Shown: in pieces, positions 1 to 64,000 of the stretch | How positions within the stretch are numbered: position 1 is the first letter of the stretch | How the letters are laid out: every line of letters starts with the position of its first letter | From: Telmatospirillum siberiense | GTDB lineage: Bacteria; Pseudomonadota; Alphaproteobacteria; Rhodospirillales; Magnetospirillaceae | NCBI RefSeq assembly: GCF_002845745.1 | Contig: NZ_PIUM01000004.1 | Span: forward strand, 62,001-126,000 | Direction of reading: 5' to 3' | Length of the DNA stretch: 64,000 nucleotides | Translations under genes and position numbers: made by a program | Notes under the pieces: generated by a model | Seen by the model: only the letters and a program-made list of their open reading frames with translations | Databases searched by the model: none | What the model was told of the DNA's origin: nothing

Positions 1-134
1 AAATAATATTTTTCTGCATGAAGAATGCGAATTTTATGCAAAAACAACCAACTTCGCAAAGACTATGTGCGCCACCGGGGATACTCTTGCCACATAACGG
101 TTGTTCCGTTCCTCTTTCGAAAGAGCGTTGTCCG

Positions 135-431
135 ATGAATGCCGCCTTGCCGCCCACACTGACCACCCATCTGGTCTCCGTCGTCGCCGACGCGGATCCG
201 GGCTTGTTGGCCCGCCTGAGCGGCGTTCTGGCCAGACTTGAGATTCTGCCGCTGCAGATCTATTCCCGACTGCATCAGGATGCCGAGCGCCGGGGTGGGC
301 AGGCGGACGACAATTCCGCCCATCTGGAGATCGATCTTTATCTTTCCGCGGCTTCCGCCGGCAACAAGGACCGGCTGGTCGCGCTTCTGCGCGCCATGGT
401 CGGCGTGGAAAGCGTGGCGACGTCCGCCTGA
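135..431 (+). CDS. Small ACT-domain protein
   Basis: A 98-residue protein that looks like a stand-alone ACT domain. The N-terminal strand (TTHLVSVVADADPGLLARLS) followed by an amphipathic helix resembles the ligand-binding half of acetolactate synthase small subunits (IlvM/IlvH type). ACT domains bind amino acids and usually act by dimerising. No catalytic subunit lies beside it, so an IlvH role is not supported here. The frame stays open upstream to about position 18, but the ATG at 135 gives a compact domain and the upstream residues look non-protein-like. It converges on the tctA gene. Family assignment is moderate; the ligand is unknown. Confidence 0.55.
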   Translation: MNAALPPTLTTHLVSVVADADPGLLARLSGVLARLEILPLQIYSRLHQDAERRGGQADDNSAHLEIDLYLSAASAGNKDRLVALLRAMVGVESVATSA

Positions 432-452
432 TGATAAGTGGGCTGGGAACGC

Positions 453-481
453 CCGCTCCCGACGGGTGATCGGGGGAGCGG
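453..481. terminator. Hairpin between convergent genes
   Basis: Arms CCGCTCCC (453-460) and GGGAGCGG (474-481) form a perfect 8-bp stem in the short space between the ACT-domain gene and tctA, which converge here. There is no clear T-tract on either side, so termination is inferred mainly from position. Confidence 0.35.
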
Positions 482-509
482 ACGTCCCGCCCGTATTTTC
501 AAAGACGGG

Positions 510-2039
510 TCATCTTGCGAAGCATCGGGTCAGTTGTGCCCCGATGCCGCTGGTCACGCGTTTTACCGCGCTTTTGAATGCCGGAATGTAGAGCAGCATT
601 GTGAAAATGGTGATGCTGGCGAAGGCGATGCAAATAGGCCGGGTGAAGAAGGGAAGCAGGCTTCCGTCCGACAGCACCAGACCGCGGCGCAGGCTTTTGT
701 CGAGTAGTCCGCCCAGAACCAGGCCCAGGACGAAGGGCGCCATCTGATAACCGTGGCGGCGCAGGAAGAAGGCGCCGATGCCGATGGCCAGCATGGAATA
801 GATGTCGAACAGACGGGAAGCCCCGGCGAAGGCGCCGACGGTGCAGAGCAGGAAGATGATGGGCATCAGGATCGTTCGCTTGACCCGCATGATCAGGAGG
901 AGCGGCCGCACCAGAAACAGGCCGAAGATCAGGATGCTGCACATGGCCAGCGTCGTCATGGCGACCACGTCGTAAACGAACTGGGGATGTTCGATCATCA
1001 TCATCGGTCCGGGTTGGATGCCGTGGATGATCATGGCCGCCATCAGCACGGCCGATGGCGCCGAGCCGGGGATGCCGAGCGCCAGGCAGGGGATGATATG
1101 TCCGGGGATCGATGCCATATCGCCGGTTTCGGCGGCCATCAATCCATCGATCGATCCCTTGCCGAACTGGTCTTTCTCCTTGCTGGCGGCGCGGGCCGCG
1201 GCATAGGACATCCATGATCCGGCATCTTCGCCGACGCCGGGCATCAAGCCCGTCAGTACGCCGATGACACCCGAGCGGAGAACCGTCGGCCAGTATTGAA
1301 CGATTTCCCGGAAGCGCGGCAATACGGAATCTTTCATTTCCACCAGCTTGCGCTCGATCGGATCGGCAAGCGTGGTCAGGATTTCGGCGAAACCGAAGGC
1401 CCCGACCAAGGCGGGAATGAGGGCGATGCCGCCGGAGAGCTGACTCCAGCCGAAGGTGAAGCGGTCATGGGAGTAAAGCCCGTCCTGGCCGATCTGTGCG
1501 ACGAAAAGGCCGAGCGCTCCCATCAGCCAGCCCTTCAGCGGGTCATTGCCGACGATGCTGCCCGACATGGTGACGCCGAACAGGGCCAGCCAGAAGAATT
1601 CGAAAGCGCCGAACGACAAGGCCACCTCGGCCAGAAGGGGGGTGACGGTAGCCAGGCAGAGGACGCCGAACAAGGTGCTGGTGAAGGCGCCGGAGGTGGC
1701 GATGCCGATCGCCCGGCCGGCTTCGCCGCGCAATGCCAGGGCATGGCCGTCGGCGCAGGACGCCGCATTGGCCGCCGTGCCGGGAATGTTGAGAAGAATG
1801 GCCGTCCGCGAGCCGCCGTAGAGGGTTCCGACATAGGAACAGATCAGGATGAGAATCGCGTTGTTGGCTTCCAGCTTGATGGTGAGCGTGGTCAGAAGCG
1901 CGATGCAAAGGGTGGCCGACAGTCCGGGAAGGCAGCCGACGCAGATGCCGATCAATGCCCCTCCCAGCCCATAGACGATCGAGGTGAAATTGAGGAAGCC
2001 CAGATAGGCGTTACCGAGTTCGGCGAGACCAGCCAGCAT
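510..2039 (-). CDS. tctA: Tripartite tricarboxylate transporter, large membrane subunit TctA
   Basis: A 509-residue, very hydrophobic protein of the TctA family, the roughly 12-helix channel subunit of TTT-type secondary transporters for carboxylic acids. The signature glycine/proline stretch GLGGALIGICVGCLPGLSA lies near residues 24-42, and YGGSRTAILLNIPGTAAN near 73-90 is equally typical. It is the last gene of a leftward run regulator - oxidoreductase - tctC - tctB - tctA, 12 bp after tctB, so the three transporter parts are probably co-transcribed. Length matches the family (about 500 aa). The substrate cannot be read from this subunit. Confidence 0.93.
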   Translation of the reverse strand: MLAGLAELGNAYLGFLNFTSIVYGLGGALIGICVGCLPGLSATLCIALLTTLTIKLEANNAILILICSYVGTLYGGSRTAILLNIPGTAANAASCADGHALALRGEAGRAIGIATSGAFTSTLFGVLCLATVTPLLAEVALSFGAFEFFWLALFGVTMSGSIVGNDPLKGWLMGALGLFVAQIGQDGLYSHDRFTFGWSQLSGGIALIPALVGAFGFAEILTTLADPIERKLVEMKDSVLPRFREIVQYWPTVLRSGVIGVLTGLMPGVGEDAGSWMSYAAARAASKEKDQFGKGSIDGLMAAETGDMASIPGHIIPCLALGIPGSAPSAVLMAAMIIHGIQPGPMMMIEHPQFVYDVVAMTTLAMCSILIFGLFLVRPLLLIMRVKRTILMPIIFLLCTVGAFAGASRLFDIYSMLAIGIGAFFLRRHGYQMAPFVLGLVLGGLLDKSLRRGLVLSDGSLLPFFTRPICIAFASITIFTMLLYIPAFKSAVKRVTSGIGAQLTRCFAR

Positions 2040-2051
2040 GTGACGTTCCCC

Positions 2052-2636
2052 TCAAGGAAGATGAACCAGAAAGATTTTCTGGAAGACGAGGGTGATCATC
2101 CCTCCCGCTCCAAGGCCGATGACGGCCGAGAGCGCGACCGTGCGCAGCGTCAGTTTTTGCCCCGTCGCGCGGCGTTGCGGACCTTGCAGCAGCGGAATGG
2201 TCGTCGAGACGAAGAGTGCCGAGGCCAGCCAGAAGGGCAGCCCATGGCCGACGAGCAGGACGCCGTAGGTCAGGCACAGCGCCAAAACCAGGGCGAGATG
2301 CTTGATTTCGGCGCCGCGCCGCCCGGTATCCGGGCACGACGGGCGGTCCAGTCCCCGCCGCCAGCTACGCAAGGCAAGCAGGCTGCCCAGGATCATCATG
2401 GCGATGCCGAGAAGGCCCGGCAGTAATCCTGGAATGGTATAGGGATTGACGTCCTGGGCTTCCAACCGGTCCATTCCAATGGAGCCGACCAGAATGGCCA
2501 GTCCGAGGCCGATCCAGGCCAGGGCTCCAAAAAAATCCGCCCGGCCGGGACCATGGACGTCACCACTGGCTGAATCCGGGGACGAGGGGGGGACGGTTAC
2601 GGTCATGGCGTTTTGTTCCCGTTGATGGTCGGTCAT
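2052..2636 (-). CDS. tctB: Tripartite tricarboxylate transporter, small membrane subunit TctB
   Basis: A 194-residue protein with about four predicted membrane helices (around residues 33-52, 72-92, 112-140 and 168-190 by hydrophobicity), as in TctB subunits of TTT transporters. TctB is poorly conserved, so the call rests on size, topology and its place between the binding protein tctC and the channel tctA. The chosen ATG at 2636 has a GAGGATCC ribosome-binding stretch just upstream. The N-terminal 30 residues are polar and probably cytoplasmic. Confidence 0.85.
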   Translation of the reverse strand: MTDHQREQNAMTVTVPPSSPDSASGDVHGPGRADFFGALAWIGLGLAILVGSIGMDRLEAQDVNPYTIPGLLPGLLGIAMMILGSLLALRSWRRGLDRPSCPDTGRRGAEIKHLALVLALCLTYGVLLVGHGLPFWLASALFVSTTIPLLQGPQRRATGQKLTLRTVALSAVIGLGAGGMITLVFQKIFLVHLP

Positions 2637-2662
2637 TGCGGATCCTCATGCCTCCTTCGAGA

Positions 2663-2696
2663 CCCTTCGAAGCCGGTTTTGGCCGGCTCCGAAGGG
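2663..2696 (-). other. Intercistronic stem-loop between tctC and tctB
   Basis: CCCTTCG (2663-2669) pairs with CGAAGGG (2690-2696), and AGCCGG (2671-2676) with CCGGCT (2683-2688), separated by one A/C mismatch. The roughly 14-bp stem has a 6-nt loop and lies between the tctC stop and the tctB ribosome-binding site. Such hairpins commonly protect or partly terminate the upstream message, which would give more binding protein than membrane subunits. That role is inferred. Confidence 0.5.
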
Positions 2697-2703
2697 GGGC
2701 CGA

Positions 2704-3744
2704 TCAAGGGGCCGGAATGCCGACCGTGTCCGGAGAAACCTTGGCTTTGCCGCTGTTGAACAGAGACCAGGCGTTGGATTGCACGGCCGGCCAGGCGGCT
2801 TTTTGCGCCGTTTCGCCAAATGTCGGGGCGAACATGGCGCCACGGCTGGCCGCGTATTTTTTCACCACCTCACTGGTGGAGATATTTTCCTTCCAGATCT
2901 TCTCGACGGTCTGGATGACCTCGTCCGGCACGCCTTTCGGGATGAATATGCCGAAATAATTGGCGGGGGCGGTGAAGCCGGGCAGGGTTTGCGACAGCGG
3001 CTGAATGGTCCCGTAGCCTTCGAGTTCCAGCGGTTTGTCGCTGATGGCGGCCAGCGGGCGTAACCGTTTTCCGCGGATCATGTCGGCTTGTTCGACCGCC
3101 AACTGGCTGGTCGCGTCGGTTTCCCCGGCAACCGTGGCGACCACCGCCGGATTGCCGCCGTCATAGGTGACATGGCGATATTTGACGTTGGCCGCCTTGG
3201 CGACCAGATCCATCGCCGTATGACCCGACGAGGTGACGCCGGCGGTCGCCACCGAGATCTTTCCCGGTTGTGCCGTCATCGCGTCGAGCAGTTCCTTCGT
3301 ATCCTTGTAGGGGGCCTTGGCATTGACGCTTAGCACCGACACATTGGCGACGCTGAGGAACAGGTGCCAATCGGAAAGCCGCGTCTTCAACGCCCCCATG
3401 GTCTCGTAGGCGCCAAGATCCTGGGCGGCTCCGGCCGTCCAGGTGTACCCGTCCTTGGCGGCTTCGAGCGCGCTCATGGTGCCGATCGAGCCCGAGGCGC
3501 CGGGCTGGTTGACGATGACGATGGTTTGACCCAGGGCTTTTTCCATCTCGGCGGCGACGACGCGCGTGACCTGATCGGTCGAACCGCCGGCGGCCCAGGG
3601 AACGATCAGATTGATCGGCCGGACCGGCTTCCAGTCGGCGGCGTGGCCGGCATGGGGGGCGAACAGGGAAACGCCGGCCGTCATTACGACGGCCAACAAT
3701 GACCTCCGGGTCCAAAAGCGGGTTTGTCCTTTCTTCCTGGTCAT
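2704..3744 (-). CDS. tctC: TTT transporter periplasmic binding protein (Bug/TctC family)
   Basis: A 346-residue extracytoplasmic solute receptor of the Bug/TctC family. After a twin-arginine-flavoured signal region (RRSLLAVVMTAGVSLFAPHA) the mature protein starts with the family hallmark WKPVRPINLIVPWAAGGSTD, followed by the typical LGQTIVIVNQPGASGSIG loop that contacts the carboxylate. The ATG at 3744 is chosen because GGAGGAG sits directly upstream. It captures a carboxylic acid in the periplasm and hands it to TctAB. Co-location with a LacI regulator and a Gfo/Idh oxidoreductase suggests a sugar-acid-like substrate, which is inference. Confidence 0.9.
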   Translation of the reverse strand: MTRKKGQTRFWTRRSLLAVVMTAGVSLFAPHAGHAADWKPVRPINLIVPWAAGGSTDQVTRVVAAEMEKALGQTIVIVNQPGASGSIGTMSALEAAKDGYTWTAGAAQDLGAYETMGALKTRLSDWHLFLSVANVSVLSVNAKAPYKDTKELLDAMTAQPGKISVATAGVTSSGHTAMDLVAKAANVKYRHVTYDGGNPAVVATVAGETDATSQLAVEQADMIRGKRLRPLAAISDKPLELEGYGTIQPLSQTLPGFTAPANYFGIFIPKGVPDEVIQTVEKIWKENISTSEVVKKYAASRGAMFAPTFGETAQKAAWPAVQSNAWSLFNSGKAKVSPDTVGIPAP

Positions 3745-3777
3745 GGTCTCCTCCATTTTTTTCATCGAGACTTGGTA

Positions 3778-4947
3778 TTACAAAGAAATGCGCCGCCCTT
3801 CCTCCGCCGACCAATATCCGGCGTAATTGACTTTGATGGTTTCGAACGCCAGATCGACATCGGACAAAGGCTGGCGCCCGAAAGCCACGCATTCCATGAA
3901 GTCCTGTATTTCCTGCAGATATCCGCGCGTCCACTCCTCTTCCAGGCAAATGAATTGCCATCCCGTTTTACGGTCAACCTTTTCCGTTATGTAGACACCC
4001 TCCAGCTTGGATTCGTCCGTGAGGTAGGTCGTCATGTGGTCGTTCGGCGCGATGTTGGCGAACAGCGATCCGCCGCTGGTGTAGGCTTCGAGCAGATTGC
4101 GCACCCCTCCCATCATCATGTCGCCCGAGAAGATCGTGCTTTTGGTGCCGTCCGAGAAGGTGAGGGTAAGCATGCCCCAATCCTCGACATCGACCGGCCT
4201 GGCTTGGATATAGCTGCGTTCCTCGGCTGAAAGACCGGCCGCCACGTTGCCGACGTCGGCTGTGACGCTGGCGACCGAGATCGTCTCTCCCCGTGCGGCG
4301 GCTTCAACCTGTTTCAGGTAAAGGATGGCCGACAAGGGATGACAGCCCATGCGGATCAACGGACCGCCGCCGGTCATTCCCCATTGGGCGGCATGGGCGG
4401 CATGCGAGCCGTTGTGGCTTTCCTCGCCCTTCATGAACAGGATTTTGTCCTTCGTCGCCCGCAGGATTTCGGCGATCTTGCTCACCGCCGGGGCATAGAC
4501 CCAATCCTCGGCGTACATGAACAGCTTGCCACTGGTGCGGATGGCCGCCCGGGTTTCGGTCATCTCCTCCATGACCCGCTCATACATTACCGACTTGGCG
4601 ACATGCCTGCCGATCGGCGTTTTGTCGTCTTGCCGTCCGAAATAGCCGGTGAAGGGTTTTTCGCAAATCACATGTTTGCCGGCCCGCATGCATTCGACGA
4701 TCATTTCGGTATGCAATGATGGCGGCGTGCAGATGTCGATGACGTCGATGTCCTTGTCGGCGAGCAGGGCGCGGTAATCCCGGTAGGTCGTGGCGATTCC
4801 GTGCTTCCGGGCGAAACCGACGACATGGTCGCCGCGCGAGACCACCGCCGTCACGGTGGCGTCGAGACCGTAGACCCGCTTATAAGCGTACATGTGCAAT
4901 TCCGCGACAAAGCCGCTACCGATAATGCCGACGTTCACTTTTCCCAT
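3778..4947 (-). CDS. Gfo/Idh/MocA family NAD(P)-dependent oxidoreductase
   Basis: A 389-residue oxidoreductase. The N-terminal Rossmann fold shows GIIGSGFVAELH, and the family signature ICEKPF with its catalytic Lys appears near residue 115. The C-terminal half is the beta-sheet substrate domain. These enzymes oxidise or reduce sugars, inositols and their acids. The ATG at 4947 is preceded by GGAGGAGCCCAAGAG; codons upstream read as low-quality arginine/cysteine-rich sequence and are not coding. It lies 37 bp after the LacI regulator and 33 bp before tctC, so it probably acts on the compound imported by TctABC. Exact substrate unknown. Confidence 0.88.
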   Translation of the reverse strand: MGKVNVGIIGSGFVAELHMYAYKRVYGLDATVTAVVSRGDHVVGFARKHGIATTYRDYRALLADKDIDVIDICTPPSLHTEMIVECMRAGKHVICEKPFTGYFGRQDDKTPIGRHVAKSVMYERVMEEMTETRAAIRTSGKLFMYAEDWVYAPAVSKIAEILRATKDKILFMKGEESHNGSHAAHAAQWGMTGGGPLIRMGCHPLSAILYLKQVEAAARGETISVASVTADVGNVAAGLSAEERSYIQARPVDVEDWGMLTLTFSDGTKSTIFSGDMMMGGVRNLLEAYTSGGSLFANIAPNDHMTTYLTDESKLEGVYITEKVDRKTGWQFICLEEEWTRGYLQEIQDFMECVAFGRQPLSDVDLAFETIKVNYAGYWSAEEGRRISL

Positions 4948-4984
4948 CTCTTGGGCTCCTCCACAGGGCTTTGGGCATTCCTCA

Positions 4985-6025
4985 TCATGAAATCGAGCGG
5001 ATCGAGCCGCCCTCCAGGAAGGTGACCGGCAGAATGCTGCGCGGCTCCCGATGCCGGGGATCGTGCAGCTTCTTGAGCAGCAAGGTCGCGGCCGCTCGTC
5101 CCATTTCCTCTTCCGGGCGCTGGATACAGGCGAGGCTGGGGCGTAGCAGGTCATGCCATTCCGGCGTGCCGATCAAGACCAGGGACAGGTCGCGGGGCCA
5201 GGAGATCCCCCTTTCCTGCAAGGTGAGCAGCGTTCCCTTGGCCATCTCATGGTGATGGGCGATCACCAGGGCGGTGATCTCGGAAAAAGGCAGCCGCTCG
5301 GCCGCCCGGCGGCCTCCCTCCACCGTCAGTTCATCGAGGTGGAGCCACCCGTCGGAAGGGGTGAGGCCGCAATCGCCCATCGCGGCCAGATAGCCGTTTT
5401 TGCGGTCGTGAATATTGGGAATGGGCGAATCCCATCCGATGAAGGCGATCCGGCGATGACCGGCCTCGATCAGCTTGCGGGTCGCCAGATAACCGGATTG
5501 AAAATTATCGTGTCCGACGAAATCGAAATCGGGTGTCGCGGCGTCCAGGGTCCGCTCGAGGATGATGCAGGGGACCTGATGGCGTTCGAGGAGTATCGCG
5601 GTTTCACTCCGCGACAGGGCCGGGCTCAGGATGCAGCCGTCTATTCTTTGCGCCAGCAGCCGATCGAGGATGCTGCGTTCCTGGGCGGGATTCTCGTCGC
5701 TGTTGCAGATGGTGACGACGAAACCGGCCCGTTGGGCGATGGCCTCGACTTCGACGCAGATGCGGGTGAAGAAGTTGTTGCCGAACTGCGGGACCAAAAC
5801 CGCCAGGATACCCCGCCGCTGCCCCTTGAGGCTGCTTGCCATGGCGTTTTTCACGTAGCCGAGTTCTTCGGCGGCCAGCAAGACCCGCTCGCGCAATTCG
5901 GGGCGCAGGTAACGGTCTTTGTTGTTGAGAACGTAGGATACCGTGGCGATCGATGTGCGGGCTCGCTTGGCGACTTCCTTGATCGTAGGAGTTTTGTCCG
6001 AATCGGCGAGCGGTCGGTTTTTCAT
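4985..6025 (-). CDS. LacI-family transcriptional regulator
   Basis: A 346-residue LacI/GalR repressor: N-terminal helix-turn-helix TIKEVAKRARTSIATVSYVL (residues about 13-32), hinge helix, then a periplasmic-binding-protein-like effector domain. It heads the operon with the Gfo/Idh enzyme and tctCBA. An ATG at 6061 is also in frame, but it lacks a ribosome-binding site and lies ten bases from a LacI-type operator; the ATG at 6025 has GGAAG upstream and is preferred. Two palindromes of the classic CG-centred LacI type lie directly upstream, so autoregulation is likely. The effector is presumably a sugar or sugar acid. Confidence 0.9.
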   Translation of the reverse strand: MKNRPLADSDKTPTIKEVAKRARTSIATVSYVLNNKDRYLRPELRERVLLAAEELGYVKNAMASSLKGQRRGILAVLVPQFGNNFFTRICVEVEAIAQRAGFVVTICNSDENPAQERSILDRLLAQRIDGCILSPALSRSETAILLERHQVPCIILERTLDAATPDFDFVGHDNFQSGYLATRKLIEAGHRRIAFIGWDSPIPNIHDRKNGYLAAMGDCGLTPSDGWLHLDELTVEGGRRAAERLPFSEITALVIAHHHEMAKGTLLTLQERGISWPRDLSLVLIGTPEWHDLLRPSLACIQRPEEEMGRAAATLLLKKLHDPRHREPRSILPVTFLEGGSIRSIS

Positions 6026-6070
6026 GACGCGCTTCCGGGCCGGAATCGGCGTTTCCCGCATGCAAATCGG

Positions 6071-6082
6071 GAAACGTTTACA
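6071..6082. promoter_or_regulatory. LacI-type operator, proximal copy
   Basis: GAAACGTTTACA contains the symmetric core AAACGTTT centred on a CG step, the form bound by LacI/GalR proteins. It lies about 46 bp upstream of the regulator start at 6025. Confidence 0.6.
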
Positions 6083-6195
6083 TACTGTTGGGATCCATCA
6101 TCGTGTCGGTACACCGGCGGCTCCCCTCCGTTCGGTGATGGAACAGTCCCGCCGGACGACTGCTGCCCTTGCGGGAGAACGACGACAAAGATGCC

Positions 6196-6209
6196 TGTAA
6201 ACGTTTAAC
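6196..6209. promoter_or_regulatory. LacI-type operator, distal copy
   Basis: TGTAAACGTTTAAC has a perfect 10-bp palindrome TAAACGTTTA (6198-6207). Its centre is 127 bp from the centre of the proximal operator, a spacing compatible with DNA looping by a LacI tetramer or with two separate promoters. Confidence 0.6.
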
Positions 6210-6264
6210 TAGGCACTAATGCTGGTTCTTTTGAAAGGTATGGTAGAAGGCTCGCCGCCGTCTG

Positions 6265-7149
6265 TCAATCTTCGGCGGTGGTCGATTTTTCGGCGCTGGC
6301 CATTCCGTAATGCTCGGAAATGCGTTGCGCCAGGGTCCGGGCCGTTGCCCCGCAATTCCGGCTTTGCACGACCGCCACTTCAATCTCGCCGATAGGAAGA
6401 AAGTCCAGCTCCGGAAGCTGCTCGTCGGCAGAAGGCAAAATCTGGCGTGGCAGGGCGCTGAGGCCCAGTCCCTGGCGGATGGCCAGTTTCAGATTTTCCA
6501 GGGAGGCGCAGGAATAGGCGATCCGCCAATAGCGACCGGCCGCCTCAAGGGCGGCAAAGATCTGCGAGCGGACGATGCTGCCTTCCGGAAACAAGATCAG
6601 AGGTACGGGATCCTCGATCGGGGGGACGCGGGTATCCGGGCCGCTGATCCAGACGAGTTGTTGCCGGCAAATCACCGATCCGGCGCCTTGCCCAGGAAAT
6701 TGCTTGAAGAAGGCGACATCCAGGGCCCCGTTCTGGACCTGTTCCAACAGGCGTCGTGAGACATCGGACACCACCTCGAGCTCGACGCCGCAATTTGCTC
6801 CACGGAAGTCCTGCAAAAGATCGAGAAAGGCTTTGCTCATGAAGTCTGCGGGGATGCCGAGCCGGATACGTGTCGGGATGGTCGACTGGGCCACGGCGCG
6901 ATAGGCGGCGTCGTTGAGTGCGATCAGTTGTCTGGCGTAATGGAGAAGCTCCCGGCCGTCATCGGTCAGGCCCAAGACCCGGCCTTGCCGGCGAAGAACC
7001 AGCATTTTGCCGAGCGAACGCTCCAGTCGTGCCAGTTGCAGGCTGACAGCAGACTGCGTGCGACCAACTCTCTCGCCGGCACGGGAAAAGCTCGATGTTT
7101 CTGCCACGGCGACAAAGGATCGCAGGCTGTCCAGATCCAGGGAAACCAT
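6265..7149 (-). CDS. LysR-family transcriptional regulator
   Basis: A 294-residue LysR-type regulator. The winged helix is plain at residues about 4-62 (LDSLRSFVAVAETSSFSRAG and RTQSAVSLQLARLERSLG), followed by the two-lobed co-inducer domain. The ATG at 7149 starts directly before the first DNA-binding helix. The gene is a single transcription unit pointing at the LacI operon, with the LacI operators between them. Its target is not evident: neither neighbour is divergent in the classical LysR arrangement, except the small ORF at 7380. Confidence 0.88.
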   Translation of the reverse strand: MVSLDLDSLRSFVAVAETSSFSRAGERVGRTQSAVSLQLARLERSLGKMLVLRRQGRVLGLTDDGRELLHYARQLIALNDAAYRAVAQSTIPTRIRLGIPADFMSKAFLDLLQDFRGANCGVELEVVSDVSRRLLEQVQNGALDVAFFKQFPGQGAGSVICRQQLVWISGPDTRVPPIEDPVPLILFPEGSIVRSQIFAALEAAGRYWRIAYSCASLENLKLAIRQGLGLSALPRQILPSADEQLPELDFLPIGEIEVAVVQSRNCGATARTLAQRISEHYGMASAEKSTTAED

Positions 7150-7379
7150 ATAATCAATATATTCAATGATCAAATGGTGAGAAACTAATTTTGCATATCA
7201 TAGTGGTTGTGAGAGCCTGATTAGGGCCATGAAGATGGGGGTATAGCCAAAACGAACGCTATTGGGAAATGAATAATCCTTGTGAAGGCGCTCGTTAGAA
7301 GTGGTTTCCCGCCCCCCATTGGTTATGCCGGTAAATGATGATGACTATATGCGGTCATAATGTTGGCCGCTGTAGAGTC

Positions 7380-7667
7380 ATGTCTTTATTTATAGTGGGA
7401 TTGGACGCGGACGAAATGAGCTGGCAGGTCGACAGCGGTACGTTGATCGAATTGATCAGCGAAGATCTTCGAAAAGAAGCCAACGACAACCTTGCCGCTG
7501 ACCGAACCAAACTGGTTGATCAGGTCCTCAGGGCGAGCTCAGCCGCGTCAGAAAAGGGATTATGGTCACTCGCCGAGTTGTTCCGCGAATGGGCGTACGA
7601 GTTGCATTGCGGGCCGCAGTCGTCGCTCTATCCGGCCGGCGGCGGAGATTCCACGTTTCCACGATAG
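7380..7667 (+). CDS. Hypothetical small protein
   Basis: A 95-residue predicted protein (MSLFIVGLDADEMSWQVDSG onward), acidic and helical, with no recognised family. A helix-rich middle (LVDQVLRASSAASEKGLWSL) suggests a small helical bundle. The frame is open from 7335; neither start has a convincing ribosome-binding site. Its last 40 bp overlap the 3' end of the convergent CHASE-GGDEF gene. It could be a real orphan gene or a chance ORF. Confidence 0.35.
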   Translation: MSLFIVGLDADEMSWQVDSGTLIELISEDLRKEANDNLAADRTKLVDQVLRASSAASEKGLWSLAELFREWAYELHCGPQSSLYPAGGGDSTFPR

Positions 7668-9598
7668 AATTCCACTTTGTCGCGTCCGGCCTGTTTCGCG
7701 CGGTACATCGCGTCGTCGGCGTTCTTCGATAAGGTGAGGGCATCTCCGCCGTCTTCAGGAAAAACCGCGATGCCGATGCTGGAGGAGATCGTGATCAACC
7801 GTCCGGCCACGTCGTAGGGGTGGCCGATGGCTTGACGAAGCTTTTCGGCGACCTGGAAAGCGTCTTCGCGCGAACAAGGCGACGGCAGAAGCACGACGAA
7901 TTCATCGCCGCCGATTCGGGCGACGGTATCGGAATTTCGAATGCTGCGACGCATGCGCGACGACACTTCTCTCAGCAGAAGATCGCCGACATCGTGTCCG
8001 TGGATGTCATTGACGGGTTTGAATTTGTCGAGATCGACGAACATCAGGGCGATCATCTGCCGGTCGCGTTTCGCCCTGGCGATGGCCAGATGCAGCCGAT
8101 CCGAAAATAAAATCCGGTTGGGAAGATTGGTCAGCGGATCGTGCTGGGCCATGTGGCGGATTCTTTCCTCGGTCGCCCGCCGCTCGGAAATGTCTGAAAT
8201 GGTGCCGATCATTCTCTGGGCGATGCCGTCGCCGTCTCGGCTCACCACCATGCCGCGGACCGACATCCAGCGCCAATTTCCGTCGGTCCAGCGTATCCGG
8301 TGTTCGCTCAGATAGATTGGAGTCGTTCCGGCGAGGCATGCCTGAAGGCTTGCTCGTTCGGCCTTCAGATCATCGGGATGAATGCGCGAAATCCACCGCT
8401 CGAGGCCGCTCCGGCGATCATGCTCGTCATGCCCGAGGATCTCCCTCCATCGTTCGGAATAGCGTAAGTCGCCCGTCATGATATGCCAATCCCAGACGCC
8501 GTCTCCGGCACCCTCAAGGGCGAATTTCCAGCATTCCTCGCTTTCCTTCAGTTCGCGGGTCATCGTCTCGGCGATGCGCTGGGCCCGCATCTGCGCCGTG
8601 GCCATCTGCCAACTGACCAGGGTGAGCAGGGCGCCGATGCCCAGTCCGGCCAGGGCCACCAACGCCGATTTGTCCTTGCCGAACAGGCTCGCGAATGTCG
8701 GTGTGCCGCTCACGCTGACCGTCCAGGTATGTCCGGCGATCACCACGAACTCGCTGGACGAAAGTCGGCGTTCGGATATCGGGGGAACTTGAGCGTTGGA
8801 TGGAAACAGGCGTGTCGCATCGGATGGCTGAACACCATCGAAAATTTCCGTGACGATCCCCTCCAGTCCGTCTCCGTAGAGGCTGGCCATCAGATCGTTC
8901 ATCCTGAAAAGGGTGAGAATCCAGCCGATGGTATTTTGACGGCGATCCTGGACGCTGTCGCGCGGAGCCCCCTGCGGAAAAATGGGCAAGACCAGTAGAA
9001 ATCCGGGTTCGAGGTCGCCAGGCGGTTGCAGCGCGTTAAAAATTTTTCCGGACAACGTGATCTGTCCAGACTCCCGGGCCTGGTCCATCGCTTGCCGGCG
9101 AGGGGCCTCGGTATAGGGATCAAACCCCAGCATCTGCGGGTTTCTTCTGACCGTGGGTTCGATCTGGGTGATGGGGGTGTAGACGGGTCTTTGCCCTTCC
9201 GGCCATATATGAAAATCGGGATGCCCGCCAAGGCGCATCTGCCGCACGAAATCATCGGCCTTGTCGATGGGCACGAGGCGCGTCAGTTCGATTGCCTGAA
9301 GGCCTGCAAAGTCGGCGCCCAGCTGCAAGGCCTGGACATAGGTGGTGAAATCGCCGCGTTGAAGATCGTCGGTGGCGGCGAACAGTCCTTGTATGCCGCG
9401 TGCGATTTCCTCATAGGAGGCCATGCGCTGCTCGATGCGGCTGATGGTCTGTTGAAGTTGAAAATCAAGGATGGATTGCAAGTCCCGCTGGGACGTTTCT
9501 CTTTCATTCCGCCACGCAAGATAGGTGGCAGCCAGAGATATTGTGAATACAAGGAATGGATATAATTTCACCCTTAGATTTTTCACTGTATATCTCAA
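7628..9598 (-). CDS. Membrane diguanylate cyclase: CHASE - PAS - GGDEF
   Basis: A 656-residue sensor cyclase making c-di-GMP. One membrane helix (residues about 12-28), a periplasmic CHASE domain (about 40-300), a second helix (about 311-331), a PAS domain (about 355-475) and a GGDEF domain (about 485-645). The active site GGDEF is at 563-567, and an RxxD inhibitory site (RNSD, 554-557) lies exactly five residues before it, so the enzyme should be active and product-inhibited. No EAL domain. The TTG start overlaps the stop of the upstream binding-protein gene by four bases, implying translational coupling and a shared signal. Confidence 0.92.
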   Translation of the reverse strand: MRYTVKNLRVKLYPFLVFTISLAATYLAWRNERETSQRDLQSILDFQLQQTISRIEQRMASYEEIARGIQGLFAATDDLQRGDFTTYVQALQLGADFAGLQAIELTRLVPIDKADDFVRQMRLGGHPDFHIWPEGQRPVYTPITQIEPTVRRNPQMLGFDPYTEAPRRQAMDQARESGQITLSGKIFNALQPPGDLEPGFLLVLPIFPQGAPRDSVQDRRQNTIGWILTLFRMNDLMASLYGDGLEGIVTEIFDGVQPSDATRLFPSNAQVPPISERRLSSSEFVVIAGHTWTVSVSGTPTFASLFGKDKSALVALAGLGIGALLTLVSWQMATAQMRAQRIAETMTRELKESEECWKFALEGAGDGVWDWHIMTGDLRYSERWREILGHDEHDRRSGLERWISRIHPDDLKAERASLQACLAGTTPIYLSEHRIRWTDGNWRWMSVRGMVVSRDGDGIAQRMIGTISDISERRATEERIRHMAQHDPLTNLPNRILFSDRLHLAIARAKRDRQMIALMFVDLDKFKPVNDIHGHDVGDLLLREVSSRMRRSIRNSDTVARIGGDEFVVLLPSPCSREDAFQVAEKLRQAIGHPYDVAGRLITISSSIGIAVFPEDGGDALTLSKNADDAMYRAKQAGRDKVEFYRGNVESPPPAG

Positions 9599-10389
9599 AT
9601 ATTAATCATTGCATCTGCGATTTCTTTCGGAAGATATTTCAATAATATCCCGTATAATGTTCCATCAGATCTCATTTCATCGACTATTTTTCTCCATTTT
9701 TTCTGTTCTTCGTCTGAAACAGATTTTTTTGACATGATCAATCCATGCGGAATAGACGGATCATCGAATTCCAGGATTGTCGTTATTTCTCGAATACGGT
9801 CTTGCTGCAAAACCGGATAATCGAAAGGTTCGACGATCATTCCCTGGATCTGGTTGTTCAGCAGTGTTTCGTAGAGGGGGGCGAGGCCCGTGGCGTAAAT
9901 GACGCGGCGTTCCTCTTGCAGTCTGTCGACCATGCGGTTGGCGTTTTCGCCGAAGCGGAAACTGCGGATAACGCCCAGCCGCAGGCGGTCGCCGCGTTCG
10001 AAGTCCGCTATGCGGCGGACGTCCGTGTCATTGCGCAGGAGAAGATAATATTTATTCGAGAAATACCAGGCGAAGGCCGCGAAGCGGTTGCGTTCGGCAT
10101 TGGCGATGCCGGACAGACTGAAATCCATCGCCCCCGATTCGATCAGTTGCCAGATCCTGGCCCTGGGCATCACCAGGGTCGTGATGGCGCAGCCGCTGCG
10201 GCGAATCAGTTCGTCGCTTAAATCCTTGTCGATTCCGCTATCGGTCTCGGCCGAATAGAGCAGGCCATGTTCATGCAGGCCAAGCGTGAGGGAGCGTGAG
10301 CAGTCAGGGGAATCGGTTGCCGCGCGCGGAGTGCCACCCCCGGCCGACAGGATGAGTGCCACCAACAGGATTCGCGACGCGCGCAGCAT
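9595..10389 (-). CDS. Periplasmic amino-acid-type solute-binding protein
   Basis: A 264-residue family 3 (SBP_bac_3-like) binding protein: signal peptide LLVALILSAGGGTPRA, then a two-lobe periplasmic domain with GLHEHGLLYSAETDSGIDKD and MDFSLSGIANAERNRFAAFA. No ABC permease or ATPase gene is nearby. Instead the stop codon overlaps the start of the CHASE-PAS-GGDEF cyclase (TTGA overlap), suggesting a sensory rather than transport role, by analogy with other SBP-coupled signalling proteins. The start at 10389 is preferred over 10452 because it begins the signal peptide. Ligand unknown. Confidence 0.75.
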   Translation of the reverse strand: MLRASRILLVALILSAGGGTPRAATDSPDCSRSLTLGLHEHGLLYSAETDSGIDKDLSDELIRRSGCAITTLVMPRARIWQLIESGAMDFSLSGIANAERNRFAAFAWYFSNKYYLLLRNDTDVRRIADFERGDRLRLGVIRSFRFGENANRMVDRLQEERRVIYATGLAPLYETLLNNQIQGMIVEPFDYPVLQQDRIREITTILEFDDPSIPHGLIMSKKSVSDEEQKKWRKIVDEMRSDGTLYGILLKYLPKEIADAMINI

Positions 10390-10473
10390 GAAAAGGTGAT
10401 CTCCCCCACGACCATAACGAGGGTAAAGCCCTTTTCTTCGGAAACCTAGCATTGCGACTCAATCCACGACGCG

Positions 10474-10508
10474 ATTCGGGCATGTCGTCAAAAAAGACAT
10501 GCCCGAAT
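10474..10508. terminator. Hairpin downstream of metQ
   Basis: A perfect 13-bp inverted repeat: ATTCGGGCATGTC (10474-10486) and GACATGCCCGAAT (10496-10508) with a 9-nt loop. It lies between the metQ stop and the binding-protein gene. On the metQ-coding strand the T-run is in the loop rather than after the stem, so it may terminate or protect the 3' end. Confidence 0.5.
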
Positions 10509-10554
10509 ACATCCCATCCGAAGCCGGGACTTTCAGCTCAAACGGCGTTCGGGA

Positions 10555-11346
10555 TCAGAAGGCGGGGATGACGGCGGAGCCAAAACGTTCCTTGATAAAG
10601 GCCTTGATTTCCGCCGACTGATAAAATTTGACCAGCTTGATCAGCGCCGGCTTGTCCTTGTCGGCGGTGCGCACGGCGATGATGTTGGCATAAGGCGAGT
10701 CGGTCTTCTCGAGTACCAGGGCATCGCGATCCGGTTTCAGGCCCACTTCGATGGCATAGTTGGTGTTGATGGCGGCCGCTGTCACGTCGTCGAGCGAACG
10801 CGGCAATTGCGCGGCCGGCAATTCGACGATCTTCAGTTTTTTCGGGTTGCCGACGATGTCGAGCGGGCTTGCCTTGATGCCGGCGTCCGGGCGGAGCGTG
10901 AGCAGGCCATTGGCTTGCAAAAGCAGAAGCACGCGCCCGCCGTTGGTCGGGTCGTTCGGAATGGCGACCTTGTCGCCTTCCTTCAGGTCAGCCAGGGATT
11001 TGATCTTCTTCGAGTAGATGCCGATCGGAAAGATCACGGTCTTGGCGATCGACGTCAGCGGATAGCCGCGGTCTTGAACCTGGGCGTCGAGGAAGGGTTG
11101 ATGCTGGAAGGAATTGGCGTCCAGGTCGCCGTTGACCAGGGCAGCGTTGGGCAATTGATAATCGTCGAATTCGATGATCTTGATATCAAGTCCGTCCTTG
11201 GCGGCCAGCGCCTTGACCTGTTCGAGAATTTCGGCATGCGGTCCACCGGTGGCGCCGACCTTGATGGTTTCGGCCTGGGCGAGGGGGATGGAGGCGGCAA
11301 AAAATACAAAAGCCGTCAGTATATTTTTTAAAAAGCGGGAAGTCAT
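10555..11346 (-). CDS. metQ: Methionine ABC transporter substrate-binding protein MetQ (NlpA family)
   Basis: A 263-residue NlpA/MetQ family protein. The signal peptide ends SIPLAQA-ET with no lipobox cysteine, so unlike most MetQ proteins it is probably soluble in the periplasm. The family features VGATGGPHAEILEQVK, YQLPNAALVNGDLDANSFQH and VAIPNDPTNGGRVLLLLQA are all present. It should deliver methionine to MetNI, whose genes lie about 6 kb away on the same strand with unrelated genes in between. ATG at 11346 is chosen for its GGAGAG ribosome-binding site. NlpA relatives can bind other ligands, so methionine is inferred from the nearby metNI. Confidence 0.85.
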   Translation of the reverse strand: MTSRFLKNILTAFVFFAASIPLAQAETIKVGATGGPHAEILEQVKALAAKDGLDIKIIEFDDYQLPNAALVNGDLDANSFQHQPFLDAQVQDRGYPLTSIAKTVIFPIGIYSKKIKSLADLKEGDKVAIPNDPTNGGRVLLLLQANGLLTLRPDAGIKASPLDIVGNPKKLKIVELPAAQLPRSLDDVTAAAINTNYAIEVGLKPDRDALVLEKTDSPYANIIAVRTADKDKPALIKLVKFYQSAEIKAFIKERFGSAVIPAF

Positions 11347-11375
11347 GGCCACTCTCCATGTGAATTAAGGTGCTG

Positions 11376-11404
11376 TGGTAACGTGCGGCGGGAGGGCAGG
11401 TCAA
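11376..11404 (-). promoter_or_regulatory. Candidate metQ promoter
   Basis: On the minus strand TTGACC (11404-11399) and TTACCA (11381-11376) are 17 bp apart and lie 30 bp upstream of the metQ start. The -35 is good, the -10 weak. Confidence 0.3.
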
Positions 11405-11502
11405 GCCCCTTCGTATTTTTGGTTTCCAACGGCTTGGATTCCTCGGGCGCCTCGTCCCGAACGATCGGTCGGCTGCTGTCAGAGCTTCTCATACGAAATC
11501 TC

Positions 11503-11630
11503 GGTGATCGGAACCGATCACCTCTGCCCTCAATCGCCGGGCGGGTTTCTCCGAAACCCTGGGCTTCGCGCCAACGATGGCGCGGGCCCTCAAGGGGCCA
11601 GCCAAGCCTCCATCCTCATCGAGGCTTGGT
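11503..11630. other. Array of five adjacent perfect hairpins
   Basis: Five inverted repeats occur back to back: GGTGATCGG/CCGATCACC (11503-11522), GGGTTTC/GAAACCC (11543-11559), CGCGCCA/TGGCGCG (11567-11584), GGCCC/GGGCC (11585-11599) and CCAAGCCTC/GAGGCTTGG (11602-11629). The last encloses the stop codon of the DHA2 exporter. No T-tract follows any stem. The array lies between the exporter and metQ, both on the minus strand. It may be a 3' UTR structure, a REP/BIME-like element or a small RNA; no known family was recognised. Confidence 0.6.
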
Positions 11631-13028
11631 ATCAGATGCCCGATGGCCGCTCATCGCCGCGCCGGCATTCCTCGGCAATCGGGCGCAGACCGGCGAGGCC
11701 AGCAGGGAGATCGCCGTTACGACCAGGAAGGCCGTGGTGAAATCCGCGAGAGCAGCATGCTGACGCCCCGAGGCCAGGACCGACAGATGCAGCGCCGCGG
11801 CCGATACGCAGATGCCGAGTGACAGCATCAATTGCTGGAAGGTCGTGTAAAAGCTGATCGCGTCTCCCATCCGCTGGCTGGGGATGTCGGCATAGGCGAT
11901 GGTGTTGTAGGCGGTGAATTGCAGCGACTGGAAAAAGCCGCTGACCAGCAGGACGCCGTAAATGGCCGCCAACGGCCATTCGGGACGGAAGGCCGCGCAG
12001 AGGGCGACGCAGCCCGTGGCAAAAAGTCCGTTCCAGACCAAGGTGGCGCGAAAACCGAAACGCCGCAGAATGGGTGTGGCCGACGCCTTCATGAGGAGCG
12101 ATCCGGCGGCGCCGGCGAAGGTGATCAGGCCGCTATGCGCCGCCGACATGCCGAACCCCAATTGCATCATCATCGGCAACAGGAAGGGGAGCGCCCCGCC
12201 CGTGATACGGGTCAGAGAGCCGGCAATGACCGAAAGGCGGAAGGTCTGGATGCGCATCAGGCGAATGTCGAGGATCGGCGCCGGATGGCTTTTGGCATGC
12301 AGCAGATAAATGCCGCCGCCGACCAGCCCGATGCCGATGAGCGAAAGGGTGGCGTAGGGCGACGTCACACCCCGGCTGATCATTTCCAGGCCGAACATCA
12401 GGCAGGCCAGGGACACGCCGGAGGTGACCAGGCCCAACCAATCGAAACGGGCGCGGATTGGTTCGCTTTCGTCCTTGATATAAAGGAGCGCCAGGACGAC
12501 GCCGGCCAGACCGATGGGAATGTTGATATAGAAGATCCAGCGCCACGACAGATAGGTGACGATGGCCCCTCCCAAGGGCGGACCCAGCACCGGACCGATC
12601 AGCGCCGGCACCAGGAACCAAGCCATGGCCGCGATCATTTCCTCTTTCGGAACGCTGCGAAACAGGATCAGGCGGGCCACCGGAACCATCAAGGCTCCCC
12701 CAAAGCCCTGCAGCAGCCTGGCGATCACCAGGACGGGCAGATTGCCGGCCTGGCCACAAAGAATCGAGCCCAGGGTGAAAATGGCGATGGCGGAACAGAA
12801 GACCTTGCAGGCGCCGAATCTGTCGGCGATCTTGCCACTGGCCGGAATGAAGATCGCCAGGCTGAGCAGATATGAGGTCAGGGCGACGCTCATATAAAGC
12901 GGCGAGATATGAAAGGTCTGGGCCATGGTCGGCAAGGCCGTGGCCAGGACGGTCCCATCCAATTGCTCCATGAACAAGGCGCTGGCGACGATCAGGGCCG
13001 TCGTTCGGAAATGCGGCGTGTTCGGCAT
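11616..13028 (-). CDS. MFS multidrug exporter, DHA2 (EmrB/QacA) family
   Basis: A 470-residue, about 14-helix drug:proton antiporter. The N-terminal motif MEQLDGTVLATALPTMAQ is the DHA2 hallmark (LDxTxxNxALP-like) in helix 1, followed by GKIADRFGACKVF (motif A region) and a motif-C-like stretch PALIGPVLGPPLGG in helix 5. The start at 13028 is preferred because upstream codons look non-coding and hold an inverted repeat. No periplasmic adaptor (EmrA-like) is adjacent, so it probably acts alone in the inner membrane. Substrates cannot be predicted. Confidence 0.88.
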   Translation of the reverse strand: MPNTPHFRTTALIVASALFMEQLDGTVLATALPTMAQTFHISPLYMSVALTSYLLSLAIFIPASGKIADRFGACKVFCSAIAIFTLGSILCGQAGNLPVLVIARLLQGFGGALMVPVARLILFRSVPKEEMIAAMAWFLVPALIGPVLGPPLGGAIVTYLSWRWIFYINIPIGLAGVVLALLYIKDESEPIRARFDWLGLVTSGVSLACLMFGLEMISRGVTSPYATLSLIGIGLVGGGIYLLHAKSHPAPILDIRLMRIQTFRLSVIAGSLTRITGGALPFLLPMMMQLGFGMSAAHSGLITFAGAAGSLLMKASATPILRRFGFRATLVWNGLFATGCVALCAAFRPEWPLAAIYGVLLVSGFFQSLQFTAYNTIAYADIPSQRMGDAISFYTTFQQLMLSLGICVSAAALHLSVLASGRQHAALADFTTAFLVVTAISLLASPVCARLPRNAGAAMSGHRASDTKPR

Positions 13029-13047
13029 GTGGGGATCGGAACTCTGG

Positions 13048-13089
13048 CTATTTTGTGACGGAGCATGTTCCGCCGGATTGCAAAATAGC
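13048..13089. promoter_or_regulatory. Inverted repeat upstream of the DHA2 exporter
   Basis: GCTATTTTG (13048-13056) and CAAAATAGC (13081-13089) are perfect 9-bp arms 24 bp apart, 20-60 bp upstream of the exporter start. Drug-pump promoters are often controlled by TetR/MarR proteins binding such repeats; no such regulator gene is adjacent, so this is a candidate only. Confidence 0.4.
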
Positions 13090-13140
13090 GCCTTCCTTAT
13101 CGCGCGCAAGGATGGGCGCCGCATGACAGCTTTGTCGGAA

Positions 13141-14034
13141 TTACCGGACCAGCAGATCGGCCAGAAAACGCCCCGCCTCCTCGATGGCCTGGCGGCCCTC
13201 GCTCAGCATCGGCGCATAGGCTTGCCAGACATGGACCATGGCGGGCCACACGTCCAGGCGGACTTTCACGCCGGCATGCGCGGCCCGCGTGGCCAATCGG
13301 GTGGCATCGTCGAGCAGCAGTTCGTCCGAGCCGACCTGGATCAGGAACGGCGGAAGTCCCCCCAGACGCGCATAAAGGGGCGAGGCGAGCGGAGTTTGCG
13401 CATCGCGCCCGGCGAGATAGGCGTCCTGATAAATCTGGAGGACCTGCCGCGTCATGCGCGGGTCGGCGGCCGCCTTGCTTTCAAAAGAGTCGCCGGCGAG
13501 AGCGAGATCGACCCAGGGTGAAAACAGGCAGGCGCCGCGCGGGAGGGGGGCGCCTGAGTCACGAAGGGCCGCGAGGCAGGAAATGACCAGATTGCCACCC
13601 GCAGAATCCCCCGCCAGAACGATGGAATCGGCGGAAACGCCCTGTTCGAGCAGCCAGCGGTAAGCCGCAAGGCAGTCGTCGAGAGCCGCGGGAAAGGGAT
13701 GCTCCGGCGCCAGGCGATAGTCGATCGAGAGTGCCCGGGTTCCAGCCGCCTTCGCCAAGTCTCCGGCAAGTCCGCGATGGGTCTTGTGATTGCCGATGAC
13801 AAACCCACCGCCATGAAAGAACAGCAAGGTGCGCGATAAAGACGCTCCGGGCGGTGTCAGCCAAGCGGCCGCACGGTCGCCGATATGGATCTCTTGGAAT
13901 TCGATATCGGCCGCAATGGGCATCGCGGCCATGAAAATCTCGAAATTCCGCCTGGCCTCGGCGACCGTGGGAATCGGCTGATCGCGTCGCGCCAGCCAAA
14001 TGGCGCGCAGAGAGTTCAGTTCTTCCTGGCTCAT
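13141..14034 (-). CDS. Alpha/beta hydrolase of the hormone-sensitive-lipase (HSL) type
   Basis: A 297-residue esterase/lipase of family IV. It carries the oxyanion-hole motif HGGGFVIG (near residue 74), the nucleophile elbow GDSAGG (near 145-150), the acid in GSDELLLDD and the histidine in MVHVWQ near the C-terminus, giving a complete Ser-Asp-His triad. No signal peptide, so cytoplasmic. It lies about 110 bp upstream of the drug exporter on the same strand. HSL-family enzymes cleave short acyl esters; the natural substrate is unknown. Confidence 0.9.
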   Translation of the reverse strand: MSQEELNSLRAIWLARRDQPIPTVAEARRNFEIFMAAMPIAADIEFQEIHIGDRAAAWLTPPGASLSRTLLFFHGGGFVIGNHKTHRGLAGDLAKAAGTRALSIDYRLAPEHPFPAALDDCLAAYRWLLEQGVSADSIVLAGDSAGGNLVISCLAALRDSGAPLPRGACLFSPWVDLALAGDSFESKAAADPRMTRQVLQIYQDAYLAGRDAQTPLASPLYARLGGLPPFLIQVGSDELLLDDATRLATRAAHAGVKVRLDVWPAMVHVWQAYAPMLSEGRQAIEEAGRFLADLLVR

Positions 14035-14073
14035 GCTTTTGGCAGACCGTGAATAGGAAAACGGATGGAAGTC

Positions 14074-14703
14074 TCAACCCAGAAGATATGACTTGATCAA
14101 CGTCGCGCTGGCCGACTGAATCATTTCCTGGACGACGGTGTGGGCCTTGACCACGGACGTCATGTCTCCGGTGATGGAGGCGGTGCCGGCGGTGGTGTCG
14201 GAATTGCTCCAATCGCCCGGCGTGGACAGTCCAAGGCTGGCGGCATTGCCGGCGGCGCCGTTGATGGTGCTTGAAGATTGATCGAGCGAATCGTAAAGCG
14301 TCTGATAGCTCTCCAGCGCCTGGGCGCGCGCGGTGGTGCTGGTCGTCGTCAGGGCGGACTGGGCCGTCTTGGCCATGGCATTGAGAGTACTGCCGAGAGC
14401 GGCGAGATTTTGAGCCGTCTGCCCTGAATCGCTTCCGCCCAGCAACGCATTGGTGACGGCGTTGCGTAATGAAGGCGTCGTGGTGGCGTCGGAAAGAAAA
14501 GGCGACAGCCGGTCACTTGATGTGGCGCTTTGGCCGCTCACGCCGAGCAGCTGGCTGCCGATGGCGTTGCCGAGGTCGGCGACATCGCTGACCGTCGTCT
14601 TTCTTTTGCTGGCCGCCCCGCCGCTCAGGATGGAACTCCCCAGTGAATTGAGGAAAGCGCCGGTGGTCGGAACGCTCGACGCCGCATCGGACATATTTGC
14701 CAA
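14074..14703 (-). CDS. Ser/Thr/Ala-rich protein of unknown function
   Basis: A 209-residue protein with unusually high Ser, Thr, Ala and Gly content and no cysteine. The middle (NLAALGSTLNAMAKTAQSAL) is amphipathic helix, and the C-terminus (AHTVVQEMIQSASATLIKSY) is another. There is no signal peptide or membrane helix. The composition recalls secreted or filament-type proteins but no family is recognised. It sits alone between the esterase and a glycine-zipper lipoprotein, all on the minus strand. Confidence 0.6.
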   Translation of the reverse strand: MANMSDAASSVPTTGAFLNSLGSSILSGGAASKRKTTVSDVADLGNAIGSQLLGVSGQSATSSDRLSPFLSDATTTPSLRNAVTNALLGGSDSGQTAQNLAALGSTLNAMAKTAQSALTTTSTTARAQALESYQTLYDSLDQSSSTINGAAGNAASLGLSTPGDWSNSDTTAGTASITGDMTSVVKAHTVVQEMIQSASATLIKSYLLG

Positions 14704-14767
14704 CCCTGGCTAAAGGAATACTCGGATCATAGTGATCCTAACTCCAGGGGCTGTCCAGATACAACAA

Positions 14768-14797
14768 ACCGGCCGCCGGGGCGCCCCGGCGGCCGGT
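14768..14797 (-). terminator. Rho-independent terminator of the glycine-zipper lipoprotein gene
   Basis: A 30-bp perfect palindrome (each arm 15 bp, starting ACCGGCCGCC) lies 27 bp after the gene. On the gene strand it is followed by TTTGTTGTAT, giving the stem plus U-rich tail of an intrinsic terminator. Confidence 0.8.
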
Positions 14798-14823
14798 AGT
14801 CATGTTCCAATGCACTGAAGACG

Positions 14824-15414
14824 TTAGTAGGGGGCGGGCATATTCGGATCCGGCGCCGGAACCGCTCCGGGCGGCGGAGCGTAGACGACGCCCGGAGGAG
14901 GGGCGTAGATCACTGCGGGTGGCGGAGCGTAGACAACCGGGGGTGGTGGCGCGGCATAGATGACCGTCGGGTGGACGACGACCGGCGCCGGCGGCTGGAC
15001 GACCTGATTGCCCTTGGCATACATGCATTGCGAATAGGCGTTGTCGTACTGCTGCTGAATGGTGGATTGGGTATGGTTCGACCCGCTGGCTCCGATCGCG
15101 GATCCCACGACGGCGCCACCCGCCGCACCGACGCCGGCCCCCTTTCCGCCGCCGACCGCGGCGCCGAGACCGGCACCGAGCGCGGTGGTCAGCAAGCCGG
15201 CGCCGACGGCGCGCTGGTTGGCTTCCTCGGCCTGACCGCTGACTTGTTGGGTGGCGTATTGCTTGCAGGTCGCCTGTTCCTGGGCAAAGACATCGAACGG
15301 TTTATTATTAGCGGGCATGACCTGTACCGTCGGACCGAGAGGTGTGGCTGCGCAACCTTCGAGGAGAAGAAGGGCTGACAATCCCGCCGCTGCCGCTTTT
15401 AATTTATATGCCAT
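14824..15414 (-). CDS. Glycine-zipper lipoprotein with proline-rich repeat tail
   Basis: A 196-residue outer-envelope protein. A signal peptide ends in the lipobox LLEGC (Cys21), predicting a lipid anchor. Residues about 70-110 form a glycine zipper (LGAGLGAAVGGGKGAGVGAA), as in SlyB/YMGG-type proteins that insert in or span membranes. The C-terminus holds four to five near-copies of VxYAPPP, a low-complexity proline/tyrosine repeat. It has its own terminator and an AT-rich upstream region facing the DUF2325 gene. Function unknown; envelope integrity is the usual guess for such proteins. Confidence 0.8.
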   Translation of the reverse strand: MAYKLKAAAAGLSALLLLEGCAATPLGPTVQVMPANNKPFDVFAQEQATCKQYATQQVSGQAEEANQRAVGAGLLTTALGAGLGAAVGGGKGAGVGAAGGAVVGSAIGASGSNHTQSTIQQQYDNAYSQCMYAKGNQVVQPPAPVVVHPTVIYAAPPPPVVYAPPPAVIYAPPPGVVYAPPPGAVPAPDPNMPAPY

Positions 15415-15645
15415 AGTCCTACGCCGATTTTTACGGCGCCTCCGTAAACTCTGTTCGCATCGGATATCATTCTCCCTTGAAAAGGTGACGAGAAAATGGC
15501 GGCTTGGTTACAAGTTGTTTCAGGGTAGAGGGGGAATTAATAACATTAAAAATATGTTAAAACTATAATTTAACAATTTTTGTTTCTCAAACTACTAAAT
15601 TAGTGATCTAATAACCGTCGTTGTGAACGATTGAGGAGGTGTTCC

Positions 15646-16026
15646 ATGTCGGAGATCGGCAAGGACGCGAGAGAGTCAATCGGAGATGGCATTTGCCCCC
15701 GCTTCGATCTCTGCGGTCGATGCATTCTGGTCGTTGGCGGGCGGCATCAGCATGTTTCGCATCTGCGGCGTATGGTGGAAGAATTCAACGGCTGTTTCGT
15801 CCACCATGACGGCGGTACGGAGCAAAGCATGAGCAAGCTCGCCAACCTGTTCGGGCGGGCCGACGCGGTGCTCTTCCCCGTCAAATGCATCAGCCATGCC
15901 GCGCAAAGCAAGGTCAAGACGCTATGCCGCCGCTACGACAAGCCTTTCGTACCGCTTCGAAAGTCGGGTATGGAGGCTTATATCGAGGCACTGGAATCGT
16001 TGGCTGACGGTCGTTTGGCGGGGTAA
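15646..16026 (+). CDS. DUF2325 domain protein
   Basis: A 126-residue protein matching the DUF2325 family: ILVVGGRHQHVSHLRRMVEE, then HHDGG, an ADAVLFPVKCISHAAQSKVK stretch, and a C-terminal CRRYDKPFVPLRKSGMEAY. Family members are small, cytoplasmic and of unknown biochemical role; conserved His, Cys and Asp residues suggest metal or nucleotide binding. The ATG at 15646 has GAGGAGG nine bases upstream. Two extra cysteines (CPRFDLCGRC) sit before the domain and could bind metal. The 3' end overlaps the convergent glycosyltransferase gene by 49 bp. Confidence 0.8.
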   Translation: MSEIGKDARESIGDGICPRFDLCGRCILVVGGRHQHVSHLRRMVEEFNGCFVHHDGGTEQSMSKLANLFGRADAVLFPVKCISHAAQSKVKTLCRRYDKPFVPLRKSGMEAYIEALESLADGRLAG

Positions 16027-16997
16027 ATCGCGAGCGACGACTCTGACGATTCAGTGTGAATGTCGCGCGCTGTCGGCTGAATGATTTTTCTGCCGCAGGT
16101 CGTGCCGTCCGCACTGAAAGGCGACAGTGTGGCTGTGATCATGGCGGCGTGGTCGAAGCCGGGCAACCAACTGGCCGTCCGCATGATTGCGCAGCGCAGG
16201 AGCGATTTTCCGTCGCTCCTGCGGCGTGCCCATTTTTCGGCCCGCTCGGCGCAACGGCGAAGCGCCAGCCGGCCATATTGCTTCTTAAGTTCCGGGTGAT
16301 CCTGGAAGAAGAGGGCGAGAGCCAGATTGTAATCGTGCAAGACTTGCTGTTCGCGGGCAATTCCGATCCGTTCGGAAGTGTCGGTTGGGCCATAGGCCGT
16401 CATCTTGTCGAGCAGAATGAACGGTCCAAGCAAAGCAAGTCGGAGTGCAAGCGAGAAGTCTTCGGTGAAAACCCGTGGATCGCAACCGCCGCCGGCGCGC
16501 ACGGCGGCCGTGCGGAATAAGCTCTGACTCAAGCCCGTGATGGTCTGATCGATGACGATGGCCAGAGGGTCTTCGATCAGACTTACGGATTTCCGGTTGT
16601 CCACCGTGAAGGCGACCTCGCTGATATCGCCGTAATAGGCCTTGCGGCTATAGGCGGCGACCGCTCCCGTGCTGTCGAGGCATTCCAGAAGCTGGTCCGT
16701 GGCGAATGGGGCCAAGATATCGTCACAGCCCAGAAATTTCAGATAGTCGCCGGTGGCATAGGAGATGCCGGTGTTGGCGCATCCCGCCGGGCCGGTATTG
16801 TCTTGGCGGATATAGACGCAGTTGCTCCAATGCTTCGTCATGGCTTTGACGAGATTGAACGAACCATCGGATGATCCGTCATCGATGAAGATGAATTGTC
16901 GTTCGTGTGTCGGCGCCTGCCTTTCCAGGGCGGCGATGGCGCCCAGCAGATATCGGCTTTTGTTCTGGAGTGGGCAGACGAAGGAAATGGACGGCAT
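15978..16997 (-). CDS. Family 2 glycosyltransferase
   Basis: A 339-residue GT2 (GT-A fold) enzyme. SISFVCPLQNKSRYLLGAIA opens the nucleotide-sugar domain, FIDDGSSDGSF is the canonical first acidic motif, and a CDD triad (FLGCDDI) supplies the metal-binding DXD-like site. The C-terminal part (after about residue 220) is helical without a membrane segment, so it is probably a cytosolic or peripheral enzyme transferring sugar to a lipid- or protein-linked glycan. No other polysaccharide genes are adjacent. ATG at 16997 is chosen; the upstream extension is arginine-rich and lacks family similarity. Confidence 0.82.
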   Translation of the reverse strand: MPSISFVCPLQNKSRYLLGAIAALERQAPTHERQFIFIDDGSSDGSFNLVKAMTKHWSNCVYIRQDNTGPAGCANTGISYATGDYLKFLGCDDILAPFATDQLLECLDSTGAVAAYSRKAYYGDISEVAFTVDNRKSVSLIEDPLAIVIDQTITGLSQSLFRTAAVRAGGGCDPRVFTEDFSLALRLALLGPFILLDKMTAYGPTDTSERIGIAREQQVLHDYNLALALFFQDHPELKKQYGRLALRRCAERAEKWARRRSDGKSLLRCAIMRTASWLPGFDHAAMITATLSPFSADGTTCGRKIIQPTARDIHTESSESSLAIYPAKRPSANDSSASI

Positions 16998-17142
16998 CGG
17001 CGGCTGCTTTCTTGTCGACACGCCGGCGACGGTCCGCCGCCGGGCATTCATTCGACAGGAAGTATCGCGCTTTTGCTTTTCAGACTGATTGCCTGCGGTG
17101 AACCCTTTGGTAACAGTTGATTTCGTTTTGCGGTCCCATCGA

Positions 17143-17814
17143 TCAGGCTTTGCCGCGAGGAACCTTCTTGTTGAGCCGGCGGGCTATCAGATCGCCGGCG
17201 CTTTGCACGGCCTGGACGAGGACGATCAGGACGACGACCACGGCGAGCATCACTTCCGGCTGGAATCGTTGATAGCCATAGCGTATTCCCAGATCGCCCA
17301 GGCCGCCGCCGCCCACCGCGCCGGCCATGGCCGAATAGCCGATCAGGCTGACCACGGTGATGGTAATGCCCGCCACGATGCCGGGCCAGGCTTCCGGTAG
17401 GAGAACCTTGGTGACGATCTGCCAGGGGGAGGCCCCCATGGCTTCCGCCGCTTCGACCAGGCCGGCATCGACCTCGCGCAGCGAGGATTCGGCTAGGCGT
17501 GCGACGAAAGGCGTGGCGGCGATGGTCAGGGGCACGGTGGCGGCGGCCGTTCCGATCGAGCTGCCGACGATGAGGCGGGTCACCGGAATGATGGCGATCA
17601 ACAGGATGATAAAGGGCGTCGAACGGGTGGCGTTGACCACGGCGCCCAGAATCCGGTTGATCGGCTTGTTCTGAAGAATCTGTCCGTTTCCCGTCACCAC
17701 CAGGACGACGCCCAGCGGCACGCCGGCCAGAGCCGCCAAGCCGGCGGAGATGCCGACCATGAAAATGGTTTCCTTGAGGCCGTCAAGCAACAGCCCGATG
17801 AGCATCGGCGACAT
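17143..17814 (-). CDS. metI: Methionine ABC transporter permease MetI
   Basis: A 223-residue inner-membrane permease with five to six helices. The EAA loop appears as EAAEAMGASPWQIVTKVLLPEAWPG minus its ends (core EAMGASPWQI), and STPFIILLIAIIPVTRL is typical of MetI. The ATG at 17814 overlaps the metN stop by 32 bp, indicating translational coupling. It pairs with MetN and presumably with MetQ encoded 6 kb further on. ABC importers of this class also move D-methionine and some derivatives. Confidence 0.9.
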   Translation of the reverse strand: MSPMLIGLLLDGLKETIFMVGISAGLAALAGVPLGVVLVVTGNGQILQNKPINRILGAVVNATRSTPFIILLIAIIPVTRLIVGSSIGTAAATVPLTIAATPFVARLAESSLREVDAGLVEAAEAMGASPWQIVTKVLLPEAWPGIVAGITITVVSLIGYSAMAGAVGGGGLGDLGIRYGYQRFQPEVMLAVVVVLIVLVQAVQSAGDLIARRLNKKVPRGKA

Positions 17815-18838
17815 GGCCGAGAACCTCCACGCGAAGATTGTTATCACGGATATGGTCGATGACTTCCTGCACCGCCTGGGGCTGGCCGACGGCTTCGACG
17901 ACGATGTTTCCGTAGGGAGCGCCTTGAATATACTCCACATTCCCCTGGAGGATGTTGAGCAGCACGCCGTAGCGTTGCACCACTTCGGAGATGATCGGAC
18001 TGTTGGCCGTGGGGCCGGTGAAGACGATGCGCAGGACGACGTTGCCCTGGGTCAGCGGGGTTGCCTGCAGGCGTTCAATCAACATCGATGGCAGCGGGCG
18101 ATCAATGACGTCGCTGACGAATCGGCGGGTGATTTCGGCCTGGGGCGCGGTGAAAATCTCGAAGACGGTGCCCTGTTCGACGACGCTGCCCTGATCAAGG
18201 ACGGCGACGCGATCGCAGATTTCCTTGATGACGGGCATTTCGTGGGTGATCAGGACGATGGTAAGGCCAAGCTTGCGATTGATGTCCCGCAGCAGGGCGA
18301 GGATCGACTTGGTGGTTTCCGGATCGAGGGCCGAGGTCGCCTCGTCGCACAGCAGAACCGCCGGTTTCGAGGCCAGGGCGCGGGCGATGCCGACACGCTG
18401 CTTCTGGCCGCCGGAAAGCTCCGAGGGATAGCGATCCCGTTTGTCGGTGAGGCCGACAAGATCGAGCAGTGGGGTTACTTCCCTGGCGATCTCCGCCTTG
18501 CTTCGACCGGCCAGTTCGAGGGGAAAGGCGACATTGTCGAAGACGGTGCGCGAAGACAGCAAATTGAAGTGCTGAAAAATCATGCCGATTTCCCGCCTCG
18601 CTTCGCGCAGGGCGGCGCCGCTCAATGACGAGATCTCGCGGCCGTTGACCGAGATGCGACCGGCGCTCGGCCGTTCGAGAAGGTTGATGCAGCGGACCAA
18701 GGTGCTTTTTCCCGCGCCCGACCGTCCGATGATGCCAAAAATTTCCCCTTGCTTGATCGACAGGGAGACGTCCTTCAGCGCCGCCGTCGGATTGTCTCCG
18801 GCCGAAAAGGTTTTTTGCAGGCCTTCGATTTCGATCAT
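17783..18838 (-). CDS. metN: Methionine ABC transporter ATP-binding protein MetN
   Basis: A 351-residue ATPase. Walker A GRSGAGKS (38-45), signature LSGGQKQRVGIARAL, Walker B VLLCDEATSALD and the H-loop (ITHEMPV) are intact. The C-terminal about 80 residues match the NIL regulatory domain, which binds methionine and shuts down transport when internal methionine is high. It powers MetI. The gene follows the cystathionine gamma-lyase gene on the same strand after a 343-bp gap. Confidence 0.93.
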   Translation of the reverse strand: MIEIEGLQKTFSAGDNPTAALKDVSLSIKQGEIFGIIGRSGAGKSTLVRCINLLERPSAGRISVNGREISSLSGAALREARREIGMIFQHFNLLSSRTVFDNVAFPLELAGRSKAEIAREVTPLLDLVGLTDKRDRYPSELSGGQKQRVGIARALASKPAVLLCDEATSALDPETTKSILALLRDINRKLGLTIVLITHEMPVIKEICDRVAVLDQGSVVEQGTVFEIFTAPQAEITRRFVSDVIDRPLPSMLIERLQATPLTQGNVVLRIVFTGPTANSPIISEVVQRYGVLLNILQGNVEYIQGAPYGNIVVEAVGQPQAVQEVIDHIRDNNLRVEVLGHVADAHRAVA

Positions 18839-19181
18839 CTGACAATCCCGACACGAGGCCGGCCCAATCTGTAAACAAACATGGCAACTACCTTACGATC
18901 TTCGAGGGCTCGTCCGGAAACAACGGCGTCATCTCCGTGCGGGCCCTTCTCCGCCGGACAAGACGATCTTGACCCTTGGAAATCAGGTTCCAGATGGTAT
19001 GGCTGACATTTCGGAACAAGGCATTGCGCCAAGGCGTCGGTCACGCGGCCACACCCCGCCGGGATGATCCGTCAGGGAAACCCCATTCGTTCTGCGATCG
19101 GAACCGTATTTTACCGACCATGAATGTGTCAACGAAATGAAACGCATTGCGGAGATGTGATCTGTTCGGGGACATCGCTCG
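18839..19181. other. 343-bp non-coding gap upstream of metN
   Basis: No credible ORF. The space between the gamma-lyase gene and metN should hold the metN promoter. Read on the metN strand it contains GC-rich blocks with several short self-complementary stretches, but I could not match it to the SAM-I or SAM-II riboswitch consensus by eye. A structured leader cannot be excluded. Confidence 0.4.
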
Positions 19182-20366
19182 TCAAAGACGAGCCAATGCC
19201 TGATCCAGATCGGAGATGAGATCGGCGGCGTCCTCGATACCGATGGAAAGTCTGATCAGATTGGGGGTGATGCCAAGTTCGGCCCGGCGCTCGGCGGGCA
19301 GGGAGCCGTGACTCATACTGACCGGATGCCCGACCAGGCTCTCGACGCCCCCCAAACTTTCAGCCAAAGCAAAAATCTTAAAGGATTCAAGAACTTTAAC
19401 AGTTTGTTTGGCGGTTGCCTTCAAGAAGACCGAGACCATTCCACCGCCGCCTTGCATCTGGCGGAGGGCCAGTTCGTGTTGAGGGTGGCTGGGCAGTCCC
19501 GGATAGAGTACGCGTTCGACGGCCGGATGATTTTCCAGCCAGCCGGCGACGGCCAGGGCATTCGCGGAATGTCGTTCGACGCGCAAGGGCAGCGTCTTGA
19601 TGCCGCGCAAGCCCAGGAAGCTGGAGAAGGGATCGAGGATGCCGCCGGTGGCGTTCTGGATGAAGCTGACTCGATTCTGCAAGTCGGCATCCCCGCCGAC
19701 CACCACGGCGCCGCCGATGATATCGGAATGACCGCCGATGTACTTGGTCACCGAATGCACCACCAGATCGAAACCATGCTGGAGAGGGCGCTGAACGGCC
19801 GGCGAGGCGAAGGTGTTGTCGGCCACGGTGAGGATGCCGTGCTTCCTGCCCAAGGCGGCGAGGGCCGAAAGATCGGCCAGCTTCAGCAAGGGGTTGCTGG
19901 GGGTTTCGACCCAGAGAAGGGCGGTCCGGGGAGTAATCGCCGCTTCGATGGCGTCGGGATCGGAGAAATCGACGTGGGTGAGGGCCAGATTGGCCGAATG
20001 GGCCCGGATGCGGTGAAACAGGCGCCATGTGCCGCCGTAGAGGTCGTCCGAGGCGACGATATGGCTGCCGTGTTCCAACAGGTCGAGGATGGCGGCTTCG
20101 GCCGCCAGACCCGAAGCGAAGGCGAAGCCGGCGGAGCCGCCTTCCAATTCCGCCAGGGATGCCTCGAAAGCCGCGCGGGTGGGGTTTTGCGAGCGGGCAT
20201 ATTCCCATCCCGTGGTCACGCCGGGCGAACTTTGCACGAAGGTCGAGGTGGCGAAGATCGGCGGAATGACTGCGCCGGTCGACGGCTCGGGCTTTTGGCG
20301 GCCATGGATGGCCCGCGTGGACAGACCTTGCGGATGGGACGTGGTTTTTTTTGCGATTTTATTCAT
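19182..20366 (-). CDS. Cystathionine gamma-lyase / gamma-synthase family PLP enzyme
   Basis: A 394-residue Cys/Met-metabolism PLP enzyme. The PLP lysine is in SVTKYIGGHSD (Lys208), the phosphate-binding region is ASGLAAEAAI, and the usual YARSQNPTR substrate-loop motif is present near residues 57-65. It starts one base after the stop of the cystathionine beta-synthase gene, so the pair very likely performs reverse transsulfuration: CBS makes cystathionine and this enzyme cleaves it to cysteine. Gamma-synthase or homocysteine-forming activity cannot be excluded from sequence alone. Confidence 0.88.
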   Translation of the reverse strand: MNKIAKKTTSHPQGLSTRAIHGRQKPEPSTGAVIPPIFATSTFVQSSPGVTTGWEYARSQNPTRAAFEASLAELEGGSAGFAFASGLAAEAAILDLLEHGSHIVASDDLYGGTWRLFHRIRAHSANLALTHVDFSDPDAIEAAITPRTALLWVETPSNPLLKLADLSALAALGRKHGILTVADNTFASPAVQRPLQHGFDLVVHSVTKYIGGHSDIIGGAVVVGGDADLQNRVSFIQNATGGILDPFSSFLGLRGIKTLPLRVERHSANALAVAGWLENHPAVERVLYPGLPSHPQHELALRQMQGGGGMVSVFLKATAKQTVKVLESFKIFALAESLGGVESLVGHPVSMSHGSLPAERRAELGITPNLIRLSIGIEDAADLISDLDQALARL

Positions 20367-20367
20367 A

Positions 20368-21774
20368 TCAGTCGACCTTGCGGCGCAAGTGGTTGATGAG
20401 GTCGATACGGGTGATCAGACCCAGGAACTGGCCCGATTCCAACACGATGGCGACATGCCCTTTATCGAAGACGGCGATCAGTTCGGTGAGCGGCGCCCGG
20501 ACGTCGATGGTTTCGATGCGAGGCGTCATCGCGCTTTTCACCGGTTCGGAAAAATGGCCGTGGTCGTTGAATACGGCCAGCAGAACATCCGATTCGTCCA
20601 GGATCCCGACGACCTTCCCGTCGTCCAGCACGGGCAATTGGGAAACGTCGTAGAGTTTCATCCTGGCGTAGGCGACGTTCAGAGTGTCTTCGGAGCCGAC
20701 GGTGATCGCCGCGCCCTCGTCATGACGACGCGTGACGAGATCGCGCAGATCGCCGTGACGCGGACGCTCGATGAATCCCTGATCGGTCATCCAGAAGTCA
20801 TTGAACATCTTGGAAAGGTATTTGTTGCCGCTGTCGCAGATCAGCGTGACAACCCGCTTGGGACTGCTTTGTTCGCGGCAATAGCGCAGCGCGGCGGCGA
20901 CCAGCGTGCCGGAGGAGGACCCGGCCAGGATACCTTCCTTGCGCAAAAGATCCCGGGCGGTTTCGAAGCTTTCCCGGTCGGAAATGGCATAGCCTTTCCG
21001 GACACCGGCGAAATCGGCGATCGGCGGGACGAAATCCTCGCCGATTCCCTCGACCAGCCAGCTTCCCGCCTCACCGGGGTGGCGCCCTTCGATCACGTCG
21101 AGAAGAACCGAGCCGGCCGGATCGGCCAGGACGATTTCGGTCTTTGGCGAGACTTTGCGGAAGAACCGGTTGATACCGGTCAGGGTGCCCGACGAGCCGA
21201 CGCCGCAAACGACGGCGTCGATGTCATGGTTCATCTGCCGCCAGATTTCCGGCGCGGTGGAGGTTTCATGGGCCAGCGGGTTGGCCGGGTTGGCGAATTG
21301 GTTGACGAAGACGGCCCCGGGAGTCTGCCGGGCGATCCGTTCGGCCAGATCCTGATAATAGTCCGGATGGCCTTTGCCGACATCCGAACGCGTCATCACG
21401 ATGTCAGCCCCCATCGCCTTTAAATGAAAGACTTTTTCCCGGCTCATCTTGTCCGGAATGACGAGGATCAGGCGATATCCCTTGATCGCGGCGACCAACG
21501 CCAGCCCCAGGCCGGTGTTGCCGGCGGTGGCTTCCACCAGGGTGCCGCCCGGCTTCAGGCGTCCTTCCTTTTCAAAGGCGGTGATCATCGACAGCGCCGG
21601 TCGGTCCTTGATCGAACCGCCGGGATTTTGGTTTTCCAGTTTGACGAACAGACGGCTATTGCCGGTGTCGAGCCTTGTCAACTCGACCAGCGGCGTATTG
21701 CCGATGAGATCGAGGAGATGCGCGGCTCCAGCCGTAGCCGCCGGAAGAGGCGACGTCAGTGTCCCGGTGCTCAT
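20368..21774 (-). CDS. Cystathionine beta-synthase (PLP domain plus tandem CBS domains)
   Basis: A 468-residue enzyme. The N-terminal fold-type II PLP domain has the lysine in GGSIKDRPAL (Lys56) and the phosphate loop around GNTGLGLA. Residues about 335-468 form a pair of CBS domains, which bind adenosyl ligands and regulate activity. The heme-binding N-terminal extension of animal enzymes is absent. Domain order distinguishes it from plain cysteine synthase (CysK), which lacks CBS domains. It is the first gene of the transsulfuration pair and has an AT-rich promoter region with a 19-bp palindrome upstream. Confidence 0.9.
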   Translation of the reverse strand: MSTGTLTSPLPAATAGAAHLLDLIGNTPLVELTRLDTGNSRLFVKLENQNPGGSIKDRPALSMITAFEKEGRLKPGGTLVEATAGNTGLGLALVAAIKGYRLILVIPDKMSREKVFHLKAMGADIVMTRSDVGKGHPDYYQDLAERIARQTPGAVFVNQFANPANPLAHETSTAPEIWRQMNHDIDAVVCGVGSSGTLTGINRFFRKVSPKTEIVLADPAGSVLLDVIEGRHPGEAGSWLVEGIGEDFVPPIADFAGVRKGYAISDRESFETARDLLRKEGILAGSSSGTLVAAALRYCREQSSPKRVVTLICDSGNKYLSKMFNDFWMTDQGFIERPRHGDLRDLVTRRHDEGAAITVGSEDTLNVAYARMKLYDVSQLPVLDDGKVVGILDESDVLLAVFNDHGHFSEPVKSAMTPRIETIDVRAPLTELIAVFDKGHVAIVLESGQFLGLITRIDLINHLRRKVD

Positions 21775-21852
21775 GACAGCTCCATATATCTACATTTCAA
21801 ATGATATTAATCCGGAAATTAAAACACAACACCAATATACATTTTTACATAA

Positions 21853-21871
21853 TAACAAATTATATTTGTTA
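21853..21871. promoter_or_regulatory. AT-rich 19-bp palindrome upstream of the transsulfuration operon
   Basis: TAACAAAT (21853-21860) and ATTTGTTA (21864-21871) are perfect arms separated by TAT, about 80-97 bp upstream of the beta-synthase start. Size and symmetry fit a dimeric repressor site. No cognate regulator is adjacent. Confidence 0.4.
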
Positions 21872-21888
21872 AATATGGGTGGGATAAA

Positions 21889-21922
21889 GCCATCCCCGGG
21901 TGACGCGTTTCCTGGGGATGGC
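21889..21922 (-). terminator. Terminator of the MFS permease gene
   Basis: Perfect 9-bp arms GCCATCCCC (21889-21897) and GGGGATGGC (21914-21922), followed on the minus strand by TTTATC. It lies 20 bp after the permease stop and separates this operon from the transsulfuration operon. Confidence 0.7.
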
Positions 21923-21941
21923 TTGCCGGTGCGGGAAAAGT

Positions 21942-23300
21942 TCAGGAGCCGGTGTTGATGTGAGGTCTGGGTTCGCTGATGGTGAGAAGCAGCAGGAAGG
22001 TGGTGAAGGAACAGGCGGAGAGGAACAACCAGACCTCATCCCAACCGTATCGGTCGAGAATGATTCCGGTGAGGAGAGCCATGCAGGCGCCGCCCAGTTG
22101 CCCGCCGGTATTCACGATGGAGCAGGCAATGGGGTAGGCTTTCTTCGTCGTCAGTCCCATTGGATAGACCATGTAGGCGGAAAAGCCCAGATTGAGCAGG
22201 ATGCCCGTGACGAACAGCAGTCCTCCCAGAAGATAAGGGTCGTTTGGCGCATGGACGAGACCGTACATCATGATCGTGGTGCTGAGCGCGGTGATCATCA
22301 TGTTGGGTTTACGGCGCTTGTCGATGACCTTATCCGAAATGAAACCACCGACGATGTTGCCGATCACCGCGCCGATCCAGGGAGCTGCGGCGACAAGTCC
22401 CATGTTCATGACCGAGAAATGCTTAACCGTCATCAGATAGGTCGGTATCCATGCCAGAAGAACGTTGACGATGCCGATCATGAAGAAATAGCCCAGCGTA
22501 CTGCCCCAAATGTCCCAGGAGGCGAAGACTTCGTTGGTGTCGTCCAAAAGCGTGACGGGCCGGCTGCGGATAAGTTTGTCCAGCCATGCCAATGACCTGG
22601 TCGGCGAGGAATGCCGGACGTCCTGCGTCGTTTCCTTTCGAGCCGTCTCGGTGATGAAGGCTAATTCGGAGGCCGAGCAATGAGGGCTTTCCGAAGGGTG
22701 GTTGGTGACGAGGAAATACCAGGCGACCGAAAGAAGAAGGCCGGGTAAGGAAAAGACGAAAAAAATCTCTCGCCAGCCGAACATCATGATGACGACGGAG
22801 CAGACCGGCGGGACGATGACCGGGCCGAATTTCACCGCGGCCAGGAACAGTCCGGTGGCCGTTCCCTTTTCCTGAGGGGGAAACCAATTGTTGATGGTCG
22901 AGGTGATGCCCACCGGCAAGGGGCCCTCGGCCAGTCCGAGGCCGAACCGGCAGATCTTCAACATCAAGGCTGATCCGACGGTTCCGATCATGCCTGTGAA
23001 AAGGGACGTCATGATCATCGAGAAGGAAAAGATCTTGCGGACGCGGAATTTGCTATAGGCGAAACCGGAGGGAATTTGCGCGATCGCATAGGCGAAGAGG
23101 AACAGGCTGGACAGCGCGCCCGCCTCCGTGTTCGTCATATGAAATTCCTGCCTGATGAAGGGCAGGGCGACTCCGAGATTAGCGCGATCGGCCGCCGCGA
23201 CAGTGTAAATGACGAAGATAAGTCCGCCGATAAACCAACGATATCTGCTCGTCTTTTTGGAAGAAGACGCAATAATGGCGTCATTTGTTATGATGGACAT
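21942..23300 (-). CDS. MFS permease, anion:cation symporter (ACS) type
   Basis: A 452-residue, 12-helix major facilitator. YTVAAADRANLGVALPFIRQEF in helix 1 (core DRANLGVALP) and the FAYAIAQIPSGF stretch in helix 2 are characteristic of the ACS family, whose members import sugar acids, phthalate-like and tartrate-like anions by proton symport. It follows the RraA-fold aldolase gene on the same strand, with a LysR regulator divergent from both, so it probably imports the organic acid that the aldolase pathway degrades. A nested hairpin lies just upstream of its ribosome-binding site. Confidence 0.85.
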   Translation of the reverse strand: MSIITNDAIIASSSKKTSRYRWFIGGLIFVIYTVAAADRANLGVALPFIRQEFHMTNTEAGALSSLFLFAYAIAQIPSGFAYSKFRVRKIFSFSMIMTSLFTGMIGTVGSALMLKICRFGLGLAEGPLPVGITSTINNWFPPQEKGTATGLFLAAVKFGPVIVPPVCSVVIMMFGWREIFFVFSLPGLLLSVAWYFLVTNHPSESPHCSASELAFITETARKETTQDVRHSSPTRSLAWLDKLIRSRPVTLLDDTNEVFASWDIWGSTLGYFFMIGIVNVLLAWIPTYLMTVKHFSVMNMGLVAAAPWIGAVIGNIVGGFISDKVIDKRRKPNMMITALSTTIMMYGLVHAPNDPYLLGGLLFVTGILLNLGFSAYMVYPMGLTTKKAYPIACSIVNTGGQLGGACMALLTGIILDRYGWDEVWLFLSACSFTTFLLLLTISEPRPHINTGS

Positions 23301-23310
23301 TTGGTTTCCT

Positions 23311-23375
23311 CTTCACGTATCGTAAATCAACCGTTTATTGTTGATTTACTTATTGTTTTTATTTTTGACGTGAAG
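23311..23375 (-). promoter_or_regulatory. Nested hairpin next to the MFS permease ribosome-binding site
   Basis: An inner perfect 10-bp stem GTAAATCAAC/GTTGATTTAC (23322-23331 with 23340-23349) lies inside an outer perfect 8-bp stem CTTCACGT/ACGTGAAG (23311-23318 with 23368-23375). On the message the outer stem ends directly before the AGAGGA ribosome-binding site. On the plus strand the inner stem is followed by a T-rich run, so it could also stop antisense transcription. Confidence 0.5.
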
Positions 23376-23476
23376 TTCCGTTAATGAGAATGGCGTATAA
23401 GCAATGGTGAAACATTATCTTATCCATTCTATTTTAAAAACGGACACTCCACGGGTCGGCGATATCGATTCCCTTT

Positions 23477-24148
23477 TTAAGAATCGATGCAGCTGTGGGC
23501 CAAAGCTTTGGCTATCCAGGATTGTTCGGGATTCCCCGTGGCGATTTCCGCTTTGATGGCATCTTCGCAGGCGGCGGTTTCCCTGGCTTTTGCAATCAGC
23601 TCCCCGGCGATGTCCCGCGGAAAACTGACGATGCCGTCCTCGTCCCCGACGAGAACGTCGCCCGGTTCGATGACTTGTCCCCCGACGGCGACAGGTACGT
23701 TGATTTCACCTGGTCCGGATTTGTAGGGGCCGCGATGGGTATTCCCGCGCGCATAACAGGGAAACTCGCCTTTTTCGAAGGTGGCGACATCCCGGATGGC
23801 GCCGTTCACCACGAAACCGGCACAACCGCGCTGTTCGGCGTAGAGCTTCATCAACTCGCCGATGACGGCGTTGTTGGTGTCACCTCCCAGATCTACGACC
23901 AGCACATGGCCCGGTTGCAGCATGGTCAGGGCTTTGTAGATATAGACATTGTCGCCCGGCCGGGTTTTGACCGTGAAGGCGGTGCCGAGCAGCTTTCCCC
24001 GGCGGCTATAGCGGGTCAGCCCGACGATTCCGACGCTACGGCTGAGATTGTCACTGAGATGGGGCGTGGCGATGGGGCGGAGCGCCTCGATGATCTCCCT
24101 GTCGACCGGAGTGGCCGCCGGAAAGATCCTTTGTCCGATGAATTGCAT
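23477..24148 (-). CDS. RraA-fold aldolase (HMG/CHA aldolase-like)
   Basis: A 223-residue protein of the RraA/class II pyruvate aldolase superfamily. The diagnostic VVNGAIRDVATF segment (residues about 116-127) contains the Arg-Asp pair that binds substrate and divalent metal in 4-hydroxy-4-methyl-2-oxoglutarate / 4-carboxy-4-hydroxy-2-oxoadipate aldolases, and GGDTNNAVIGEL upstream matches the metal-site loop. It likely splits a hydroxy-oxo-dicarboxylic acid to pyruvate plus a second oxoacid, or decarboxylates oxaloacetate. The neighbours, an ACS permease and a divergent LysR regulator, support a catabolic rather than an RNase-regulatory role. Confidence 0.8.
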   Translation of the reverse strand: MQFIGQRIFPAATPVDREIIEALRPIATPHLSDNLSRSVGIVGLTRYSRRGKLLGTAFTVKTRPGDNVYIYKALTMLQPGHVLVVDLGGDTNNAVIGELMKLYAEQRGCAGFVVNGAIRDVATFEKGEFPCYARGNTHRGPYKSGPGEINVPVAVGGQVIEPGDVLVGDEDGIVSFPRDIAGELIAKARETAACEDAIKAEIATGNPEQSWIAKALAHSCIDS

Positions 24149-24200
24149 GGTTTCTTCCCTTTTTTACATCTCCGAGATCCGGCATCGGACCTTGGGAGCC

Positions 24201-24214
24201 ATGACTTGCGTCAT
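24201..24214. promoter_or_regulatory. Candidate LysR binding site
   Basis: ATGACTTGCGTCAT is a palindrome with 5-bp arms in the 164-bp space between the divergent aldolase and LysR genes, where a LysR regulator is expected to bind. Confidence 0.35.
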
Positions 24215-24312
24215 AGCGTTGGGAAGACGTTAGCGCTGCTCATCTAGGCGGAATAGCGATATAAAATTATGGTAATTGATCGTATTTTTTCATATTTCGT
24301 TAGGTGTGGCGA

Positions 24313-25215
24313 ATGATCACGTTCAAACAGTTGGAGGCTATTTATTGGATAGGACGGCTTGGTGGTTTCGACGCCGCCGCACGCCAACTGAACACGACCC
24401 AGTCGGCTGTTTCAAAAAGGGTGCAGGAGTTGGAGACGGCGTTGCAGGTCGCCTTGTTCGAGCGTTCCGGCAGGGTTTCGCGCCTGACCGAGAAAGGCGT
24501 CGAATTGCAGGCCTTCGCCGGCGAGTTGCTGGACCGCCGCGATCTGGTCGTCGAACAGATGAGCGCCAGGACGGCCGTCGTCCGCAGGTTCCGGCTGGGA
24601 GTGACCGAGTTGACCGCCTTGACGTGGTTGCCGCGTCTGGTCGACGAGATCCGTCGGAGCTACCCGCGGGTCACCCTGGATGTCGAGGTGGAGTTGAGCG
24701 CCACGCTCCGCAAGCGTTTGGCCGAGGACACCATCGATCTGGTGATCGTGCCCGAGGAGCATGACGATCCCCGCTTCATCATCCGTCCCCTGGGAGCCGT
24801 CACCAACGATTGGATGTGTACTCCGGGGTTGATCGACGGCCGGCGCGAAATGTCGCTGGCCGACCTTAGCCGTTATCCGTTGTTGACGCAGGGCGAGGCT
24901 TCGGGAACGGGAAAGTTCTACATGGGATGGCTCAGGGCCAATGGCCTTGGTCCGGAACACGTCATCTCCAGCGACAATCTGATCGCACAGATTGGTCTCA
25001 CGGTATCGGGATTGGGCATCAGCTATCTGCCCAGAGGATGCCTGGGGCATCTTGTCGAACGAGGTGTTCTTCAGGTCGTCAAGACCGTCCCCAGCCTTCC
25101 CCCTGTTGCTTATGTCAGCCTTTATCGCTCAGATCGCGTAAGGGGAATCAACCGGGAGATTTCGCAGATGACCGAAATATGCTGCGATTTTTCCGCGCTT
25201 CTGTTTCAGCAATGA
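24313..25215 (+). CDS. LysR-family regulator of the aldolase/permease operon
   Basis: A 300-residue LysR-type regulator. The winged helix is at residues about 2-60 (ITFKQLEAIYWIGRLGGFDA, then TQSAVSKRVQELETALQVAL), followed by the co-inducer domain. The ATG at 24313 is chosen over the in-frame upstream codon because the helix begins there. It is divergent from the RraA-fold aldolase with a 164-bp shared control region, the classical LysR layout, so it most likely activates the aldolase-permease operon and represses itself in response to the imported acid. Confidence 0.9.
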   Translation: MITFKQLEAIYWIGRLGGFDAAARQLNTTQSAVSKRVQELETALQVALFERSGRVSRLTEKGVELQAFAGELLDRRDLVVEQMSARTAVVRRFRLGVTELTALTWLPRLVDEIRRSYPRVTLDVEVELSATLRKRLAEDTIDLVIVPEEHDDPRFIIRPLGAVTNDWMCTPGLIDGRREMSLADLSRYPLLTQGEASGTGKFYMGWLRANGLGPEHVISSDNLIAQIGLTVSGLGISYLPRGCLGHLVERGVLQVVKTVPSLPPVAYVSLYRSDRVRGINREISQMTEICCDFSALLFQQ

Positions 25216-25339
25216 CGGTGCGGCAGCTTGCATTATGTTAAACTGATGTACTTTTGATAAAACAACAGTGTATTGATGTTCTATGGAAGCCAGCCGGTCA
25301 AATGGGACGGCGCCACCTGGACGAGGATCAAGGAAAAGC

Positions 25340-26002
25340 ATGTCGACGACCAAAGACCCCAGTTGTTCCGAGTGCGGATTGCTCAATTGCTATCGGCAGG
25401 ACAAGAAATTTCCCGACTTTTGCCTGACCGAGGCGCTCGATCCGGCTGAGATCGCGGAAACGGTCGAGAACTACCGTGGCGACGGGCTGGATGCGAAACT
25501 GTTCCATGCGGCGGCCGAGGTGGAGGGGCTTTATTATGGAAAGCTCACCCGCGTCGAGGAAACCCTGGCCTTCGCCAAGCGGATCGGCGCCAAGCGGGTG
25601 GGCATCGCCACCTGCGTCGGTTTGATCGAGGAAACCAGAATTTTCGCCCGTTTCCTGCGTCAGGCCGATATCGAGGCCCATACGGTGCTTTGCAAGGTCG
25701 GCTCGGTCGATAAAAGCGAAGCCGGCATCGCCGAGGAATTGAAGGTAAAGCCCGGCAACATGGAGGCTTGCTGCAATCCGGTGCTGCAGGCGCGCATGCT
25801 AAACGCCCTGCATACCGGCCTGAACGTCATCGTCGGCCTGTGCGTCGGCCATGATTCCTTGTTCATCCGCCATTCCGAGGCGCCGGTGACCACCTTGATC
25901 GTCAAGGACAGGGTGCTCGGCCACAATCCGGCGGTGGCGCTTTATACCGCCAAGAGCTATTGCAGCAGGCTGTTTGACGAGGAAAGGGTCAAGGGGTTGT
26001 AA
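25340..26002 (+). CDS. DUF1847 cysteine-rich, putative metal-binding protein
   Basis: A 220-residue protein of the DUF1847 family. The N-terminus has the CSECGLLNCY cluster, and further conserved cysteines occur in IATCVGL, LCKVG, ACCNPV, GLCVGH and the C-terminal YCSRL, arranged as expected for metal or Fe-S binding. The biochemical role of the family is unknown. ATG at 25340 follows an AGGAAAAG ribosome-binding site. It lies 34 bp upstream of a D-2-hydroxyacid dehydrogenase gene, suggesting co-transcription, and just after the LysR gene, possibly in the same direction of read-through. Confidence 0.75.
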   Translation: MSTTKDPSCSECGLLNCYRQDKKFPDFCLTEALDPAEIAETVENYRGDGLDAKLFHAAAEVEGLYYGKLTRVEETLAFAKRIGAKRVGIATCVGLIEETRIFARFLRQADIEAHTVLCKVGSVDKSEAGIAEELKVKPGNMEACCNPVLQARMLNALHTGLNVIVGLCVGHDSLFIRHSEAPVTTLIVKDRVLGHNPAVALYTAKSYCSRLFDEERVKGL

Positions 26003-26036
26003 TAGGCGGTCCATCAAGATCCGGAAGGAGTTCATC

Positions 26037-26996
26037 TTGCGCCGCCGTATTTACGTCACCTGTCCGCTTCCCCCCAGCGTCAAGGTTTTGCTGAGTGACG
26101 GTTGCGACGTCACTTTCGCCGGAGAGGAACGGGTCCCGACGGCCGAGGAGATCGTGTCCGGAACATTAGGCCACGACGCTTTGCTGGTGACGACGCCAAC
26201 CCGCGTCGATCGTCCGCTGATCGAGCGGTTGCCGCCCAGCGTCAAGGCCATCGCCACCTATTCGGTGGGCAACGACCATATCGACGTCGACGCCGCCGCC
26301 GAGCACGGTCTGGCGGTGTTTTCCACGCCCGACGTGCTGACCGACGCCTGCGCCGAGGCGACGATGCTTCTGATGCTGGGGGCAGCCCGGCGCGCTACCG
26401 AGGCGATCGCGCTTTTGCGGGAAGGGCGATGGCAGGGCTGGACTCCGGTCCAGTTGAATGGCGTCGGATTGACGGGGAAACGGCTCGGTATCGTCGGCAT
26501 GGGGCGTCTCGGCCGGGCGATCGCCGACCGTGCCCGGGCTTTCGGCATGGCTGTGGATTATCACAATCGCAGTCGTCTTGAACCCGGACTGGAGGCCGGG
26601 GCCGGCTATCATGCCTCCCTTGAGGATTTGCTGCGGGTGTCGCAATTTCTCGTGCTCGCCTGCCCGGCGACCGAGCAGACGCGCGGGCTTCTGAACGCCC
26701 GGCGCATCGGGTTGCTGCCGCCGGGCGCCATCGTGGTCAATATCGGACGCGGCAGCGTGGTGGTCGACGACGACCTGATCGCCGCGCTGGGCGACGGCCG
26801 GGTGGCTGGCGCCGGTCTCGATGTTTTCGATGGCGAACCGTCGGTGCATCCGGGTTATTTCCGCTTGCCCAACGTCTTCATGCTGCCCCACGTCGGCAGC
26901 GCCACCATCGAGACGCGCGAGGCCATGGGGCAGATCCTTCTCGATGGCTTGCGGGATTTCTGGGCGGGGAGGCCGGCGGTCAATCGGCTGGTTTGA
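26037..26996 (+). CDS. D-2-hydroxyacid dehydrogenase (glyoxylate/hydroxypyruvate reductase-like)
   Basis: A 319-residue NAD(P)-dependent dehydrogenase. The dinucleotide loop GIVGMGRLGRAI, the arginine in NIGRGSVV, the glutamate in DVFDGEP and the histidine in LPHVGSAT form the complete catalytic Arg-Glu-His set. It interconverts a 2-oxoacid such as glyoxylate or hydroxypyruvate with the D-2-hydroxyacid. The start is assigned to TTG at 26037, seven bases after GGAAGGAG; the open frame further upstream overlaps the DUF1847 gene and adds non-family residues. Convergent with the gamma-glutamyltransferase-like gene. Confidence 0.87.
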   Translation: MRRRIYVTCPLPPSVKVLLSDGCDVTFAGEERVPTAEEIVSGTLGHDALLVTTPTRVDRPLIERLPPSVKAIATYSVGNDHIDVDAAAEHGLAVFSTPDVLTDACAEATMLLMLGAARRATEAIALLREGRWQGWTPVQLNGVGLTGKRLGIVGMGRLGRAIADRARAFGMAVDYHNRSRLEPGLEAGAGYHASLEDLLRVSQFLVLACPATEQTRGLLNARRIGLLPPGAIVVNIGRGSVVVDDDLIAALGDGRVAGAGLDVFDGEPSVHPGYFRLPNVFMLPHVGSATIETREAMGQILLDGLRDFWAGRPAVNRLV

Positions 26997-27000
26997 TCCG

Positions 27001-27018
27001 TCAGATTTTCACCTCTAG
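27001..27018. repeat. Copy 1 of an 18-bp CTAG-ended repeat
   Basis: The minus strand reads CTAGAGGTGAAAATCTGA. Related copies lie at 42419-42436 and 46571-46588. This one fills the 23-bp space between the stops of two convergent genes. Confidence 0.6.
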
Positions 27019-27019
27019 G

Positions 27020-28603
27020 TCAGTAGGCCGCCACGGCGCCGTCGCTGCGCGGATCGGTGGCGCCTTCCAGCATGCCGTCCGGGCGACGGACGATCATGCC
27101 GGCATGGCCCATCTGGCTGGTGAAGGCGGGAACCATCTCGATCGCGTGGCCGGCCATGCGCAAGGCGTCGACGAGCCCGGGATCGAAGCGTGATTCCAGC
27201 TTCAGGCTGACGCTGTCCTCGCCCCAGGTGCGGCCCAGCAGCCAGCGCGGGGCGGTGACCGCCTGCTGCGGCGTCTGTCGGAAGAAGGCGTAACGCGAGA
27301 AGATCGCCGCCTGGGTTTGCGGCTGCCCCTCGCCGCCCATGGTGCCGTAGACCAGGGTGCGTCCGTCGGTGAAGCGCGCCATGGCCGGATTGAGGGTATG
27401 AAAGGGCTTGCGTCCCGGTGTGAGGGCATTGAGCGCCTCGGGGGCCAGGGAGAAGCTGGTGCCGCGATTCTGCCAGGTGATGCCGGTCTGCGGCAGGACG
27501 AGGCCGGACCCGAATTCGAAATAGACGCTTTGGATCATGCTGACTGCCCGTCCGGCGGCGTCGATCACGCCCAACCAGACGGTATCTCCGCCGGCGGGCG
27601 GCGCCGGCCAGGGCAGGGCGCGGCGCGGATCGATGGCGTCGGCCAGGCGGTCGAGCGCATCCGGGGCCAGGCAGGATTGGGGATTCTCGACGGCGAAGGC
27701 GGGGTCGGTGACCACGCGGTCGCGCAGCAGGAACGCCTGTTTTGTGGCTTCGACGAGGCCATGCAGATGAGCGAAGCCTTCCGCCTCCTCCACATGCAGC
27801 CGCTCGAAGAGGGCGAGGATGGCCAGGGAGGCCAAGCCTTGTGTCGGCGCCGGTGTATTGAACAGCCGGGCCTCACGCAGGGGGACCTGGAGAGGCAGGC
27901 GTATTTTCGCGGCGTGGCGGGTCAGGTCTTCCGCCGTCAGCGGTGAGCCGGCGGCCATCAGATCCTCGGCGATCATGCGTGCGGTCTCGCCGTGATAGAA
28001 ATCTTCCAGGCCCCGCTTGCCCAGGCGGCGCAAGGTGCCACCCAAGGTCGCCAGACGCATGACGCCTCCTTCCGCCGGGGGACGGCCGTCGTCGAGAAAC
28101 TGTTCGGCGAAACCCGAGACCGGACTCAATTCGGCGAATTTTGCGGCGGTCAGTTCCGCTTGGCTGGCCGAAACGGCGAAGCCGCGTTCGGCGTAGTGAA
28201 TGGCGTCTTCGAAGAGCCGGGACAAAGGTAGGGGGGGACCCCAATGGGCGGCGAGGCCGAGGGCCATGTCCCAACCGGACACGGTTCCGGCGACGGTGTT
28301 GGCCGCCAGCGGCCCCCGCCAGGGCATGGCGGTCCGCTCTCCATAGATTTCCCGCGACACGCCGAGTCCGGCGGCGCCGGAAGCGTCGATGGCCACCGGG
28401 TCGCAGTCCGGCTCGGCGATCAGCCAAAAGCCGTCTCCCCCAATTCCCGTCATATGGGGATAGACCACGGCGAGGGTGGCTGCGGCGGCGACGGCGGCTT
28501 CCACCGCGTTGCCGCCATCACGCAGGACGCGCAGTCCCGCCTCGCTGGCCAGATGATGCGGGGCCGTGACCATGCCCCGGCGGCTGCGCGGCGTCTGCGG
28601 CAT
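27020..28603 (-). CDS. Gamma-glutamyltransferase-fold amidohydrolase, HpxW-like
   Basis: A 527-residue Ntn-hydrolase of the GGT family. Autoprocessing is predicted before Thr341 in GGDTVWLGVIDAAG; this DTVWxGVxD form, followed by SMIQSVYFEFGSG, resembles oxamate amidohydrolase HpxW more than true GGT. GGEGQPQTQAAI near residue 423 is the conserved downstream glycine region. There is no signal peptide, so unlike periplasmic GGT it is cytoplasmic. It is the last gene of a run with an AtzE-like amidase, an AtzG-like subunit and a peptide-type ABC importer. HpxW assignment is by motif memory, so the substrate (oxamate or a related amide) is inferred. Confidence 0.8.
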   Translation of the reverse strand: MPQTPRSRRGMVTAPHHLASEAGLRVLRDGGNAVEAAVAAAATLAVVYPHMTGIGGDGFWLIAEPDCDPVAIDASGAAGLGVSREIYGERTAMPWRGPLAANTVAGTVSGWDMALGLAAHWGPPLPLSRLFEDAIHYAERGFAVSASQAELTAAKFAELSPVSGFAEQFLDDGRPPAEGGVMRLATLGGTLRRLGKRGLEDFYHGETARMIAEDLMAAGSPLTAEDLTRHAAKIRLPLQVPLREARLFNTPAPTQGLASLAILALFERLHVEEAEGFAHLHGLVEATKQAFLLRDRVVTDPAFAVENPQSCLAPDALDRLADAIDPRRALPWPAPPAGGDTVWLGVIDAAGRAVSMIQSVYFEFGSGLVLPQTGITWQNRGTSFSLAPEALNALTPGRKPFHTLNPAMARFTDGRTLVYGTMGGEGQPQTQAAIFSRYAFFRQTPQQAVTAPRWLLGRTWGEDSVSLKLESRFDPGLVDALRMAGHAIEMVPAFTSQMGHAGMIVRRPDGMLEGATDPRSDGAVAAY

Positions 28604-28637
28604 CAGACCGTTCCGGAAGCGAAACCAGTGGAGCTTG

Positions 28638-30059
28638 TCATTTGAGGGGGCCTGTCAAACGAGGGGCGGGGACGCCGACGCGCGCCTGATAGGCGCCGCC
28701 CAGGCGGAGCAGGGTGGTTTCGGCATAGGGTTTTCCCAGCAGTTGGAAACCGTTGGGCATGCCGTTGGCGTCCTTTCCCGTCGGCAAGGCCATGCAGGGC
28801 AGGCCCAGATAGCTCAATGGACGGGTGAATCGCAAAAGGCTGGCGATGGTCTTGGTCATGGCCTCGCCGCCGCCCACGTCGGTTTCCGCCAGGGTCGGAA
28901 TGCCGCGACCGAGGGAGGGCAGGAACAGGACGTCGGCCCGGTCGAAGGGGCCGGTCAGCCAGTCGTTGAGAATCAACGGCCGGGCGCGCAGCCCCTGGAT
29001 GTAATCGACGGCGGAAACGGCGTAGCCGTCCTGCAACCGGGCCCGCACCTGATCGGAATAGTCTTCCGGACGGTCCCGCATCCATTTGGCATGGAAGGCC
29101 GAGGCTTCGCCGAATTGCAGCAACTGGGCATAGCGGTCGAGTTCGAGAAGATCGGGGATGGTCACCGATACTTCTACGGCACCGGCGTCGAGCAGCACGG
29201 AAAGGGCCTGGTCCAGCAGTCGGGCGATCTCTGGATCTATGCTTTCCCACAGCGTGCGGTCGACACCGATTCGCAAGCCTTCCGGCGTCTCGGCAACCGC
29301 CGCCCGATAGTCGGCGGCCGGAGCATGGGCCGTGGCGTCGGCGGGATCGGCTCCCGCCAGCACCGACAGAACCAGCGCCAGATCGGCGACGTCGCGGGCG
29401 AGCGGGCCGATGGTGTCGAGCGAGGGCGCCAGGGGCATGGCGCCGGAACGACTGATCAATCCCCAGGTCGGCCTGATGCCGGCGATGCCGCAGCAGGAGG
29501 CGGGTACTCGGATCGAGCCCCCGGTGTCCGATCCCAGGGCGAAGGGAACGATTCCGGCGGCCACCGCCGCGGCGGAACCGCTCGACGAACCTCCGGTGAT
29601 GCGGGCCGGATCGTGCGGATTGCGGCAATGTCCGATGTGATAGTTATGGCCGGTGATGCCGAAGGCGAACTCCGCCATGTTGAGGCTGGCGAATTGAACG
29701 GCCCCGGCGTCCCTCAGGCGCGCGATGACCGTCGCGTCTTGAGATGCCGGGGCCGTGGCACGGATCTTAGCCCCCCAGCTTGCGATCCGGCCTGTCCGGT
29801 TGAACATGTCCTTGTGGGCGAGCGGCACGCCGAACAGCGGTCCGCCCTGGAAATGGGGGGAACGGCGCGCCTGGTCGGCCTTCTCGGCCGCGGCCAGGGC
29901 CTCGTCAGTCTCAAGGGAAACGACGGCGTTGAGGGTGGGATTGGCGGCCTCGGCGCGGGCGATGGCGGCTTTGGTCGCCTCCAGCGCGGTAATGTCGCCT
30001 TTTCGCAAAAGGGCTGCCAGCGCATATGCCGGCAACATTCCCAGATCGGTTTCTGTCAT
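28638..30059 (-). CDS. Amidase-signature hydrolase, AtzE/HpxY-like
   Basis: A 473-residue amidase-signature enzyme with the full Ser-cisSer-Lys triad: Lys83 in LAHKDMF, cis-Ser158 in [10 protein letters not shown] and nucleophile Ser182 in SDTGGSIR, with the 24-residue serine spacing of the family. Its start overlaps the stop of the small AtzG-like gene by one base. AtzE (1-carboxybiuret hydrolase) needs AtzG as a partner, as GatA needs GatC, so an obligate complex is expected. Substrate is presumably an amide or ureide brought in by the upstream ABC transporter; biuret derivatives, oxalurate and related compounds are candidates. Confidence 0.85.
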
Positions 30060-30265
30060 CAGGATGTCGCCCGTTGCCGCAACGCCGTCAGGAATCCGTG
30101 AACGTCGTTGGCGAGGGTAAGCCGCTCTTCCAGCAGGCGGCTGGTCGCGGTCAGTTTCGATGCGGTCTGCGCAACGTCGGCCCGGCGCTCCGGCGGCAGG
30201 GAAACCCCCTGCCGCCGGAGCGCTTCGATGACGAACTGCAAACCTTCGGAAGAAGAAGCGCTCAT
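30059..30265 (-). CDS. AtzG/HpxX-like small amidase subunit (DUF4089-like)
   Basis: A 68-residue all-helical protein, the size of AtzG, with the order SEGLQFVIEALRRQGVSLPP, then ASKLTATSRLLEERL, as in GatC/AtzG-like partners that wrap the amidase. It begins with ATG at 30265 after GAGGAAC and ends overlapping the amidase start by one base, so both are translated together. The call rests on length, helix pattern and its fixed place before an AtzE-like amidase. Without it the amidase would probably be unstable or inactive. Confidence 0.7.
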   Translation of the reverse strand: MSASSSEGLQFVIEALRRQGVSLPPERRADVAQTASKLTATSRLLEERLTLANDVHGFLTALRQRATS

Positions 30266-30272
30266 CTGTTCC

Positions 30273-31874
30273 TCATTTATCCAGGCTGACCGGGGTCAGG
30301 TCCTGGAACCAGCTGCGGGCCTGCACGAAGCCCTTGACCTTGGGCGACAGGGCCCGCGGACCGACGTCATGGGCGATGAACAGCCATGTCGCATTGTCCA
30401 CCTGCCGTTCGTGCAGCTTGGCCAGGAGGGCATCCTGTTTGGCAGGATCGAAGGTTGCGCGCGCCTGGTCAAGCAGGGCATCGCTTTCGGGGTCCTTATA
30501 CCAACCCCAGTTGAACCCGTTGGGCGGGATCATCGAGGTGTGGATGAAGCGATAGAAGGCGACCATGGGATCCTGCCAGGCGAAGGAGACGTTGGTGGCC
30601 GTGCCGCCACGGCTGGCCGGATCCTTGGCGCCCTGGCGCCAATTGGCGTAAAGCGTCTGCCATTCCAGAACCTCGAATTCGAGGGCGATACCCACTTCGG
30701 CAAGGTTCTGCTGGATGAATTCGTTCATCGCCAGCGGCAGCATCTGACCGGAACCGGACGCCGAGATGAGGATCTTGGCCTTGATGGGATGGTCCTTGGA
30801 ATAGCCGGCTTCCTTCAGAAGGCGCTTGGCCTCGGCCGGATCGTATTTGACCTTGAAGGTCGGATGGCCGAACCAGGGATGATCTGCCGTGACCATGCCT
30901 TCCGCGCCAACCATCATGCCGCCCAGAAGCTGCTTCAGGCCTTCGCGGTCGACCGCCAGATTGGCCGCCTTGCGGATACGGATGTCATTCCAAGGACTGC
31001 CTTCCAGAAAGCTGAACTGATAGGGCCAGGTATGCGGGTAGACATTCGAGGTGATCTGCATGCCCTGGGCCTTGAGATTGGGGATCATGTCCGGCGCGGG
31101 CGCCTCGATCCAATCCACCTGTCCGGACAACAGGGCCGCCGTGCGGGTGTTGGGATCGGGGATCGGCATCAGAATCACCTTGTCGGTCTTGGGAATGCGG
31201 TTTTTGTCCCAATAAGCCGTGTTGGGTTCCAATTGCGCCAGTTCGCGGGGGACCAGCTTGGTCAGCTTGAAGGGCCCGGTGCCCGAAGGCTGCATGGCGA
31301 ATTTGTCCCAGCTTTTGCCGAGCTTTTCCCATTGCGTCGGGCTTGAGAAGAACATCCAGGCCAGTTCGTAGGGCATCCAGGCGTCGGGCGCCTTGGTGCT
31401 GATGGAAACGGTGTTCTCGTCGATCTTTTTCACTTCCTTGATGCCGGGGAAGCGACCGCGGACGTTGCCCGACTGCTTGGCGTCGAATTGCGGAGACTGG
31501 TCGTTCAGCACTTTTTCGAAGTTCCACACAACCGCATCGGCATTGAAGGCCGAGCCGTCGTGGAAGGTGACGCCCTTGCGCAGGTTGAAGATCCAGCGCG
31601 TGTTGTCCTTGGGGTCGATCGACCAGGAGGTGGCGAGGCCGGGCGTCAGGCTGGCCGGCTGGTCGGCCTTCGACAGATCCCAGTTCACCAGGGCGTCGTA
31701 GATCGTATAGCCGGTGAAGCGGTAGCCCTCGGCGCCGTTGTCGGGCTGACCGGTGGTCAAGGGGATGTCGCTTGCCGTCATCGCGATGCGCAGAGTGCCG
31801 CCAGCCCAGGCGGGCTGGGCCACGATGCCCAAAGCTAGAAACAGACCGGCGAGGGCCGGTGCCAGTCGACGCAT
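30273..31874 (-). CDS. Peptide/opine-type ABC transporter substrate-binding protein (copy 1)
   Basis: A 533-residue SBP_bac_5 family periplasmic protein: signal peptide LAGLFLALGIVAQPAWA, then LTTGQPDNGAEGYRFTGYTI and FNLRKGVTFHDGSAFNADAV, the family cluster-C hallmark. It is clearly paralogous to the other binding protein of this operon (35825-37438): long stretches such as DGSAFNADAVIW/VW and NDKSPQFDAKQS are shared. It lies between the ATPase gene and the AtzG-like gene. A second binding protein could widen or alter the substrate range of one permease. Confidence 0.9.
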   Translation of the reverse strand: MRRLAPALAGLFLALGIVAQPAWAGGTLRIAMTASDIPLTTGQPDNGAEGYRFTGYTIYDALVNWDLSKADQPASLTPGLATSWSIDPKDNTRWIFNLRKGVTFHDGSAFNADAVVWNFEKVLNDQSPQFDAKQSGNVRGRFPGIKEVKKIDENTVSISTKAPDAWMPYELAWMFFSSPTQWEKLGKSWDKFAMQPSGTGPFKLTKLVPRELAQLEPNTAYWDKNRIPKTDKVILMPIPDPNTRTAALLSGQVDWIEAPAPDMIPNLKAQGMQITSNVYPHTWPYQFSFLEGSPWNDIRIRKAANLAVDREGLKQLLGGMMVGAEGMVTADHPWFGHPTFKVKYDPAEAKRLLKEAGYSKDHPIKAKILISASGSGQMLPLAMNEFIQQNLAEVGIALEFEVLEWQTLYANWRQGAKDPASRGGTATNVSFAWQDPMVAFYRFIHTSMIPPNGFNWGWYKDPESDALLDQARATFDPAKQDALLAKLHERQVDNATWLFIAHDVGPRALSPKVKGFVQARSWFQDLTPVSLDK

Positions 31875-31918
31875 GGTGGTTCTCCTCGTCTATGAAAGCA
31901 TCAAAAGGAATTTCGGCG

Positions 31919-32920
31919 TTAAGAGACCTTGGCGGTGACGGAAGGGGGAACCCCCTCGTCGTTCAGGGAGTGGAAACAGGCCACGCCACGGCCGGCGTGT
32001 GTTTCGTAAGCCGGAATGGAGGCCAGGCAGGTCGCCGAGGCATGGCTGCAGCGCGGCGCGAAGGCGCATCCGGGGGGAAGGTCGGCGAGATCGGGGGGCG
32101 CCCCGGGAATGGCCTCCAGACGTGTTCCCCGCATGTTCTGTGTGACCGTCGAGGCGAGCAGTCCCCGGGTATAGGGATGCGCCGGTCCACCGATGATTCC
32201 GGCGATGGGACCTTCCTCGATGATGCGCCCGGCATACATGACGGCGACCCGGTCGGAAATCTCGACGGCGACGCCGATGTCGTGGGTGACGAAGATGATC
32301 GACAGGCCCATTTCGCGCTGCAATTCGCGAAGCAGAAGCAGGATCTGGATCTGCACCGTGGCGTCGAGCGCGGTGGTCGGTTCGTCGGCCAGCAGTAATT
32401 TGGGCCGGCAGGACAGGGCCAGCGCGATCATCGCGCGCTGGCGCATGCCGCCCGACATTTCATGGGGATAGGCATGGTAGCGCCTGGCGGCTTGGGGAAT
32501 CTGCACGCGGTCGAGAAGACGGATCGCTTCCGCCTCGGCGGCCGTGCCGTCCATCGCCCTATGCCGTCGGATGGCTTCGGAGATCTGCCGGCCGATGGAA
32601 TAGACCGGATCGAAGGCCAGCAGGGGTTCCTGGAAGATCATCGAGGTGACGGAACCCCGGTATCGGCGGAGCTGTTCCTCGCTCATGGAGAGGATATCAT
32701 GCCCGTCGACCTCGATACGGCCGCCATAGGTCGTCCGCCGAGGCGGATGCAGGCGGAGCAGCGAGCGCAGAGTGACGCTTTTTCCGCATCCCGATTCACC
32801 CAGCAGGCCCAGCACTTCGCCGGTGCCGACGGTGAAGCTGACCCCATTGACGGCATGCACGGGACGGCTGCCGCCGAAAGTCACGGTGAGATCGGAAACG
32901 GAGATGAGAGGATTGCTCAT
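31919..32920 (-). CDS. ABC transporter ATPase, DppD/OppD type
   Basis: A 333-residue peptide-family ATPase. Walker A GESGCGKS (about 42-49), signature SGGMRQRAMIALAL, Walker B LLLADEPTTALD, and the C-terminal oligopeptide extension with cysteines (PPGCAFAPRCSHASATC) typical of Opp/Dpp ATPases, which in this class can hold an Fe-S cluster. It pairs with the DppF-type ATPase 12 bp upstream to energise import. Confidence 0.92.
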   Translation of the reverse strand: MSNPLISVSDLTVTFGGSRPVHAVNGVSFTVGTGEVLGLLGESGCGKSVTLRSLLRLHPPRRTTYGGRIEVDGHDILSMSEEQLRRYRGSVTSMIFQEPLLAFDPVYSIGRQISEAIRRHRAMDGTAAEAEAIRLLDRVQIPQAARRYHAYPHEMSGGMRQRAMIALALSCRPKLLLADEPTTALDATVQIQILLLLRELQREMGLSIIFVTHDIGVAVEISDRVAVMYAGRIIEEGPIAGIIGGPAHPYTRGLLASTVTQNMRGTRLEAIPGAPPDLADLPPGCAFAPRCSHASATCLASIPAYETHAGRGVACFHSLNDEGVPPSVTAKVS

Positions 32921-32932
32921 GAGCCGTTCCTT

Positions 32933-33973
32933 TTAAGATGCGTCTGGATGGCCCGAGGCCGGATCGGCCATCAGGCAGGCGACCCGATGATCCGCGCCGA
33001 CGGCCACGCTGGGCGGGGCGATTTCGGCGCAGACGGCATGGGCCTTGGGACAGCGGTCGCGGAAACGGCAACCGGGCGGCGGATTGATCGGGTTGGGCGG
33101 ATCGCCGGTGAGCGGCGTGCGTTCGGTCCGCCGCGCGGGATCGAGGGAGGGGACCGCGGACAGCAGGGCCTTGGTGTAAGGATGCCGGGGGTGTGCGTAA
33201 ACCTCCTCGACGGGGCCGACTTCCACCACCTGACCCAGATACATCACCATCACATGGTCGCTGATATATTGCACCACGTTGAGGTCGTGCGAGATGAACA
33301 TGTAGGTGAGCTTCAACTCGTCCTTCAGATCCATCAGCAGATTGAGCACCTGCGCCTGCACCGATTTGTCGAGAGCCGAGACCGATTCGTCCAGGATGAT
33401 CAGACGGGGATTGAACGCCAGGGCCCGGGCGATATTCACCCGCTGGCGCTGACCTCCGGACAGCTCATGCGGGTAGCGTCCGCCGAAGCGCCCGGGTTCG
33501 AGGCCGACGCGGTCGAGAAGATGGCGGGAGCGTTCGATGGCCTCACTGGCCGGCAGGCCATGGACTTGCGGGCCGAAGGCGATGGCCCGTTCGATGGTCA
33601 TGCGGGGATTGAGAGAGGCGAAGGAATCCTGAAACACAAGCTGAAGATTGCGCCGTAACTCCTTGAGGGGCATGCCTCCCGGCACACCGACCGCCTCGCC
33701 GTCGAAGATCACCTCGCCTTCGTCCGGTTCGATCAGGCGGGTCAGCAAACGGGCCGTCGTCGATTTGCCGCAGCCGGATTCGCCGACGATCCCCAGGGTC
33801 GTCCGTTTGGGCACGGTGATATTGACGCCGTCGACTGCGTGGACGGCGCCCTTGTTGCCGCCGAAAAGACCGCCGCCCAAGGGGAAATGCTTGCGCAAGC
33901 CGTTGACGATGAGGATCGGCTGGGCCGGACCGCCACGGTCCTCAGCGGAGGGAAGGGGCAGGTCGTTGCTCAT
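32933..33973 (-). CDS. ABC transporter ATPase, DppF/OppF type
   Basis: A 346-residue ATPase, partner of the DppD-type subunit. Walker A GESGCGKST, signature LSGGQRQRVNIARAL, Walker B LIILDESVSALD (Ser in place of the usual Thr), and the C-terminal PPGCRFRDRCPKAHAVC extension. The start at 33973 overlaps the permease stop by four bases (ATGA), so it is translationally coupled; upstream in-frame codons overlap the permease gene and were rejected. Confidence 0.92.
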   Translation of the reverse strand: MSNDLPLPSAEDRGGPAQPILIVNGLRKHFPLGGGLFGGNKGAVHAVDGVNITVPKRTTLGIVGESGCGKSTTARLLTRLIEPDEGEVIFDGEAVGVPGGMPLKELRRNLQLVFQDSFASLNPRMTIERAIAFGPQVHGLPASEAIERSRHLLDRVGLEPGRFGGRYPHELSGGQRQRVNIARALAFNPRLIILDESVSALDKSVQAQVLNLLMDLKDELKLTYMFISHDLNVVQYISDHVMVMYLGQVVEVGPVEEVYAHPRHPYTKALLSAVPSLDPARRTERTPLTGDPPNPINPPPGCRFRDRCPKAHAVCAEIAPPSVAVGADHRVACLMADPASGHPDAS

Positions 33974-34860
33974 TCGGTAACCTCCATCGCCGAGCGAATT
34001 CCGTCGGCCATCAGATTGAAACACATGGAGGTTATGAAAATCATGGCTCCCGGCAGGGCGGCGACCCATGGATTGACGTAGATGGCGCTGCGCAGCGTAT
34101 TCAGCATCAGGCCCCATTCCGGCTCGGGCGGCTTGACGCCGAGACCGAGGAAGGACAGGCCCGAGGCCAGGATCATGCTGACGCTGACCAGGCCGGTGGC
34201 GTAGACGAAGATCGGTCCCAGGACGTTGCCCAGGATATGGACCCGGATGATCGTCAGGCTGGAGGCGCCGCTCATGCGCGCCGCCTCGACATAGTCAAGC
34301 GTTCTGACCTGGGTGGTGACGCTCTCGGCGATGCGGGTGAGTTGCGGGATGAAGATGAGCGTCAGGGCCAGGATGCTGTTGGAAATGCCCTGTCCCAGGG
34401 CACCGGCGATGGCGACGGCCAGAAGCACCGAGGGGAAGGCGTAGAAGACGTCGAGCAGGCGCATGATCGCCATATTGATCCGTCCGCCGGCGTATCCGGC
34501 GAAGATGCCGACCACGCTGCCGATGACGAAGGCGATGAACACCGGCATGACGCCGATCAGGAGGGACATGCGGCCGCCGTAGGCCAGGCGGGCGATCATG
34601 TCCCGGCCCAGTTCGTCGGTTCCCAGCAGATACCCCGGCGAGCCGATCGGCAACAGGCGGCGGATCATGCTGGTCTTATAGGGGTCGGCCCCGATCAGCC
34701 ATGGGGCGAGAAGAGCGAGGAGGACGATCAGCAGCAGGATGGCGGCGCAGACCACGGTCAGCTTTTCCCGACCGATGCGGCGCAGGACGCCGACCCAATA
34801 GTTGCGTGAGGCCTGCTTGATCGAAGCGGGGACGGTGGGTTGGGTGAGGGCATTCGACAT
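33970..34860 (-). CDS. ABC transporter permease, DppC type
   Basis: A 296-residue inner-membrane permease with an N-terminal OppC_N segment (LTVVCAAILLLIVLLALLAP) and the EAA motif as EAARMSGASSLTIIRVHIL (near residue 195). Six helices are expected. ATG at 34860 follows the dppB-type gene by eight bases; the open frame upstream of this is an arginine-rich shadow of the dppB coding sequence. Confidence 0.92.
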   Translation of the reverse strand: MSNALTQPTVPASIKQASRNYWVGVLRRIGREKLTVVCAAILLLIVLLALLAPWLIGADPYKTSMIRRLLPIGSPGYLLGTDELGRDMIARLAYGGRMSLLIGVMPVFIAFVIGSVVGIFAGYAGGRINMAIMRLLDVFYAFPSVLLAVAIAGALGQGISNSILALTLIFIPQLTRIAESVTTQVRTLDYVEAARMSGASSLTIIRVHILGNVLGPIFVYATGLVSVSMILASGLSFLGLGVKPPEPEWGLMLNTLRSAIYVNPWVAALPGAMIFITSMCFNLMADGIRSAMEVTE

Positions 34861-34868
34861 GGCGGTTC

Positions 34869-35822
34869 TCAACTGCGCCGCATTCTGGGATCGATGAGCG
34901 GTTGCAGCACATCGACCATCAGATTGAGCAAAACGAAAATCAGGCAAAGGATGAGGATGGTGCCCTGCAACAGCGGCAGGTCGCGCTGGAAGATGGCCGT
35001 GTTGAGCAGGAATCCGCTGCCGGGCCAGGCGAAGACGGTTTCGACCAGGATCGAACCACCCATCAGATAACCGAGCTGGAGGCCCATGACGGCCAGCGCC
35101 GTCGGCGCCACATTCTTGACGACGTGCAGGAATACGGCGCGGTCGCTCAATCCCTTGGCCCTGAGGGCCTGGACGAAATCCTTCGACAGGGTGTCGGCGA
35201 CCAGGGCGCGAATGGTCCGGGTGACGATACCCAAGGGGATCACCATCAAGGTCGCCACCGGCAGAACGAGATAGCGGATGTGTTCGCCGTCCCACAACCA
35301 TTCCTTCGAGCCGCCGGGACCCGCGCCCATGGCCGGAAGCCAGTTGAGGCGCGTCGAGAAGATGATGGTGAGCACCATGCCCAGCCAATAATGCGGCACG
35401 CTGACGCCGACCACCGAAAGCGCGGTGGCCAGACGGTCGACGATGCCGCGATGACGGTAACCGGCGACACCCCCCAGGAGCGCGCCCAGGGCGAAGCCGA
35501 TGATGGCGGCGATCACCGCCAGCAGGATGGTGTTGCGGACCGCCGAGAGCACTTCGTCGGCCACCGGACGGCCGGTGGCGACCGAGGTGCCGAGATCGCC
35601 GGTCAGGGCGCGGCCCAGCCAGCGGACATATTGCACCGGCAGCGGTTTGTCGAAGCCATAGGCCGCTTTCAGCGCATTGACCACTTCGGCCGGGGCATCG
35701 GCCGGGACGACCGCGTTCAGCGGATCGCCCGGAGCGATGTGGACCAGCAGAAAACAGACCAGGGTGACGCTGAGCGCGATGGGAAGCGCGTAAAGGAGTC
35801 TTTTGAGGAGATAGACAAGCAT
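34869..35822 (-). CDS. ABC transporter permease, DppB type
   Basis: A 317-residue permease with six helices. The N-terminal LLYALPIALSVTLVCFLLVHIAPGDP minus ends (core LVHIAPGDP) is the family signature for the first helix and following loop, and the EAA loop appears as RAKGLSDRAVFLHVVKN. It starts two bases after the binding-protein stop, so the operon is tightly packed. Confidence 0.92.
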   Translation of the reverse strand: MLVYLLKRLLYALPIALSVTLVCFLLVHIAPGDPLNAVVPADAPAEVVNALKAAYGFDKPLPVQYVRWLGRALTGDLGTSVATGRPVADEVLSAVRNTILLAVIAAIIGFALGALLGGVAGYRHRGIVDRLATALSVVGVSVPHYWLGMVLTIIFSTRLNWLPAMGAGPGGSKEWLWDGEHIRYLVLPVATLMVIPLGIVTRTIRALVADTLSKDFVQALRAKGLSDRAVFLHVVKNVAPTALAVMGLQLGYLMGGSILVETVFAWPGSGFLLNTAIFQRDLPLLQGTILILCLIFVLLNLMVDVLQPLIDPRMRRS

Positions 35823-35824
35823 GC

Positions 35825-37438
35825 TTATCGCATTCCGATGGTGGTCAGATCCTGGAACCAGGATTGGGCCTGAATGAAGTCTTTGACCTTGGGCGACAGG
35901 CCGTGCGGATTGACGTCATGGACCACCCAGAGCATCAGGGCCTCGTCGACCATCTTCTGATGCACCTTGGCGAGATATTGGTCCTGCAGCCTGGTGTCGA
36001 AGGTGACCCGCGTCTTGGCCAGCAGATCGTCGACCTCGGCGTCGGCGTAGTTGCCCCAGTTGACGCCGTTGGGCGCGACGTAACGGCTGTCGACGAAGCG
36101 GGTCAGGGCATAGAAGGGGTCCGACGTCACATAGCCCAGGTTGATGGCGGTGATGCCCTTGCCCAGATTCATGTCGGCCTTGGCGCCGTTGCGCCAATGC
36201 AGATAGAGCGTCTCCAGTTCGACCACCTCGAAGTCGACCTGAATGCCGATTTCCGCCAGGCTTTGCTGAACGAATTCATTCATCGGCAGGGAAAGCATCT
36301 GGCCGGTGCCGCCCTGGGCGATGATGACCCTGGTCTTGAGGGGTTTCTCCTTCGAATAGCCGGCCTCCTTCATCAATTTTTTCGCCGTCTCCAGGTCGTA
36401 TTTGATGTCGAAGGTGGGCTTTCCGAACCAGGGCGAGGTCGGATCGAGCTGGCCCTTGGCCGGCTTGGCGAGGCCGTTCATCAGGGCGACGACGGCGTCG
36501 CGGTCGATGGCGAGATTGGCCGCCTTGCGCACGCGGATGTCCGTCCAGGGCGAGCCCGGCAGCAGGCTGAAATGATAGGGCCAGACATGCGGCGTGACAT
36601 TGCTGACCACCAAGAATCCTGCGCTTTTGAGCTGCGGCAAGGTGTCGGGAGCCGGTGATTCGATCAGGTCCACTTGTCCGTTCAGCAAGGCGTTGGTCCG
36701 GGTGACGGCATCGGGAATGGGAATCAGGACGATGCGGTCGGTCTTGGCCAGGCGGGTCTTATCCCAATAATCCGGATTGCGGACCAGGTCGGCCCGCTCG
36801 CGCGGCACCAGCTTGTCCAGCTTGAAGGGGCCGGTGCCGGACGGCTGATTGGCGAATTTGTTCCAATCCCGGCCCAGAGCCTCGAACTGCGCCGGGCTCG
36901 AGATGAGAAACCAGGGGAGCTGATAGGGAAAGAGGGTGTCGACTTCCTTGACGGTGATTTCGACGGTGTCGTCGCTGATCTTGCGGTAGCTGGCGATCGA
37001 CGGGATGCGCGGGCGGACCTGCGCGCTCTGCTTGGCGTCGAATTGCGGGGATTTGTCGTTCAGGACCTTGTCGAGATTCCAAATCACCGCATCGGCGTTG
37101 AAGGCCGAGCCGTCATGGAATTTTACGCCGTGACGCAAGGTGAACAGCCATTTCGTGGCGTCCTTGGCATCGGGTTTCCACTCGGTTGCCAGGCCCGGCA
37201 CCAGCTTGCCGGGGCGGTCGGCGACATTGGCTTCCCAGGCGACCAGCGGGTCGTAAAGGGTGTGGCCGGTGAATTGATAGGCGCCCGCCCCACGGTCCGG
37301 CTGGCCGGTGGTCAGCGGGATGTCGGCCATCGAAATACCGTATCGCGCGACGGTTTCCGCATTCGCCGGCAAACTCGCCAGAATGAGGAGGCCGATCCCG
37401 CCGAGGCGACGGAGCATTCGTGAGGGGTGCGGGGGCAT
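35825..37438 (-). CDS. Peptide/opine-type ABC transporter substrate-binding protein (copy 2)
   Basis: A 537-residue SBP_bac_5 protein heading the operon. Signal peptide LGGIGLLILASLPANA, then LTTGQPDRGAGAYQFTGHTL and FTLRHGVKFHDGSAFNADAV. It is paralogous to copy 1 downstream. The ATG at 37438 has GGAGAATG upstream. As first gene it should be the most abundant product. The promoter region contains a 22-bp near-palindrome at 37613. Confidence 0.9.
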   Translation of the reverse strand: MPPHPSRMLRRLGGIGLLILASLPANAETVARYGISMADIPLTTGQPDRGAGAYQFTGHTLYDPLVAWEANVADRPGKLVPGLATEWKPDAKDATKWLFTLRHGVKFHDGSAFNADAVIWNLDKVLNDKSPQFDAKQSAQVRPRIPSIASYRKISDDTVEITVKEVDTLFPYQLPWFLISSPAQFEALGRDWNKFANQPSGTGPFKLDKLVPRERADLVRNPDYWDKTRLAKTDRIVLIPIPDAVTRTNALLNGQVDLIESPAPDTLPQLKSAGFLVVSNVTPHVWPYHFSLLPGSPWTDIRVRKAANLAIDRDAVVALMNGLAKPAKGQLDPTSPWFGKPTFDIKYDLETAKKLMKEAGYSKEKPLKTRVIIAQGGTGQMLSLPMNEFVQQSLAEIGIQVDFEVVELETLYLHWRNGAKADMNLGKGITAINLGYVTSDPFYALTRFVDSRYVAPNGVNWGNYADAEVDDLLAKTRVTFDTRLQDQYLAKVHQKMVDEALMLWVVHDVNPHGLSPKVKDFIQAQSWFQDLTTIGMR

Positions 37439-37911
37439 CAAACATTCTCCTGGGGCGAAGTCTCGGCGGCGTATCAAACCGGGCAGGATCGCTGCCGGCA
37501 GGCGATTGAGTGCAAAAGCGATGCCAGGGAACGGGACTGTGCGTGATGCGCACTCTTTCTGACGAGTGGAGCGCAGCGCCGGTGGGAGGTGATGGAAAAA
37601 AGCTCAAAAATTAGGCAGATATTGATATATGCCTATGTCTTGAGCGATATCTCTTTTGGCAAGAGTATTGAAACTCAAGGACTTCCTCCGCAGTCGATTT
37701 TTTCAAGGATCTTGCCGTATACACGTCCCGGGCTGAGGTCTCCCGGTATTCGTAGGTGTTAAATTTTTATATTTTTCTATCATAAATTATTGCCAGTCAT
37801 TGATACCCTCCTCAAACGGGGATAGCCCGAGCTTGGGAAAAGAAGAAAAGTGGGCGGGAGCGCAGGGTTTAAAAAAAGACGGTCGACGGCGTCGGGGGCG
37901 AGGAGAGCGAT
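37439..37911. promoter_or_regulatory. Divergent promoter region of the ABC/amidase operon and a chemoreceptor gene
   Basis: A 473-bp non-coding space. It holds a near-perfect 22-bp palindrome at 37613-37634 (AGGCA...TGCCT arms with inner ATAT repeats) and a 15-bp palindrome at 37539-37553 (GTGCGTGATGCGCAC). Either is a plausible operator for the leftward operon, which has no regulator gene of its own. The right third is AT-rich and should hold the chemoreceptor promoter. Confidence 0.45.
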
Positions 37912-39618
37912 ATGATGAATTGGCGGATCGGTACGCGGATTTATGCCGTGGTTGCCATGTTGTCCCTGGTTTCCATCGTCCTGGCGGTGATTGGGCAGTG
38001 GGCCATGCAATCTTACGAACGCCACGTTCGGGATATCGTGATCGCATCGGATCGCGCCTTTATCGGCGAGCGTATCAACGGCGATATCTATGCGGTGGTG
38101 ATGGATTCCCGCGGCGTCTACATGGCGCGCTCCGCTGCCGAGGTCGAAAAGTTCGCCGTGCCCTTGCTGAAGACCCTCGATGATCTGGAAAAACAGGCTG
38201 ATGCCTGGAAAGCGCTCACCCCTGAGTCGCAAAAATCCCGGATGGCGGAATTGGATACCGAACTTCGCAGGTTTGTCGCCTTCCGCAAGGAACTGGTCCA
38301 GATCGGTCGTCAGCAGGGCAATCCGGCGGCCAGGGAGTATGGCGACAACGATCAGAACAGGGTCAATCGCCAGAAGCTGGGAAAGCAGGTGGCGGAGTTC
38401 GCCGAAGCGCACAATCGTGAGATTACCTTCCTGCGCGATGATTTGACGAAGTTTGGCCGGTGGCTGGAGATGCTTATTATGGGCGCGACCATCGCGGGCA
38501 TCATCACCGGGGTGGTCTTGTCGGTGCTGACGGTCAGGCGCTCGATCGTGGCGCCGTTTCATCGTCTGAAGGAGGCGACGATCACCCTGGCCGGGGGAGC
38601 GCTGGACGGCGTGACGCTCGATCTTGGGCGGCGTGACGAGATTGGCGAAATGGCCGCGGCGGTCGACGTGTGGCGGCGTAACGCCCTGACCCGCAGGGAA
38701 CAGGTGGCGGAGATCGAGACGGATCGGCGCGCACGGGCCGAGCGGGCCGTGCAGGTTCGGACTTTGACGCGGGAATTCGACGGTATGGCGGGGGCGACCA
38801 TCAAGGAACTGGTCGCATCGGCGAGCGCCTTGGAGAAGAGCGCCGAATCCATGGGCAATGTCGCCGAGCGGACGGCTGCGCGGGCCAACGCCGTAACCCA
38901 GGCATCCAATCTAGCGTCCGACAATGTGCAGGCGGTGAGTGTTGCGGCCGGGCAGTTGAATTCGTCGATTCGTGAAATCGCCGCCCTGGTCGAGGCCTCG
39001 CAGGACGTCGCCGAGGCGGCGACGGCCGAAGCCTCGAAGACCGACGCCCTGGTGCAAAATCTGGCCGGTTCGGCGCAGAAAATCGGCGATGTCATAAAAT
39101 TGATCGAGGATATTGCCGGGCAGACCAATCTCCTGGCCCTGAACGCCACCATCGAAGCGGCGCGGGCGGGGGCCGCCGGCAAGGGGTTTGCCGTCGTCGC
39201 CAACGAGGTAAAGCATTTGGCGACGCAGACCGCGCAGGCAACCGGCAACATCGCCTCGCAGATCGCCGAAGTGCAAACGCAGACCGTCGAGGCGGTGGCG
39301 GCTTTGGGGGAGATCTCCTCCATCATCGCCAAGGTCAAGGAATTTTCCGGCTCCATAGCCTCGGCCGTTCAGCAGCAGACGGCGGCAACCCAGGACATCG
39401 GGCGAAGCGTGCAAGGCGTGTCGGAATGTACCGGTGACGTCGCGGCCAATGCCGGCGAGGTTCTCGACGCCGCCAGCGCGGCGGACGAGGCGTCGACGGT
39501 CGTCTCGGAAGCGGCTGGCATCTTGCTCACGCGCGCCCGCTCATTGCAGGACGGAGTGCAGGGCTTTCTCAGCAAAGTGGGGGAAATTTCCAGAAAAGAC
39601 GAATCCTCGGCTTTCTAA
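37912..39618 (+). CDS. Methyl-accepting chemotaxis protein
   Basis: A 568-residue chemoreceptor: first membrane helix at about 12-32, a helical periplasmic sensor domain (about 35-180), second helix at about 183-205, HAMP (about 207-260), and a C-terminal signalling domain whose tip reads [20 protein letters not shown], the conserved CheA/CheW contact. No C-terminal CheR-tether pentapeptide. GAGGAGAG lies six bases before the ATG. It is divergent from the ABC/amidase operon, so it might sense the same compound, though this is only positional inference. Confidence 0.93.
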
Positions 39619-39762
39619 TGGGATGGATAATCAGAATGACGTATTTTTCAATTTCTATTTTTACGAGATTTTTTTCGCTTAACTTATATCAACGGTGAGT
39701 TGATCAATATTTAAACATATGAGTGCCTTGAATATGAATGTCTTTTCTTCTTTTACTTTGTA

Positions 39763-39778
39763 ACAATACGGGTATTGT
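39763..39778. promoter_or_regulatory. Perfect inverted repeat upstream of the second chemoreceptor
   Basis: ACAATAC and GTATTGT arms around GG form a 16-bp inverted repeat in an AT-rich 217-bp space, 57 bp before the start codon. Candidate operator or short hairpin. Confidence 0.35.
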
Positions 39779-39835
39779 GCGGTCTGCGTGGATTTTCATA
39801 CACGAGTCAAAGGGCTGGGTGAAGGGAGCCTGAAG

Positions 39836-41521
39836 ATGCTTTCGAACATGAAAACGCAGCATAAGCTACTATCCTTGGTTGCTGTCATGCTGGCGTTTAC
39901 CGTAGCTATTACCCTGTTGGGTCTTCATGGTATGCGCGTAATGCGTGAAGGGCTGCGAACCGTTTACGAAGAAGCCATGGTGCCGATGGTCCAGTTGGAT
40001 GCGACGATGGATGGCCTCAATCGTATCCGCTACTTCAATCTTCTCGACATCGTTTCGGAGAAAAACGATCCCATTCGGGCCGATAGCGCGGGCCGTATCG
40101 CGGATTATCAGAAAATCGCGACGAAACAATGGACGACCTATTTCGGAACGGTTTCGGAAGGGCGTGAAAAGTCGATCGCGGACCGGATCAACCAGTCGAT
40201 GTCGGAATATTTCCGGCTGGTCGATGAAGCCCATCGCTTGGCCGAACTGGGCGAGCGCGAGAGGGCCACGGTCATTTCCTCGGTCGACAGCCGCAAGATC
40301 TTTCTGGTTTTGTCCCAGGATCTGCGAGATTTGATCGCCATGCAGGACAAGGAGGGCAAGGCGCAATATGAAAAAGCCCTCGACGTTTATCAACAGACCT
40401 TCACCGAAAATCTGATAGCCCTCATCGCCGGTCTCACCGGCGCTTGCCTGTTCGCCTTCGTCATCGGCCGCTCGATCGTCGCTCCCATTGGCGGCATCAC
40501 CAGGGTGATGATGGCCCTTTCGGGCGGTGAGCGGCTGATCGACGTGCCCTTTACCGAAGGCCGGAACGAGATCGCCGACATGGCGCGCTCGGTGCAGGTG
40601 TTCAAGGACGGTTTGATCAAGGCGGAAAAACTCGAGGTCGAAGCCAAGGAAAAACTGCGGCAGGACATGGAGAGGGCGAAGCAACGCGAGATTCTGACGC
40701 AGTCCTTCGATCAGGAGGTCTCCTCGCTCCTCGAATCGGTGGGGGGGACCGTCGAACAGGTCCACGACACCTCGGACAAGCTCAGCGACGCGGCCAGTGC
40801 CTCCAGCGCGCAGAGCACCCGCGTCGCTTCGGCCGCCGAGGAAGCCTCGGCCAATGTCCAGACGGTCGCCTCCGCCACCGAGGAATTGAGCGCGTCGACC
40901 AGGGAAATCAGCAGCCAGGTGACAGACACCTCCCGTATATCGCAGGAGGCGGTGGTCGAGATTTCGGCCGCATCGGAAACAGTCGAGGCGCTTCGCCAGT
41001 CGGCCGAGAAGATCGGCGATATCGTCAAGCTGATCGAGGATATCGCCGGACAGACCAATCTGCTGGCGCTGAATGCCACGATCGAGGCGGCGCGCGCCGG
41101 AGAAGCCGGAAAAGGATTTGCCGTCGTCGCCAACGAGGTCAAGAACCTGGCGACGCAGACGGCCAAGGCCACCGGCGAGATTCAGGAGCAGATCGGCTCG
41201 GTCCAGGTGTCGACCAGGGAAGCCGTTACCGCCATCGATCGGGTCCGCGCCACCATCAGCCGGGTTGACCAGGTGGTTACCTCGATCGCCAGTGCCGTTG
41301 AGGAACAGAACGCCGCAACCCAGGAAATCTCGCGGAACGTCCACGAGGTGTCGGCGGCCAACGGAGAGGTCAGCCACAGCATCGTCGACGTTTCCCGCGC
41401 CGCCCAGGCGACCGGCGACATGGCCGGTGAAATGCGGGACGCCGCCAACGGATTGAAACAGGAAGCCAGCGGCCTGCGGGACAGCGTGGCCGACTTTCTG
41501 TCCAAGATGCGGGCGGTCTGA
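39836..41521 (+). CDS. Methyl-accepting chemotaxis protein with four-helix-bundle sensor
   Basis: A 561-residue chemoreceptor. Membrane helices at about 13-33 and 190-212 enclose a helical sensor resembling the 4HB_MCP type ([20 protein letters not shown]). HAMP follows, then the signalling domain with [20 protein letters not shown], identical at its tip to the preceding receptor. ATG at 39836 follows GAAGGGAG. A 217-bp AT-rich space separates the two receptor genes, so they probably have separate promoters. Confidence 0.93.
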
Positions 41522-41549
41522 GGAGGGGCCCGGCGTTCGCGGGCCAAAG

Positions 41550-41581
41550 GGCGAAGCAATCCGGAAGAGGATTGCTTCGCC
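41550..41581. terminator. Bidirectional hairpin between the chemoreceptor and otnI
   Basis: Perfect 13-bp arms GGCGAAGCAATCC (41550-41562) and GGATTGCTTCGCC (41569-41581) with a 6-nt loop, between two convergent genes. No strong T-tract. Confidence 0.6.
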
Positions 41582-41619
41582 GCCCGTCCGCCCGTTGCCG
41601 GCGTCTGGTCGCTTCCGTT

Positions 41620-42399
41620 CTATCGGGTTAGCCGCTCCAACCAACCCAAACCATCCTCGGTACGTCCACGCGGACGATATTCGCAGCCCACCCACCCTTG
41701 ATAGCCAAGCTCATCGAGAAGACCGAACAGATAGCGGTAGTTCAGCTCCCCTTCGTCCGGTTCATGGCGGTCAGGCGCGCCGGCGATCTGGATGTGGCCG
41801 ATCTGCTCGATATATTTGCGGATCTTGACCGCCACATCCCCCTCGGTCACCTGCACATGGTAGAAATCCATCTGAACCTTGAGATTGGGTTCGCCGACTT
41901 CTTCGCGGATGGCGTGGGCCTGGGCCTGGTTGTTGAGGAAGAAGCCGGGCATGTCGCGCGGGTTGAGCGGTTCGATAAGAAGGGTGAGGCCTTCCTTGGC
42001 CAATTGCCGCGCGGCGTAGCGCAGGTTGCGGACGAAAACCTCATGATGCAGGGCCGGATCGGCTCCTGCCGGCGGATATCCGGCCATGGCCAGGATGCGC
42101 GGAGTGCCGAGGGCCTTCGCATAGATCAGCGCGGTGGCGACATTCTCATGGAATTCCTCCTCGCGGCCGGGCAGGGAGGTGATGCCCCATTCCTTCGCGG
42201 CGACGTTTCCCGGCGGCATGTTGAACAACTGGTTCGTCAGCCGGTTGGATTTCAGCCAGCCGGCGACCTCCTCGGGCGGGTAATCATACGGAAAAAGAAA
42301 TTCCACGGCGTTGAAACCCGCCTTGGCGGCGTTCACGAAACGCTCGGGAAAGGGGACCTCATTGAACATCATCGACAGATTGGCGGCGAACTTGGGCAT
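41620..42399 (-). CDS. otnI: 2-oxo-tetronate isomerase (hydroxypyruvate isomerase family)
   Basis: A 259-residue TIM-barrel isomerase of the Hyi/OtnI family. It opens MPKFAANLSMMFNEVPFPER, the family hallmark, and has the metal-ligand stretches LLIEPLNPRDMPGF and QMDFYHVQ. With OtnK and OtnC directly upstream it should convert 2-oxo-tetronate to 3-oxo-tetronate in L-threonate/D-erythronate breakdown, as defined for the Otn pathway. It is the last gene of the leftward otnK-otnC-otnI run. Hydroxypyruvate isomerase activity is the main alternative, made less likely by context. Confidence 0.88.
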   Translation of the reverse strand: MPKFAANLSMMFNEVPFPERFVNAAKAGFNAVEFLFPYDYPPEEVAGWLKSNRLTNQLFNMPPGNVAAKEWGITSLPGREEEFHENVATALIYAKALGTPRILAMAGYPPAGADPALHHEVFVRNLRYAARQLAKEGLTLLIEPLNPRDMPGFFLNNQAQAHAIREEVGEPNLKVQMDFYHVQVTEGDVAVKIRKYIEQIGHIQIAGAPDRHEPDEGELNYRYLFGLLDELGYQGWVGCEYRPRGRTEDGLGWLERLTR

Positions 42400-42418
42400 G
42401 GCTATTCGTTTCCTCGTC

Positions 42419-42436
42419 CTAGTGGTGAAAATCTGA
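42419..42436. repeat. Copy 2 of the 18-bp CTAG-ended repeat
   Basis: CTAGTGGTGAAAATCTGA, inside the 77-bp space between otnC and otnI. It differs by one base from each of the copies at 27001 (minus strand) and 46571. Confidence 0.6.
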
Positions 42437-42476
42437 TTACGCTTCTATTTCAATAAAGTAGAGGGCGATTCAGACT

Positions 42477-43139
42477 TTAGAGTTCCAGTTTGAACGTTGT
42501 TTTCAGGTCTTCTATCTGCAGGTCCGTCAACGGCCGGGTGGGAAGACCCTGCAGCAGCAGGAACAGTTTGGCTGTCTCTTCCAGTTCCTCCATGGCGTAA
42601 ACCGCCGCCTCAAGGGAGACGCCTGAAACCACCGGTCCGTGATTGGCGAGCAGAACGGCGCTGTGTTTGCCCGCGAGCCCGCGGATCGCGCCACCCAGCG
42701 CCGGGTCGCCGGGCCGATGATAGGGAATGAGCGGCAGTCGGCCGATTTTCATGACGAAATAAGGGGTCAGTGGCGGCAGACAGTCATGACAGTCCAACCC
42801 ATGCATGCAGGAAACGGCGGCGGAGTGCGTCGAATGCAAATGGACGATGGCGCCGCTGCCGCTTCGTTCCTCATACATGGCCCGGTGCAGGGGGGCCTCC
42901 TTGGAGGGAGGGTCTCCCGCAATCAGGCGGCCGGTCCAATCCAGTTTGGCGATCCGGGCCGGATCGAGGCGACCCAGACAGACATTTGTCGGAGAGAGCA
43001 GCCAGCCATCGTCGAGGCGCACGCTGATATTGCCGCTGCTGCCGGCGGTCAGTCCTCGTTCGAAGATGGACCGGCCGAACTCGACGATTTGTTCGCGCAA
43101 CCGGTTTTCATCGCGTTTCGTGGCGGGCGAGGCGCTCAT
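42477..43139 (-). CDS. otnC: 3-oxo-tetronate 4-phosphate decarboxylase (class II aldolase family)
   Basis: A 220-residue class II aldolase/adducin-family enzyme. The metal-binding histidines are in HLHSTHSAAV (about residues 98-107) and near NHGPVV. NISVRL and the LTAGSSGN stretch form the phosphate-binding loop. It overlaps the otnK stop by four bases. In the Otn pathway it decarboxylates 3-oxo-tetronate 4-phosphate to dihydroxyacetone phosphate and CO2. Fuculose-phosphate aldolase is the wider family name, but the OtnK/OtnI neighbours fix the likely role. Confidence 0.88.
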   Translation of the reverse strand: MSASPATKRDENRLREQIVEFGRSIFERGLTAGSSGNISVRLDDGWLLSPTNVCLGRLDPARIAKLDWTGRLIAGDPPSKEAPLHRAMYEERSGSGAIVHLHSTHSAAVSCMHGLDCHDCLPPLTPYFVMKIGRLPLIPYHRPGDPALGGAIRGLAGKHSAVLLANHGPVVSGVSLEAAVYAMEELEETAKLFLLLQGLPTRPLTDLQIEDLKTTFKLEL

Positions 43140-44410
43140 GACAGATGGCTCCAGGCCTTGAGGAAGAAATCAGGGGTTCCGAAATTGCCTGACTTGAGCG
43201 CCATGGCCAACGGTTTCCCGCCGGTTTCGGAAGAACGCAGGGTGACCGTCCAGGGCACGCCGGGATCGATCTCCCGGCCGATGCGCAAGCCTTTTACGTC
43301 AAGTGCCTTGACGACGGCGCCCGAGGTTTCTCCCCCGGCGACGATCAGCCGATCGACGCCCAGCACCACCAAACCTTTGGCGATCGCCGCCAGGGCCTGT
43401 TCGATCAGCATTCCGGCCCGGTCGACACCCAGTGCCGTTTGCGCCGCCTTGACCTCGGCCGGCGAGGCGGTCGCATAGATCAACACCGGACCGTCGGGTA
43501 GCAAGGGTGCGGCCCATGACAAGGCCCTGCCGACGACGTCCACGCCCTTGGCCAGTTCGAGCGGATCGATCAGGAAGGAAGGGTGCCGGGTCCGCATCGC
43601 CGCCACCTGGCCGAGCGTCGCGCTCGAACAACTGCCGGCGATGACGGCCCGTAGACCGGTGCCGGCGGAGGGCGTGACCGCCGCGCCGTCAAGGTCGATC
43701 GCATCGGTGAAGTTCTGCGGCAGTCCGACGGCGATTCCCGAACCTGCCGTTACCAGCGGCAGGTCTGCGCAAGCCGCGCCGATGGTCAGCAGATCGCCAT
43801 CGTCGAGCGCATCGACGATGGCGATGCCGATCCCGTCTCCTTTGAGGTCGGCGAAACGGGCGCGCACCGCATCGCTGCCGCGGCGGACCGTCTGATAGTC
43901 GACGAGGCCGACTTTTCGCTTCACCTGCGCCTGCAATGTCCGGACGAGATTGGCGTCGGTCATCGGGGTGAGGGGGTGGTGCTGCATGCTGCTTTCATCG
44001 AGCGGCACGTCGCCCACGAACAGTTGGCCCTTGTAGATGGTTCTGTGATTGGCTGGGAATGCCGGACAGGCGATGGTGAAGTCGGTGTCCAGGGCATCCA
44101 TCAAGGCCTCGGCCACCGGTCCGATATTGCCTTTCGGCGTCGAATCGAACGTCGAGCAATATTTGAAATAGAATTGCCTGCACCCCGCCTGGCGCAGCCA
44201 TCGAAGGGCCGCCAGCGAATCGCTTACGGCCTCTTCGACCGGGCAGGTCCGCGACTTCAGCGCGATGACCACCGCGTCGACGTCGTCAGGCAGGGGATGG
44301 TCGGGAACGCCGATCATCTGGATCGTGCGCATACCACTCTTGACCAGCATGCCGGCCAGATCCGTTCCACCGGTGAAATCGTCGGCAATGCAGCCGAGTA
44401 TTGGCGCCAT
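43136..44410 (-). CDS. otnK: 3-oxo-tetronate kinase (four-carbon acid sugar kinase, DUF1537)
   Basis: A 424-residue kinase of the DUF1537 family: N-terminal substrate domain starting GCIADDFTGGTDLAGML and C-terminal nucleotide domain with VAGGETSGAVVKAL near residue 375. It phosphorylates 3-oxo-tetronate at O4. It is first in the leftward operon; the start at 44410 is chosen because the family begins MAPILGCIADD. A 21-bp-arm inverted repeat holding two LacI-type operators lies 124-171 bp upstream. Confidence 0.9.
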   Translation of the reverse strand: MAPILGCIADDFTGGTDLAGMLVKSGMRTIQMIGVPDHPLPDDVDAVVIALKSRTCPVEEAVSDSLAALRWLRQAGCRQFYFKYCSTFDSTPKGNIGPVAEALMDALDTDFTIACPAFPANHRTIYKGQLFVGDVPLDESSMQHHPLTPMTDANLVRTLQAQVKRKVGLVDYQTVRRGSDAVRARFADLKGDGIGIAIVDALDDGDLLTIGAACADLPLVTAGSGIAVGLPQNFTDAIDLDGAAVTPSAGTGLRAVIAGSCSSATLGQVAAMRTRHPSFLIDPLELAKGVDVVGRALSWAAPLLPDGPVLIYATASPAEVKAAQTALGVDRAGMLIEQALAAIAKGLVVLGVDRLIVAGGETSGAVVKALDVKGLRIGREIDPGVPWTVTLRSSETGGKPLAMALKSGNFGTPDFFLKAWSHLS

Positions 44411-44533
44411 GGTCTCCTCCTTATTGAACCGCGCGCGAATTCCGAAGGTTTTTGCCTGCGAGAAAGGGGGCGCGATGCCGATGGTTGCGGCTGTTATTTT
44501 ATGTTTCGGACTTTGAACGCCGATGAGCGTAAT

Positions 44534-44581
44534 GGAAATTGGCAACGCTGCCAAGTCGAATTGGCAGCGTTGCCAATTTCC
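44534..44581. promoter_or_regulatory. Double operator upstream of otnK
   Basis: TTGGCAACGCTGCCAA (44539-44554) and its exact reverse complement TTGGCAGCGTTGCCAA (44561-44576) lie 22 bp apart centre to centre, within a perfect inverted repeat whose 21-bp arms are 44534-44554 and 44561-44581 with a 6-bp spacer. Both have the CG-centred symmetry of LacI-family sites. The same motif recurs at 48136-48205, upstream of the LtnD/GntP genes, so the LacI protein at 47049 is the likely binder. Confidence 0.8.
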
Positions 44582-44681
44582 AGGCGAAAAGCCAGAAAGG
44601 CCATTTCAAACAAGCCTTTGGTATGATTCAACGCATCCCTTCCGACAGGGTTATACGCTATTTCCTCCTCCCCTTTTCAAC

Positions 44682-45676
44682 GAAGCCGGCATCACCATCA
44701 CCCGCGCCATGGCCCCGGTGGCGTCCGCCGGCACGAAAATATCGGCGGACTTGGCGGTCGCAACCATGAAGGGGCGGCAGGGCATCTACGATATAGAGAC
44801 GCGGGATGGCGTTCTTACCAAGACGGCACTGGTCAAGCTGCCCTCTTGGAACCTGTCGATTGCGATCGGCGTTCCGGTCGACAGTATCAATGCTCCCGTT
44901 CGACAGGCGATGTTTCGCCTCGCGTTTGGTGGCGTGACATTTCTCGCCCTCAGTCTGGCCGCCGCGGGATGGTTGTCTCGTCGTCTGGCCAAAGACATCG
45001 CGCGCTTCGCGGAGGCTTCATCCGCCATTGAGCAAGGGAAGAAAGCTGAAATCCCCAGCACAATCATCAAAGAAATTCATATGGTGGGAACCGTTCTTTC
45101 CGTAACCAGAGAAAGAGAAAACAAGATGGCCGAAGCCCTTGAGGCGGCCGTGGAAACACAACAAAAAATCTCTGAGGCTCTTGACTTGGCCAAGCGCGAC
45201 CACTGACTGGACTTGCGAGCAGAGTTTCTTTTTTAGAAGCAATTTAATTAATTCATTAAAATATTAAAATAAATGAAGATGGAGTAGCTATTCTATTTAT
45301 TGATCTAGATAATTTCAAACAGGTCAATGACACTCACGGGCCCGAAAAACGGGACGAAATATTGAGGAGCGTAGGGAAAATACTGCGTTCAATTCTCAGG
45401 GATAAGGACGTCGCCGGAAGAATGGGGGGCGATGAGTTCGTCATTTGCGTCAGCGCCCGCCGTGAGGTGATTCAGAAAACGGCTATGTCCATCGCTCAAC
45501 GAATCATTACCGGCACAAACGGCGTTGGGTATGGCATCGGGTGCAGCATCGGGATCGCGTTGATCACCTCTCCGCAGGATACCATCGCAAGCACGATCAA
45601 ATGCGCGGACGCAGCCATGTATGAAGCCAAAAAACTCGGCAAGAACCGCTTCATTCTGTTCGGAACCTCAAATTAG
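44682..45676 (+). pseudogene. Decayed sensor diguanylate cyclase
   Basis: Three pieces of one gene are recognisable. Positions 44682-45204 encode the end of a periplasmic sensor, a membrane helix (FGGVTFLALSLAAAGWL) and a HAMP-like segment ending ALDLAKRDH. One base is then missing: shifting frame at about 45203 restores LTGLASRVSFLEAI, the standard start of a GGDEF domain, followed by an in-frame TAA and AT-rich filler. The frame resumes at about 45266 with NEDGVAILFIDLDNFKQVND and continues through RDKD and GGDEF to 45676. The catalytic part is intact but has no start codon or sensor joined to it. The N-terminal sensor is also truncated. Confidence 0.8.
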
Positions 45677-45721
45677 AAACGGCAATGACGTAATTTCATC
45701 ATGATCACCACAACTTGGTGT

Positions 45722-46540
45722 TTAGGGAACGAGGCGGCGCAATGCCGCCGCGATGCCGTCGCCGTCGTTGGTTCCGGTGACCCAGTCGGCACTGGCTTTC
45801 ACATCGTCCGTACTGTTTCCCATGGCGATGCCGACGCCCGCCCGCGATAGCATGCTGATGTCGTTTTCACCGTCTCCGAACGCCACCACCTGGTCGAGAT
45901 CGATCCCCCGCGAGGCGGCCCATTCCGCCAGACGGCCGCCTTTGCTATTGCCGCTTCGGGCGATATCCACGCGGTTGTGCCAGGACCATTCGTAACTGGC
46001 GCGCACGGCCTCTTTCATCTCGGCGATACAGCCGGCGAGCACCGCATGATCAGGGTGCGAGGCGACTATTTTCCAGATCACTGTCGCTTTTTCGACTTCC
46101 TCTTCGAAAGTCTCGACCCGCCTTAAGGCGGGTCTTACCCTTTCCGGCAGTTTGTCGCGCCAGGCCAGCAGGCTTTTGACATGCTCGTTTTCCGTTTCGA
46201 ACGTCATGGCGTCCCTGACATAGACGAGGCAATGCACCTTGTGACGGCGGGCAATGGTCAACAGGGCGAGAACCTGTTCCCGTTCAAGAGGATCGGCGGC
46301 CAGCACCTTCGATTCGGCATAGTCGAAGATATAGGTGCCGTTGCAGCAGATGATCGGAGTCTCCAGCCGTAATTGGTCGTGGTAGGCATGGGACGCCACA
46401 TGATGCCGTCCGGTCACGAGGATGATCCCGAGGCCCTTGACCCGGACTTCTTTCAAGGCGGCAATGGTGTCATCGCGGATCGCTTGGTCGGAGTCGAGCA
46501 GGGTGCCATCGAGGTCCAGCGCAACAAGCTTGTATGTCAT
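45722..46540 (-). CDS. Cof-type HAD hydrolase (sugar-phosphatase-like)
   Basis: A 272-residue HAD-superfamily IIB phosphatase. Motif I is ALDLDGTLLDSD (nucleophile Asp8, acid Asp10), motif II IILVTGR, and motif IV FGDGENDISML. The alpha/beta cap lies between motifs II and III. These enzymes dephosphorylate sugar phosphates or flavin-type phosphates. It sits between the two arms of the threonate/erythronate cluster but on its own, flanked by a pseudogene and mobile repeats, so a link to that pathway is uncertain. Confidence 0.88.
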   Translation of the reverse strand: MTYKLVALDLDGTLLDSDQAIRDDTIAALKEVRVKGLGIILVTGRHHVASHAYHDQLRLETPIICCNGTYIFDYAESKVLAADPLEREQVLALLTIARRHKVHCLVYVRDAMTFETENEHVKSLLAWRDKLPERVRPALRRVETFEEEVEKATVIWKIVASHPDHAVLAGCIAEMKEAVRASYEWSWHNRVDIARSGNSKGGRLAEWAASRGIDLDQVVAFGDGENDISMLSRAGVGIAMGNSTDDVKASADWVTGTNDGDGIAAALRRLVP

Positions 46541-46570
46541 GATCGGTCCTTCTCGCGGCAGTGGTTGTCT

Positions 46571-46625
46571 CTAGTGATGAAAATCTGACGGATGGTGCCC
46601 CCGCCATCCATCAGATTTTCATCAC
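46571..46625. repeat. Palindromic element with copy 3 of the CTAG-ended repeat
   Basis: CTAG followed by an inverted repeat: 22-bp arms at 46574-46595 and 46604-46625 match at 21 positions with an 8-bp loop. The left end (46571-46588, CTAGTGATGAAAATCTGA) matches copies at 27001 and 42419. It lies 30 bp upstream of the HAD gene start. Confidence 0.7.
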
Positions 46626-46633
46626 AATTCAAT

Positions 46634-46692
46634 TAGTTGGTGGGCCAACTTATCCAGACGCTTGGGCACTAAGCGTCTGGGTTGGACCACTA
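46634..46692. repeat. Second palindromic element ending in CTAG
   Basis: Inner arms CCAGACGCTT (46654-46663) and AAGCGTCTGG (46671-46680) are perfect; outer parts TAGTTGGTGGGCCAAC and GTTGGACCACTA pair imperfectly. It abuts the MITE at its right end, sharing the CTAG at 46690-46693. Confidence 0.6.
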
Positions 46693-46865
46693 GCAGGCTG
46701 CGGAAAAAGTCGGAATTTCTTCGTCATTCCCGCGAAAGCGGGAATCCATGCTCTATCGGAATCAGTATTTGGTATCCCGATAATGCGCTTACCACAATAT
46801 GGATCCGCTTTCGCGGGGATGACGACGGAAATGATATCACGACGACTTTTTTTGCAGCCTGCTAG
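46690..46865. mobile_element. MITE of about 176 bp
   Basis: Terminal inverted repeats: 46690-46711 (CTAGCAGGCTGC...AAAAAGTC) and 46844-46865 match at 20 of 22 positions. CTAG at both ends may be the duplicated target or part of it, as with IS5-type YTAR targets. Inside are shorter inverted repeats (CCCGCGAAAGCGGG core near 46728, and the complementary CCGCTTTCGCGGGGAT near 46805). There is no transposase, so it must be mobilised in trans. The ends resemble transposase-bound TIRs, but the parent insertion sequence is not in the window. Confidence 0.75.
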
Positions 46866-47048
46866 GATGTTTTGTACCCGCTTTAAGGAGCCAAGTCTCG
46901 CGCATGGTCGGATGGCCCCGCCCGGCAATTGTGGGGAACGATGAATGAATTACGGCAATCCGCGTTCAAGCGATTGCTGTGGCCGTGTTGATCCGTGCCA
47001 AGGATCGTGCGACAAGAGCGACTAGGTCTTAAAAGGGGAGCCGGGCCG

Positions 47049-48044
47049 ATGGGTGTCAAAAGGTCACAGTTGACCTTGAGGGATGTCGCGCGGGAAGCGG
47101 GTGTCGGGGAAAGCACGGTTTCACGCGTTTTACGTAATCATGGAGCGGTATCGGCCGAAACCCGCCGACGGATCGAGACTGCGGTGGCGCGGTTGGGCTA
47201 TGTCCCAAATCGGATCGCCGGTCTGCTGGCCTCGGAGGGGTCGACCCTGGTCGCCATCATCGTTCCCTCCTTGACCAACAATGTGTTTCCCAATGTGTTG
47301 GCGGGGGCCAATTCAGCTCTCGATGCCGGTGGCTTCCAGTCGGTGGTGGGGGTCAGCGAATACCAGATCGACCGCGAGGAAAGCCTGATTCGCGCCATGC
47401 TGGCATGGCGGCCCGCCGGGTTGATCGTGACGGGATTGGAACATAGCGAAGGTGCGATCGCCTTGATGCAGGGATCCGGCGTCAGGGTGGTCGAATTGAT
47501 GGATCTCGACGGCGACGGGCTCGACGGGGTCGTCGGCTTTTCAACGCATGCCGTCGGTCGCACCAGTGCGTCTCACCTGATCGGGCGCGGCTATCGACGG
47601 ATTGGCTATGTCGGGCATAACATCCAGCGGGATGCGAGAGCGGGAAAACGTCTGGCGGGTTTCAGGGAGGCGTTGGCCGAGGGCGGTTTGACGCTGGTGG
47701 ACAGCGAACTGGTCGACGGCATGTCTTCCATCGAGGCCGGGCGCGATGCATTGGCCCGACTCCTGGTACGCAGCCCCGCGCTCGATGCGGTTTATTTTTC
47801 CAACGATGATATGGCTTTGGGGGGATATTTCCATTGCCTGGGGCAGGGAATTGCCATTCCCGATCGTCTCGCCCTGTTCGGTTTCAACGGACTGGAAGCG
47901 GGGCGGTGTCTGCCGCAGCCGCTTTCCACCATCAAGACGCCCCGTTTTCTGATCGGCGAAACCGGGGGAAAGCTGGTCTGCGCCGACAATGGCCCAAGCC
48001 GGGTCGATGTCGGATTCGAACTGATCGAAGGCGCTACCGCCTGA
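47049..48044 (+). CDS. LacI-family regulator of threonate/erythronate genes
   Basis: A 331-residue LacI/GalR repressor. Helix-turn-helix TLRDVAREAGVGESTVSRVL (residues about 8-27) and a hinge helix (RIAGLLASEGS region), then the effector domain. The start at 47049 follows GGGGAG. It is upstream of the LtnD-like and GntP genes and across from otnK, and both promoters carry TTGGCAGCGTTGCCAA-type sites, so it is the probable regulator of both arms. The inducer is presumably a tetronate or a pathway intermediate. Confidence 0.9.
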   Translation: MGVKRSQLTLRDVAREAGVGESTVSRVLRNHGAVSAETRRRIETAVARLGYVPNRIAGLLASEGSTLVAIIVPSLTNNVFPNVLAGANSALDAGGFQSVVGVSEYQIDREESLIRAMLAWRPAGLIVTGLEHSEGAIALMQGSGVRVVELMDLDGDGLDGVVGFSTHAVGRTSASHLIGRGYRRIGYVGHNIQRDARAGKRLAGFREALAEGGLTLVDSELVDGMSSIEAGRDALARLLVRSPALDAVYFSNDDMALGGYFHCLGQGIAIPDRLALFGFNGLEAGRCLPQPLSTIKTPRFLIGETGGKLVCADNGPSRVDVGFELIEGATA

Positions 48045-48135
48045 AGTTCGTCGGCTAACCGCCTTTCATTCCATCAGTTTTCTCGCGGTACATCCTGAGC
48101 CGCCATGCATGGCGGCATTTCCGCATAAATTTTGT

Positions 48136-48205
48136 GTGGCAGCGCTTCCATTTTGGATTGGCAGCGCAGCCAATGGCATGTTATAGGGAATGGCAGCGTT
48201 GCCAA
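48136..48205. promoter_or_regulatory. Three operators upstream of the ltnD-gntP arm
   Basis: GTGGCAGCGCTTCCAT (48136), TTGGCAGCGCAGCCAA (48158) and ATGGCAGCGTTGCCAA (48190) match the otnK operator at 12, 14 and 15 of 16 positions. The first two are 22 bp apart, the same spacing as the otnK pair; the third is 32 bp further, about three helical turns. Confidence 0.75.
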
Positions 48206-48362
48206 TATAAAAAATTATAAGACTCCCGCCGAACGCTCCGGGTTTCCGGTTGGTGGGATTCCGTTCAGGAGGATATGCCGATGCCTGTTCAACGACTCGG
48301 TATTCGCTGGAGGCGCGCGTTCCATCGTCGTCGTCCATCCGGCTTCCACTCGACATATGAGC

Positions 48363-48470
48363 GGGAACGTCTTTCGTTCCCGATGCGCTTTTCCTGATTC
48401 GGGCGGCGTCCCAAGGGACGCCGGGTTCCCCGTCATTCAAGGCTTGCCGTCCAGGTGCCATCGCACCTGG
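48363..48470 (+). other. Leader with three perfect hairpins upstream of the LtnD-like gene
   Basis: GGGAACG/CGTTCCC (48363-48381), CGGCGTCCC/GGGACGCCG (48404-48423) and CCAGGTGC/GCACCTGG (48451-48470). If transcription begins near the operators at 48136-48205, these lie in a 5' leader of roughly 350 nt. The rest of the 509-bp gap between the regulator and the LtnD-like gene holds no credible ORF. Regulatory leader, terminator/attenuator or processed RNA are all possible. Confidence 0.5.
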
Positions 48471-48553
48471 GCGAACGGTGAAACCATGCCCGGCGCGCGT
48501 GTGTTTCCGGGATGGTCATCTCCGTTTCCATAACACACGGAAAGGATTGCTCC

Positions 48554-49468
48554 ATGAGTACAAACCTATCGAAGTCGAAAGTCGCCGTCATCGGTCTGGG
48601 GTCGATGGGACTCGGCATGGCGACATCGCTTCTGCGTGCCGGGTTCGACGTGGCGGGATGTGACGTCTCCGCCGAAGCCGTCGAGCATTTCGGCTGTGCC
48701 GGCGGTCGTGCCGTGCGTTCTCCCGCCGAGGCGGCAAGGGATGCGGAGGTGGTCGTCTCGGTCGTGGTCAATGCGGCGCAGACCGAAGCCGTCCTTTTCG
48801 GTGAGAACGGCGCGGCGGAGACCATGGCACCGGGAAGCGTTTTTGTCTCCGCCGCCACCATGGACCCTGAGATCGCCCGCCGCCTGGGAAAAGGCCTGGA
48901 GGCCACAGGCCGGCTTTATCTCGACGCCCCGATTTCGGGCGGGGCCGTCAAGGCCGCGGCCGGCCAACTGACGATCCTCGCCTCGGGCTCGTCCGCCGCT
49001 TTCGCCAAGGCGCGTCCCGCGCTCGATGCCATGGCGGGAACCCTCTATGAACTGGGGGATTCCGCGGGCATCGGGGCGGCCTTCAAGATGATCAACCAGC
49101 TGCTGGCCGGCGTCCATATCGCCGCCGCCAGCGAAGCCATCACTTTCGCCGCCCGCCAGGGCCTCGATCTCAGAAAGGTCTACGAGGTGATCACGGCCTC
49201 GGCGGGAAACTCCTGGATGTTTGAAAACCGGGTGCCGCACGTGCTCGACGGCGATTACACCCCGCGGAGCGCGGTGGAAATTTTCGTCAAGGACCTGGGC
49301 ATCGTCCAAGACATGGCGCGCGGCGCGAGATATCCGGTCCCGCTTGCGGCCGCGGCCCTGCAAATGTTCCTGGCCGCCGCCGGGTCGGGCTTCGGACGTC
49401 AGGACGACAGCGCCGTCGCACGTATCTACGCGCAGCTGGCCGGCGTCGAATTGCCTTCGGGAAAGTAG
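48554..49468 (+). CDS. ltnD: L-threonate dehydrogenase-like 3-hydroxyacid dehydrogenase
   Basis: A 304-residue beta-hydroxyacid dehydrogenase. NAD(P) loop VIGLGSMGLGMATSLLRAG at residues 11-29, substrate motif DAPISGGAVKAAAGQLTI near 122-139, and the catalytic lysine in AFKMINQL near 173. In the Otn pathway LtnD oxidises L-threonate at C2 to 2-oxo-tetronate; the neighbours OtnI, OtnK, OtnC, a LacI regulator and GntP support that. Close relatives include tartronate semialdehyde reductase, which is the main alternative. ATG at 48554 follows AAAGGA. Confidence 0.82.
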   Translation: MSTNLSKSKVAVIGLGSMGLGMATSLLRAGFDVAGCDVSAEAVEHFGCAGGRAVRSPAEAARDAEVVVSVVVNAAQTEAVLFGENGAAETMAPGSVFVSAATMDPEIARRLGKGLEATGRLYLDAPISGGAVKAAAGQLTILASGSSAAFAKARPALDAMAGTLYELGDSAGIGAAFKMINQLLAGVHIAAASEAITFAARQGLDLRKVYEVITASAGNSWMFENRVPHVLDGDYTPRSAVEIFVKDLGIVQDMARGARYPVPLAAAALQMFLAAAGSGFGRQDDSAVARIYAQLAGVELPSGK

Positions 49469-49514
49469 GCATCTCCCGCCGAGCAGGGGGCTGCGGCCTC
49501 TGTTTAAAACGAGG

Positions 49515-49574
49515 TGAATTTCACGCCCCTGGCCGGCAACCACCCAAAGGTGATGTCGCCGGGGGTGAAATTCA
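49515..49574 (+). other. Long intercistronic stem-loop between ltnD and the permease gene
   Basis: TGAATTTCAC (49515-49524) pairs perfectly with GTGAAATTCA (49565-49574), and the interior (CCCC...GGGG, CACC...GGTG) continues the pairing with bulges around a CAAA loop. The near-60-nt hairpin in the 172-bp space may set the ratio of dehydrogenase to permease by attenuation or mRNA processing. Confidence 0.5.
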
Positions 49575-49640
49575 ACATGACTGGGAATTTATAATAAAAA
49601 TAAACAAAAACAAAAATCTCAAAAATAGAGAGGAACGACT

Positions 49641-50990
49641 ATGCCTATATTATTTGTTATTTTTGGCGTTGCGGCACTCCTGTTTTTAATTGTGCGATGC
49701 AGAGTGAACGCTTTCGTCTCTCTTGTGCTCGTATCCTTCGTGGTTGCCTTGGCACTCGGAATTCCGGCCGATAAAATTGTCAAGTCGATTGAAAGCGGTA
49801 TCGGCGGAACGCTCGGGCATATCGCCTTGATATTCGGGCTGGGCGTGATGCTGGGGCGTCTGATCGCCGACGCCGGAGGGGCCCAGCGGATAGCCGTGAC
49901 GCTCATCGATAAGTTTGGCGAAAAGAATGTGCAGTGGGCCGTCCTCGTCTCATCATTCATCATCGGTATCGCCCTGTTCTTCGAAGTCGGCGTCGTTCTG
50001 TTGATTCCCATCGTCGTGACGATGGCGCGGCAGATGAAAATACCGGTGATGACGCTCGGCGTGCCGATGGTTGCGGCCCTCATCACCGCGCACGGTTTCC
50101 TGCCGCCACACCCCGGGCCGACCGTCGTCGCGGGGGAATATCATGCCGACATCGGCAGGGTTCTGGTTTTCGGCATTGTCATTGCCATTCCCTCCGTGTT
50201 GTTGGCCGGTCCGGTCTTTACCGTTCTGTCCAAACGGATTGTTCCCTCCGCTTTTGAGAAGATAGCCCGCGCCGAATCGGTTGACGGGACTTCCTTACGC
50301 GATCTTAACGATACGCCCGCTTTCGGAATTAGCGTCCTGACGGCCATGCTGCCCGTCATCATGATGTCGGTGGCGGCGCTGGTGGCCATTGTCCGTTCCT
50401 CGCTGGGACTGTCCGACAATCTGGCGTTTACCGTCATTCGTTTCGTGGGCGATGCCTCGATATCCATGCTGGTGTCCCTGCTTTTCGCCGCCTACACGAT
50501 GGGCCTCAAGCGGAACAAATCGATCGATGCGATCATGAGCTCCTGTTCGGGGGCGGTGAGGGATATCGCGATGATGCTGCTGATCATCGGCGGGGGCGGC
50601 GCGCTCAAACAGGTGTTCATCGACGGTGGCGTGGGGACCTATCTCGCGCATCTGTTCGCCGGCAGTTCGGCATCCCCGCTGCTTTTCGCCTGGACCGTGG
50701 CGGCGATCCTGCGTATTGCCTTGGGGTCGGCGACGGTGGCGGCCATTTCGACGGTGGGTCTGGTGCTGCCGATGCTGACGACGCAACACGTCGACCTCGC
50801 CCTCGTCACCCTGGCGACCGGCGCCGGGAGCGCGACCTTCTCCCACGTCAACGACGCGGGTTTCTGGATGGTCAAGGAATCGTTCGGCCTTACGGTGAAA
50901 GAGACCTTTGGAACCTGGTCTTTGCTTTGCGCGATCGTGTCTGTGGTGGGGCTCGTCGGCGTGCTGGTGCTGGAACGGCTCATCGCGTAA
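49641..50990 (+). CDS. GntP-family permease (tetronate/gluconate type)
   Basis: A 449-residue, roughly 12-14-helix inner-membrane importer. ALIFGLGVMLGRLIADAGGA and the conserved HGFLPPHPGPTVVA (residues about 153-166) identify the gluconate:proton symporter family. Position after the LtnD-like gene within the operator-bearing arm indicates that it imports L-threonate or D-erythronate. A GAGAGGAAC ribosome-binding site precedes the ATG, and an 18-bp-arm hairpin follows the stop. Confidence 0.9.
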   Translation: MPILFVIFGVAALLFLIVRCRVNAFVSLVLVSFVVALALGIPADKIVKSIESGIGGTLGHIALIFGLGVMLGRLIADAGGAQRIAVTLIDKFGEKNVQWAVLVSSFIIGIALFFEVGVVLLIPIVVTMARQMKIPVMTLGVPMVAALITAHGFLPPHPGPTVVAGEYHADIGRVLVFGIVIAIPSVLLAGPVFTVLSKRIVPSAFEKIARAESVDGTSLRDLNDTPAFGISVLTAMLPVIMMSVAALVAIVRSSLGLSDNLAFTVIRFVGDASISMLVSLLFAAYTMGLKRNKSIDAIMSSCSGAVRDIAMMLLIIGGGGALKQVFIDGGVGTYLAHLFAGSSASPLLFAWTVAAILRIALGSATVAAISTVGLVLPMLTTQHVDLALVTLATGAGSATFSHVNDAGFWMVKESFGLTVKETFGTWSLLCAIVSVVGLVGVLVLERLIA

Positions 50991-50998
50991 CGATCGGG

Positions 50999-51037
50999 CC
51001 TGGAGCCTGTCGCGACATTGTCGCGACAGGCTCCAGG
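50999..51037 (+). terminator. Terminator-like hairpin after the GntP permease gene
   Basis: Perfect 18-bp arms (50999-51016 and 51020-51037) with a 3-nt ATT loop, beginning nine bases after the stop codon. The stem is very strong though no T-run follows. Confidence 0.65.
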
Positions 51038-51096
51038 ATTCCAAATGACGCCTGCGCTCCGCTACGGCGGGCTCAAACGCCGCTCGGGCTTGGGGG

Positions 51097-51122
51097 CTGT
51101 TGATTCGATAATTTATCAACAG
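51097..51122 (-). terminator. Hairpin after the REC-PAS-LuxR gene
   Basis: CTGTTGAT (51097-51104) and ATCAACAG (51115-51122) arms with a 10-nt loop, immediately downstream of the leftward regulator's stop. Confidence 0.5.
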
Positions 51123-51125
51123 GTC

Positions 51126-52163
51126 CTAACGCGAGGGGCGCGACTGGCTCGGCCGCTTTACCGCCCCCAGATCCGAAAGCGTTGGTGCCGCCAGGATCAG
51201 GCGGACCAATTCCGCCTGCCGGGTGACGTCGGTTTTGCTGAAGATGCGTTTCAGATAAGTCCGCGCGGAGTTGACCGTGATTCCCAATTTTTCCGCGGCA
51301 TCCTCGATGCGCTGGCCTTCGCTCAAGGCCAGGGCCAGACGTGCTTCGGCATCGGTCAGGTCGAACAATTTGGTGACGGTATCCACCGAGGGGAGGCTCT
51401 GGCGTTCCGGGTCGTTGATCAGCAGAACGGCCACGCGGCCATTGCTGTGTTCGGCCGGTAACGGGGCGATGACCACGGACAAGGGGCGGTCGGCCTCCTC
51501 GCGCGTTACCGCCAGGGCGTGCGCCATGGCGTCGCCACCGGCATCAACCGCCAGTTTCACCAAACGATGCAACTCGGCCGTTTCAGCTTGGCGGTTGGTT
51601 CTGCAAAGACCCGTCGGGCTCATGGTGAGGCCGTCGCCGCTGGCCAGATATTCCGTCCCCAGGCTGTTCATGAAGAGAATATTGGCGTCGGCATCGACCA
51701 CGACGACACCCGTGGGAAGCCTGTTTAGCGTCGCCAATCCCAGGGTGGCGTCCGGAGACATCATGGCCGGATTGGCATTTTTCTGCGCCGTTTGAATCAG
51801 GGCCTGATCGATGCCGGCGGCCAGAACCTCGGCCGAGCAGGGCTTGGCGTAGAACCGGAAAACGTTGGCCTCGTTGATGGCGGCGATGGCCGATTCGATG
51901 TCGGTGGCGCCGGTCAGCACGATGGCCGTGGTTCCCGGGCACAAGGCGCCCAATTCCTTGATCAGTTCGACGCCCGACATCACCGGCATGCGCATGTCGA
52001 CGACGGCGACGTCGAAGGGAAGGCGGCGCTGTTCGGCGATGGCCTCGATCGGCGATACCAGGAAGGACATCTGCCAACTGTTGCAGCGGCTGCGCAACGC
52101 CCGTTGCAACCCGTCGAGCACATGAGGTTCGTCATCGACGAACAGAATGCGTGGTTTTGTCAC
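51126..52163 (-). CDS. Response regulator: REC - PAS-like - LuxR helix-turn-helix
   Basis: A 345-residue regulator. REC at 1-120 with acidic pair FVDDEP, phospho-acceptor Asp in VVDMRMP (near 56), and Lys in YAKPCS (near 107). A PAS-like middle (LPTGVVVVDADANILFMNSL) and a C-terminal LuxR/GerE HTH (LTDAEARLALALSEGQRIED and NSARTYLKRIFSKT). It is divergent from the PAS-like protein and the histidine kinase. Its REC strongly resembles that of the REC-HDOD protein downstream, suggesting both take phosphate from the same kinase. Confidence 0.88.
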   Translation of the reverse strand: MTKPRILFVDDEPHVLDGLQRALRSRCNSWQMSFLVSPIEAIAEQRRLPFDVAVVDMRMPVMSGVELIKELGALCPGTTAIVLTGATDIESAIAAINEANVFRFYAKPCSAEVLAAGIDQALIQTAQKNANPAMMSPDATLGLATLNRLPTGVVVVDADANILFMNSLGTEYLASGDGLTMSPTGLCRTNRQAETAELHRLVKLAVDAGGDAMAHALAVTREEADRPLSVVIAPLPAEHSNGRVAVLLINDPERQSLPSVDTVTKLFDLTDAEARLALALSEGQRIEDAAEKLGITVNSARTYLKRIFSKTDVTRQAELVRLILAAPTLSDLGAVKRPSQSRPSR

Positions 52164-52323
52164 CTTGTCGCCTCCGTTCCCGTGTCCCGATTCCTCCAGC
52201 CGGTACCTGATGCGAAGTCTTCGTCATCTGGTCCCCAAATGGGGATATCGATGAAGGCGCGGGTATCGCTACGGTTCACTATTAACGACACACCAAAGTA
52301 GTTCGCGCAAGGGTTAGGGCCAA

Positions 52324-52716
52324 ATGAAGAAAGAGCGGCCGGCAAGACAAACGCAGTCCATCATTGCGGCCATATCATGTCCCTTGCTGATCCATGGCGA
52401 CGGTATCGTGAGTTGGGGCAATCAAGCGTTTTCCCAGCAATTCGGAATCCGTCCGGCAAAAGTCAAAAGTTTGAAGGTCCGGGAACTCCTCTGGTGCCTG
52501 GGAATCCAAGATCCCCTGGCGGGCATGATCGCTGAAGGCGTGACATTCGATCACTGGGAAATTCCTCCGCTCAATGCCGCTCTTTCCGCGCTTTATCTTC
52601 GCCAGGTTCGTCTATTCGACGAGGAGGAAAGCGGAAAAAAATACATCCTGATGATTTCCGATTCCCCGGAAATACCCGTCTTCGATGATTCCACCGATGA
52701 AGGCGGTACATGCTGA
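52324..52716 (+). CDS. Small PAS-like protein
   Basis: A 130-residue predicted cytoplasmic protein. IIAAISCPLLIHGDGIVSWGN and FSQQFGIRPAKVKSLKVREL follow the strand-helix pattern of a single PAS domain, and LRQVRLFDEEESGKKYILMI would be its final strands. No output domain. It is first in the rightward run ahead of the kinase, so it may be a detached sensor for it. Family assignment is by secondary structure only. Confidence 0.55.
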   Translation: MKKERPARQTQSIIAAISCPLLIHGDGIVSWGNQAFSQQFGIRPAKVKSLKVRELLWCLGIQDPLAGMIAEGVTFDHWEIPPLNAALSALYLRQVRLFDEEESGKKYILMISDSPEIPVFDDSTDEGGTC

Positions 52717-52888
52717 AGCCGGGAACTCCCACGTAACAGCGACATCAACCCCTGATTTGTCTTGCGCCACTGACTGGCTCTTGTTTTGCTATTGAATCGG
52801 CGGGACGGTCGATCCATCCGACAGGATTGCCGTGGCGACCGGCCCAGGCGGCGATTCTTGCCCGCCGGGGAGAGGGATAGGCAGAACC

Positions 52889-54553
52889 ATGCGGTCGAAG
52901 ATATTGCTGCTGTCGCAGGAGGGGCAGGCTCGGGTCGCCGACATGCTGGCGTCGCGGCCGGGGTTCGAAATTCGGATCGAGTCGGTCGGAACGATTCATC
53001 AAGCCAGAGAGATCCTGGCGGTGGAGAGTTTCGACGCGATTCTTTTCGATACCGGTTTGGCCGGCTCCGGCTTGCAGGAGGATATCCAGGCGATCGTAAG
53101 CGCCTGCGGCCCCGCTCCATTGATATTGCTTACCGACAAGGAGGATGAGGACATCGGGGCCGCGGCCGTCCATGCCGGTGCTCACGACTATCTGGTCAAG
53201 CGGCGCATCAACCCGGATGCCTTGCGACGGATTATTCGTTACGCCATCGAACGGACGCAGTTTCAACGCAAATATGATCGGCTGACCAGGCTGAACAGCG
53301 AGCGCAGGCGCATGGAGGAGGCCTTGCGGGAGAGCCAGGATCGTATCCGCGCGATCACGGAAAGTCTCTTCGAAGGCGTCCTGGTGACCGATATCGACGG
53401 TTTCGTGGCTTTTTCCAACCATTCGGCCGACAGCCTGCTGGGTGACGAACGGACCCCCCGGATCGCCGGCCGTTTCGTCGATTCGATCTTCAGCCTGCGC
53501 GCCGACCAGCGGCTGTTGCTGTTCTCGGAGGGTCCTTTCAGCAAGGTGGTGGAAACCGGGCAGTCCTGGCGTGACGACGATGCCGTCTTCCAATTGCGCA
53601 ACGGCCGAACCTTGTTGGTTGCCTACGCCTGTTCCGCCTTGGTCGAAGAGGGGATCCGTAAGGGAATCATCATATCCTTCCGCGATATCCAATCCTTGAA
53701 GCGGGCCCAGCAGGAATCGTTGCAGGCATCGAAGCTGGCCAGCGTCGGCCAGTTGGCCGCCGGCATCGCTCATGAAATCAATACGCCCATTCAATATATC
53801 GGCGATAATTTGCGTTTCCTGGGTGATTCCCTCGATACCCTGCTGGAGGTGAACCGCCGGTACCGCGACTTCATCGATCTCCATTGCGGCGAAGCGGACG
53901 CCCAGGCCAGGGAGGCGTTGGCGACGTTCGAGACCGAGTCCGATCTGTCCTATCTGCGAGAGGAGATGCCGCCGGCCGTCAGCCAATCTTTGGACGGGGT
54001 CGGCCAGGTGGCGAGGATCGTCCTCGCCATGAAGGAGTTTTCCCACCCCGGCGAGCGTGAAAAAGTCGCCGTCGATTTGAACCGGGCCATCGAAAACACC
54101 TTGGCGGTCAGTCGCAACGAATGGAAACACGTCGCCGAGGTGCGGTTGGATTTGGCCGAGGATCTACCTCAGGTGGCGTGCCTTCCCGGTGAGATGAATC
54201 AGGTGCTGCTCAATCTTATCGTCAACGCGGCTCACGCCATTCAGGCGCGCCAGTCCGCGGAAAAAGGCTTGATAAACCTGGCGACCCGCCGGCATGGCCG
54301 CTTCGTCGACATCATCGTCGGGGACGACGGCGTCGGGATGTCCGAAAGCATCAAGGAACGGATCTTCGATCCCTTCTTCACCACCAAGGCGGTCGGCAAG
54401 GGAACGGGGCAGGGACTGGCCATTTGTCGCGACGTTGTCGTCACCAAACATTCCGGCCGGATTTCCGTCGATACCGAGGAGGGGAAGGGGACGGTATTCA
54501 CCATCTGTCTGCCGATCGACGGAAAGGCCGCTCAGGCTGCCGGACGTAAATAA
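52889..54553 (+). CDS. Hybrid sensor histidine kinase: pseudo-REC - PAS - HisKA - HATPase
   Basis: A 554-residue soluble kinase. The N-terminal receiver (1-120) keeps Asp54 (LFDTGLAG) and Lys in DYLVKRR but lacks the paired acidic residues before it (LLLSQEG), so phosphorylation may be impaired. A PAS domain follows at about 150-270 (ITESLFEGVLVTDIDGFVAF), then HisKA with phospho-accepting His295 in AAGIAHEINTPI, and an ATPase domain with N box NLIVNAAHAI and G boxes DDGVGMS and GTGQGLAI. ATG at 52889; the TAATG overlap joins it to the REC-HDOD gene. Confidence 0.88.
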   Translation: MRSKILLLSQEGQARVADMLASRPGFEIRIESVGTIHQAREILAVESFDAILFDTGLAGSGLQEDIQAIVSACGPAPLILLTDKEDEDIGAAAVHAGAHDYLVKRRINPDALRRIIRYAIERTQFQRKYDRLTRLNSERRRMEEALRESQDRIRAITESLFEGVLVTDIDGFVAFSNHSADSLLGDERTPRIAGRFVDSIFSLRADQRLLLFSEGPFSKVVETGQSWRDDDAVFQLRNGRTLLVAYACSALVEEGIRKGIIISFRDIQSLKRAQQESLQASKLASVGQLAAGIAHEINTPIQYIGDNLRFLGDSLDTLLEVNRRYRDFIDLHCGEADAQAREALATFETESDLSYLREEMPPAVSQSLDGVGQVARIVLAMKEFSHPGEREKVAVDLNRAIENTLAVSRNEWKHVAEVRLDLAEDLPQVACLPGEMNQVLLNLIVNAAHAIQARQSAEKGLINLATRRHGRFVDIIVGDDGVGMSESIKERIFDPFFTTKAVGKGTGQGLAICRDVVVTKHSGRISVDTEEGKGTVFTICLPIDGKAAQAAGRK

Positions 54554-55776
54554 TGGGCCGGCCCCGCATTCTTTTCGTCGATGATGAACCCAACGTCTTG
54601 CAGGGACTGCAACGCATGTTGCGCTACATGCGGATCGAGTGGGATATGCGCTTCGTCGATTCCGGACGGGCCGCTCTCGATATGATGGAGCAAGAGCGCT
54701 TCGCGGCGGTGGTCACCGATATGCGGATGCCTGGCATGGACGGGGCCGAACTGCTCGCCGAGGTGAGGCGGCGCGATCCCGGCGCGGTCAGGGTCATCCT
54801 GTCCGGCTATTCCGACGCCGACAGCGTGATGCGCACTGTCGGGCCGGCCCATCAGTTTTTGGCCAAGCCCTGTTCCGCCCAGGTTTTGGTCGATGTCATC
54901 TTGCGGGCGTTCGAGTTGGAACGGGTCCTGGGATCGGAACATTTGCGCAAATTATTGACGGGTTTGAAGGGCCTGCCGACTCCTTCCGACACCTATTACA
55001 CCCTGCTCGATTATATGAAGCGGCCCGAGGCTTCGGCGACCGGACTTGCCGAGATCATCGGTCGAGACGTCGCGATGACCGCGGAGTTGCTCAAGCTGAC
55101 CAACTCTTCCTATTTCGGTTTGTCGTCCCGGTTGTCGCAGCCCTTGCAGGCGGTGCGCATTCTCGGTTTCGAAACCCTGGGCGCGTTGGTTTTGCGCATC
55201 GGAATATTCCGAAACTTCCAAGGGTTGCCTGAAATGGCCATGCTGGTCGAGGAGGTCAACCGCGACAGCTTTTTCGTGGCCAGGGTGGCCAGAAGAATTG
55301 CCAGGTTGGAAAACTTCGATGAGCATGCCCAGGAGGAGGCCTATTGCGCGGCGATGTTGAGTTCCATCGGCTTGCTGGTGCTGCTCGATCAATGTCCGCA
55401 CGACGTGGCTCGCGTCAAGGCGGCGGTCGCCGCCGGTGTCGATCCGCAGGATGCCGAGGTGGCGGTTTTCGGCGCCAGCCATTTTCAGGTCGGCGCCTAT
55501 CTGCTGGGCCTTTGGGGATTCAATAAGGCCGTCGTCGAGGCGGTGGCCTTTCTCGGGCGGCCCAGCGCGGCCTCCATCGGTGTCCTGGATATCGCCGGCG
55601 TCGTCCACATCGCCCGGGTTGTGTCCGGTCCTTCGCCCATTTACGCCCAGCCGGCGAAAGGTGCCGATATCGGCCGCCTGCCGCTTGACAAGGCTTATCT
55701 CCAATCGCTTGGAAAGGACGACCGGCTGGTCACCTGGTCGGCCGAGGCGGCTGTCGAGGCGGGGCGATCGAGCTGA
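54553..55776 (+). CDS. Response regulator: REC - HDOD
   Basis: A 407-residue regulator. REC (1-120) has FVDDEP, Asp in VVTDMRMPGMDG and Lys in FLAKPCS, all intact. An HDOD domain occupies about 130-330 (LPTPSDTYYTLLDYMKRPEA and AMTAELLKLTNSSYFGLSSR). HDOD proteins bind signalling partners and act in cyclic-dinucleotide and chemotaxis-linked circuits without hydrolysing. It starts one base before the kinase stop ends (TAATG), so the two are translated together. The REC is a close relative of that in the REC-PAS-LuxR protein at 51126. Confidence 0.9.
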   Translation: MGRPRILFVDDEPNVLQGLQRMLRYMRIEWDMRFVDSGRAALDMMEQERFAAVVTDMRMPGMDGAELLAEVRRRDPGAVRVILSGYSDADSVMRTVGPAHQFLAKPCSAQVLVDVILRAFELERVLGSEHLRKLLTGLKGLPTPSDTYYTLLDYMKRPEASATGLAEIIGRDVAMTAELLKLTNSSYFGLSSRLSQPLQAVRILGFETLGALVLRIGIFRNFQGLPEMAMLVEEVNRDSFFVARVARRIARLENFDEHAQEEAYCAAMLSSIGLLVLLDQCPHDVARVKAAVAAGVDPQDAEVAVFGASHFQVGAYLLGLWGFNKAVVEAVAFLGRPSAASIGVLDIAGVVHIARVVSGPSPIYAQPAKGADIGRLPLDKAYLQSLGKDDRLVTWSAEAAVEAGRSS

Positions 55777-55812
55777 CAGGCGATCGGCCGAAGCCTGATG
55801 TCCCTCTTCAGA

Positions 55813-55852
55813 GCGTGATGCCTTAAATCTGCATCACGCCCCGGCTTTTTTT
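55813..55852 (+). terminator. Terminator of the kinase/REC-HDOD operon
   Basis: GCGTGATGC (55813-55821) and GCATCACGC (55831-55839) form a perfect 9-bp stem; CCCGGC separates it from a run of seven T's at 55846-55852. Confidence 0.65.
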
Positions 55853-56088
55853 CAAGCCCTTGGCCTTAGCGCACGCATCCGCGTGCTTGGCTGCGGCCTC
55901 AATGACGCTCGATGCTTGTCTTCGGTATGGTTTCGGCAAAGGATATCGTTTTACCCCCCGACTTCGTTTAATCTGTTCCAATGAGCGGGCGATGAGATTG
56001 ATACGACGTGCGGCGTCGATCCGGTGTACCGCTCATCTTTGGCAAGACCGAAACGAAACTGTTTTTCGAACCACTAAATAAATAAAAA

Positions 56089-56113
56089 CGCCAACTTCCA
56101 TTTGGAATTGGCG
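56089..56113 (-). terminator. Leftward terminator upstream of the deacetylase gene
   Basis: CGCCAA...TTGGCG arms with inner TTCC/GGAA; on the minus strand the stem is followed by TTTTTATTTATT, a textbook intrinsic terminator. No annotated minus-strand gene lies to its right, so it would end an antisense or small-RNA transcript. Confidence 0.55.
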
Positions 56114-56164
56114 GCAATGACGGCAGGTATAATAAAAAATTGCTGTCAGGGAGGTTCAAGAAGC

Positions 56165-57103
56165 ATGACCACGCTTTTGCTGACGCACCCAGCGTGCCTG
56201 CAGCACGAGACGGGGGATTATCACCCGGAATGTGCCGATCGTTTGCGGGCGGTCAACCATATCCTCGAACATGAGGATTTCTTGTTCCTGGCGCGGGAGG
56301 AGGCTCCTCGCGCCACCACGCAGCAATTGTTGCGCGCCCATTCCATGGATCATATCGACCATATCCTGTCGTTGGTTCCCGCCGCGGGAGAGATTCTCCC
56401 CATCGACGACGACACCTTCGTCTCGTCCCACTCCAGCGAGGCGGCTCTGAGGGCGGCGGGCGCCATTTGCGCCGCCGTCGAGGAAGTGGCGGCGAAAAGA
56501 TGCCGGAATGCTTTTTGCGCGGTGCGTCCACCCGGACATCATGCCGAGCGGTCGGCGGCGATGGGATTCTGCCTGTTTTCCAATGCGGCCATCGGCGCGT
56601 TGCATGCCCGTGACGCTTGCGGATTTCGGAAAGTGGCAGTGATCGATTTCGACGTGCACCACGGCAATGGAACGCAACAGATCCTTTGGGACGAGGCGGG
56701 CATGTTCTATGCGTCCACTCATCAGCAGGACGCATATCCCTATAGCGGGACGCCGGACGAGCAGGGGCAGCCGGGGGGAGGTGTCATCGTCAATATACCA
56801 TTGCCGGCGGGCAGCGGTTCGGACGCCTTCCGGCTTGCCTATGGCGACATCATCCTGCCCCGTCTTCGTGCCTTTGCTCCGGAATTCGTGATCGTCTCGG
56901 CGGGATTCGATGCCCATGCCGCGGATCCGATGGCGGATTTACGGCTGCAGGTGGCCGATTTCGAATGGGTGACCCGCGAGTTGTTGCGGATTGCCGAGGA
57001 TTTTTGCGGCGCTCGGCTGGTTTCTGTTTTGGAGGGTGGCTACGACACCCGTGCCCTGGCCGCCTGCGTCGCGTCCCATGTGCGCGCGCTCATGGAAGGA
57101 TAA
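56165..57103 (+). CDS. Histone-deacetylase-family enzyme (class II HDAC-like)
   Basis: A 312-residue member of the HDAC/acetoin-utilisation/acetylpolyamine-amidohydrolase superfamily. The active site is complete: tandem His in RPPGHHAE, metal ligands Asp and His in DFDVHHGNGTQQ, second Asp in SAGFDAH, and the LEGGYD loop. Zinc-dependent removal of acetyl groups from lysine or small amines is the expected chemistry. ATG at 56165 starts the canonical TLLLTHPACLQHETG segment. Bacterial members act on polyamines or proteins; the context of signalling genes does not decide. Confidence 0.9.
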   Translation: MTTLLLTHPACLQHETGDYHPECADRLRAVNHILEHEDFLFLAREEAPRATTQQLLRAHSMDHIDHILSLVPAAGEILPIDDDTFVSSHSSEAALRAAGAICAAVEEVAAKRCRNAFCAVRPPGHHAERSAAMGFCLFSNAAIGALHARDACGFRKVAVIDFDVHHGNGTQQILWDEAGMFYASTHQQDAYPYSGTPDEQGQPGGGVIVNIPLPAGSGSDAFRLAYGDIILPRLRAFAPEFVIVSAGFDAHAADPMADLRLQVADFEWVTRELLRIAEDFCGARLVSVLEGGYDTRALAACVASHVRALMEG

Positions 57104-57157
57104 CACCATGTCGGACCGGGAGCTTTCCTCCGTAATGGTCCTTTGTCATCGGGGTCA

Positions 57158-57607
57158 ATGATGCAATTCATCGAATGGACGACGCAGATGTCCGTAGGGT
57201 CCGATGTGCTGGACGGACATCACAAGATGATCATCGAATGCCTGAATCGTCTGTATCCCTTGATCGGGGCGGTAGGGCGGGATGCCGAGATCCATGCCGT
57301 CCTGGCTAAATTGGAAGATTTCGTGCTCGTTCACTTCAGCGAAGAAGAGCAATGCATGAAAAAAGGCGGTTACCTCGACTGGCAGGCGCATAAAGAGCAG
57401 CACGATAAAATGTATGACATTGTTTTCGGACTGAAGTCGGATGTGGAACATGGCAGGGAGTTGGATGCCAAGAAATTGTTTGACATCATATACAATTGGC
57501 TGCTTCAGCATATTTTGAAGGAAGACAAAAAATACGAAAAATTCATTAATAATACGGTGAATGATCCTCATGGTGTCTGGGTCAGGTCCAATGGTCGGCC
57601 GTATTAA
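57158..57607 (+). CDS. Bacteriohemerythrin
   Basis: A 149-residue single-domain hemerythrin, a di-iron O2-binding four-helix bundle. All seven ligands are present: His21/22 (DGHHKM), His59 and Glu63 (HFSEEE), His78 and His82 (AHKEQHDKM), His118 and Asp123 (HILKED). In motile alphaproteobacteria and magnetotactic relatives such proteins buffer or sense oxygen near chemoreceptors. A chemoreceptor remnant lies directly downstream. Start 57158 or 57161. Confidence 0.93.
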   Translation: MMQFIEWTTQMSVGSDVLDGHHKMIIECLNRLYPLIGAVGRDAEIHAVLAKLEDFVLVHFSEEEQCMKKGGYLDWQAHKEQHDKMYDIVFGLKSDVEHGRELDAKKLFDIIYNWLLQHILKEDKKYEKFINNTVNDPHGVWVRSNGRPY

Positions 57608-57609
57608 AA

Positions 57610-57953
57610 ATGGCTTTTTGCCTGTTCCGTTTGCCGGTGGTGTCATTTTCTAAGAGGGAAATGGGGTGTAATGTTTGGTTGGTGGAAGAACCTGACGCTG
57701 CGGGCGCGATTCAATGGGTCGGGGTGCTTGGGATGGCGGCGACGGTAGCGGTCGCCATCGTCGAGACCAACCGGATGGAAGCGAAGCTCATGGCCCGGGC
57801 GGTTCAGGTGTTCAAGACCAATCTGCTTCGCCAGCGTGAGCTTGAGGAGCAGCAGCGGCCGATCTCTTGAGCGCCTCGGACGATCTGGCCGCCCAGTCGA
57901 CCCGCCTGAAGGGGATCATCGACGGCTTCCTCAAGGATGTCGCCTCCAACTGA
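57610..57953 (+). pseudogene. Remnant of a chemoreceptor gene
   Basis: The frame from 57610 encodes a membrane-helix-like stretch (WVGVLGMAATVAVAIVE) and the end of a HAMP domain (MARAVQVFKTNLLRQRELEE), then stops at 57870. In another frame from 57870 to 57953 lies SASDDLAAQSTRLKGIIDGF, the usual C-terminal end of a chemoreceptor. The roughly 250-residue signalling domain between them is gone. It looks like an internal deletion plus frameshift of an MCP that once followed the hemerythrin gene. Confidence 0.7.
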
Positions 57954-58149
57954 TTTCGGTGGACAATGCCGGGGTGTGCCGAACGGAAACTGCAAGTTGT
58001 TGAATATTGCGTAAGAACGTCATTGGATATCTCTAAGTTACGTCAATAGAAGGAGTATTAGAACAAGAACCCCCCTGTAGACGTGTTCTTGAACCGGGTT
58101 CATATTATCCGGCGGTTTCTGTCGTTCGATTCAATGAGAGGAGAGCGCC

Positions 58150-59082
58150 GTGAAGGTGTCGGTGATCGGCATGGGTGCGGTAGGCACCGAGTTGGTCGGC
58201 TATCTGGTCAACCTTTCGGAGGTTTCTGAGATCGTCGCCGTCGACAAGGCGCGCGAAAAGGCGGAAGCCGAAATCTGGGACTATTCCCATACGACGTCTT
58301 TCATTTATGCGAAAAATCCCTTGCTGGTGGCGGGGGACTATCCCGAGACCGAGGGCAGCGACATCGTCGTCATCACCGCCGGAGCCCAGCTTCAGCGAGG
58401 ACAGACCCGCGATACCCTGGTCGAGATCAACGCCGAGGTGATCCGCGATATCATCGGCCGGGTCGAACGCTATTCACCGCAAGCCATCGTGCTCATCGTC
58501 ACCAATCCCGTCGATGTCATAGCGCAGGTGGCGCTGCGCCATTCCTCCTATCCCCGCACGCGGTTGATGAGTGCCGGCACCATCGTCGATTCGGCCCGCT
58601 TCATGCGGATCCTGAGCGATCATCTGAAGATCGACCCCAAAAATATCTTCGGCTATGTGTTGGGAGATCACAGCGCGACCGGCTTCATTCCCTGGAGCAT
58701 CTGTAATGTCTGCGGGCTGGACGTCGATACCTATTGTCGGCTGAACGGCGAGGTGCCGATCGACAAGGCGGCGGTGCGTCAGGCGGTCCTCGATGTCGGC
58801 CTCGATATCTTCAATCGAAAGGGAAACACCAATCACGCAATCGCGGCCAGCGTGTTCCGTATCATCCGTGCCGTGGCGTCCAACGAGCATTCGGTGTTGC
58901 CGGTCGGTGTCCTTTTGAAGGATCAGTATGAAGTGGACGATGTGGTGATGAGCGTGCCTTGCGTCATCGGACGTGACGGCGTGCAGAAAATCCTGAACTA
59001 CCAATTCACCCGGCAAGAACAGCATGAGTTTCTGGCTTCCGAGGCGCATCTGCGGAAATTGCTTGCATTGGCGGGTGTTTAA
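58150..59082 (+). CDS. Lactate/malate dehydrogenase-family 2-hydroxyacid dehydrogenase
   Basis: A 310-residue NAD-dependent LDH/MDH-fold enzyme. Dinucleotide loop VIGMGAVGTEL, Asp147 and Arg150 (VDSARF), His174 (LGDHSATGF) as the proton-shuttle pair, and Arg87 on the mobile loop are in place. The specificity position of that loop (Gln in LDH, Arg in MDH) is Leu81 here (GAQLQRGQTR), which fits neither enzyme and points to a hydrophobic 2-oxoacid as in hydroxyisocaproate dehydrogenases. GTG start after GAGAGGAGAG. It stands alone. Confidence 0.85.
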   Translation: MKVSVIGMGAVGTELVGYLVNLSEVSEIVAVDKAREKAEAEIWDYSHTTSFIYAKNPLLVAGDYPETEGSDIVVITAGAQLQRGQTRDTLVEINAEVIRDIIGRVERYSPQAIVLIVTNPVDVIAQVALRHSSYPRTRLMSAGTIVDSARFMRILSDHLKIDPKNIFGYVLGDHSATGFIPWSICNVCGLDVDTYCRLNGEVPIDKAAVRQAVLDVGLDIFNRKGNTNHAIAASVFRIIRAVASNEHSVLPVGVLLKDQYEVDDVVMSVPCVIGRDGVQKILNYQFTRQEQHEFLASEAHLRKLLALAGV

Positions 59083-59323
59083 TTTGTCCCCCGCCTTCCT
59101 GGGGGGCGCATGGCAGGGTTCGTCCTCGGCATGGTAATAATGCTTGCGATTTCGGCTGAATAAGTCCATATACCAGCCATCTTAATGCTTCGGGTTCGCC
59201 CGCCGTCGCCTGTCGATGCCGGTTCTGGTGTACTCCTATCGAATTCGGGCATCCGCGTGAAGTTTGCGTGGCCATACCGGTAAGAGTTAAATCGCAGAAC
59301 GCAAAAGGTAGACAGAGTCGATC

Positions 59324-59593
59324 TTGGCTAAGGAAGATCTCATAGAATTCGAGGGTGTGGTCAGCGAAGTGCTGCCGGACGCCCGTTTCCGTGTCACTTT
59401 GGACAGCGGGCATGAAGTGCTCGCCTATAGTTCAGGGCGTATGAAAAAAAACCGCATCCGCGTCCTCGCCGGCGATCGGGTGACGGTTGAAATGACGCCT
59501 TACGACTTGACCAAGGGACGCATCAATTTCCGTCATAAAGACGAGAGGGCCCCGCAACCGGGCCACCGTCCAGCGCCGCCGCGGCGCCGCTGA
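59324..59593 (+). CDS. infA: Translation initiation factor IF-1 (extended form)
   Basis: An 89-residue S1/OB-fold protein: [20 protein letters not shown], then [20 protein letters not shown] and [20 protein letters not shown], the canonical IF-1 sequence. It blocks the A site of the 30S subunit. Typical IF-1 has about 72 residues; this one has a proline/arginine-rich tail of about 17 residues after the domain. The start is TTG, fixed by the canonical N-terminus. It lies 72 bp before an RhlE-type helicase gene; a second standard infA elsewhere in the genome is possible. Confidence 0.9.
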
Positions 59594-59665
59594 TGATCAG
59601 GGTTGCGACAGGGCGATTTTAGAATACCCGGCGCAACCCTTATTTAATGAAAGTACATCCATATA

Positions 59666-60940
59666 ATGACAAGTTTTGTTGAGCTCGGCTTGGTCGAGCC
59701 CATTTGCCTCGCCGTGACGGCTGAAGGCTACGAAAACGCGACGCCGATCCAGGCCCAGGCCATCCCCGCCATTCTTGCCGGGCGCGACGTGCTCGGAGTC
59801 GCTCAGACCGGAACCGGAAAGACGGCGGCATTCGCCTTGCCGATTCTGCAACGTCTGGCGGACAACAAGCGGCGGGCGGGACCGAAAGGCGCCCGGACGC
59901 TGATTTTGACCCCGACCCGGGAATTGGCCCAGCAGATCGGAAAATGCTTCGCCACTTACGGCGTTCATCTCCGGTTGAAGCGCACGGTCATCACCGGCGG
60001 CGTCGGCATGCACCCCCAGATCTGCTCGCTGCTGGCCGGATGCGACATTGTCATCGCCACGCCGGGCCGCATCCTCGACCTCGCCATGCGCGGTCATGTG
60101 AAGCTTGACGGTGTCGAGACCTTCGTCCTCGATGAGGCCGACCGCATGCTCGACATGGGCTTCATCCACGACGTGAAGAAAATCACCGCCCTGCTGCCTG
60201 CCGAACGGCAGACCCTGCTGTTCTCCGCGACCATGCCGTCCACCGTGTCCTCGCTGGTCGCCGGTTTGCTGAAGGATCATCTACGCGTCGAGGTGACGCC
60301 GGAATCGACCACGGTCGAACGTATCGAGCAGCGGGTGATGTTCGTCGCCAAGGACAAGAAGCGCGACCTGCTTCTTGATATCCTGCGCGGCACGTCGGTG
60401 ACCCGCACCATCGTGTTCGCTCGGACCAAACATGGCGCCAACCGCCTGGCCGAACAGCTTTCGAAAAGTGGTGTGAAGGCCGAGGCCATTCACGGCAACA
60501 AGTCGCAAGGCGCCCGGCAGAGGGCTCTGGCCGATTTCCATTCCGGGAAGGTCAGCACTCTGGTCGCCACTGATATCGCCGCGCGCGGTATCGATGTCGA
60601 CGGTATCAGCCATGTCATCAATTTCGATCTGCCGAACGAGCCGGAAAGCTATGTGCACCGGATCGGCCGGACCGCACGCGCCGGTGCCGAGGGCATTGCC
60701 TTGTCCTTCTGCGATGCCGACGAGATCGCCTATCTCAAGGATATCGAGCGGACGATCCGTCAGCCGATCGCGACCGACGAAACGCATCGGTTCCATTCCG
60801 AGACGATCGCGCGCATGCGGTTGGCACCGGTTTCCAAGCCCAAGGGGCGCCAGAGCGCCCGCCCATCCCGGAGTGGTGGTGGCGGTGGAAACCGGCAGCG
60901 TAGCGGTGCACGTGTCGGCGGGGCGCAGCGCGCGGCCTAA
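59666..60940 (+). CDS. DEAD-box RNA helicase, RhlE-like
   Basis: A 424-residue ATP-dependent RNA helicase. Q motif TPIQAQAIP, motif I AQTGTGKT, Ia PTRELAQQ, II DEAD, III SAT, V ARGIDVD, VI HRIGRTARAG are all present. The C-terminus is a Gly/Arg/Ser-rich, basic tail (RSGGGGGNRQRSGARVGG), typical of RhlE-like and cold-shock helicases that unwind structured mRNA or assist ribosome assembly. Directly downstream of an IF-1 gene; strong terminator follows. Confidence 0.92.
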   Translation: MTSFVELGLVEPICLAVTAEGYENATPIQAQAIPAILAGRDVLGVAQTGTGKTAAFALPILQRLADNKRRAGPKGARTLILTPTRELAQQIGKCFATYGVHLRLKRTVITGGVGMHPQICSLLAGCDIVIATPGRILDLAMRGHVKLDGVETFVLDEADRMLDMGFIHDVKKITALLPAERQTLLFSATMPSTVSSLVAGLLKDHLRVEVTPESTTVERIEQRVMFVAKDKKRDLLLDILRGTSVTRTIVFARTKHGANRLAEQLSKSGVKAEAIHGNKSQGARQRALADFHSGKVSTLVATDIAARGIDVDGISHVINFDLPNEPESYVHRIGRTARAGAEGIALSFCDADEIAYLKDIERTIRQPIATDETHRFHSETIARMRLAPVSKPKGRQSARPSRSGGGGGNRQRSGARVGGAQRAA

Positions 60941-60964
60941 AGACCGTCTTCCCGCCAGGGGTTG

Positions 60965-61002
60965 CAAAAACGCCGCCGGTGCATTCACCGGCGGCGTTTT
61001 TG
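60965..61002 (+). terminator. Rho-independent terminator of the helicase gene
   Basis: Perfect 17-bp arms (60965-60981 and 60986-61002) with a CATT loop; the 3' side ends in TTTTTG and continues TTTT. Lies 24 bp after the stop. Confidence 0.85.
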
Positions 61003-61141
61003 TTTTGCGGTTATTGACCGGCGGCCTTGTTATCGCGGAATGCGAAAAGCTCAACGCGGGAATGCGGGTCTCTCCTTGAGGAAGCGCATTACTTCCGGCC
61101 GATTCCATGTAAGATTTCATGAGTTCGGCAAGGAGCGAAAG

Positions 61142-61693
61142 ATGCGGCTATATCAGCGACTGGCCTTTGTCATGATCGTCGGTGCGCTTACCGCTTGCGG
61201 CGGTCCCCTGACCAGGGATGTCGGAAATTCCTTTACCAAGATCAACGGGCTCTACGACTATGGCGCGAGCGGTCGCGATTTACGGCTGAGCGTGCGCGGA
61301 AATCCTTTCACCGTGTCCGATGACACGCTGTCCAAGGCGGTGGAGGCGGCGAGCCAGGTACAGGTCCTGCGTCCGCGGACCCATCCGACCTTGACACCCG
61401 ATTCTTCCGCGCGGCGTGGATATGAGCTCGCTTTCCTGTTTTCTCCCGCGCCGACCCAGAGCGGTGACGACTTATGCAAGGGACGAATCGAAGATTCCGC
61501 GCCCGGTGCCGTCGCGCCGACGGTCCATGTTCTCGGAGTCTTCTGCGTCTCCGGCTCGGCCCAGACCGAGGTGAGGGGGCTGGCGGAAGCCACCGGTCCC
61601 GCTGATCCCCGCCTCAAGAATCTGGTGGCGCAAATGATTGTCCAACTGTTCCGTCCCGATCTACCCGATGCCGACGGCAATTCCGGGAGGTAG
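61142..61693 (+). CDS. Predicted lipoprotein of unknown function
   Basis: A 183-residue protein. The signal peptide LAFVMIVGALTAC ends in a lipobox (LTAC) with the lipidation cysteine, followed by GGPLTRDVGNS. Two more cysteines (DLCKGR and GVFCVSG) could form a disulfide in the periplasm. No recognised domain. ATG at 61142 follows AAGGAG. It precedes the lepB-rnc-era block, from which it is separated by a terminator. Confidence 0.75.
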   Translation: MRLYQRLAFVMIVGALTACGGPLTRDVGNSFTKINGLYDYGASGRDLRLSVRGNPFTVSDDTLSKAVEAASQVQVLRPRTHPTLTPDSSARRGYELAFLFSPAPTQSGDDLCKGRIEDSAPGAVAPTVHVLGVFCVSGSAQTEVRGLAEATGPADPRLKNLVAQMIVQLFRPDLPDADGNSGR

Positions 61694-61860
61694 CGCGCCC
61701 TGCTTTCCGGCGGAGCGCCGGTTGGGGCGGGCCTGAGAAATGCCTCTCGGCAGAGCAAACCGATGCATTCTTTTCCGGAACGCCGCCGCTTGATGACGAT
61801 GACGGCGAAGGGCTCTTGACAGGGGCGCTCGGCTAAGGCTTGATCGGCGGACCATGCACA

Positions 61861-61894
61861 GCGCCCGTTCCCTTCGGGAGGGCGCATTTTTTTT
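61861..61894 (+). terminator. Terminator or attenuator in front of lepB
   Basis: GCGCCC (61861-61866) pairs with GGGCGC (61880-61885), with inner TCCC/GGGA and a TTC loop, followed by A and eight T's (61887-61894). The T-run ends 17 bp before the lepB ATG. Confidence 0.75.
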
Positions 61895-61910
61895 CACAGA
61901 ACCGCGATCC

Positions 61911-62660
61911 ATGGGCATCTCTCGAAAGAAAACAGGTGGCATTGGCGAAACGATCAAGACGATCGTTTACGCCGTCCTCATCGCCCTCGTTGTGCGGACC
62001 GTCGCCTTCGAGCCCTTCAACATTCCGTCCAAGTCGATGGTGCCGACCTTGCTGGTCGGGGATTATTTGTTCGTCTCCAAATACTCCTATGGCTACAGTC
62101 GCCATTCACTGCCGCTCAGCCTACATCTGTTCGACGGCCGGATCTTCGAACAGACGCCGGAACGTGGCGATGTCGTCGTCTTCAAGGTGCCGTCGGATAA
62201 CCGCACGGATTACATCAAGCGGTTGGTCGGTTTGCCGGGCGATCATATCCAGATCGTCCATCGCGTCCTTTATATCAACGGCAAGCCGGTTGAGCGCAAG
62301 CAGGTCGGCGATTACACGGATCGCGATCCGCGGGGCGGCAGCCAGATCTACACCCAATATGTCGAGACCTTGCCCAACGGCCGGTCCCATCTCATCTTGG
62401 AATATCCCGGCAGCGAAAGTCAGGCTGACAACACGCCGGAATATGTGGTGCCCGATCATCATTACTTTATGATGGGCGACAACCGGGATAATTCGCAGGA
62501 CAGCCGGTATTTGAGCGTGGTTGGCTATGTGCCTGCCGAAAATCTCGTCGGCCGGGCGGAGATCATCTTCTTCTCCACTGATGGATCGGCCGCTCTGTGG
62601 GAACTCTGGAAATGGCCTTGGGCAATTCGCTGGGACCGATTCTTCTCGTTGATTCATTGA
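61911..62660 (+). CDS. lepB: Signal peptidase I
   Basis: A 249-residue membrane serine protease. One N-terminal helix (TIVYAVLIALVVRTVAF), catalytic Ser42 in PSKSMVPTLLVGDY, catalytic Lys103 in DYIKRLVGLPGD, and the GDNRDNSQDSR box near residue 200. It cleaves signal peptides of secreted proteins on the periplasmic face. ATG at 61911 gives the standard N-terminus but lacks an obvious ribosome-binding site; an in-frame ATG at 61854 would place the terminator inside the coding region. Followed closely by rnc and era. Confidence 0.93.
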   Translation: MGISRKKTGGIGETIKTIVYAVLIALVVRTVAFEPFNIPSKSMVPTLLVGDYLFVSKYSYGYSRHSLPLSLHLFDGRIFEQTPERGDVVVFKVPSDNRTDYIKRLVGLPGDHIQIVHRVLYINGKPVERKQVGDYTDRDPRGGSQIYTQYVETLPNGRSHLILEYPGSESQADNTPEYVVPDHHYFMMGDNRDNSQDSRYLSVVGYVPAENLVGRAEIIFFSTDGSAALWELWKWPWAIRWDRFFSLIH

Positions 62661-62673
62661 CTTTCGTGCGGCC

Positions 62674-63375
62674 ATGGATCAGCGCCTGAACGATATCTGC
62701 CGGGCGCTCGCCTACCGGTTTCATCGCTTGGAACTGCTGGAGGAGGCGCTGACCCATTCCAGCGCCTGTCCGGCCCGGGGGCGGAGCCCGTCGTCGGCAC
62801 GCCCCCGCGTTGCCTACGAACGTCTGGAGTTTCTCGGCGATCGCGTGCTTGGCTTGGCCGTCGCCGAAATGCTGTTCTATACCTTCCCTCAGGAGAACGA
62901 GGGCGCGCTTGCCCGTCGTCACGCCGCCCTGGTCCGCCGCGAAGCCCTGGCCCGTGTCGCCTTGACCATCGGGCTCGATGCGGCCCTGATCATGTCCAAA
63001 GGCGAGGAGGAGGGTGGTGGTCGGCATAATCCGACCATGCTCGCCGACGCCTGCGAGGCCGTCCTTGGGGCCGTTTACGCCGATGGAGGGCTGGAGGCCG
63101 CGGTTACCATCATCCGCCGCAACTGGGAGCCCTTGATGGCCGAGGCGGTGACGCCGCCCAAGGATGCCAAGACCGGTCTTCAGGAATGGGCGCAGGGGCG
63201 CGGAAAGCCGTTGCCGGTCTATCAGACTCTCGGCATGGAAGGGCCGCAGCACGATCCCATATTCATGATATCCGTTACTGTCGAAGGATTCGCCCCGGTC
63301 ACCGGACGTGGCGCATCGAAACGGGTCGCCGAACAGGCCGCCGCCGCCGCCATGCTGGAAAAAGTGACGAAATGA
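62674..63375 (+). CDS. rnc: Ribonuclease III
   Basis: A 233-residue double-strand-specific endoribonuclease. The catalytic signature ERLEFLGDRVLGLAVAEML (near residues 50-68) and DACEAVLGAVYADGG (near 129-143) supply the metal-binding Glu/Asp residues; a double-stranded RNA-binding domain occupies about 160-232. It processes rRNA precursors and many mRNA hairpins. The gene overlaps era by four bases (ATGA). Confidence 0.95.
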   Translation: MDQRLNDICRALAYRFHRLELLEEALTHSSACPARGRSPSSARPRVAYERLEFLGDRVLGLAVAEMLFYTFPQENEGALARRHAALVRREALARVALTIGLDAALIMSKGEEEGGGRHNPTMLADACEAVLGAVYADGGLEAAVTIIRRNWEPLMAEAVTPPKDAKTGLQEWAQGRGKPLPVYQTLGMEGPQHDPIFMISVTVEGFAPVTGRGASKRVAEQAAAAAMLEKVTK

Positions 63376-64000
63376 GCGAGAATTCTACCCGTTGCGGCTT
63401 TATCGCCGTGGTCGGCGCACCCAACGCCGGAAAGTCCACCCTGGTCAATCAATTGGTCGGCACCAAGGTGTCCATCGTCTCGCCCAAGGTGCAGACCACG
63501 CGGAGCCGCGTGCTGGGCATCGCCATGGTGGAGGCCTCGAACGCCCAGATCATTTTCATCGACACCCCGGGTATCTTCGCACCGAAGCGCCGCTTCGAGC
63601 GGGCCATGGTGCAGGCGGCCTGGAGCGGGGCCGCCGATGCCGACCAGATCGCCCTGGTGATCGACGCCGAACGGGGAGTGGACGACAACAGTCAGTCCAT
63701 TATCGATCGTCTGAAAGAGGCCGGCCGGCGCGCTGTTCTGGTGTTGAACAAGATCGACCTCGTCAAGCGCGAGAAGCTGCTGGCGCTGACCGCCGGCCTG
63801 GATGCCGCGGGGCTTTTCGACAAGGTTTTCATGGTCAGCGCCCGGACGGGAGACGGCACCGGCGATTTATTGGCATATTTTGCCGCCGGTCTGCCGGAAG
63901 GGCCATGGCATTTTCCCGAGGATCAGGTCTCCGACATGCCGATGCGGCTTTTGGCGGCCGAGATCACCCGGGAGCAGGTCTTCCATCAACTCCATCAGGA
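63372..64000 (+). CDS. era: GTPase Era (5' part, runs off the window)
   Basis: At least 209 residues of Era. G1 GAPNAGKST, G2 region QTTRSRVLG, G3 DTPG, and G4 NKID are present; the C-terminal KH domain that binds the 16S rRNA 3' end lies beyond the window edge. Era guides 30S assembly. The ATGA overlap with rnc indicates coupled translation. Confidence 0.95.
   Translation, partial: MSENSTRCGFIAVVGAPNAGKSTLVNQLVGTKVSIVSPKVQTTRSRVLGIAMVEASNAQIIFIDTPGIFAPKRRFERAMVQAAWSGAADADQIALVIDAERGVDDNSQSIIDRLKEAGRRAVLVLNKIDLVKREKLLALTAGLDAAGLFDKVFMVSARTGDGTGDLLAYFAAGLPEGPWHFPEDQVSDMPMRLLAAEITREQVFHQLHQ

Follow-up and report, generated by a model that had tools for sequence, protein, structure and literature searches.

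A predicted branched two-component module with LuxR-type and HDOD outputs and a degenerate kinase receiver in Telmatospirillum siberiense

The window analysed is a 64,000-nt stretch of Telmatospirillum siberiense DNA (GCF_002845745.1, NZ_PIUM01000004.1, positions 62,001–126,000 of the forward strand). The genes and domains that an earlier note had read in it were found in their places by Pfam searches and by reading of the open reading frames (Table 1), and to these we add the gene of a small PAS protein, a predicted operator, likely target genes and a sister module. The receiver of the LuxR-type regulator was matched by Response_reg (7.9e-16), the HTH region gave a weak match to Sigma70_r4_2 below the cut-off, and the middle domain was assigned to PAS by visual inspection; in a relative from Labrenzia, PAS was matched weakly and GerE fell just short of the cut-off. 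The kinase contained an HATPase_c domain (2.9e-21) and a HisKA match below the cut-off, and its H-box residue His295 was invariant in all ten orthologs, which identifies the protein as a two-component histidine kinase. The start codon of the REC-HDOD gene overlaps the stop codon of the kinase gene (TAATG). A GTG at 52832 is a possible alternative upstream start of the kinase.

Table 1. Features of the locus and of the candidate target in the window
Feature	Position	Strand	Details
Methyl-accepting chemotaxis protein, candidate target	37912..39618	+	MCPsignal at window 38989-39486 (C44:100989-101486)
Weaker palindrome-like site	37809..37822	+	2 mismatches; ~90 bases 5' of chemoreceptor gene
REC-PAS-LuxR response regulator	51126..52163	-	345 aa from a GTG start; receiver at 6-116, LuxR-type HTH at the C terminus
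Palindrome TCCCCAAATGGGGA, proposed LuxR operator	52232..52245		Divergent promoter
Stand-alone PAS-like protein, proposed auxiliary sensor	52324..52716	+	130 aa; model and structure matches
Histidine kinase	52889..54553	+	554 aa; degenerate receiver ~1-120, PAS 152-267, DHp His295 (HEINTPIQ), ATPase 436-543; Pfam, 10-ortholog alignment, model
Degenerate receiver of kinase	52889..53260	+	Acidic pair lost; Asp54, Thr82, Lys104 present
REC-HDOD protein	54553..55776	+	407 aa; Response_reg 2.5e-20, HDOD 3.6e-44 (Pfam)

The small protein encoded between the palindrome and the kinase gene had no family match in Pfam or NCBIfam, and a homolog was present at the same place in 10 of 10 loci. Its structural model (pLDDT 81) matched LOV/PAS structures in Foldseek with a best E-value of 6.9e-5, and the TM-scores normalized by query length were 0.47–0.59 among the 50 matches listed. 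Judged by this model, the protein has a PAS fold.

The module was present in 10 of the 55 family genomes searched, i.e. that of the window and nine others, one of the ten loci being cut by a contig end. The LuxR gene was off the contig in one of the ten (G005), which is left out of the LuxR counts; it lay divergently beside the kinase gene in all nine loci that had it on the contig, and orthologs were found in nine genomes including that of the window, together with a contig-end fragment in G004. The kinase and HDOD genes overlapped by codon at nine of the ten junctions, and at the remaining one (L124) the two frames overlap and the HDOD start is uncertain. The complete receiver active site (DD pair, Asp, Thr/Ser, Lys) was retained in 9/9 LuxR and 10/10 HDOD orthologs. 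A second, more distant class of LuxR regulator lay together with a kinase and a REC-HDOD gene in six of the 12 loci read (from 18 matches). The earlier proposal of a branched relay, in which one kinase serves both a LuxR-type and an HDOD output, thus gains support from the gene set shared by ten genomes, the gene overlap, the intact receivers and the second-class loci, and the wiring of the kinase to both response proteins is predicted from these features.

The two output receivers had been regarded as recent siblings because of their shared motifs. RILFVDDEP, VLxGLQR and AKPCS do occur verbatim in both, and the identity of the two receivers is about 45–46% (89 bits); this likeness is more than chance, since it exceeds that to nearly all other receivers of the genome. 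Among the 120 receivers matched genome-wide, the one closest to the HDOD receiver was its HDOD counterpart at a second locus, on contig C33 (54%, 131 bits), and the LuxR receiver scored 91 bits with the C33 HDOD receiver, 89 with that of its neighbour, 69 with the C33 HD-GYP receiver and at most 43 with the rest. In the tree, built from 82 receivers, the LuxR receivers were set apart from nearly all HDOD receivers by a branch supported at 100/97, and grouping of the LuxR receivers with those of the neighbouring HDOD proteins was rejected by the AU test (p 0.0089). The motifs themselves vary among LuxR receiver orthologs, AKPCS being replaced by, for example, AKPST, TKPCA or TKPSP and GLQR by GLRR, ALRR or ALGR. 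The two receivers are not mutual nearest relatives, and a recent duplication is rejected on the genome-wide scores, the tree and the AU test: the likeness is one of clan membership, and the receivers belong to separate old lineages.

The palindrome TCCCCAAATGGGGA in the divergent promoter was found in 9/9 alignable loci, exactly in five, with one change in three and with three symmetry-preserving changes in one. We scanned the 55 family genomes with at most one mismatch, using the pattern read backwards as the control. The 11 genomes with an orthologous LuxR gene or the module gave 85 matches against 3 for the control, the 13 in which the second LuxR class occurred alone 26 against 7, and the 31 without either class 17 against 17 (Mann-Whitney test against the last group, 1.4e-7 and 3.4e-5, respectively). 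The genome G004, with four matches and no kinase match, appeared to be an exception, which was resolved by its LuxR fragment. Within genus g17, the sole genome with the module (G050) had six matches, two of them exact, and exact matches occurred in 0 of the 16 others. One genome (G013) has the regulator and yet only three matches, and the site in its own promoter differs at 3 of 14 bases. The results suggest that the LuxR regulator probably recognizes TCCCCAAATGGGGA; the open-access literature gave no lead for this palindrome.

Among the 82 sites, 36 lay upstream of signalling genes, compared with 0 of the 16 sites from genomes that lack LuxR (Fisher 2.9e-4), and without the module's own sites the figure was 31 of 74 (5.1e-4). 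Site counts across genomes are not independent, because four genomes of one genus contribute 50 of the 82. Chemoreceptor genes followed 14 sites, where approximately 0.5 were expected, and at 46 sites no signalling gene was found by the profiles used. Thirteen sites were flagged as lying inside a reading frame (by domain type or high GC3), four of which are the module's own, where the frame continues 5' of the start. In the window, the number of palindrome matches, the weaker site at 37809 included, was reached in 6 of 100 shuffles; this second site is weak, and it and the chemoreceptor gene behind it are a candidate target only.

In all four genomes of the genus that have the module, the gene of a C33-type kinase (55–69% identical over its full length) had a one-mismatch site upstream. 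This sister kinase was followed by REC-HDOD and REC-HD-GYP genes in three of the four, and in G052 a GGDEF-EAL gene, not an HDOD gene, took their place, which excludes the sister operon as a universal arrangement. At two sites (G054 C318 and G051 C97) the adjacent gene, which from the start of its sequence we take to be that of a DNA polymerase, was rejected as a target, the divergent C33-type kinase gene being the better reading of the same sites. At the docking positions H+8, +11 and +15 the kinases have Y, D, F (window), Y, D, Y (C33) and Y, D, F (C10, a FIST-PAS kinase outside the module), and the corresponding receiver residues are H, V, G, A (LuxR), N, V, G, M (HDOD), H, V, G, A (C33 HDOD) and H, L, A, Q (C33 HD-GYP); this is a comparison of few positions, derived from entry titles (4jas, 4jav and 6rh8), with three of the five kinase positions mapped. 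Since the three HEINTP kinases found in the genome are nearly alike at these three positions, the modules may also pass phosphate to one another.

The module, its conservation, the receiver lineages, the conserved operator and the enrichment and classes of target genes were computed here, and the network that we propose on this basis, which we consider probable as a whole, is as follows. The four genes would form a single two-component module with two outputs, a branched network comparable to Hno and Nos, in which the kinase phosphorylates the separate receivers of the LuxR and HDOD proteins and, being an HExxT kinase, probably also dephosphorylates both. One arm would be the REC-HDOD protein as a non-transcriptional output. 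In the other, the divergently encoded REC-PAS-LuxR protein would bind TCCCCAAATGGGGA and control its own divergent promoter, hence the PAS-kinase-HDOD operon, along with chemoreceptor, GGDEF/EAL and hemerythrin genes and, in this genus, the sister kinase gene, which in three of four genomes heads a kinase-HDOD-HD-GYP operon. If the regulator sets the expression of many chemoreceptors, the signal of the kinase would be linked to chemotaxis and c-di-GMP.

The possibility exists that the kinase serves REC-HDOD only and that LuxR answers another kinase, e.g. the FIST kinase of contig C10, which shares the DHp motif; the 17 kb read around it contained no receiver resembling the LuxR or HDOD ones. 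The overlap of the HDOD gene with the kinase gene, whereas the LuxR gene is on the opposite strand, would agree with this. However, LuxR stays beside the module kinase wherever its position could be read, the second-class LuxR genes often lie with kinases of this kind as well, and in Labrenzia LuxR and a HEINTP-type kinase lie within 8.7 kb with no HDOD gene there; we therefore regard a separate kinase for LuxR as unlikely. It is likewise doubtful that a different protein, a global regulator of motility genes, owns the palindrome and has the LuxR operon as just one target. The sites are scattered across the genome and a shared motility regulator of signalling genes is conceivable, but palindrome matches track the LuxR gene across the 55 genomes, also inside genus g17, and in G046, which has a second-class LuxR, the 19.5 kb surrounding this gene contain six variant sites (at most two mismatches).

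As the earlier note had it, the sole kinase between the two receivers carries an N-terminal receiver of its own without the acidic pair; DD is replaced by SQ. The domain scored 29.3 bits in the Pfam protein search, just below the cut-off of 30.2, and 32.4 bits, above the cut-off, in the genome scan; strands and helices alternate in its model, from which the arrangement of the kinase domains was not drawn because the pTM was 0.37. The further claim that this receiver is regulatory and non-phosphorylatable stands in part: the acidic pair is missing in 10/10 orthologs, but Asp54 is kept in all ten, Thr in nine and Lys in seven. Phosphorylation of receivers requires bound metal, and since metal binding appears to be lacking, the domain has likely lost phosphorylation. 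In the proposed network it would once have been an input for phosphorylation, like the receivers of REC-controlled kinases; its metal pocket has since been lost, and it would now act, if at all, structurally or by contact with a protein, the small PAS protein being a possible partner. Mere decay without a role seems rather unlikely: the domain is the least conserved of ten compared (mean identity 0.45, versus 0.65–0.70 for the partner receivers) and has lost Lys in three of ten orthologs, but its frame is unbroken in all ten and 19 of 125 columns, Asp54 among them, are invariant. Continued phosphorylation from a different donor, with the domain serving as an input in the manner of LvrB, is quite improbable. 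The retained Asp, Thr and Lys, and the complete acidic pair in the five related kinases read outside the family (L047, L056, L060, L073 and L085, the second kinase of L056 being left out), would favour this reading; against it, not one of the ten orthologs has a canonical pair. Across ten genomes the pair is gone and Asp retained, with intact relatives alongside, which makes the receiver a good case for a change of input in REC-controlled kinases. It is also improbable, on our estimate, that the domain is a phosphate-independent dock for the small PAS protein, bringing in a protein-borne and perhaps gaseous signal, and that two sister kinase-HDOD modules, cross-wired by phosphate docking and the TCCCCAAATGGGGA regulon, re-set chemoreceptors and c-di-GMP enzymes together.

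In the available text of the open-access literature on HDOD proteins and receivers, LuxR regulators, kinases or chemoreceptor expression, the module itself is not described; we know of no settled function for HDOD response regulators. Here the HDOD regulator is accompanied by its kinase, by a transcription factor as partner and by an operator prediction, which gives the network concrete, testable outputs. The Hno kinases of Shewanella oneidensis branch to several regulators, including a transcription factor and a degenerate HD-GYP protein that lacks phosphodiesterase activity (PMC6335343, PMC8846402). The Hno network (HnoX, HnoK/HnoS, HnoB, HnoC, HnoD) would resemble the module as predicted from genomic association, in which the kinase would branch to a transcription factor and another output. 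Unlike Hno, the module has no EAL regulator, has HDOD in place of the degenerate HD-GYP protein, and carries a degenerate receiver on the kinase. LvrB of Leptospira, a REC-controlled histidine kinase (PMC13269768), also has an N-terminal receiver and was among the structure-search matches, whereas the module kinase has lost the acidic pair and has a PAS domain between receiver and DHp. The three acidic residues of receivers have a role in phosphotransfer, and aspartate-less receivers likewise have an atypical active site (PMC4395418); the kinase receiver differs from that type in retaining the phospho-acceptor Asp and lacking the acidic pair.

In NCBIfam, both regulators matched NosR best, mainly in the receiver, but with 98 and 132 bits against a cut-off of 400 this assignment was rejected. 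The NosP-NosK-NosR system of Burkholderia and others is similar in this receiver match and in the H-E-x-x-T/N motif, which NosK also carries (PMC12570481). It differs in that the module has two outputs and is without FIST, no Pfam match to which was found in the module proteins and the neighbours scanned, and in that NosR has a degenerate HD-GYP domain. H-NOX was rejected as a missing sensor, with matches in 0 of 55 family genomes. From the hemerythrin, FIST and H-NOX links within the kinase clan, we would guess at a gaseous signal, e.g. O2 or NO; besides H-NOX, the Labrenzia locus encodes a HEINTP kinase and the receiver that, in the tree, is closest to the module LuxR receivers.

The kinase orthologs that extend into the N-terminal receiver were found in 10 of the 55 family genomes searched, that of the window included. 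The four genes of the module are complete, with the LuxR gene divergent, in nine of the ten loci, and in the tenth (L125) the contig ends before LuxR. In the window, the kinase stop codon overlaps the HDOD start codon (TAATG), an arrangement shared by 8 of the other 9 loci; in the remaining one, L124, the kinase and HDOD frames overlap and the HDOD start is uncertain. The small protein, which was absent from the gene list of the earlier note, has a homolog at the same place in all ten loci. It gave no match in Pfam or NCBIfam, and the structure matches of its model (pLDDT 81) were LOV and PAS domains, with E-values down to 6.9e-5. Downstream of the module (56102-57607) lie a histone-deacetylase-like gene and a bacteriohemerythrin gene, and the same is seen in the three further genomes of the genus that carry the module (L117-L119); of the stretches from other genera that were read, L120 to L125, a hemerythrin occurs in L120 only.

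Positions of the module genes and of related kinase loci (plain numbers are window positions)
Feature	Position	Strand
REC-PAS-LuxR regulator	51126-52163	minus
Small 130-aa protein	52324-52716	plus
Histidine kinase	52889-54553	plus
REC-HDOD protein	54553-55776	plus
Sister module: MASE1-CHASE-PAS kinase, REC-HDOD, REC-HD-GYP	L114:4647-11661 (contig C33, window's genome)	
FIST-PAS-histidine kinase, DHp motif identical to that of the window kinase	L115:7755-11507 (contig C10, window's genome)	
Labrenzia locus: H-NOX gene, HEINTP kinase and REC-PAS-LuxR protein near one another	L040:775-6384	
Single frame encoding a hemerythrin domain and a HEINTP-type kinase	L248:13082-15844 (genome G050)	

Alignment of the divergent LuxR/small-PAS promoter from nine loci contained a single strongly conserved stretch, the palindrome TCCCCAAATGGGGA (52232-52245), a candidate operator that is exact in five loci and has one change in three. 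In the version of genome G013, TCCCTAAACAGGGA, both arms are altered and complementarity is retained. The palindrome was fixed from this alignment before any look at targets. When up to two mismatches were allowed and a perfect site was counted on both strands, the window's genome gave 31 matches on one strand and 30 on the other, versus 6 and 7 when the pattern was reversed (reversed control). With at most one mismatch, there were 85 matches in the 11 genomes carrying the orthologous LuxR or the module (reversed control 3), 26 in the 13 genomes with a second LuxR class only (reversed control 7), and 17 in the 31 genomes with neither class (reversed control 17). G004 had four matches and seemingly no module; the LuxR search then located its LuxR at a contig end.

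The second REC-PAS-LuxR class (38-46% identity) is the sole class in 13 genomes beyond the ten and G004; G018 and G050 have both. In the 12 loci read out of 18 matches, LuxR, a HEINTP-type kinase and REC-HDOD occurred together in six, and neither a small PAS gene (by our own profile) nor a receiver match in front of the kinase was seen in any of the 12, which indicates that in these genomes the small PAS protein accompanies the degenerate receiver as a joint subtype. Around the second-class LuxR of G046, a stretch of 19.5 kb was read and contained six variant sites (up to two mismatches).

The genes behind the palindrome were examined with our own profiles for chemoreceptor, GGDEF, EAL, hemerythrin, kinase, receiver, HDOD, HD-GYP, FIST, H-NOX and module domains, a target being a gene whose start lies between 70 bases ahead of the site centre and 450 bases past it. 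The results showed that, of the 82 distinct sites that the 11 genomes contain, 36 precede signalling-domain genes (five of them the module itself), versus none of 16 in genomes devoid of any LuxR, where one site lies inside a GGDEF-EAL frame (Fisher 2.9e-4; 31/74 and 5.1e-4 with the module's sites removed). No target domain was found by these profiles at the other 46 sites, and 13 of the 82, including four of the module's own, were flagged inside a frame. Chemoreceptor genes follow 14 of the 82 sites. The window's genome has 79 above-threshold chemoreceptor matches, from which approximately 0.5 would be expected; this estimate takes the density to be equal in all of the genomes, and their relatedness makes them non-independent. 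Of the 11 sites of the window's genome, three belong to chemoreceptors and one each to the module, the C33 kinase, a GGDEF-EAL gene and a DUF1465 gene. A further site has a dCache-GGDEF gene beginning about 490 bases behind it, which was left uncounted as beyond the limit, and the last three sites seem unrelated. The palindrome before the DUF1465 gene (L224:2080, contig C75) is also found before a 47% identical protein in G052 (L272, contig C91).

The earlier note had regarded the LuxR and HDOD receivers as recent siblings, and this view did not survive a phylogeny of 82 receivers. In it, all nine LuxR receivers formed one group (support 100/98), the module HDOD receivers grouped with the other HDOD receivers of the family (98/96), and the branch between the two had a support of 100/97; forcing the module's own LuxR and HDOD receivers together cost 43.7 log units (AU p 0.0089). 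The tree rests on few columns, 136 in all, and leaves 23 forks open; an HDOD receiver (L059) falls on the LuxR side and another receiver (L046) on the HDOD side. The two window receivers are 45-46% identical and, among 120 receiver matches in their own genome, belong to a clan of four with the C33 REC-HDOD and REC-HD-GYP receivers, the C33 HDOD receiver being the nearest relative of the module HDOD receiver. The LuxR and HDOD receivers have the helix-1 motif VLxGLxR in common; none of 27 other receivers of this genome with a readable start, C33 HD-GYP included, showed it, which fits a shared kinase docking surface.

The same note's statement that the kinase receiver lacks the acidic pair was borne out across the ten orthologs, which, aligned against the LuxR and HDOD receivers, read SQ, SE, LD, LD, AT, EP, EP, EG, DP and AT, with an uncertainty of one residue (G013 reads D-P-D there). 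Asp54 is present in 10/10, Thr in 9/10 and Lys in 7/10 of these receivers; the invariant Asp neither proves nor excludes that the domain is non-phosphorylatable, as had been proposed. Among the ten domains compared, this receiver shows the lowest conservation (mean identity 0.45, versus 0.65-0.70 for the partner receivers and 0.49 for the small PAS protein). Since five N-terminal-receiver kinases outside the family search (L047, L056, L060, L073 and L085) have a normal pair, the loss of the pair is probably a derived state of the module's lineage. A REC-HDOD gene follows within 400 bases in L047, L056 and L085.

Gene order, the overlap, the intact receivers and the docking positions suggest that the window kinase would donate phosphate to both the LuxR and HDOD receivers. 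The docking positions were taken from titles of PDB entries and mapped by hand for three of five kinase positions; at these three, the three HEINTP kinases of the window's genome agree almost fully, and thus the modules may not be insulated from each other. The module would work like the Hno network and the NosP/NosK/NosR systems, but it has the sensors of neither and was therefore assigned to neither. In the Hno network, the phosphodiesterase HnoB is kept in check by a degenerate HD-GYP protein (PMC6335343 and PMC8846402), and by analogy a similar restraining role is possible for the HDOD arm. The window kinase has the REC-controlled architecture of LvrB (PMC13269768) with a damaged receiver, which is not of the aspartate-less kind (PMC4395418). 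No description of the palindrome or of the module gene set was found in searches of open-access literature.

Full-length relatives of the C33 kinase (55-69%) occur in each of the three further module-carrying genomes of the genus, and a one-mismatch palindrome lies upstream of the C33-type kinase in all four. REC-HDOD and REC-HD-GYP genes follow this kinase in three of the four, and in G052 their place is taken by a GGDEF-EAL gene that itself has an exact palindrome. The GYP string is absent from the third C33 protein and from the other HDOD-less receiver proteins listed, which makes the HD-GYP motif look degenerate. Around the C10 FIST-PAS kinase, 17 kb were read, and no receiver resembling the two in the module was found there. 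In the Labrenzia locus, the ORFs between the three genes presumably resemble a transposase. That the signal is gas or redox is a fair guess, no more, based on the FIST-PAS kinase, the Labrenzia H-NOX gene, the bacteriohemerythrin downstream of the module, and a hemerythrin domain that shares a single frame with a kinase of this clan (L248, L238). An exact palindrome lies upstream of this frame, which in L248 adjoins a second-class LuxR and an HD-type regulator.
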